From the IMG/VR virus record IMGVR_UViG_3300045741_000403, positions 1 through 23,995 of that record: DNA of 23,995 bases, one strand, 5' to 3'. Made by a program: the position numbers and the translations under genes. The notes under the pieces were generated by a model. It was given only the letters and a program-made list of their open reading frames with translations, was not told the origin of the DNA and did no database searches. Shown here piece after piece: positions 1 through 23,995 of this stretch. Origin of the DNA: a virus. Within the stretch, counting starts at the first letter, position 1; each line of letters starts with the position of its first letter.

Positions 1-44
1 GTCACACGCATTGCAATAAGGTGTACTTACCAACGAGGTGCGCC

Positions 45-2030
45 GTGATCGTGACGTGGACCGGGACCGAGCTGATCGCCAAGTCGTCCTTCGCCGAGAA
101 GGACCTGTGCAAGGCGTGTGGCCTGTGGTGGCAGCCGACGGCCCGCCGCTGGGGTCTGGCCGGGGACCGGCTGGTTCGCCTGCAGGCCGCGCAACTGACC
201 CGGCTGGCCGGGTACGCCGGGGACCCTGCGACCCAGCAGCACCTGCTCGGGCTGGCCGGCCACAAGGTCGAGACCATCCAGGCCAGCCGGGCGGTCGACG
301 CGAACGTCGAGATCCCGGTGCCCGCGGGCCTGCAGTACCTGCCGTTCCAGAAGGCCGGGATCGCGTTTGCCGCGGCCAGACCGGCCACGCTGCTGGCCGA
401 CGAGCCGGGCCTCGGCAAGACCATCCAGGTGATCGGCGTGGTCAACAGCGACCCGTCGATCAAGACCGTGTTGGTCGTGTGCCCGGTCACCCTGCAGATC
501 AACTGGGCCCGTGAGGCGTGCAAGTGGTCGTGCCGGGGCGCCCACGTGACCCTGCACCGGGCCGACGGGACGTCCGACGTGCACGAGGGCAGCTCGACGT
601 CCGAACAGGCCGTGCGGTTCCACGTGGTGGGATACCAGGCGCTCGTCAAGCGGGCCGACCTGCAGGCCGGCCGGTACGACCTGGTCGTGTCGGACGAGGC
701 TCACCTCGTCAAGAACCCGAAGGCCCAGCGCACGCTGGCCGTCAAGGCCGTCCTGCCGGGCGCCCGCCGCCGGATGCTGCTGACCGGGACCCCGATCGTC
801 AACCGGCCGGCCGAGTTGTTCACGCTGGTCAACGCGCTCGACCACACCGTGCTGGGCGCGTTCATGACGTACGCCAAGCGATTCTGCCAGGCCCACTACA
901 ACGGGTACGGCTGGGACTTCTCGGGCGCGGCCAACCTCGACGAACTGCAGGAGAAGCTGCGCGGCACCCTGATGATCCGCCGGCTCAAGTCCGACGTGCT
1001 CCGGGAGTTGCCGGCCAAGACCCGCGAGATCGTCGTGCTGCCGGCCAACGGGACCGCCCGGCTGGTGGCCCGCGAGGACCGGACCGCCCTGGACGAGGCC
1101 CGCGAGGCCGTCGAGCAGGCCGCCGCGCTCGAGGACCAGTCCGCGTACGACCTGGCCGTCGACCGCCTCCACAAGGCCGCCAACCTGGCGTTCGACCAGA
1201 TGTCGGCCACCCGGCACGACACGGCCCTCGCCAAGGTCGGGGCCGCGGTCGACCACATCAAGACCTGCCTGGAGGACAACGACAGCAAATTGGTGGTCTT
1301 TGCCCACCATCAGGACGTCGTCCAGAAGCTCGCGGCCGAGCTGGCCGAGTTCCAACCGGTCGTCGTGACCGGGCAGACCGCCGTGGAGGACCGCCAGGCC
1401 GCCGTCGACCGGTTCCAGGCCGACCCGACCTGCCGGGTGTTCATCGGCAACATCCTGGCGGCCGGCGTGGGCCTGACCCTGACGGCCAGCTCGCACGTCG
1501 CGTTCGTCGAGCTTGATTGGGTGCCGGGCAACGTCAGCCAAGCCGAGGACCGCTGCCACCGGATCGGCCAGCGGGACAACGTGCTGGTCCAGCACCTCGT
1601 GGTGGACGGCAGCATGGACGTCATGTTCGCCGAGATGCTGATCGAGAAGCAGCGCGTGATCGACCAGGCCCTCGACATCCAGCACAGCGAGACGGCCGCC
1701 GTCCAGGCCATGGACCATGCCGAGGCCAAGATGGCCCGCGCGGCAGCTTCCCGGATCGTCCGCCAGGATGTCGCGGTGGTCCCGGCCGCCCGGAAGGCCG
1801 CCATCCTCGAGGGCGTCCGGGTCGTGGCCGGCCAGTGCGACGGGGTCGTGAGCCGGGATGGCATGGGCTTCAACAAGGCCGACGCGGCGTTCGGCCACCG
1901 GGTGGCCCTCATGGCCGACCTGACCGACCGCCAGGCCCACGCGGCGGCCCGCATGCTGTCCAAGTACCGCCGCACGCAACTGCCGGCCCACCTGGTGGCC
2001 ACGATCTGGCCTGAGCAGGGGATTGGATGA
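45..2030 (+). CDS. SNF2-family (SMARCAL1-like) DNA-dependent ATPase/helicase
   Basis: This is a superfamily 2 ATPase of the SNF2 class, expected to translocate on duplex DNA and remodel or reanneal forks or displace bound protein. With the GTG at 45 as start it has 661 residues. An N-terminal part with CKAC and a WWQPTARRWGL patch is followed by the ATPase core: motif I DEPGLGKT (about residues 119-126), motif II DEAH (about 217-220), LLTGTP (motif III), and motif VI DRCHRIGQR near residue 503. GTG 45 is preferred over GTG 21 because GAGGTG at 35-40 makes a good ribosome binding site; GTG 51 is also possible. Compact SNF2 proteins of this kind are known in large phages. The stop overlaps the ATG of the next small gene. 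The family is secure; the role in the phage cycle is inferred. Confidence 0.92.
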   Translation: MIVTWTGTELIAKSSFAEKDLCKACGLWWQPTARRWGLAGDRLVRLQAAQLTRLAGYAGDPATQQHLLGLAGHKVETIQASRAVDANVEIPVPAGLQYLPFQKAGIAFAAARPATLLADEPGLGKTIQVIGVVNSDPSIKTVLVVCPVTLQINWAREACKWSCRGAHVTLHRADGTSDVHEGSSTSEQAVRFHVVGYQALVKRADLQAGRYDLVVSDEAHLVKNPKAQRTLAVKAVLPGARRRMLLTGTPIVNRPAELFTLVNALDHTVLGAFMTYAKRFCQAHYNGYGWDFSGAANLDELQEKLRGTLMIRRLKSDVLRELPAKTREIVVLPANGTARLVAREDRTALDEAREAVEQAAALEDQSAYDLAVDRLHKAANLAFDQMSATRHDTALAKVGAAVDHIKTCLEDNDSKLVVFAHHQDVVQKLAAELAEFQPVVVTGQTAVEDRQAAVDRFQADPTCRVFIGNILAAGVGLTLTASSHVAFVELDWVPGNVSQAEDRCHRIGQRDNVLVQHLVVDGSMDVMFAEMLIEKQRVIDQALDIQHSETAAVQAMDHAEAKMARAAASRIVRQDVAVVPAARKAAILEGVRVVAGQCDGVVSRDGMGFNKADAAFGHRVALMADLTDRQAHAAARMLSKYRRTQLPAHLVATIWPEQGIG

Positions 2031-2200
2031 AATCAGTCAAGTACAGGATCGTGACCGCGGTCTACGACCAGATCTGGAACCGTATTGGGAGTAAGACCCA
2101 GATCGGGAGCCAAGTCTGGTGGCGGATCGAGATCCAGATCGGGAGGCAGATCTGTGTCCAGGTCAAGAGCCAGATCCGAGATCAAGAGGACCAATCATGA
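2027..2200 (+). CDS. Small tetrapeptide-repeat protein, copy 1 (57 aa)
   Basis: This 57-residue protein is read from an ATG overlapping the SNF2 stop (ATGA, 2027-2030). It starts MKSVKYRIV, and valine or isoleucine then recurs about every fourth residue after Q, R or K (DQIWNRIG, TQIGSQVW, RQICVQV, KSQI). It ends QEDQS, and its TGA overlaps the ATG of the next copy. I recognise no known function. The opening MK-[SP]-V and the four-residue rhythm are shared with 2197, 2482, 21534 and, more weakly, 21739, so a real family is likely. The rhythm could make a helix with a slowly drifting hydrophobic stripe, suited to self-association; that is inference. Confidence 0.7.
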   Translation: MKSVKYRIVTAVYDQIWNRIGSKTQIGSQVWWRIEIQIGRQICVQVKSQIRDQEDQS

Positions 2201-2424
2201 AACCAGTCAAGTTTGAGATCGGTAGCCTGGTCAGGATCCACGTCAGGAGCCACGTCAGGAGCCAGGTCAGACCCGTCTGGGGTAGCCGTGTCTGGTTCAG
2301 GATCCTGAACCCGATTGAGCGCCAGATCCTGGAAATCAGAAACCAGATTTTGAACCAGGCATGCCGATGTATGGATCCAAATCGAGAAGCAGGTCGGGAG
2401 CCGGGCCTGGAGCCGGGTCTATGA
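2197..2424 (+). CDS. Small tetrapeptide-repeat protein, copy 2, apparently frameshifted (75 aa as read)
   Basis: Starts at an ATG overlapping the previous stop, with GAGG at 2186-2189 as ribosome binding site. The start MKPVKFEIG and repeats such as RIHVRSHVRSQV match the neighbouring copies. After NQILNQ (ending at 2358) the rhythm breaks and the reading frame gives an unrelated tail ending in two EPGL units. In another frame, from 2360, the four-residue rhythm resumes and runs to a QEDQS end at 2482, the same ending as copy 1. A two-base loss at 2359 (a GTC codon reduced to G) would restore perfect periodicity and give about 96 residues. It is either a recent frameshift mutation or, less likely, programmed frameshifting. 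Confidence 0.55.
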   Translation: MKPVKFEIGSLVRIHVRSHVRSQVRPVWGSRVWFRILNPIERQILEIRNQILNQACRCMDPNREAGREPGLEPGL

Positions 2425-2485
2425 CCATGTCATGAAACATGTCTATGGTCAGGTCATGAGCCATGTCCAGGAGGACCAATCGTGA
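2360..2485 (+). pseudogene. Out-of-frame 3' remainder of tetrapeptide-repeat copy 2
   Basis: In the frame starting at 2360 the codons read HADVWIQIEKQV, then units ending RA, RV, HV, HV, QV, HV and finally QEDQS before TGA at 2483-2485. This continues copy 2 exactly in style. It has no good start of its own except the ATG at 2432, which would give only 17 residues. The stop overlaps the GTG of copy 3 (GTGA), so ribosomes reaching this frame would be passed to copy 3. Confidence 0.5.
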
Positions 2486-2667
2486 AGTCAGTCCACTTCG
2501 AGATCGTGCTCAGGGTCGTGTGGCAGAACGAAAGGCAGGTCATGAGCCGGCTAGGCGGCCCGGTCTGGTGGCAGATCGAGAGGCCGGTCAGGCTTCAGGT
2601 CTATAGCCAGGTCATGAGACAGGTCTATGGTCAGGTCAAGAGCCAGATCGCGGAAGCTGGCGTCTAG
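2482..2667 (+). CDS. Small tetrapeptide-repeat protein, copy 3 (61 aa)
   Basis: GTG start at 2482 with AGGAGG just upstream (about 2469-2474); the leader AGGACCAATC is the same as before copy 2. The protein begins MKSVHFEIV and contains YSQVMRQVYGQVKSQI, again with valine or isoleucine every fourth residue. It ends EAGV at TAG 2665-2667. That stop lies on the same CTAG as the stop of the ribonucleotide reductase on the other strand. Function unknown; membership of the small repeat family is clear from the start and rhythm. Confidence 0.68.
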   Translation: MKSVHFEIVLRVVWQNERQVMSRLGGPVWWQIERPVRLQVYSQVMRQVYGQVKSQIAEAGV

Positions 2668-4547
2668 ATTCCGCAAATTCCACCTTGGCACGCCAACTCT
2701 CCGATCCTGGCGTCCTGGTGGCCCAGGAAATCGATCGCCTGGAAGTCGAGTTCGACACCCTGGAATCGGTTGGACCACCGGTGGAAGTCGATCTCGCTGA
2801 CCTGCTCGTACGGGGCCTGCCGGTACGTCCCGCCGTCGTGCGGCAGGAACGCGATCCCGTTGACCGTGGTGCGGTGCTGGACCAGCCAGTCGACGATGGC
2901 GTCGCGCTCGTGGTCCCGGTAGTAGCACGTCAGGCTGACGTTGTGGGTGTTGGGCCCGGACCGGTGGGTCGGCTTGATCCAGTTCTGCTTGATGTGCAGG
3001 GCCCGCTCGAGCAATTGGATGGCCGGCTCGTCCGACGACCTGATCGACCCGGGCCGGGCCGCGTGGGGCGCCGTCACGACGATGAGGCCCGCCTTGCTGA
3101 AGTGGTCCTCCACGATGTTGCCCGAGCACGCCGGCCAGCACCCCAGCCGGTCGACCAGGTAGCTGGCCAGCGGGCTGTCCCGGTCGATCTGCATGCGCCT
3201 CAGGTAGAACGCCCCGTAGTCCCCGTGGATGCCGGGTGTCGTGGCCAGGTACGTCGACGTGGACCCCGACGGCTTGGTCGTCCCGATGCGGGCCGCCTGA
3301 TTGATACCCACCATGGCGGCCCACCCGGCATTCGTGTCGAGCGCGAGCTGGCCGGCCCGCCGGAGCACGTCGGGCTGGCCGATCAGGTCCCAGCGCTCGG
3401 CCTGGCCCGTCAGGCTGACGCCCAGCAGAGCCTCGGCCTCGGCGTGCTTCCGCCACTTGGCCTGCAGGTAGTGGAAATCCGTGTAGGCCGCCTGCAGGGT
3501 CCCGATGGCCGTCGCCGACATCACGGCCTCGTCGAACTCGTCCTGGTCACGGCACGCCGCGACGTTGACTTCCGAAAGGTTGCAAAGTCCTTGACTTTGC
3601 AGAGAAATCTCACCGCAGGGATTGGTCCCGACATCCAGGTCGTTCGTCAGGTACAGGCCGGGCTCCCCGGCCTGGCTCGCGTAGCACGCGGCCATGACGG
3701 CCCGGATCTTGTCGACGACCTCGGGGTCGCTCCTGAGGATCACGGCCGAGTTGTTGGCCCGGGCCCGCTGGCCGTGCTGCACCCACCAGTCCCCGTTCTT
3801 GCACGCCAGCATGTCCTGGTCGTCCGCGTCGAACAGGCAGATCAGTGCGGCCCTCCGGACCCCGCCGACCACCACGGCATCCGACTGGTGGCACATGATG
3901 TCGTGGACCTCGATCGGCTTGAGCCGGCGGCCCACGGCGCCCTGCAGGATGGCCCGCATGGCCTGGTGGGCGTCCCGCAGGGGCTTGGGGCCCGAGGCCG
4001 TCCCGCCCGTGCTGAGCGGGCTGCCGGCCGCCCGGATCGCGCTGTAGTCGAACCGGACCTTCGGGTTGGCCAGCAGCATCTTGACCGAGTCGGCCCACCC
4101 TTCCTTGTCGTCCGGGATCACGAACGACTGGTCGGGGTCCCCGGGCTGGATGACCGGCAACTGGCCCACGTGCCGCCACTGGACCGAGTAGCCCACGCCG
4201 CACCCATTCATCGACAGCCAGAACGCGTCGGCCACGTCGGCGAACGACGTGATGGCCGTGTACGCGCAGTTGTACCCGCGCGCGTGGGACCGCTCGATGG
4301 CCCGACCGGCGAACTGCATGGTCCTCATGGACGGGACCGCCCGCTTGGCCAGCACGGGCCCGAAGGCCCGCCGGATGTCCCGCTCGAGCCGGGGGAACCG
4401 TTTGACGTGCTGGGCGATCACGCGCTCGACATTCTCGGCGTGGGTCTCTTTGCGGCCAGACGGCAGCGTCTCGGCGTAGGTCCGGAGCGCGACCAGCTCG
4501 GCCATCAACCGACGTCCGAACTCGTGTTTGGGGGTGTCGTGCAGCAC
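2664..4547 (-). CDS. nrdJ: Class II (adenosylcobalamin-dependent) ribonucleotide reductase
   Basis: Reduces ribonucleotides to deoxyribonucleotides with a cobalamin-derived radical, supplying precursors for phage DNA synthesis without oxygen or a second subunit. With the GTG at 4547 (AGGAGA just upstream) it has 627 residues, shorter than the monomeric lactobacillal type (about 740). Visible hallmarks are an N-terminal active-site cysteine in GYNCAYT (about residue 94), the catalytic NPCGEI loop (Cys about 311, Glu about 313), a further cysteine in GLCNL (about 322), the TTKPSGSTS phosphate loop, and a C-terminal CxxxxC pair (CQGGIC) used for re-reduction. It follows the tail-hub gene after about 90 bases. 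An earlier in-frame TTG at 4586 lacks a ribosome binding site. The NPCGEI region is locally AT-rich and holds a hairpin. Confidence 0.93.
   Translation of the reverse strand: MLHDTPKHEFGRRLMAELVALRTYAETLPSGRKETHAENVERVIAQHVKRFPRLERDIRRAFGPVLAKRAVPSMRTMQFAGRAIERSHARGYNCAYTAITSFADVADAFWLSMNGCGVGYSVQWRHVGQLPVIQPGDPDQSFVIPDDKEGWADSVKMLLANPKVRFDYSAIRAAGSPLSTGGTASGPKPLRDAHQAMRAILQGAVGRRLKPIEVHDIMCHQSDAVVVGGVRRAALICLFDADDQDMLACKNGDWWVQHGQRARANNSAVILRSDPEVVDKIRAVMAACYASQAGEPGLYLTNDLDVGTNPCGEISLQSQGLCNLSEVNVAACRDQDEFDEAVMSATAIGTLQAAYTDFHYLQAKWRKHAEAEALLGVSLTGQAERWDLIGQPDVLRRAGQLALDTNAGWAAMVGINQAARIGTTKPSGSTSTYLATTPGIHGDYGAFYLRRMQIDRDSPLASYLVDRLGCWPACSGNIVEDHFSKAGLIVVTAPHAARPGSIRSSDEPAIQLLERALHIKQNWIKPTHRSGPNTHNVSLTCYYRDHERDAIVDWLVQHRTTVNGIAFLPHDGGTYRQAPYEQVSEIDFHRWSNRFQGVELDFQAIDFLGHQDARIGELACQGGICGI
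3582..3600. repeat. Perfect 8-bp inverted repeat inside the reductase active-site region
   Basis: GCAAAGTC, a three-base loop, then GACTTTGC, directly followed by a smaller inverted repeat (GAGA-AA-TCTC, 3602-3611). It lies in the codons just after NPCGEI in a patch clearly richer in A and T than the rest of the gene. It may be chance, a folded mRNA element, or a trace of past insertion or gene conversion. Confidence 0.6.
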
Positions 4548-4637
4548 GTTGTTCTCTCCTGGCTCGTCGTCAAAAGTCGTGTACAAGTCGTGGAAAAGCG
4601 CACGGGTGCCCCCTGCGGGACAAACCCGGCCCTACCG

Positions 4638-7600
4638 TCAACCCGATGGGGTCGATTGCGTCTGCGTCGATTGCTTGTTGGCCGCGTCGGCCCGCGCATT
4701 GAACGCGGTCCACGCACGCCCGGTGTCCCCGTTGGCCTTCTCGACGTGGATGTGAGGCCCAGATTCCTGGGTCTCGACGATGAAGTTGTATCCGTTGGTC
4801 GTCGCCACGTCGGCCATCCGGTTCAGTTGATCGGGCGTGAACACACTTTTACCTGTCAATGGATCCCGGGATCTCAAGTCGATGGCCTGCCCGAGGTAGT
4901 GCTTGCTGTTGCTGACCTGGCGGCCGGCCACGTGGGCGTCGCGCTTGTCGGCCCACGACTGGGTCACGATCAACGTGACCTCCGGGACCGCCAGCGCCAT
5001 CTGGTACAGGACGTCGCGGGTCGTGTCGTCGGCCCGCAGCGGGACCCCGTCCTTGGTCGCCACGTTGGACGGGGCCTTCTGGATGTCCTGCACCGGCACG
5101 CTCGTGGCCGGTGACTCCACGCCCGACCCGGTCAGATCGATCCCGGACCTCGCCTTGATCTTCTTGACGTCGATCGTCGGGCTCGGTGTCTTGGTCTCGG
5201 TCTGGGCCGATTGGGCCGGCTGGGTCGGCACCTGCTCGGTTGGCAGCGACGCCTGGGCCGCCTGCTCCTCGGCCACCGACGCCTCCGGGACCGACTGGTT
5301 CGCGGTCGACGTTCCGGTCGTGCTGGTCGAGGTGGATGTCGTGGATGACGTTGACGACGTTGATGACGCCCCGGTCGATGTCGTGGTCGTGCCTGACGAC
5401 GTCGGGGCCGTGGTCGTCTTGGTCGCGGCCTGGCCGGCCGACTTGGCCGCCGGCTTGTCGGGCTTGGCCTTCTGGGCGTCGGGCACCAGGTACGACAGGC
5501 CCGCGTGCTGGCCGCCCGTCAGCGTGAACCGGTACGACCTCATGATCCGGTCGGGCTGGCCCGCCAGGGTTGACGGGACCTTCTCGTCCACGACCTTACG
5601 GATGGCCCGGATCGTCACGGTACTCGACACCTGCCCGAGCAGTTCCCAGGTGGTCTCGACCGATTCACTCAGCCCCAGGCGCCCCCGGCGTGCCAGCAGG
5701 ACCGGCCTGTTGACCCCCCAGAATGGCCGGTGGGCCGCCACGAACGATGCCCGGGACGCGTCCATCAGCTTCTTCTGGTACGTCAGGAGCGCGTACGCCG
5801 CGACCTTCTCGGGCGTGTCGAGCCACGGGATCCTCGTGTCCAGGTCGACGTTCCCGATGCCGTACCGCGTGGCCACCACCTTGCTGTAGGCCGCCACCCT
5901 CATGACCATGTTGTTGAACTGCTCGCTCTGGGCATCGGCCGGAATCTGGGTGCCGCCGTACGATCCCGTGACCACGACGGCCGCCGGGACCGTCTCGGCC
6001 TCGGGCGTGACGGTCGAACTGATCGCGTGGCCCCGGACCGTGAACAACCGCTCCCACTCGGACCCGAAGTGCTCGGGTGCAAAATCGTACATCGGGAACT
6101 CGAGCACGAGGTCGCCGCACGGTGTCGTGTAGAACTGGTAGTCCAGGGCCTCGGTGTACTGCCTGATGAACGACAACCGGTCCGTGAACTGGAACTGCTC
6201 GGGGTTCGCGTCAAACGCGAACTGCTCGAGCGAGTCGACGTTCGTGCCGCCCCGCGGCAGCAGCATGTGCAGCTTGCCGCGCCACGGGTCCTCGTTGCCT
6301 CCAATGAAACACGCCTGGCCGGCTGTCGTGACCTCGGGGCCCGTCAAGAACCCGCCGTGCAAATCCCGGGGCTTGGCCTGTGGCAAAGCCGACTCTCCGA
6401 ACATCGTGATGTTGTGCCAGTCGGCCAGCCTGGCGGCCGACGCGTCGCCCTGCGCGCTGTTGACGTTGCCGTTCACGGCACTGGCCCCGCCGGCCGCCGG
6501 GTACCTCACGACCCTGCCGATCGTGAACCAGCCGACCGCCGGGACCGGCGTGTTGGCGTTCTGGCCTTTGTCCTTGCTGCCCTTCGGGGTTGCCGGGACC
6601 TTCCCGTTGATCTCGCTCAGCGTGCGGCCCACCACGAACTTCGACACGAAGTCCTCGAGGTTCAGGCCGATGGCCGCCGAGCTGGTCCCATCGGTGTTGG
6701 CCCCGGTCAGGTCATTGAAGAATCCAGGCTGCTTCTCGTACAGGAAGATCGGGTCGAGCTGCGCGATCGCCATGTTCTTGGCGACGCGTTGCTGGGCCAT
6801 CATGTTGCGGATGCAGTAGCACGAGACCGTGATCGACGACGCGCCGGTCGTCTCGTCACACGATTCCGTCACGGTATTGATGAACCCCTTGTACGCCCGG
6901 TACCACTCGTCGTTCTCGGTCAGGGGATTGTGCGCGAAGATCACGACCGGGTCGTGCTTGTTGATCACGATGTCGCCCTGGTCGAACGTCCACAAGGTCT
7001 CGTTCGTGTCCGGGTCCCGGGGGTTGTACTTGTTGGCCTCCCGTTTGGCCGGCGCGAACGATTCGGTCGTCACGTCCTGCCCGGCCAGTGGACTGTTCCG
7101 CGACTTGATTCCACGTTGCACGATGTCGTCGGCCTCGTGCAGCGCGAGCGACGGGAACTCGGCCACCACCTTGGCCAGCACGGACCGGCCCGTTTCACTG
7201 GCCGTGTCGTCGTCCTTGAAGAACTGCGGCCCGAGCGCCTGCATCGTGCTGTTCACCACGGACTGCACGGCCTTCTGCTTGGTCGAGTCGTCCTGCCCGG
7301 CAGCCTCCGGGTCGAGCGTGTCGAACTGCAGGCTGGCTTGCGCGCGGGCATCGACGAACAACTGCTCGACCACGCGCTCGCGGTCCGCCAGGGTCGGCTG
7401 GCTCGACAGCCCGAGCTTGCGATTCACGATCGCTTTCTTGGCGGTCTCGTCGTACCGAGCGTACGGGTCAGCCCCAAACGTGCCGGCCACGTTGGCCGCC
7501 GTCATGACGTACTTGTCACCCGCGTTGTCCAGCGTGAACTGCGCGGTCGAGAATGCCGTGCGGTTCTGCATGCTGGTCGACACGGTGTCGCGTAGGTCCT

Positions 7601-7694
7601 GCGTGACCTCGACGCCCGCGATGAAGATCCTGATTTCGTGGTATAGAGTCTGCCGCTCAAGTTCCCGGAATCGAATGTTTGGCGGCTTCTTCAT
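4638..7694 (-). CDS. Large tail/baseplate-hub-like protein with C-terminal M15-type peptidase
   Basis: A 1018-residue protein. The N-terminal three quarters resembles contractile-tail hub proteins in style (opening strands RIFIAGVEVTQDL then FTLDNAGDKY), but I cannot name the family with certainty. Around residues 740-800 is a serine/threonine-rich linker. The last 130 residues carry a D-alanyl-D-alanine carboxypeptidase (M15/VanY-like) zinc signature: SKHYLGQAIDLR supplies His (about 932) and Asp (about 939), and GPHIHVEK supplies the distal His (about 983). Known phage hubs often carry a wall-cutting domain used when the tail penetrates the cell wall. The ATG at 7694 overlaps the previous gene by 38 bases and its ribosome binding site is weak. 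No signal peptide is seen, as expected for a virion protein. Confidence 0.75.
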   Translation of the reverse strand: MKKPPNIRFRELERQTLYHEIRIFIAGVEVTQDLRDTVSTSMQNRTAFSTAQFTLDNAGDKYVMTAANVAGTFGADPYARYDETAKKAIVNRKLGLSSQPTLADRERVVEQLFVDARAQASLQFDTLDPEAAGQDDSTKQKAVQSVVNSTMQALGPQFFKDDDTASETGRSVLAKVVAEFPSLALHEADDIVQRGIKSRNSPLAGQDVTTESFAPAKREANKYNPRDPDTNETLWTFDQGDIVINKHDPVVIFAHNPLTENDEWYRAYKGFINTVTESCDETTGASSITVSCYCIRNMMAQQRVAKNMAIAQLDPIFLYEKQPGFFNDLTGANTDGTSSAAIGLNLEDFVSKFVVGRTLSEINGKVPATPKGSKDKGQNANTPVPAVGWFTIGRVVRYPAAGGASAVNGNVNSAQGDASAARLADWHNITMFGESALPQAKPRDLHGGFLTGPEVTTAGQACFIGGNEDPWRGKLHMLLPRGGTNVDSLEQFAFDANPEQFQFTDRLSFIRQYTEALDYQFYTTPCGDLVLEFPMYDFAPEHFGSEWERLFTVRGHAISSTVTPEAETVPAAVVVTGSYGGTQIPADAQSEQFNNMVMRVAAYSKVVATRYGIGNVDLDTRIPWLDTPEKVAAYALLTYQKKLMDASRASFVAAHRPFWGVNRPVLLARRGRLGLSESVETTWELLGQVSSTVTIRAIRKVVDEKVPSTLAGQPDRIMRSYRFTLTGGQHAGLSYLVPDAQKAKPDKPAAKSAGQAATKTTTAPTSSGTTTTSTGASSTSSTSSTTSTSTSTTGTSTANQSVPEASVAEEQAAQASLPTEQVPTQPAQSAQTETKTPSPTIDVKKIKARSGIDLTGSGVESPATSVPVQDIQKAPSNVATKDGVPLRADDTTRDVLYQMALAVPEVTLIVTQSWADKRDAHVAGRQVSNSKHYLGQAIDLRSRDPLTGKSVFTPDQLNRMADVATTNGYNFIVETQESGPHIHVEKANGDTGRAWTAFNARADAANKQSTQTQSTPSG

Positions 7695-8283
7695 GGTTTT
7701 CCGCTCGGGCAATCACCGCGTTCACCCGGTCGAGCACCGACACCTGTCCCGCTGGACGCTCGCGCGCGAAAGCCGTCACGACGTCGACTATCCCGTCGAC
7801 GTCGTTCGGGACCATCATGACGTCGAGCCTCGCCAACACAGAAGGTGCATGTGCAAACCGGTCGGTCAGCCCCACGATCTTGGCGCCGCCTGTTCGGGCA
7901 AATAACAAGTCGACCCCGATCTCGGGGGCTGGATCCGACAGGTCGACGACGACGACGTCGGACCTCACGAGCCCGTAGAGATCGCGGGCGTGGTGGGCGA
8001 TCAGCGGGACGCCGCCGTCCAGATCGTACAGCCAGGCCAGCACGTTCTTGTCGGTCGGTGGCCCGAACGTCCGGTCATCGAGCCCGAGTTCTCGGGCCAA
8101 TCGTACGAACGCCAGGCGTGGGGCCCGGTCCAGATGTGCCCGGACGCCCGGATCGTCCAGCAGGGCCTTGAGGCTGGCGTTCGGCCGCCAAGTCGCGTGC
8201 CGGAGCGTCGCGAGCTTCTCGGCCACCGGCTGGATCCAAGCCGGTTCCTGGGCCGTCATGGAGTGCGCGCAGTACACCAGCAT
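7657..8283 (-). CDS. Nucleoside 2-deoxyribosyltransferase-like protein
   Basis: A 208-residue protein that begins MLVYCAHSMT, matching the opening strand and loop of the deoxyribosyltransferase-like fold. Further on are VRSDVVVVDLSDP and EIGVDLLFARTGGAKIVGLTD; in this fold the acidic residue after 'D-VVVVDLS-P' sits where the catalytic glutamate of the GxxxE segment lies. Members cleave or exchange nucleoside glycosidic bonds, so a role in nucleotide salvage or base modification fits the reductase nearby. The ATG at 8283 is chosen for GGAG seven bases upstream. The residues between about 20 and 80 are unfamiliar. Enzymatic activity is inferred, not certain. Confidence 0.55.
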   Translation of the reverse strand: MLVYCAHSMTAQEPAWIQPVAEKLATLRHATWRPNASLKALLDDPGVRAHLDRAPRLAFVRLARELGLDDRTFGPPTDKNVLAWLYDLDGGVPLIAHHARDLYGLVRSDVVVVDLSDPAPEIGVDLLFARTGGAKIVGLTDRFAHAPSVLARLDVMMVPNDVDGIVDVVTAFARERPAGQVSVLDRVNAVIARAENHEEAAKHSIPGT

Positions 8284-8755
8284 GGTCAGGCTCCTTGGGC
8301 TTGGGCACGATCCCAAACATCTTGTTGATCTCGGACGACATGATCTGGTCCCGGTACACGTCGAGGCTCATCATGCCGACGAGCGCGTGCAGCAACCGGA
8401 GGTCCGACAGCTTGGACACGTAGCGCGGGAACGGCGATGAGAACGCGACCGGCACGTCCAGGCGGACGAGTTCGTCCTTGATCTTGTTGGTCGCGTTGGT
8501 CGCGTCCCGCTCGATCGTCAGGTTCTCGGCCAGCACGTTGTAGAATTCCTGGTCGTACTGCCAGTCGACCGGCCTGTCGATGTCGCGCTGGACTTCCCGG
8601 GCGGGCGCCAGTTCGTCGGGCGGCCCGGCCGAACCCCGCGGCCTGAAGTTCAGGCACGCCACGTTGGCCGGGTCCTCCCCGAGCTGCTCGCAGGACTTGG
8701 GCGTCCGGCCGCCCGGCAACATGTGATCGATGAAGTGGCAGTCTCGGCAGTACAC
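8075..8755 (-). CDS. Cysteine-cluster protein of unknown function, C-terminus overlapping next gene
   Basis: GTG start at 8755, with GAGG overlapping the previous stop. The first 36 residues hold four cysteines (YCRDC, CEQLG, ACLNF), a likely zinc-binding knuckle. A helical middle region follows (QEFYNVLAENL, then LLHALVGMMSLDVYRDQIM). The frame stays open for 209 bases inside the next gene, but after PKPKEP the residues become a glycine-proline-arginine-alanine string, typical of reading a GC-rich gene out of frame. The original stop was therefore probably lost, or the true product ends near 8283. As read it is 226 residues. No function can be assigned. Confidence 0.6.
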   Translation of the reverse strand: MYCRDCHFIDHMLPGGRTPKSCEQLGEDPANVACLNFRPRGSAGPPDELAPAREVQRDIDRPVDWQYDQEFYNVLAENLTIERDATNATNKIKDELVRLDVPVAFSSPFPRYVSKLSDLRLLHALVGMMSLDVYRDQIMSSEINKMFGIVPKPKEPDHAGVLRALHDGPGTGLDPAGGREARDAPARDLAAERQPQGPAGRSGRPGTSGPGPTPGVRTIGPRTRAR

Positions 8756-8762
8756 GGGACCC

Positions 8763-9293
8763 TCAGGCCGACCGCTCGGTCGTCATGGCGATCCCGAGGT
8801 CGGCGTGCTGTTTGATCGTGAAGTGCTGGTGGGTCAAGGCGTCGCGCAGCGTGTCGCACGCGGCCACCACCTTGCGGACGAACTGGCGGCACGCGACCAA
8901 CCGGGGCAGGCACGTCCCGACGACCAACCCGCGGGCCCGCTCGTTCGGCAGCAGCCAGAACCCCGGCAGCTTCTGGAGTTCCGACTCGGCCGCGTCGGCC
9001 ACTTCGTCGATCGCGATCTTGACGGTCCCGTACGACGTGGCGATCTCGGCCACCCGGTTGCGGGCCGCCAGGCACCAGGCGTTCTCCTCCTGCAGGACCC
9101 CCAGGTCCGCCCGGGACCTCGTGACCGGCAGCGACTGGCGGCCCGCGAGTTCGTGGGCCACGGCCGCCAGCTCCTTCAGGATGGTCGGGTCGGTCGGGAT
9201 CTTCGCGATCCTGTCCTCGGCCCTCCTGAGCCACTCGGACTCTTGGGCCAGGGCCAGCAGGGCCGCCGGGTCAGGTGTCGGTTTGCCGCGCAT
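8763..9293 (-). CDS. Uncharacterised helical protein (176 aa)
   Basis: ATG at 9293 with AAGAGG upstream. The protein is rich in alanine, leucine and charged residues and looks almost wholly alpha-helical (LLALAQESEWLRRAEDRIAK near the start, then AARNRVAEIATSYGTVKIAIDEVADAAES). There are three scattered cysteines, no membrane segment and no motif I recognise. It ends ERSA eight bases before the next gene, so the two are probably translated together. A structural or DNA-associated role is possible but unsupported. Confidence 0.65.
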   Translation of the reverse strand: MRGKPTPDPAALLALAQESEWLRRAEDRIAKIPTDPTILKELAAVAHELAGRQSLPVTRSRADLGVLQEENAWCLAARNRVAEIATSYGTVKIAIDEVADAAESELQKLPGFWLLPNERARGLVVGTCLPRLVACRQFVRKVVAACDTLRDALTHQHFTIKQHADLGIAMTTERSA

Positions 9294-9459
9294 GGTCCTC
9301 TTTTACCGCGGAGATCGTACCGTGATACATGCTCGCGGCTTGAATATTCATCGGATTGCGACAAAACCAGAACAGGCGCCGGAGATGCTTGCCGATCACT
9401 GCCTCGATCCAAGTTCGTTCGGTCAATTCTGTATTGAGACTGCGTCCTGGGTCATTCAT
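9271..9459 (-). CDS. Small 'PGRS' orphan protein (62 aa)
   Basis: Starts MNDPGRSLNTEL at an ATG that overlaps the stop of the upstream small gene. It then reads a basic and aromatic middle (HLRRLFWFCRNP). The opening resembles other small genes in the window: MKPGRS at 10222, MKIEPGRSL at 16177 and MNPGPGK at 15957. Its C-terminus overlaps the next gene by 23 bases. The base composition is visibly less GC-rich than its neighbours, with many A/T third positions. Function unknown. Support is the position, the translational coupling and the shared start motif, so confidence is moderate. Confidence 0.5.
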   Translation of the reverse strand: MNDPGRSLNTELTERTWIEAVIGKHLRRLFWFCRNPMNIQAASMYHGTISAVKEDHARQTDT

Positions 9460-9667
9460 GATGATCATCCAACGGCAGGACTACACGAAAGCTGCTGCTG
9501 GCCTCCAGCCAGACAGCATTGTGCACGACCCACAGTAAAGACCATGGATGTTGCGCGCTGTGAAATGCGACGGTGCGCATTCTCAGGAATTGAACCGCTG
9601 ATGGGATACCGAAATCAAAGAGCGCTGCATTGATGTGGCGGCCTGGGCCTGGGTCTGAGCTACTCAT
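9452..9667 (-). CDS. Small 'PGRS'-like orphan protein (71 aa)
   Basis: Starts at ATG 9667, overlapping the TAG of the upstream gene, and begins MSSSDPGPGRHINAAL, with the proline-glycine-arginine opening seen in the other tiny genes. The middle is hydrophobic and aromatic (WSLLWVVHNAVWLEA) but is not a clear membrane segment. It ends in LDDHHE and overlaps the next start. Composition is low in GC relative to the surroundings. No known family. It may be a diverged tandem paralog of the gene that follows. Confidence 0.48.
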   Translation of the reverse strand: MSSSDPGPGRHINAALFDFGIPSAVQFLRMRTVAFHSAQHPWSLLWVVHNAVWLEASSSFRVVLPLDDHHE

Positions 9668-10040
9668 GGTCGTCCACGTGCCGGAACACGACCTGGTAGA
9701 TGGCGGGCCCGTCCGGTTGGCCAACCCTCAGGATTCTGACGTGAGGGCTCGTCATGACGACGGCCAGGCCCTCGGGCCACGGGGGCTCCTGGGCGTACGA
9801 CGCCACGACCGAGTTGCGGTAGCGCGCGATCCTGGGCCCCCGGGCATCCCGGGCGAAGTCGAACGTGTAGCCGGTCAACCGGCCGGCCCCGTTGACCAGC
9901 ATGCCGCACGTGACCGGTCCGTCGCGCCGGTATTCCCGGGCGACCGGGCTGTCGGCCGACCGCGCGACCTTCAGGTCGAACGCGAGGTCCCGCCACCTGG
10001 TCGCCCACACGGGCATGCCGGCCCACTCGATGTCGATCAT
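9660..10040 (-). CDS. Uncharacterised protein (126 aa)
   Basis: ATG 10040 overlaps the upstream stop (ATGA). The protein begins MIDIEWAGMPVWATRWRDL and is rich in predicted strands and aromatic residues (LTGYTFDFARDARGPRIARY, then GLAVVMTSPHVRILRVG). Codon use is the GC-rich type of the core genes. There are no cysteine clusters, membrane segments or catalytic motifs that I recognise. It ends HVDDHE, and a near match (LDDHHE) ends the next small gene. It lies between two tiny PGRS-type genes in the segment after the sliding clamp. Confidence 0.68.
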   Translation of the reverse strand: MIDIEWAGMPVWATRWRDLAFDLKVARSADSPVAREYRRDGPVTCGMLVNGAGRLTGYTFDFARDARGPRIARYRNSVVASYAQEPPWPEGLAVVMTSPHVRILRVGQPDGPAIYQVVFRHVDDHE

Positions 10041-10222
10041 GACGCCTGGATCTCACTCAGGAGAGTGACGTTCACGCCCCACACGGGCCCGCGGCCAGAC
10101 CGCATGAGCCTCTCCCGGCACCAGAAGTTGAAACACTCGCGCAAAACCGAAGCCCTCCCGGAAAAGCGGATGCGCCACTGCACCGCCATGATCTCGGACA
10201 GCACGGATCTGCCTGGTTTCAC
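10037..10222 (-). CDS. Small 'PGRS' orphan protein (61 aa)
   Basis: GTG 10222 overlaps the upstream stop (GTGA). The protein opens MKPGRSVLSEI and continues with a basic region (VQWRIRFSGRASVLRE, CRERLMRSGRG). The PGRS opening and the later R-S-G segment line up with the gene at 15965 (PGRSL, then LVRSGMM). Highly basic, with two cysteines in CFNFWC. It ends QAS at an ATGA overlap with the next gene. It may bind nucleic acid, judged only from its charge. Function unknown. Confidence 0.55.
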   Translation of the reverse strand: MKPGRSVLSEIMAVQWRIRFSGRASVLRECFNFWCRERLMRSGRGPVWGVNVTLLSEIQAS

Positions 10223-10494
10223 GGCAGCCTCATGATCCGGCGGGCCTCGTCGATCACGTCCGAGAACTCCAGGTATTCCCGGTTGATCACGGGATGCCCG
10301 GGCCGCTGGGCCATCAACTGCATGCGGTCCGCCGAACTCGAGAACGTGATGGTCGTGCGGCCATCGCTGAACGACTGGACGTCCTGGCCGAGCACGAGCG
10401 ATCCCCCGGCCATCGGCTGGTCGATCGGGACCGGGCGGAACGCCGGGAACTCCAGCATGAATGACCGGAACGTGTTGGCCGCGAATTCAAACAC
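10219..10494 (-). CDS. Uncharacterised protein following the clamp (91 aa)
   Basis: GTG 10494, with GGGAGG five to eleven bases upstream, overlaps the last eight bases of the clamp gene. It begins MFEFAANTFRSFMLEFPAF and has a strand-rich middle (GGSLVLGQDVQSFSDGRTTITFSS) and a helical end (YLEFSDVIDEARRIMRLP). No known motif. Overlap with the clamp suggests co-translation, so a replication-linked role is conceivable but not shown. Confidence 0.65.
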   Translation of the reverse strand: MFEFAANTFRSFMLEFPAFRPVPIDQPMAGGSLVLGQDVQSFSDGRTTITFSSSADRMQLMAQRPGHPVINREYLEFSDVIDEARRIMRLP

Positions 10495-11566
10495 CGGTGC
10501 CTCCCTCGTCAATGTCGGGTTGGTCTTGGATGGGGGCCATCACGAACGACGTCGTGCCGGCCTGCAGCGTGATCCTGTCGCCCGGCGGTACGATCGTGAC
10601 GGCCTGGCCCTTGAGCCGGCGGCACACGATCGACAGGACGGCCGCGTTGCACTGGAACGAGCAGGCGTCCGCGTCACCCGCGAGATCGACGGCGTACCGG
10701 TTCTTGCCCGCCTGGATGATGACCCGGCCCTTGTCGGGCCTGACGTCCAGCGTGACCGTGGTGGCTGGCGTGATGGCCCCGCTGGCCGACTTGAGCGCCC
10801 CGAGGGCCCCGGCCAGTTCGTCGGCCTGGACCACGAACCCGCCGGCCACGGGTGCCCCCAGGACCTGGTCCAGGTCCTCGATCGCGACGGTCCGGACCGG
10901 GTGCCAGCACGTGACCCGGTCGGTCTGGAACGTCAGGGCTGATGAATCCTGACCGATCCCGAACGTCCCGGCCGTGCCCATGGCCCGGACGACCCCGGCC
11001 GGCACGACCAGGTCGGCAGGCCGGCGGTCATCCCGGTCGACCAGACAGTACCCGGCGTTGAACGGGTTGTGCGTCCAGACCCTGGCCCCGGACTGGTCGG
11101 TCCGGATCCGGACGAACGGCTGGCGGTCCTGCAGGCCGGCCATCTCGACCGTGTCGATCGCGTGCTTCAGGACGGGCCCCGAGAACAGGGCGTCCGGGGC
11201 CGGGCCCTGGCGCCGGGCGGGTGCCGGCGGGTCGACCAGCGGGAATGTCGCGCGCAGCCGGCCGGCCCTCACGTCAAGGCCCCCGGGGCCACTGGACAGC
11301 CGGCAGGTCGCAGCCTGCACGGCCAACCGGCCGAGCTGACCGAACGGCACGGCCGCCTGGCCGGCCTGCCCGTCCCCGGCCACCTGGCCGACGACCTCGA
11401 GCCCCCGGTACTGGGCCTCGACCTCCAGGCGGTCCGGGTAGGCGATCAGCCGGCAGACCGCCTGGTCGGCCCGGACGGCCTCGCTGCCCAGGTCACTGGC
11501 CTGGAACACGGCTTGGACGTCCGTGACGAGCTGCTTGAACGCCGGGAACGGCACGTCGATCTGCAT
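10487..11566 (-). CDS. DNA polymerase sliding clamp (beta-clamp-like)
   Basis: A 359-residue protein close to the length of bacterial DnaN (about 366). It shows the clamp style of repeated strand-helix units: an opening IDVPFPAFKQLVTDVQAVFQ, a central VLKHAIDTVEMAG, and an end VPPGDRITLQAGTTSFVMAPIQ that resembles the last strands of beta clamps. It would encircle DNA and tether polymerase, ligase or FEN nuclease, all expected partners here. ATG 11566 follows the exonuclease stop after nine bases with AGG as a weak ribosome binding site. Internal identity to DnaN is low by eye, so the call rests on overall pattern and context. Confidence 0.72.
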   Translation of the reverse strand: MQIDVPFPAFKQLVTDVQAVFQASDLGSEAVRADQAVCRLIAYPDRLEVEAQYRGLEVVGQVAGDGQAGQAAVPFGQLGRLAVQAATCRLSSGPGGLDVRAGRLRATFPLVDPPAPARRQGPAPDALFSGPVLKHAIDTVEMAGLQDRQPFVRIRTDQSGARVWTHNPFNAGYCLVDRDDRRPADLVVPAGVVRAMGTAGTFGIGQDSSALTFQTDRVTCWHPVRTVAIEDLDQVLGAPVAGGFVVQADELAGALGALKSASGAITPATTVTLDVRPDKGRVIIQAGKNRYAVDLAGDADACSFQCNAAVLSIVCRRLKGQAVTIVPPGDRITLQAGTTSFVMAPIQDQPDIDEGGTGV

Positions 11567-11575
11567 GGCTGACCT

Positions 11576-12508
11576 TTACGGATGCGACCTGAACAATTCG
11601 TCGATCCGGTCGACGGTCGACCGGCACCCGAACGCCAGCAGCCCGGCCTCCAGGCCGGCACGATCTGGTCGATGGTCCCGCGTGACGATCGGGCAATCCC
11701 TGACGAGCGTCGTGATCCTCAGGTTCCGGTCGAACGCGGCCCACAGGTCATCCCGCTCGACTGCCTGGCGGGTCCCGGGCTTCAGCCGGGTCGTCGGGGC
11801 ATCCCCGGCCCCCTGGGACCTGGCCATCTGGCAGGCCACGTGCCTGAAGCCCGAGGGCCTCGCGGCCACCCGCATCAGGAGGGCCAGGTCGTCCCGGTTG
11901 AACCGCGGGAACGCCGGGCTCACGTTGTCGCTCGTGTCGCCCGTGACGGCCTTGGCGACCGGTACCATGTCGGGCCGATCGGTCCAGAACGTCTCGACCA
12001 GGTCGGCCGTGCTGACCGGCCGGTCCCGGCTGGCCCTCACGACCTGCACGTTGGCCGACCCGATCAACTGCCACAGGTCCCGGTCACCCGACAGCACGAC
12101 GTACTGGCGGCCCGGCTGGCTCACGTGGGCCGCGATCACGTCGTCGGCCTCGTGGTCCGGACTGGTCAGCGTGATGCCCGGGGCCATCGCGACCAGCTCG
12201 CGGACCTCGTCGATCGCGCCCCTCGGGATCCGGTCGGACCCGCGGTTCGCTTTGTACCGAGGGTCGAGTTCCCGGCGCCAGCCACACGAGCTGTCGACCG
12301 CCGTGACCAACCTGACCCGTCGGCCCTTGCCCCAGTGGCGCGCGAGGCTCAGCAGCATGCTGAACGCCCCGTACACGTGGCCCGACGGCCGGCCCTCGTG
12401 CGACAGCTCCCGGAAATTGCGGCTCAGGGCCGCCCGGTACACCAGGTTGGACAGGTCGACCACCAGGTCGAGGTCCGGCAGACCCGAGCCGAACAGGGCG
12501 CGCTGCAT
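11576..12508 (-). CDS. 5'-3' exonuclease / flap endonuclease (FEN, PIN-like domain)
   Basis: A metal-dependent nuclease that removes RNA primers or 5' flaps, like T4 RNase H, T5 exonuclease and the Pol I nuclease domain. About 310 residues. Seen acidic motifs are LVVDLSNLVYRA near the start, then HEADDVIA, SGDRDLWQLI, and GDTSDNVS followed by a helix-hairpin-helix-type stretch. AGGAGGAG lies eight bases before ATG 12508; GTG 12511, which makes a GTGA overlap with the upstream stop, is an alternative. It sits directly upstream of the clamp gene, and the two proteins are natural partners in lagging-strand processing. Confidence 0.9.
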   Translation of the reverse strand: MQRALFGSGLPDLDLVVDLSNLVYRAALSRNFRELSHEGRPSGHVYGAFSMLLSLARHWGKGRRVRLVTAVDSSCGWRRELDPRYKANRGSDRIPRGAIDEVRELVAMAPGITLTSPDHEADDVIAAHVSQPGRQYVVLSGDRDLWQLIGSANVQVVRASRDRPVSTADLVETFWTDRPDMVPVAKAVTGDTSDNVSPAFPRFNRDDLALLMRVAARPSGFRHVACQMARSQGAGDAPTTRLKPGTRQAVERDDLWAAFDRNLRITTLVRDCPIVTRDHRPDRAGLEAGLLAFGCRSTVDRIDELFRSHP

Positions 12509-12645
12509 CACGACCACTCCTCCTGTTGGAGCCGCGCGAGGATCATGTCCCGGACGTGGATCACTCGAGCATCGCGCAGCATGCTCACCAGGTTGACGTT
12601 AAAGAAAAACAGAGTCTGCGGGATAGCGCTGATGCGAGATCTCAC
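12508..12645 (-). CDS. Very small orphan protein (45 aa)
   Basis: GTG 12645 overlaps the upstream stop (GTGA). The 45 residues begin MRSRISAIPQTLFFFN and end in a charged helix (RDMILARLQQEEWS) that also encodes the AGGAGGAG ribosome binding site of the exonuclease gene. The first half lies in a clearly AT-richer patch. It may belong loosely with the other tiny genes of the window. It may serve mainly to couple translation into the exonuclease gene. No function known. Confidence 0.45.
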   Translation of the reverse strand: MRSRISAIPQTLFFFNVNLVSMLRDARVIHVRDMILARLQQEEWS

Positions 12646-12872
12646 GGAGACGATTTTGTCTCGCGCTTGATCGTCATCTTGTATTGGTTGACTTGGTTGC
12701 ATGTCGGGCAGTTTACCGGGACCAGCACGGACGCGCTACCGACGGACCCGCGGGTCATGTGCAGGGCGGTCGCCCGGAACAGGTCGATCAGCTCGCGACC
12801 ACAGGTCCTGCAGGTCGACTGGTCGTACGACTGGGGCCTGGCCGTTGGCCTGGATGACCGACAGCAGCTCAC
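12642..12872 (-). CDS. Zinc-ribbon-like small protein (76 aa)
   Basis: GTG 12872 overlaps the upstream stop (GTGA). Two CxxC pairs, CRTC and CPTC, lie about 35 residues apart, a typical zinc-ribbon spacing. An extra CC pair is near the start (MSCCRSS). The C-terminus is basic (YKMTIKRETKSS). Such small zinc proteins are common in phage genomes and often act as DNA- or protein-binding regulators; nothing more specific can be said. Confidence 0.6.
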   Translation of the reverse strand: MSCCRSSRPTARPQSYDQSTCRTCGRELIDLFRATALHMTRGSVGSASVLVPVNCPTCNQVNQYKMTIKRETKSSP

Positions 12873-13207
12873 GGGGCCTCCACGCGGCCCGCGGGGTCCA
12901 CGGGGCCGTACCGGTCGTTCCAGTGGCGGACGGCCTCGCCCCACGTGGCCGCCCGGGCCGCCGTCCTGGTGCATCGCTGGCAAACGACCTGCCGGGAGGT
13001 CGTGCCCCACCGGAACGTGAAACTGGACGCATGGCAGGCGCACGGGACCAGGTGCCGCCGGAGGTTCTCGATGGCCACGTTCCAGTGGGCCCGGGTCTTG
13101 GTGAACACGTCCATGCAGGCCGAGCAGTGCACGCCGAGCAGTGGCATGCTCTCGACCGGCGGGCGTCCACACAGGCAGGTCACGTGTGTCACGGGCGGCT
13201 CCGTCAC
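12869..13207 (-). CDS. Cysteine-rich protein with Lar-like C-terminal motif (112 aa)
   Basis: GTG 13207 overlaps the stop of the membrane microprotein (GTGA). Cysteines occur in four groups: CLC, CSAC, CAC and CQRC. The last is followed by TWGEAVRHWNDRYG, which matches the TxxEAIxAWN ending known from the Lar (restriction alleviation) zinc-ribbon family. An internal GTG at 13192, preceded by GGAG, is an alternative start. Lar-type proteins modify host restriction in some lambdoid phages, but the motif is widespread and the function here is open. Confidence 0.6.
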   Translation of the reverse strand: MTEPPVTHVTCLCGRPPVESMPLLGVHCSACMDVFTKTRAHWNVAIENLRRHLVPCACHASSFTFRWGTTSRQVVCQRCTRTAARAATWGEAVRHWNDRYGPVDPAGRVEAP

Positions 13208-13287
13208 GACAAATAGACCAGCAGGGTCACGAGGCCGGCGCCCGCGAGCGCGAGGCCCCACGCCAGGACTTTGGTCCGGTCACTCAT
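13204..13287 (-). CDS. Single-pass membrane microprotein (27 aa)
   Basis: ATG 13287 overlaps the upstream stop and its own TGA overlaps the next GTG. The six-residue start MSDRTK is followed by about 20 uncharged residues (VLAWGLALAGAGLVTLLVYL), an ideal transmembrane helix with the charged end probably in the cytoplasm. It is placed in a chain of overlapping genes with no room for another reading. Possible roles include a holin-like, immunity or membrane-anchor peptide; none is shown. Confidence 0.55.
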   Translation of the reverse strand: MSDRTKVLAWGLALAGAGLVTLLVYLS

Positions 13288-13549
13288 GGCCATCACCCGA
13301 CAGCCCGTCGAACCCGCGGGCCGATTGCGCGATGCTCTTGACCTCGTCGATCAGGTCGCGGACCTGGAAGTCTTGGTGGCTGTCCATGATGTCGACGATC
13401 TCACCGAGGGCGCCGGCCAGCACGTCCCGTTGCCGGAGGGCCCGGACCAGGGCCTGGCGGGCCCGGGCCTCGGCCGCGATGTACGTGACGTTGGACTCGT
13501 GCGAGCACGCGGCGCACGTGGCATCTGGTCCGTGGTGGCGGCAGGTCAC
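13280..13549 (-). CDS. Uncharacterised helical protein with N-terminal cysteine pair (89 aa)
   Basis: GTG 13549 overlaps the upstream stop (GTGA). The first residues, TCRHHGPDATCAACSH, hold three cysteines and three histidines and may bind zinc. The remainder is a long charged helix (ARARQALVRALRQRDVLAGALGEIVDIMDSH) with coiled-coil character. The next gene upstream is also helical with an ERDRLLRAHD segment, so the two may form a pair. Function unknown. Confidence 0.62.
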   Translation of the reverse strand: MTCRHHGPDATCAACSHESNVTYIAAEARARQALVRALRQRDVLAGALGEIVDIMDSHQDFQVRDLIDEVKSIAQSARGFDGLSGDGHE

Positions 13550-13824
13550 GGCTTGAGCCCGGGATCGCTCACGGTCTCGCGGACCTTGAGGAGGAAGCGC
13601 TCGACCGTCATGGACGTCCCGTCCGGGAAGCCGACTGCGTCCCACGGCGCCATGCCCTTGAACACCGCCACCATCAGGTCGTGGGCCCGCAGGAGCCGGT
13701 CGCGCTCCGCCCGAGTGGCCAGCAAGTCATCGACGATCTCGCACGCGTCGTTGGCGTCGACGCCATCCCCGGCCTCGGCCACCTGTTTGACGTGCAGCAG
13801 GCTTTCCGTTTTGAATCGGACCAT
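13546..13824 (-). CDS. Uncharacterised helical protein (92 aa)
   Basis: ATG 13824 follows a strong AGGAGG ribosome binding site and the TAAAA element described separately. The protein begins MVRFKTESLLHVKQVAEAG, has a helical middle (DLLATRAERDRLLRAHDLMVAVFKGM is its core) and ends in DPGLKP at a GTGA overlap. No cysteine, membrane segment or catalytic motif is evident. It opens the chain of six overlapping genes that leads to the FEN exonuclease and clamp, so co-expression with replication proteins is likely. Confidence 0.65.
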   Translation of the reverse strand: MVRFKTESLLHVKQVAEAGDGVDANDACEIVDDLLATRAERDRLLRAHDLMVAVFKGMAPWDAVGFPDGTSMTVERFLLKVRETVSDPGLKP

Positions 13825-13832
13825 GGCACGAC

Positions 13833-13848
13833 CCTCCTGGCCCTTTTA
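13833..13848 (-). promoter_or_regulatory. TAAA-N-AGGAGG initiation element
   Basis: TAAAA, then GGGCC, then AGGAGG, nine bases before ATG 13824 (coding strand). The TAA is also the stop of the upstream gene. Confidence 0.5.
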
Positions 13849-14040
13849 CTCAAGCGCTCCCAGACTGTCGCGTGCCGCGACCATGATCGGGACGAACATC
13901 TGGCGGCCGATCGCGATGTTCCACACGATGGCACGCCGCGCCTTTGACAGCTCTGGCTGATCGCCGATCGAAGAACGCCACACTCTCACCAACATGTTTA
14001 ATTTGACTGACCGGCCAGTGGTCCGCCTTGATGAGGTCAT
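13846..14040 (-). CDS. Small 'GRS'-type orphan protein (64 aa)
   Basis: ATG 14040 overlaps the stop of the helix-turn-helix gene (ATGA). It opens MTSSRRTTGRSVKLNMLV, with a GRS opening akin to the PGRS set, and ends AIGRQMFVPIMVAARDSLGALE. That last part lines up with VIGSFAIPHRSLVRSG in the gene at 15965. The composition is visibly AT-richer than the flanking core genes. The 24 bases after its TAA carry the ribosome binding site for the next gene. Function unknown; support is coupling and shared pattern. Confidence 0.5.
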   Translation of the reverse strand: MTSSRRTTGRSVKLNMLVRVWRSSIGDQPELSKARRAIVWNIAIGRQMFVPIMVAARDSLGALE

Positions 14041-14333
14041 CGTCCCCTCCCAAGGATGTCGAGGTCCTCTTGTGTCAAGACGCGCTCCATTATCCCTGAA
14101 CCATGTTGCGCGGCTCGGGCCTCATCACGCGGCTTGGACTTGCCGACAATCCATTCGTCGATCTCAGCCCACCGGAAGCGCACAGAACTGTCGATCTTGA
14201 TGAACGGGATCTGCTCGGATGCGATCAGGCGATCCACCGTCCTGACGCTCAGCTTGAGGACCCTGGCCACCTCTTCACGCGTGAGGAGTTCCTCGTGAAT
14301 TGAACGCTCTCTGTCGCCGACTGATTTGCCCAC
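14037..14333 (-). CDS. Excisionase/MerR-like helix-turn-helix DNA-binding protein (98 aa)
   Basis: Contains LLTREEVARVLKLSVRTVDRLIASEQIPFIKIDSSVRF followed by a WAEIDEWIVGK segment, the standard winged-helix 'excisionase family' (HTH_17) layout: helix, turn, recognition helix, then a wing with a conserved FRW. (The quoted segments read consecutively; the key residues are L-T-E-A, R-T-V, P and R-F.) GTG 14333 is chosen because GAGGTGG lies just upstream. It would bind DNA as a regulator. Because no integrase is visible, a role in transcription or replication control seems likelier than excision. It starts nine bases after the DnaB-like helicase stop. Confidence 0.8.
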   Translation of the reverse strand: MGKSVGDRERSIHEELLTREEVARVLKLSVRTVDRLIASEQIPFIKIDSSVRFRWAEIDEWIVGKSKPRDEARAAQHGSGIMERVLTQEDLDILGRGR

Positions 14334-14341
14334 GATCCACC

Positions 14342-15727
14342 TCAATCGTCCACCAGCATGCCGGGCGGCAGCTTGGGTGGTTTGGCCGCCGGCTTCTTGG
14401 CCCCGTCTTGCTTGGCCTTCCGCTTGTCATCCTGGTCGACCTGGCCGGCCGGGCCGTTGTCCGTGATGCGCATGTGCCGCAGGTCATACCGGACCTCAAA
14501 GTCAAACCGCTCGCCGTTCCGGTTCTTACCGAACGGCTCGGTCGTCCTGATCGTCACGATGCCGGACGCCAGCTCGTTCTGGCCGTACTGCCAGGCCCAC
14601 ATGACCGAGCAGTGTTCCTTGAGGGCCCGGCTGTACTTCACGACGTTCTCGGCCTGGTCGAACTGGGCCAGCACGATGAAGCAGCAGTCCAGCCGCTTGG
14701 CCGCCAGTTTGAACTGGCGCATGGCCTTGCCCATCGACTTCCACTGCTCGTCCCGGGGGTTGTCCTGGTCGAGCAGCCCGATGTAGTCGACCACCACGAC
14801 GTCCGGTTTCATGGGCCTGGCGTACGCGATCACGTTGCTGGCCGTGACGTTGTCGTCGGGCGTCCAGATGCGGAACCACGTGTCGTACTGGTCGCCGATC
14901 TCGTGCAAGCGGTCCCGCATGGTCTGGATGCGGTTCGCGTCGTCGATCGTGATCTGCCGTTTGGTGATCCTGCCGTAGTCGACGCCCTCGACGCACGATG
15001 CCAACCGCCCGACGCACTCGTCCTCGTCCATCTCGAACGAGATCATCAGGGTCTTGTGGTGGGCCCCGAGGTACATGTTGACCAGCAACTGGTTGGCCAT
15101 CGCGGACTTGCCACCAGACGTCGGTCCAGCGATCAAGAACGCGTCGCCACGCTTGAGGCCGCCGCCGCGCTCGTCGAACGTCTTGAACCCGGTCATGATC
15201 TTGGCCGACGTGTCGTTGCTGATCAGCCGGTCGATCACGGCGTTGGCCGTTTCCTTCTCGCCGGCCCCGAACGACACGACCTTCCTGGCGGCCGTCGACC
15301 CCTTGATGTCCAGGCTGAGTTGGTCGACCTGGCTCTCGATCGTCGCGAACGTCTCGATCGTGGCCGTCTTGCACGCGTCCTTCACGGCCATGATGCCGTT
15401 CAGCGTCGTCCGGATCTTCCGGTGGAACGCCAGGATCGTCACGAGTTCGTCGGCCGCCTCCTCGGTCCTGACCGGCTTGACCTGGATGTTCTCGACGTAT
15501 TGGCGGGCGTCGTCCGACAGGCCCGGGTCCATCAGGAAGGTCCGGCGGTTCGGCACGTCGCGGCCGTGCTGCACGCGGGTCAGGATGCGGGCCATCACCT
15601 CGCAGGCCGCGTCCTCGCCGAAGTGCTCGACCGCCAGGACACCCAGCAGCTTGCCCGACATGTCCGGCACATTCATGATGGTCAGCAGGGCCGTTTGCTC
15701 GGCTTCCGAGTTGATCGTCAGGGCCAC
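14342..15727 (-). CDS. dnaB: Replicative DNA helicase, DnaB family
   Basis: Hexameric RecA-fold helicase that unwinds the phage replication fork. 461 residues, the usual DnaB length. N-terminal helical domain (SEAEQTALLTIM, AVEHFGEDAACEVMARIL), then the ATPase core: Walker A GPTSGGKSAM (about residue 200), the switch segment FEMDEDE, Walker B VVVVDYIGLLDQ (about 312), and the Q-loop region FIVLAQFD. The C-terminus is a charged, lysine-rich tail (KRKAKQDGAKK), often a partner-binding region. GTG 15727 has GAGGAGG upstream and overlaps the preceding gene by ten bases. A separate loader protein is often needed; a candidate lies at 16513-17145. Confidence 0.93.
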   Translation of the reverse strand: MALTINSEAEQTALLTIMNVPDMSGKLLGVLAVEHFGEDAACEVMARILTRVQHGRDVPNRRTFLMDPGLSDDARQYVENIQVKPVRTEEAADELVTILAFHRKIRTTLNGIMAVKDACKTATIETFATIESQVDQLSLDIKGSTAARKVVSFGAGEKETANAVIDRLISNDTSAKIMTGFKTFDERGGGLKRGDAFLIAGPTSGGKSAMANQLLVNMYLGAHHKTLMISFEMDEDECVGRLASCVEGVDYGRITKRQITIDDANRIQTMRDRLHEIGDQYDTWFRIWTPDDNVTASNVIAYARPMKPDVVVVDYIGLLDQDNPRDEQWKSMGKAMRQFKLAAKRLDCCFIVLAQFDQAENVVKYSRALKEHCSVMWAWQYGQNELASGIVTIRTTEPFGKNRNGERFDFEVRYDLRHMRITDNGPAGQVDQDDKRKAKQDGAKKPAAKPPKLPPGMLVDD

Positions 15728-15957
15728 GTCACGCCCTCCTCACGGACACCTGCACGCACCGCGAGTGTGAACTCGTACGGCAGCAAACGGCGCAGCCTGC
15801 CCGATTGCATCATGCCCGATTTGATCAGACTCCTGAGCGGGAAGGCATGATGACCAAACCGTACATAGGAAAGACCGTAGCGCACGCTCGTCAGAAAGCG
15901 CACGCTGTTTCGCGCGTCTATGACCTCATGCAGCGGCTTGCCGGGTCCGGGATTCAC
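15718..15957 (-). CDS. Small 'PGRS'-type orphan protein (79 aa)
   Basis: GTG 15957 is chosen over 15963 because GAGG sits correctly before it and the protein then opens MNPGPGKPLHEVID, like the other PGRS genes. The segment FGHHAFPLRSLIKSGMM lines up with IGSFAIPHRSLVRSGMM in the gene just upstream, including the identical SGMM, so the two are diverged tandem paralogs. The C-terminal part (LAVRAGVREEGVTWP) is GC-rich and carries the ribosome binding site for the helicase gene. Function unknown. Confidence 0.58.
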   Translation of the reverse strand: MNPGPGKPLHEVIDARNSVRFLTSVRYGLSYVRFGHHAFPLRSLIKSGMMQSGRLRRLLPYEFTLAVRAGVREEGVTWP

Positions 15958-15981
15958 GGGCACCTCAGGGCGGTTCGGACT
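15953..15981 (-). repeat. Junction repeat, copy 1
   Basis: Twenty-nine bases nearly identical to the copy at 16173-16201, exactly 220 bases away, with two mismatches. It spans the last codons and stop of one tiny gene (SEPP, TGA) and the GAGG site and GTG of the next. Confidence 0.75.
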
Positions 15982-16177
15982 CGTGAACCACGCAATGCAT
16001 TAGGTCGTGATGGATTGTCGGCCAAGTCATCATGCCGGACCGGACCAGGCTTCGATGTGGTATGGCAAACGAGCCTATGACGATAGTCTGGGTTGCAAGG
16101 TCGTTGGCACGCCGAAACGGACCAAGATGCATTTCATTCATGACCCATTTCAGCGACCGGCCTGGTTCGATCTTCAC
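15965..16177 (-). CDS. Small 'PGRS' orphan protein (70 aa)
   Basis: GTG 16177 preceded by GAGG that overlaps the upstream stop. The protein opens MKIEPGRSLKWVMNEM, has a hydrophobic middle (LATQTIVIGSFAIP), then HRSLVRSGMM, and ends HESEPP. The last three codons before its stop, and the leader of the following gene, repeat the sequence at its own upstream junction (29 bases, two mismatches). It is the clearest member of the PGRS set. The composition is lower in GC than the flanking genes. Function unknown. Confidence 0.6.
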   Translation of the reverse strand: MKIEPGRSLKWVMNEMHLGPFRRANDLATQTIVIGSFAIPHRSLVRSGMMTWPTIHHDLMHCVVHESEPP

Positions 16178-16201
16178 GGTCACCTCAGGGTGGTTCGGAC
16201 T
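16173..16201 (-). repeat. Junction repeat, copy 2
   Basis: Second copy of the stop-ribosome-site-start junction, here between the zinc-ribbon gene ending DDQSEPP and the PGRS gene. The sequences between the copies are highly diverged. Confidence 0.75.
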
Positions 16202-16493
16202 GGTCGTCCATCCCGATCGTGATCCACCAGAACGCCCGCATCGGCGCGGCCGGTGCCCAGCCAAGGGCCGAGACGTCCTTTCGGCAACCACCGGGCTTCT
16301 CCGTCGTGGTCGTCGGTGGCTGGGTCGTACCCGTTACCCGACACGTCCCGACAGTCACGATCGACAAGACTTCCGGGACATCACACATTGGGAGAGCTGC
16401 GCGTTGCTCGTCCACGGACGCCTTGAACCAGCAAGGGCCGCACATGAACACTTTGTTGTCGGAGCGTATCCCGCATTTTGGACAGATCTTCAT
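16185..16493 (-). CDS. Zinc-ribbon protein ending in DDQSEPP (102 aa)
   Basis: ATG 16493 follows AGGAGG and the TAAA element. It opens MKICPKCGIRSDNKVFMCGPCW, of which the two CxxC pairs (CPKC and CGPC) make a compact zinc ribbon. The middle has a threonine-rich run (TTQPPTTTTEKP). The C-terminal WWITIGMDDQSEPP matches the end of the 169-residue zinc protein at 22446 (VVYCDDQSEPP), although the rest differs. The shared tail coincides with a repeated DNA junction, so it may reflect recombination or a small conserved binding peptide. Confidence 0.62.
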   Translation of the reverse strand: MKICPKCGIRSDNKVFMCGPCWFKASVDEQRAALPMCDVPEVLSIVTVGTCRVTGTTQPPTTTTEKPGGCRKDVSALGWAPAAPMRAFWWITIGMDDQSEPP

Positions 16494-16499
16494 GACGTT

Positions 16500-16515
16500 C
16501 CTCCTGGCCCGTTTA
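16500..16515 (-). promoter_or_regulatory. TAAA-N-AGGAGG initiation element
   Basis: TAAAC, then GGGCC, then AGGAGG before ATG 16493; the same spacing as at 13833. The TAA is the upstream stop. Confidence 0.5.
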
Positions 16516-17145
16516 CCCGTAGGTCTTGATGTGGCCTGCGCCTGACGACCCGTACAGCATGACGTCGGGCGTGAAGTTGAATCGGTTGATCGCGACGTCG
16601 AGCGGGTGGCCCCCGGTCCCGACCACCAGGCACACCGTGTGGCTCGTGGCCCACCGGCGCCAGCGATCGACCGACTCGATCGTCTGGACCGATGGATCCC
16701 GATGGGCGCCCGAAACCACCACGACGTCGGGCACGACATCGTCGGGAGGCCCAACGGGCCGGCCCCACTGGTTCAGGTCCGTGCACCCGGTCCACACGAT
16801 CACGGCGTTGGACTGGCGGTCCAGCACGCTCCTGACCACCAGGCTGGCGGCCCGCTCGGCGGCCAGCGGGGTCGGGTCGGCCGTGACCATGACGGTCAGG
16901 CCGGCGAACGGCGCGTGGTCCCCGAGCAGCTCGTCGTACACGGCGGCCTGGTGGCGGTCGAGGAACGCGTAGGGCTTCTCGTCCTGGGCCCACGGCCGCA
17001 GCGCTTTGAATGTCTGGAAGGTCACGTGGGCGCGCTCGACCGCCCAGAACTGGCGCGGCACACCGGCCACGTGCAACAGCCGGTCGTACGGCGTGGCGGC
17101 CACCCGGTGCAGCGTGCTGCGCGCTAGATCGTCAGTTCGTCCCAC
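16513..17145 (-). CDS. Unknown protein, possible degenerate helicase loader (210 aa)
   Basis: GTG 17145, seven bases after AGGA, gives 210 residues and overlaps the upstream helicase gene by 22 bases; GTG 17103 is an alternative. The start (YDRLLHVAGVPRQFWAV) resembles the 'R-L-x-x-AGIPxRF' opening of DnaC/IstB-type loaders. An alternating strand-helix pattern follows: GLTVMVTADPTPLAAERAA where a Walker A loop would be, DVVVVSGAH where Walker B would be, and later SHTVCLVVGTG. The lysine of Walker A is absent. The layout fits an AAA+ fold that has lost nucleotide binding, and the DnaB-like helicase nearby supports it. This remains an inference. Confidence 0.5.
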   Translation of the reverse strand: MGRTDDLARSTLHRVAATPYDRLLHVAGVPRQFWAVERAHVTFQTFKALRPWAQDEKPYAFLDRHQAAVYDELLGDHAPFAGLTVMVTADPTPLAAERAASLVVRSVLDRQSNAVIVWTGCTDLNQWGRPVGPPDDVVPDVVVVSGAHRDPSVQTIESVDRWRRWATSHTVCLVVGTGGHPLDVAINRFNFTPDVMLYGSSGAGHIKTYG

Positions 17146-18626
17146 CGGAGTGTCCTGCCGGTCGACCGCGGCTTCTCGGTTTTCTGCCGGCGCCTGACGT
17201 TTACGGACACGTGGTGCTCGCGGAATCCCAGACGCTCGTGCTCGCCCTGCTGGACCTTCAGGCAATTGCGGCTCATCCGCGACTCGTCGACGTAGATCGT
17301 ACAGGTCGGCCTTTTCTTCTGGCAGGACTCGCCGAGGCATGCGGGATCCCGGACGCCAGGGCACCCCGGGCACTTGGTCCGGATGCGGCTGATCCTCTGG
17401 TACCAATTGTACGGGTTGGCCATCGGCAGCGTGCTGTGCAGGCTGGACCACGGCCACACGTCCCACCCGAGCTGGACGATCTTGCTGTAGGCCACGACCA
17501 CGTCGATGTCGCCGGCCGCCGCGTCGAGCCGGAGGCCCCGGCGCTTGGCACCTGCGACCTCGCCGTGCAGGCCCGACACCTTCAGGCCGGGCTGGGCATC
17601 CTCGAGCATGCCGATCAGCGTGCGGATGTGCCGGATGCGGTCGGTCACGACCAGCACGCGGTGGCCGGCCTGGACGTCGGCCAGCACGCGCGACACGATC
17701 AACCGGTTGCGCCCGACGTGCTGGCTCAGGTACGCCAGCAACCGGTTCCAGCGGATCTGGATGTTGGGCGACGGGCACGACGGCGGCACCAACCCGGTCG
17801 ACACGACCGTCACGTCGACCGGCAGTTGCTCGATCTTGCCGACGGCCGTGACCTGCCCGACTGCGTCGTGCATGACGACCTCGAGCCCGTCCTTACGCTT
17901 GGGTGTCGCGGTCAGCGCGATCCTGTACCGCGAGTTGGTCGTGTTGATCACCCGGGAGAAGCAGGGGGCCGAGGCCGAGTGGGCCTCGTCGACGATCACG
18001 ACCCCCCAGGCATCTCGGTGGGCCCTCAGGTCATCCATGTGGTGGTGGAACTGCTGCCAGGTGGCCAGCGTCACGACGTCGTACCGCTCGTCGGCCTTAC
18101 GGATCACGCCGGACAGCCGGCGCTTGGCCTGGCGCTCCAGGCTGTCGACGTTGGTGAACTGCCGGAGCTTCTCGTCGAACTGCTCCAGCAGGCTGACCTC
18201 CTGGGCCAGCACGAGCGCCTTCTGCCTCAACTGGCAGACCATCCAGACACCAAGGATGGCCTTCCCCCAGCGGGGCGGGCAGACCACGATCCCGCGGCGA
18301 CCGGCCTGCACCCACGCGTCCCACACGCCGACCTGATCGGGTCGCAGGTTGCCCGTGAATTGGAGATCGTGGTCGAGCGGGACCTTGGCCCGCTGGTCCT
18401 GGATCGTGAACTCGTCGCCGAACGTGTCGATCAGCTTCGGGACGTCGCCCCGAGGAAACCCGACCCACCCGTCAAACTCCCGGTAGGTCCGGACCTCTTG
18501 GAACGCGTCGGGGTCGTCGGAGGCCTCGGGCCCGAACCAGTACGTGTAGGCCCGCCGGTGCCGGTCGGTCACGAGGTCGGCCGGGACGTACAGCCGGCCC
18601 GTCAGGATGGCGACCGGCCGGTCCAT
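17124..18626 (-). CDS. UvsW-like SF2 DNA helicase with cysteine cluster
   Basis: A 500-residue superfamily 2 helicase of the kind that, in T4 (UvsW), regresses forks and branch-migrates recombination intermediates. Order: N-terminal DNA-binding part, TGNLRPDQVGVWDAW (Q-motif-like), Walker A CPPRWGKAILG (about 116-126), DEAH (213-216), TATPKRKDG (239-247), and a second RecA domain with VLVVTDR, GLHGEV and a motif VI variant QRISRIRTK. Right after this lies a cysteine cluster (CPGCPGVRDPACLGESC) that could bind zinc. The Walker A ends GKA rather than GKT. ATG 18626 lies just after the upstream stop. Confidence 0.87.
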   Translation of the reverse strand: MDRPVAILTGRLYVPADLVTDRHRRAYTYWFGPEASDDPDAFQEVRTYREFDGWVGFPRGDVPKLIDTFGDEFTIQDQRAKVPLDHDLQFTGNLRPDQVGVWDAWVQAGRRGIVVCPPRWGKAILGVWMVCQLRQKALVLAQEVSLLEQFDEKLRQFTNVDSLERQAKRRLSGVIRKADERYDVVTLATWQQFHHHMDDLRAHRDAWGVVIVDEAHSASAPCFSRVINTTNSRYRIALTATPKRKDGLEVVMHDAVGQVTAVGKIEQLPVDVTVVSTGLVPPSCPSPNIQIRWNRLLAYLSQHVGRNRLIVSRVLADVQAGHRVLVVTDRIRHIRTLIGMLEDAQPGLKVSGLHGEVAGAKRRGLRLDAAAGDIDVVVAYSKIVQLGWDVWPWSSLHSTLPMANPYNWYQRISRIRTKCPGCPGVRDPACLGESCQKKRPTCTIYVDESRMSRNCLKVQQGEHERLGFREHHVSVNVRRRQKTEKPRSTGRTLRWDELTI

Positions 18627-18627
18627 G

Positions 18628-18933
18628 TCACTGGGCTGGCGTCCAGGCCCTGACGGGCCTCATCATCTCGACGGCCAGGGCCGTCCGGCGCTCGGCCTCG
18701 TGGTCCCGGACGGTCATGCGGCCCGAGCTGTCGAGCGTGTGGCCGCACTGGTCGGTCAGGACCGTGGTCCTGAAGCACACGCAGCACTGGTACACGGTCA
18801 GCTCGTGGCGGTCAGGGTTCGGGTCGTCGCGCATGATGACTTCCCCGATCTTGTGGCTCGCGGTCCGGCCGCACCGGCACCACTCACCCGCACACGACCT
18901 CGACACCCATCCATTCACCCGAATCTCAGGCAT
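18628..18933 (-). CDS. Cysteine-rich zinc-binding candidate (101 aa)
   Basis: ATG 18933 lies four bases after the upstream stop. Cysteines occur as CAGEWCRCG near residue 14-20 and QCCVC near residue 48, then a QCGHTLD segment, matching a two-knuckle zinc site. The rest is hydrophilic and ends in a helical ERRTALAVEMMRPV. No specific family recognised. It lies between a ribbon-helix-helix candidate and the UvsW-like helicase, separated by only a few bases, so the three are probably co-translated. Confidence 0.6.
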   Translation of the reverse strand: MPEIRVNGWVSRSCAGEWCRCGRTASHKIGEVIMRDDPNPDRHELTVYQCCVCFRTTVLTDQCGHTLDSSGRMTVRDHEAERRTALAVEMMRPVRAWTPAQ

Positions 18934-18937
18934 GACA

Positions 18938-19198
18938 TCATCCCCGCTTGCGCTTGAGCCACGCGGTCCTGGTCTTGCTGGCCGGCGGCAGTTCTGGCAG
19001 AAGCTCCTGCTCGACCTTGCCGTACTGGATCTTGTCCTCGTGGTCAAGGATCCCGGCCGACTTCAGCTTCTGCCGTACAATTCGGTACACCCACTCGCTC
19101 GTCGTGCACCCGAGCGCCTCAGCCGCCATGTCGACGATCTCGCCGATCTCAAGGTCTCGCGCCGGGATGTGGAACGTGATCTTCCTGCTGGTCTCCAT
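18938..19198 (-). CDS. Ribbon-helix-helix-like DNA-binding candidate (86 aa)
   Basis: ATG 19198 follows AGGAGG. The N-terminal strand KITFHIPARDL, then a helix EIGEIVDMAAEALG, a short turn, and a second helix SEWVYRIVRQKLKS follow the Arc/CopG plan. The C-terminus is basic (KTRTAWLKRKRG). Proteins of this plan bind operators as dimers and regulate transcription. The domain call is by pattern only, since the residues are not a textbook match. It could control this gene cluster. Confidence 0.5.
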   Translation of the reverse strand: METSRKITFHIPARDLEIGEIVDMAAEALGCTTSEWVYRIVRQKLKSAGILDHEDKIQYGKVEQELLPELPPASKTRTAWLKRKRG

Positions 19199-19203
19199 GA
19201 TGC

Positions 19204-19221
19204 CCTCCTGGGCCTACTTTA
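19204..19221 (-). promoter_or_regulatory. TAAA-N-AGGAGG initiation element
   Basis: TAAA, then GTAGGCCC, then AGGAGG before ATG 19198. Here TAAA is not an upstream stop codon in the reading frame seen, so it is conserved for another reason. Confidence 0.45.
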
Positions 19222-19264
19222 CTACAACGTGAACAAACACACCATTCGTATGGATGCGTCTCAT
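19214..19264 (-). CDS. Possible 16-residue coupling or leader peptide
   Basis: ATG 19264 overlaps the stop of the glycosylase-like gene (ATGA). It reads MRRIHTNGVFVHVVVK, then TAG just before the AGGAGG of the next gene. It has only position and coupling in its favour. It may simply carry ribosomes to the next start. Confidence 0.25.
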   Translation of the reverse strand: MRRIHTNGVFVHVVVK

Positions 19265-19860
19265 GAACGATCTGGCCACCAGGACCAGTCCGGATTCCCT
19301 CCGTCCAGTCTGGTGCTACCGAGCCACCTGGCCAACGGGATGGGGTCGATCCCGACCTGCCGGCACCCGGCCAACATGGCGGCGTGGTCGACCGGCAACC
19401 CGTGCTCGACCAACTGGGCCGCGACGTGTCGGTCGATCGGGAACGCCGGGATCTCCAGGTAGTCCCGCGCGAACATGTCGATCACCTTGAACCGGCGCCG
19501 GCCACCTGCGACCGCCTGGATGTCGTCCACGCTCGAGATGGTGCCGAGATAGCCGGGCCACGTGAAATCCATGTCGGCCAGGCACGACGAGATCCGGTCG
19601 ACGATCTGGTTCTGCCAGGCCAACGGGAACAGGTTTTGGCCGTACAGGTCGACGAGCGACCAGCCCAGTTCCTGGCGGCGGTTCAGGGCGGCCCCTTGGA
19701 CAGCCTGGCGGCGCTGGAATCTCCAGGGCCCGGCCCCCACGCACGCGAGCAACGCGTCGGTCGCGTCGGCCGGCAACCACGGTCTCCACGGATGCTCGCG
19801 GTAGTGCTGGGCGGCCTGGTCGTGCAGGCGCCGCAAAGTGTCGAGCTGCACGTCGTTCAT
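19261..19860 (-). CDS. DNA-glycosylase-like (HhH-GPD type) protein (199 aa)
   Basis: ATG 19860 overlaps the upstream stop (ATGA). The C-terminal half has KVIDMFARDYLEIPAFPID, then RHVAAQLVEHGLP and GIDPIPLARWL. This resembles the end of the helix-hairpin-helix glycosylase fold, where a D-[RT]-H-V segment follows the catalytic aspartate region (EndoIII/OGG type). The N-terminal part is helical (LDTLRRLHDQAAQHYREH). A lesion- or modified-base-removing role fits a DNA replication cluster. The canonical LPGVG hairpin is not obvious, so the assignment is tentative. Confidence 0.5.
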   Translation of the reverse strand: MNDVQLDTLRRLHDQAAQHYREHPWRPWLPADATDALLACVGAGPWRFQRRQAVQGAALNRRQELGWSLVDLYGQNLFPLAWQNQIVDRISSCLADMDFTWPGYLGTISSVDDIQAVAGGRRRFKVIDMFARDYLEIPAFPIDRHVAAQLVEHGLPVDHAAMLAGCRQVGIDPIPLARWLGSTRLDGGNPDWSWWPDRS

Positions 19861-20192
19861 GGGCGCGGCCTGCTGCCAATCCCGTGGAGCTGGCCCCACC
19901 AGTCACACCCGTCCTGCGGGACACTGGAGTAGCCCCAGAACGTGTAGCCGCGCGGCAGCTTCCAGTCCCGGCCTTTCGGCAGGTCGGTCGGGACTGCCGG
20001 GACCAGCCACCCGATCTGGTCGCCGCCATACTTCAGCCAGGTCGGTTCACGTCCGTCCCCTGGTTGCTGGTCGGTCTCGGCACACGTCCGACAGAGCAGC
20101 CGCTGGTTCTCCAAGAACGCCTGGTACTCGCACCGCAGCTTGACGCCGCGGGCACCACACGCCTCACACTCGTACCTCTTGGGTGTCGCCAT
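19857..20192 (-). CDS. Zinc-knuckle protein (111 aa)
   Basis: ATG 20192 follows AGGAGG. Two CxxC pairs, CEAC near residue 9 and CRTC near residue 35, form a likely zinc finger. The remainder is rich in aromatic residues and proline (WLKYGGDQIGWLVPAVP, YTFWGYSSVPQDGCDWWGQL). No known family. It overlaps the glycosylase-like gene by four bases and so is co-translated with it. Confidence 0.62.
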   Translation of the reverse strand: MATPKRYECEACGARGVKLRCEYQAFLENQRLLCRTCAETDQQPGDGREPTWLKYGGDQIGWLVPAVPTDLPKGRDWKLPRGYTFWGYSSVPQDGCDWWGQLHGIGSRPRP

Positions 20193-20224
20193 TGTCGGCC
20201 TCCTGCTTGATCTGCTCGCACAGT

Positions 20225-20350
20225 TCAAAAATGATCGGACTGAATACGCCGCCCAGGAAAGCGAAAATGCGTCCGCAGCCTGAGCCCGTTCAGGCGGAAA
20301 GCCGGTCGCTGTTCAACGTCCAAGATGTCGCGCAATCGACTCTTGATCAT
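20225..20350 (-). CDS. Very small basic orphan protein (41 aa)
   Basis: ATG 20350 overlaps the stop of the SF1 helicase gene (ATGA). It reads MIKSRLRDILDVEQRPAFRL, then a basic RLRTHFRFPGRR and IQSDHF. The RFPGRR segment resembles RFSGRA of the 10037 gene, so it may be a truncated PGRS-set relative. The composition is AT-richer than its neighbours. It ends 32 bases before the next start. Function unknown. Confidence 0.45.
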   Translation of the reverse strand: MIKSRLRDILDVEQRPAFRLNGLRLRTHFRFPGRRIQSDHF

Positions 20351-21537
20351 GGCAATCCTCCGATCCACACCTTCTTCTTGGCCCGTGTCACGGCCGTGTA
20401 CATCCACCGGATCCTCATGTCGACCGGCATCATCCTGACGATCGACGTTTCCCACTGGACCACGACGTGGTCGTACTCGCAGCCCTGGGACGCGTGGCAC
20501 GTCAAGGCATACCCGAAGTTCACGTCGACGTACGGGAGCCTCAGGCCTTTGACCTGGGACGCGTCCGCGGAAGTCCCGTCGAGCAACACGTTGACGTCGA
20601 TCAGCGTCAGGACGTCGTTCGGCTTGATCGCCCGGTACTGAGGCGGGTGCCGGTACGGCAATTCGTGGTACCCGCCGAACGGGATGACCTGGCCGTTGTA
20701 CAGGCCGGCTTTCTTGTTGGACCGACGGACGAGCAGCGGCTCGCCGACCTGGGGTTCCTGGTTGTCATCCCAGCCAAACGACGCCCGGACCTTCCGGTTG
20801 ATGTGCCGGCGCAGGTCATTCGTGTACGTGATGGCCACGTGGTCGATCTGGTCGGACACCATGCCGGCCACCCGCTCGACCACGCGCCCGACGGCCGGCA
20901 ATCCCTCGATCACCCGGCAGGCCGCGGCCCAGTCGTCAGGGTGCTCCCGCAGTTCCGTGGCGGCCCTCAGGACCGGGCTCTCGAGGGCCTGGCGCCACAC
21001 ACGCACGAGATCGACCCGTTGGACCGGGATGTCGGCCTGTTTGCAGGCCGCCAAGAACTCGGGCCCGAACACGCTGAACGGCTTGTCGGCCGGCGTGACC
21101 GGCGGCAACTGGAACGCGTCCCCGACGATCAGCAGGCTGGCGTCGGCCGTCTGGACGGCCCACCACAGGTCCTCCCAGACGGCCGGCCCGACCATGCTGG
21201 ACTCGTCGCACACGACCAACCCGTTGGCCGGCCGCTCGATCTCGCTCGCCAGCTTTCGCCGGAATTCCACGGACCCGTCGGGCCGAGGCTGCGGCTTGTA
21301 CACGTGTGTGTGGATCGTCTTGGCCGGCCGGCCCGACACCTCGGCGGACCGCAAGGCCGCCCGATTGGTCGGCGCGACCACCACGGGCGTCCCGACCTCG
21401 TCCATGATGGTCTTGAGGGTGGTCGTCTTGCCAGAGCCGGCGGGACCACTCAGGATGCCGATCCGCCCAGGCTGCTGCACGAGCCATCGGGCCATGTCGA
21501 CGGCCTGGTGCTGCTCGGCGTTGAGCTGGATGGTCAC
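20347..21537 (-). CDS. RecD/Dda-like superfamily 1 DNA helicase
   Basis: A 396-residue 5'-3' SF1B helicase, similar in size to T4 Dda, which helps start replication and clears proteins from DNA. Seen: the Q-motif-like LNAEQHQAVD, Walker A GPAGSGKTTT (31-40), motif Ia APTNRAAL, motif II VVCDESSMVG (Asp about 111), the motif III region GDAFQLPPV, and the UvrD-C2 ending YALTCHASQGCEYDHVVV with a final YTAVTRAKKKVWIGG. GTG 21537 overlaps the upstream stop (GTGA). An earlier in-frame ATG would add an EPCREPC string that is the repeat gene read out of frame, so it is rejected. Confidence 0.93.
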   Translation of the reverse strand: MTIQLNAEQHQAVDMARWLVQQPGRIGILSGPAGSGKTTTLKTIMDEVGTPVVVAPTNRAALRSAEVSGRPAKTIHTHVYKPQPRPDGSVEFRRKLASEIERPANGLVVCDESSMVGPAVWEDLWWAVQTADASLLIVGDAFQLPPVTPADKPFSVFGPEFLAACKQADIPVQRVDLVRVWRQALESPVLRAATELREHPDDWAAACRVIEGLPAVGRVVERVAGMVSDQIDHVAITYTNDLRRHINRKVRASFGWDDNQEPQVGEPLLVRRSNKKAGLYNGQVIPFGGYHELPYRHPPQYRAIKPNDVLTLIDVNVLLDGTSADASQVKGLRLPYVDVNFGYALTCHASQGCEYDHVVVQWETSIVRMMPVDMRIRWMYTAVTRAKKKVWIGGLP

Positions 21538-21722
21538 GGTAAGACCTGGTTCTCGACATGGCTCTCGGCATGGCTCAAGACATGGCTCCAAAGCTGGCTC
21601 TCGACCTGGCTCTTGACCTGGTCCCAGACCTGGCTCTCGACCTGGCTCCTGACCTGGCTCGAGACCTGGCTCCAGACCCGGCTCACGACATGATACACGA
21701 TCTTGGATTTGACTGGTTTCAT
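21534..21722 (-). CDS. Small tetrapeptide-repeat protein (62 aa)
   Basis: ATG 21722 with AAGGG upstream. It opens MKPVKSKIVYHVV and then reads an almost perfect four-residue repeat (WSQVSSQVRSQVESQVWDQV), ending in units with L, HV, HA, HV and QV, and a final LP. The start and rhythm match the three plus-strand genes at 2027-2667, about 19 kb away on the opposite strand. It overlaps the SF1 helicase start. No known function. Every fourth residue is hydrophobic, with a polar Q or H just before it. Confidence 0.75.
   Translation of the reverse strand: MKPVKSKIVYHVVSRVWSQVSSQVRSQVESQVWDQVKSQVESQLWSHVLSHAESHVENQVLP
21541..21690 (-). repeat. 12-base tandem repeat encoding the (x-S-Q-V) units
   Basis: On the minus strand the unit is GAGCCAGGTCnn with about twelve copies, the last few drifting to GAGCCATGTC. 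The units are in phase with the small repeat gene. No spacers separate them, so it is not a CRISPR array. Confidence 0.8.
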
Positions 21723-21738
21723 GATTAATCGACCCTTT

Positions 21739-21915
21739 TTAGTCTCGGACCTGGGATTTGATCTCACCAAAGACCTGCATGAACACGCGATGCCAAACGC
21801 GAGCCACGACACGATCGACGATCGCTGTCGATGGTTCAATCTCGCGTATCCACGCATGCACGAGTGGGATGTCAGGCAAGACATTGTAGCTGATTCGCCA
21901 GGCCACACTCTTCAT
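21739..21915 (-). CDS. Small MK-x-V relative of the repeat family (58 aa)
   Basis: ATG 21915 overlaps the upstream stop (ATGA). It opens MKSVAWRISYNVLPDIPLVH and ends with RVVARVWHRVFMQV and GEIKSQVRD. The opening matches MKSVKYRIV of the 2027 gene, and valine again recurs at four-residue steps towards the end, so it looks like a diverged member beside the repeat-rich copy. The composition is lower in GC than neighbouring core genes. It ends at TAA 16 bases before the next start. Function unknown. Confidence 0.6.
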   Translation of the reverse strand: MKSVAWRISYNVLPDIPLVHAWIREIEPSTAIVDRVVARVWHRVFMQVFGEIKSQVRD

Positions 21916-22277
21916 CCCAGCCTCGAGATCACGGCCCCCCGGCGCCCCCGGTCCATGAACTCGGCGGTTGCCTGGATCGTGGCGTACAGGTTGGCCCGCG
22001 AGCACTGGTAGGCCGACCACTTGGAATTCGTGGCCTTGGGTTTCACCAACAGGTTGTCGGGGCACACGGTACCCGGAACCACGTAGTACGTACCGGTCGG
22101 TCGGTCGTCGGCCGTGACGACCGCGACCATGATCTTGTCGTCGGCCCGGGCGTCGGCCATCCTGAAGATGCACCGGCCCAATTGGTCGATGATCGAGTGC
22201 CTGACGATCACTCGGTCGTGCAGGGCCTCAGGCAGACCCTGCATGATGCGTTTGACGATTCCCTGGTCAGTCGGCAT
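21912..22277 (-). CDS. Uncharacterised protein (121 aa)
   Basis: ATG 22277 with AGGAG seven bases upstream. It opens MPTDQGIVKRIMQGLPEAL and has strands DRVIVRHS, CIFRMADA, KIMVAVVTADD and GTYYVVPG, followed by a helical end (ANLYATIQATAEFMDRGRRG). There is no recognised motif. Codon use is the GC-rich core type. It could be a small alpha-beta protein of the replication cluster. Confidence 0.66.
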   Translation of the reverse strand: MPTDQGIVKRIMQGLPEALHDRVIVRHSIIDQLGRCIFRMADARADDKIMVAVVTADDRPTGTYYVVPGTVCPDNLLVKPKATNSKWSAYQCSRANLYATIQATAEFMDRGRRGAVISRLG

Positions 22278-22449
22278 GTTGCTCCTCGGTTCTGGCTGCG
22301 TGTCGGACCGCCTCTTCAATGGCGTGACAAGCAACGAAAAAGCTAGGTGGTTGGAAGAAACGCCGCCCGAGCGCGGACGGACAAATCGGCGACTGGTCCA
22401 GGAGGTCCTGGAGCGGCGCCACGCACACCAGATATTGAACAGTCTTCAC
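22267..22449 (-). CDS. Small MK-x-V orphan protein (60 aa)
   Basis: GTG 22449 overlaps the upstream stop (GTGA) with GGAG five bases before it. It opens MKTVQYLVCVAPLQDLLDQS, similar in start to the MK-x-V repeat family, and ends in a helix (FFVACHAIEEAVRHAARTEE). Four-residue rhythm is weak. It overlaps the next gene by 11 bases and carries that gene's ribosome binding site. The composition is AT-richer in the middle. Its upstream junction matches those at 15965 and 16177. Function unknown. Confidence 0.5.
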   Translation of the reverse strand: MKTVQYLVCVAPLQDLLDQSPICPSALGRRFFQPPSFFVACHAIEEAVRHAARTEEQHAD

Positions 22450-22470
22450 GGCGGCTCCGACTGGTCGTCG
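22443..22470 (-). repeat. Junction repeat, shortened copy 3
   Basis: Keeps the ends of the junction (TTCACGG and GGCTCCGACTGGTCGTC on the plus strand) but lacks about ten central bases, so stop and start overlap as GTGA. It again follows a DDQSEPP-ending zinc protein and precedes a tiny orphan gene. Confidence 0.55.
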
Positions 22471-22955
22471 CAGTACACCACGATGGTCGACTTGGTCAGG
22501 TCGCGTGCCCAGTCGAGCTTGGAGGCCGTCTGGGCTGCGCCGCGGTCCTCACGCGGCGCGACTGCCGGCCCGGCCGTCCGGCACACGCACGCGATGCACC
22601 CGGCCGGCGCGTGGTACCGCTCGGCGTGGCCGCACGAGCACGTCGCTGGAGCCTCCCGGCTGTCCCGAGACGGCCGCCCGGCCAGCGTGTCCTGGGCCGT
22701 GGCTGCCGCCATCTCGACCACCTTCACGCCAGCCCCAGCGACCGGAGGGGCTGGCCTGGCCTGCCGTTCGACCTGATCGACCTTATCGTTCCATGCGCGG
22801 ATCGCCTCCCCCCGGGTCGGACTACAGGAGTCGGGGACGAACCCACAGTGCTGGGCACAGCACCATACCGAACCAAAGACCACGATGACCGGATCCTGAC
22901 CGCACGCGGGGCACGGGAATGCCGTGTAGATCTTGCCGTCGAGCATGGCTTGCAT
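22446..22955 (-). CDS. Lar-like zinc-ribbon protein with second cysteine cluster (169 aa)
   Basis: ATG 22955 follows AGGAGG. The N-terminal half reads FPCPACGQDP, then VWCCAQHCG and TRGEAIRAWNDKV. That is the layout of Lar (restriction alleviation) proteins: CPxCG, a second cysteine knuckle and an EAIxAWN end. The second half has another cluster (CSCGHAERYHAPAGCIACVC), so it looks like two zinc modules joined by an alanine- and proline-rich linker. It ends VVYCDDQSEPP, a tail shared with the 16185 gene. A role in countering host restriction is possible from the family name only. Confidence 0.65.
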   Translation of the reverse strand: MQAMLDGKIYTAFPCPACGQDPVIVVFGSVWCCAQHCGFVPDSCSPTRGEAIRAWNDKVDQVERQARPAPPVAGAGVKVVEMAAATAQDTLAGRPSRDSREAPATCSCGHAERYHAPAGCIACVCRTAGPAVAPREDRGAAQTASKLDWARDLTKSTIVVYCDDQSEPP

Positions 22956-22961
22956 GGTGTT

Positions 22962-22980
22962 CCTCCTGTCCTTGCGTTTA
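22962..22980 (-). promoter_or_regulatory. TAAA-N-AGGAGG initiation element
   Basis: TAAA, then CGCAAGGAC, then AGGAGG before ATG 22955. The TAA is the ligase stop. Confidence 0.45.
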
Positions 22981-23995
22981 GGCCGTACGGTCCGGCCGCA
23001 TCCTGATGAACCGAGGGAAACGAGCGGCCCCGACGGGCCCGCCGGCCTGCTCGCGGAACTCCAGTACCTGGCCGACCAATTGGTCCCGCTGGGCCCAGAA
23101 TTCGTCCCGCTGGGCGTCCGTGAGACCGCCGCCCACGTTGCACCGGACCCCCGTGTCCAGCCGCTTGACCGAGAATGCGCCGAGCCGCCCGGCATGCCGG
23201 GAATCCGGTTCACCGGGCAGCACCTCGAGGATCTCGGCGTCGACCGTGGCGACCGGTTTGACCTTGAGCCACGCGTTGGTCCTCTTCCGGACGTACGGGG
23301 CATCCAGGAATTTGACCATGACGCCCTCGTGGCCCCGGTCCAACGCCGCGTTGTACTGGGCCATCAACTCGTCCCGGTCGTTCGCGATGGTCCCGGCCAA
23401 CCGGACGAACCGGGCTGGACCACCGGACAACACGTGACCCAGCCGGACCCGGCGCTCCTGGAGGGTCATGCCCTCGGCGGCTTGGAGCACGATGTCGAAG
23501 CAGTAGAACCTGAGCCGGTCCCGTACGGCCGGGTCGACGTCCTCGCGCTTGACGAGCGACATGGTCTCGTTCCAGTCGCTCGCGAATGCCTCGCTGTCGA
23601 CCAGGCATGAGCCGGACTGCAGGCCGGCCAGGTGGGCCGCCAGCTCGTCGGCGAACGGTTGGACGTTGGGCAGCGCGTGGCCTTCCCGGCTGAACGCCTG
23701 GCACGCACGCGACTCGGCCCGGTAGTCCAGGATGACCCTCATGCCGTCGAGCTTGGGTTCGACCAGCACGGGCCACGTGGCCCAGGGCTCCCGTTTGGTC
23801 GGGCCCCGGTCCAACTGGTCCGGGTCACCCTTCAATTCGTGGGCGAGCTGCACGCCAAACGCCCGGATCAGATCGGGCCAGGTCGCCTGGACGGTCTTGC
23901 GGTCGACCCCGACCTTCAAGTCCCGGTTCAGGATCCTGCCGTACCACCGGCGCTCGCGCCCACTCAACCGGCCGGCCAGCCCGTCCCACGCGGCC
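22978..23995 (-). CDS. ATP-dependent DNA ligase (5' end outside window)
   Basis: Seals nicks in duplex DNA using ATP. At least 338 residues lie in the window, and the frame is open to its edge, so the N-terminus is missing. The adenylation motif I VEPKLDGMRV carries the catalytic lysine. Further motifs are VDSEAF (motif III region, where many ligases have a glycine), FYCFDIV (IIIa), HEGVMVKF (IV) and AWLKVKPV (V), then an OB-fold C-terminal domain with a FPRFIRMRPDR end. The N-terminal YGRILNRDLKVGV resembles the phage T7/T4-like leading domain. It joins Okazaki fragments produced with the clamp and FEN nuclease. Confidence 0.92.
   Translation of the reverse strand, partial: AAWDGLAGRLSGRERRWYGRILNRDLKVGVDRKTVQATWPDLIRAFGVQLAHELKGDPDQLDRGPTKREPWATWPVLVEPKLDGMRVILDYRAESRACQAFSREGHALPNVQPFADELAAHLAGLQSGSCLVDSEAFASDWNETMSLVKREDVDPAVRDRLRFYCFDIVLQAAEGMTLQERRVRLGHVLSGGPARFVRLAGTIANDRDELMAQYNAALDRGHEGVMVKFLDAPYVRKRTNAWLKVKPVATVDAEILEVLPGEPDSRHAGRLGAFSVKRLDTGVRCNVGGGLTDAQRDEFWAQRDQLVGQVLEFREQAGGPVGAARFPRFIRMRPDRTA

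Follow-up and report, generated by a model that had tools for sequence, protein, structure and literature searches.

Relation to Described Proteins

Repeats of the type described here occur in DUF6745 (PF20530; PHROG 31813, e.g., gp174 of Microcystis phage Ma-LMM01), many phage members of which carry about 10 to 70 units of an SQVx repeat. The DUF6745 proteins of Ma-LMM01 itself and of a cyanobacterial plasmid contain no repeat. Unlike the repeat-bearing DUF6745 proteins, the proteins encoded in the window, i.e., the entire stretch of 23,995 bases analyzed here, consist of the repeat alone, and no window ORF was matched by the DUF6745 model of Pfam or by the N- and C-terminal profiles from A2. 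Some free QV proteins of other phages (x-Q-V-x tetrapeptide proteins encoded outside DUF6745) gave weak matches of about 16-30 residues to PHROG 5189 and PHROG 33514 (66 and 56 aa; E down to 2e-5 and 6e-6, respectively), in which the repeat stretch alone is matched; the window proteins matched neither of the two.

Classical coiled coils, either heptad or hendecad, share with the AlphaFold2 model discussed below a helix with regularly spaced hydrophobic residues. Their period is, however, 3.5 or 3.67, whereas that of QV proteins is exactly 4, and a coiled coil was rejected for the window proteins as the in-phase spacing was 4 and not that of heptads or hendecads. Short-unit solenoids such as pentapeptide-repeat proteins resemble QV proteins in having short units with conserved small/polar-polar-aliphatic positions and one free position, but the QV unit comprises four residues. 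No Pfam repeat family, pentapeptide repeats included, was matched above its curated cut-off, and only sub-threshold matches were obtained, for example to DUF4816 (E = 1e-4; 22.2 bits at a cut-off of 29.4). The first-pass annotation knew of no named family with this start and a strict four-residue period, and none was found in Pfam or NCBIfam.

QV Genes of the Window

The window is an IMG/VR virus record, possibly a fragment, whose coding content includes helicases, a ribonucleotide reductase and a DnaB-like helicase. The QV genes are located as follows:

QV gene 1: 2027..2200, plus strand; ATG start, 57 aa, MKSVKYRIV...EDQS
QV gene 2, first part: 2197..2424, plus strand; ATG start, MKPVKFEIG...
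QV gene 2, continuation in the +1 frame: 2354..2485, plus strand; HADVWIQIEKQVGSRAWSRVYDHVMKHVYGQVMSHVQEDQS, period-4 pattern goes on
QV gene 3: 2482..2667, plus strand; GTG start, 61 aa, VKSVHFEIV...
QV gene 4, regular copy: 21534..21722, minus strand; ATG at 21722, 62 aa, MKPVKSKIVYHVVSRVWSQVSSQV...ENQVLP
QV gene 5, diverged copy: 21739..21915, minus strand; ATG at 21915, 58 aa, MKSVAWRIS...KSQVRD
Overlapping junctions: SNF2-like helicase/gene 1, gene 1/gene 2, gene 2 (shifted frame)/gene 3, upstream gene/gene 5, gene 4/Dda-like helicase

Genes 1 to 3 are situated between the gene of an SNF2-like helicase (21-2030), the stop codon of which is overlapped (ATGA) by the start of gene 1, and the ribonucleotide reductase gene (2664-4586, minus strand), which stands tail-to-tail with gene 3. 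On the minus strand, the start of gene 5 overlaps (ATGA) the upstream gene (21912-22334, minus strand) and the end of gene 4 overlaps (GTGA) the start of a Dda-like helicase gene at 21537. Such four-base ATGA or GTGA overlaps were found at five of the six junctions, the sole non-overlapping one being the 16-base gap between genes 5 and 4.

The tandem, overlapping short genes opening with MK-[SP]-V that the first-pass annotation had placed at 2027-2667 are all present, with overlaps of four bases, as are the two minus-strand relatives, one with a near-perfect repeat at 21534 and a diverged one at 21739. The set of three plus-strand genes requires, however, one correction, as gene 2 is frame-broken near 2350-2360: its frame goes on to 2424 without the repeat, while the gene continues in the +1 frame up to a stop codon at 2483-2485, inside the GTGA overlap with gene 3. 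As its frame is broken, not all copies are essential. The four-residue period, previously described as strict, exceeds chance in the copies but is strict only at 21534 and degenerate elsewhere. In comparison with 20,000 shuffles, pairs of hydrophobic residues at i,i+4 gave p = 0.0001, 0.049, 0.0016, <5e-5 and 0.004 for genes 1 to 5, and a single-phase test gave p = 0.21, 0.0006, <5e-5, <5e-5 and 0.0017 (likewise 20,000 shuffles).

The window genes code for proteins and belong to a widespread family of x-Q-V-x tetrapeptide proteins in phages. A family profile built from 54 free QV proteins of other phages, without any window sequence, scored genes 1 to 5 with 49.6, 35.0 (first part of gene 2), 47.9, 76.9 and 19.8 bits. 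The best of 500 composition-preserving shuffles per window ORF reached 18.4, 11.4, 18.0, 20.4 and 10.1 bits, so that every window copy beat all of its shuffles, and the +1-frame continuation of gene 2 obtained 32.8 bits (best shuffle: 16.2). All five window copies start with MK[SP]V, with M1, K2, V4, I8 and V12 being invariant. An MK-x-V start with in-phase hydrophobic residues at positions 4, 8 and 12 is present in 5/5 window copies and in 42/58 copies from other phages. Two starts are close to those of the window, namely MKSVKYQ (contig L082) to MKSVKYR (window) and MKLVKSQI (contig L051) to MKPVKSKI (window).

Three further searches started from the window itself. A profile of its five QV proteins, as proposed in the first-pass annotation, was too diverged to serve as scan query. 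An exact scan for the gene junction yielded two matches, both antisense inside an unrelated nuclease gene and hence attributed to chance. No close relative of the window phage could be confirmed in IMG/VR by its SNF2 and Dda helicases.

Free QV Arrays in Other Phages

A scan with the regular copy retrieved 40 viral loci, nearly all of them encoding DUF6745 proteins in which SQVx repeats separate the N-terminal from the C-terminal part; the exception was a contig of 368 kb, where several dozen free QV ORFs stand in tandem. Further array contigs came from scans using free copies as query. Free QV genes, encoding proteins of 50-130 aa, were found in tandem arrays in 20 IMG/VR contigs other than the window, which represent about 17 distinct phages because three contig pairs are near-identical. 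From these arrays 179 ORFs were gathered, duplicates included, with many different paralogues per phage. Successive genes overlap mostly by ATGA (30 times), ATGAATAA (29 times) or ATGAATGA (13 times), and by 14 to 17 bases in several phages (contigs L120, L128 and L138), where a single stretch of DNA encodes, in two frames, both MKSV- and the C-terminal -NEIS, -NEIR or -HEISS of the previous gene. The chain of starts and stops keeps to one frame across dozens of array genes, and the free QV genes share a start of their own, MK[x]V/L/I/F in 51 of the 58 MK-start copies.

The genomes of 84,980 species contained only four matching loci, all of them DUF6745 genes with internal repeats, and the family therefore looks mainly viral. 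One of these loci seems to be a 23,426-base contig that is also present as a viral record. Relaxed variants of the repeat were seen in a Manatee Spring siphovirus (SSLx) and in a Mycobacterium prophage (D/G-QL-x). A tblastn search of the repeat against isolated phages gave no match, probably since low-complexity masking hides it. In the literature outside subscription journals, no paper mentioning DUF6745 or SQVWSQV and nothing relevant on four-residue repeats was found. The QV family is real and apparently undescribed so far.

DUF6745 and QGD as Proposed Partners of the QV Proteins

In one repeat-bearing protein, PF20530 was recognized with E = 2e-41. Free arrays and DUF6745-internal repeats exclude and replace each other; neither this nor the occurrence of the repeat within DUF6745 had been noticed in the first-pass annotation. 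None of 57 non-redundant DUF6745 ORFs with at least six internal QV units had free QV genes in the flanks read, and all 11 DUF6745 ORFs without internal repeats (10 contigs) lie beside free arrays; as the loci were fetched by the repeat, DUF6745 genes with neither layout are under-sampled in these counts, but 0/57 is not a selection effect. DUF6745 is encoded in 12 of the 20 array contigs and in nine of the ten measuring at least 25 kb, one 103-kb array contig being without it; a less sensitive search (E<=1e-3) found it in 11 of 50,697 phage records.

QGD, a protein of ~110 aa with an invariant Q-G-D, one E, three H, one E and one D, is encoded at most 600 bases from DUF6745 in 50 of 64 cases, and in 39 of the 46 in which both flanks were read. 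It belongs to PHROG 27831 (Ma-LMM01 gp175), is globular and free of repeats, unlike the QV proteins, and has neither a Pfam match nor a PDB relative. QV genes are interleaved with QGD and DUF6745 genes in contigs L120 (QV, QV, DUF6745, QV, QGD, QV), L133 (QGD, QV, DUF6745, QV, QV) and L124, and adjoin QGD in L128. Neither DUF6745 nor QGD was found in the 24-kb window fragment; the respective genes of the window phage, if any, would lie outside of it.

We infer a three-part phage module of QV arrays, DUF6745 and QGD, in which the QV rods would be the variable and multivalent component. The QV family probably acts together with DUF6745. The overall reading, that QV rods supplied in cis or in trans act with DUF6745 and QGD and offer a changeable binding surface, is given an even chance. 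QV proteins would be elongated repeat rods. Their conserved S/D/N-Q-V positions would make up the rod and mediate self-association or binding to DUF6745, while the variable x positions, at which W, R, G and E are favored, may form a changeable, multivalent binding surface. Where the repeat is absent from DUF6745, the array would supply it in trans, and the overlapping starts may yield many different rods from one mRNA in similar amounts. Gain and loss of units, together with array duplication, would keep altering the length and the surface of the rods, as would be expected of an assembly confronted with a variable partner, probably one of the host. QV proteins, DUF6745 and QGD would form this assembly in the infected cell, and the coupling of the two window sites to helicase genes would fit expression together with non-structural genes.

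Fold of the Repeat

The AlphaFold2 monomer model of gene 4 is a single helix (residues 2-60, pLDDT 92), which rests on a shallow, low-complexity alignment and is weak evidence for such a repeat; it says little about the unusual filament or scaffold that the first-pass annotation had considered. A period-4 stripe on a straight helix would turn by about 40 degrees per unit, and the QV unit has a low propensity for helix formation (Pace-Scholtz mean of 0.45-0.52 vs. 0.38 for GCN4). It appears quite possible, at somewhat less than even chances, that the same module has another fold, in which the period of four builds a beta-solenoid or a cross-beta fiber and not a helix. V, W, S, N, D and G abound in the units and strong helix formers are scarce, and within the AlphaFold2 model of a DUF6745 protein (contig L037; pLDDT 80 overall) the confidence falls below 50 in the repeat. 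Against a beta fold stands that the sole confident prediction is helical and that neither solved structures nor Foldseek provided any PDB relative. Among viral structure models only DUF6745 itself was matched, the best being that of Ma-LMM01 (E = 9e-15).

Turnover of Units

Among contigs sharing 99.6-100% identity outside the repeat, the repeat itself varies in length by entire units of 12 bases. L030 and L031, for example, show a 36-base difference at 99.6% overall identity, and L012 and L019 are 100% identical over 6,182 bases, with the repeat of L012 being 72 residues shorter. This turnover, as read from the sequences, makes a host-facing role of the QV proteins likely. Such a role could also be that of a variable decoy or counter-defense, i.e., an arms-race repertoire whose x residues bind or block host defense or housekeeping proteins independently of DUF6745. 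The fast unit turnover, the many different paralogues per phage and the position close to replication and metabolism genes, both in the window and in contigs L109 and L120, would all fit. We nevertheless consider this idea unlikely, as a decoy role alone does not explain the exchange between cis and trans with DUF6745. In addition, PADLOC models gave nothing better than E = 0.004, and those matches fell in low-complexity stretches, so that a known anti-phage defense protein was rejected.

Codon Usage and Selection

Over 1,993 units, Q is conserved in 85% and V/I/L/M in 97%; S, D or N occupies the first position in two thirds of the units, and W, R, E or G the x position in 63%. S-Q-V is encoded by TCG CAG GTC, TCT CAG GTG, AGC CAA GTT, AGC CAA GTG, AGT CAA GTG, TCA CAG GTC and more in different phages, and the entropy of the V codon is 0.18 bit at the second base vs. 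1.48 bit at the third (1,993 units). The internal repeats of DUF6745 use nearly one fixed codon set per phage, with sets differing between phages including TCN vs. AGY serine. As each phage uses synonymous codons of its own for S-Q-V inside DUF6745, selection acts on the protein. Near-identical contigs differ by 0 synonymous and 2 non-synonymous changes, too few for dN/dS, and codon diversity between phages was used instead. The first-pass annotation had proposed a family of small proteins; frame and start are indeed conserved, and synonymous sites vary freely between phages while residues are fixed. Its suggested comparison of synonymous and non-synonymous change favors protein function, and the outcome named there for non-coding DNA, a random ratio without a conserved frame, was not obtained.

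The same annotation had also considered that the 12-base DNA repeat may itself matter. This holds insofar as the unit is homogenized within a phage, often against the local codon preference, but no single DNA word is conserved. It seems rather improbable that the repeated nucleic acid, whether DNA or RNA (units such as AGTCAAGTCNGG), also has a function in recombination, mRNA structure or ribosome traffic, coding being a constraint or by-product. In most array contigs V is encoded by GTC in 90-100% of units, compared to 7-27% of V codons in most of their other genes, and the x codon is mostly TGG, [AC]GG, GGG or GAG, its third base being almost always G even in AT-rich phages. Yet V is mainly GTT in the two large phages and GTC, GTG or GTT, depending on the phage, in DUF6745 repeats, and we read the uniformity within phages as the result of recent homogenization.

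There is little probability that free QV genes are debris, left when the internal repeats of DUF6745 genes broke up. The frame-broken gene 2 and the 368-kb contig, where the N-terminal (L047:7486-7797) and C-terminal (L047:10499-11500) halves of DUF6745 lie apart with QV ORFs around them, would fit, but the DUF6745 gene is complete (285-340 aa) at the majority of the other array loci, and own starts (the 51/58 copies above) and conserved overlaps are not expected for fragments. A non-coding 12-base minisatellite grown by slippage, its ORFs open merely since a stop-less unit opens several frames, is very improbable and largely refuted by the codon evidence: unit DNA is nearly identical within a phage, copy number shifts by 12 bases and other frames are likewise open and periodic, but S-Q-V is kept although all three codons change between phages (TCN vs. 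AGY serine included), the V codon is far more variable at its third base than at its second, the starts and stops of dozens of genes form a chain in a single frame, and the array profile recognizes the window proteins above all shuffles.

Implications

A repeat type with an exact period of four residues is under protein-level selection in many phages, each of which has re-expanded it from its own DNA unit. The same repeat moves between cis, inside DUF6745, and trans, as tandem genes, and it is striking that a single genome may contain several dozen paralogues overlapping one another. Low-complexity filters conceal QV arrays from ordinary BLAST searches and annotation. Three phage gene groups, namely free QV arrays, DUF6745 and QGD (PHROG 27831), are tied into one testable module. 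As a more far-reaching and quite improbable idea, the order of the x residues (mostly W, R, G, E) on the fixed S-Q-V backbone might itself be information. The rods would then be modular readers with one unit per element of a repeating partner, which may be a polymer or an assembly of the host, and phages would, on this equally doubtful reading, direct them to new targets by shuffling entire genes as well as 12-base units. If this was true, the QV repeat would represent a minimal four-residue recognition code.

Protein contexts of the QV repeat

The QV repeat (x-Q-V-x tetrapeptides) was also found joined to a phage protein other than DUF6745 (PF20530), with a QV stretch of about 24 units, so that the number of its protein contexts rises to at least three. 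Loci of other viral contigs (L-numbers) and of the window considered here are as follows:

L085:7545-8468 / L116:5515-6438 (IMGVR_UViG_3300032163_000030): QV repeat fused to the non-DUF6745 phage protein
L168 (NC_008562), Ma-LMM01 gp174-gp175: DUF6745 and QGD pair, without repeats
L167 (MW584211), genes 37-38, Mycobacterium abscessus prophage prophiGD102-1: DUF6745 and QGD pair, D/G-QL-x repeat present
L047:1312-4792 (contig IMGVR_UViG_3300025162_000016, 368,758 bases): CRISPR-like arrays
Window 4638-7712, minus strand: 1024-aa protein
L138 5400-6521; L128 5645-7617; L120 3748-4168: MKSV start overlapping the end of the preceding gene

As Ma-LMM01 and prophiGD102-1 illustrate, the DUF6745 gene adjoins the gene of the QGD protein (PHROG 27831) in isolated phages, too. 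The CRISPR-like arrays of L047 comprise 20 copies of the 36-base repeat GGTGAAGTGCTGGAACAGACCAGTTACTATATCACC, most of them spaced 71-86 bases from start to start, and the large QV array of this contig lies about 3 kb downstream.

The 1024-aa protein, which contains a T/S-rich linker, had no match in Pfam or PHROG; its C-terminal stretch HYLGQAIDLRSR may resemble a peptidase-type domain.

Reading frames within the QV arrays

In the second plus-strand QV gene of the window (2197-2485), the period-4 pattern shifts into the +1 frame near 2350-2360, which may reflect a mutation, an assembly error or a frameshift. In L138, L128 and L120 the MKSV start overlaps a preceding gene that ends in -NEIS, -NEIR or -HEISS, and two conserved ends are thereby coded by a single DNA stretch in two frames.
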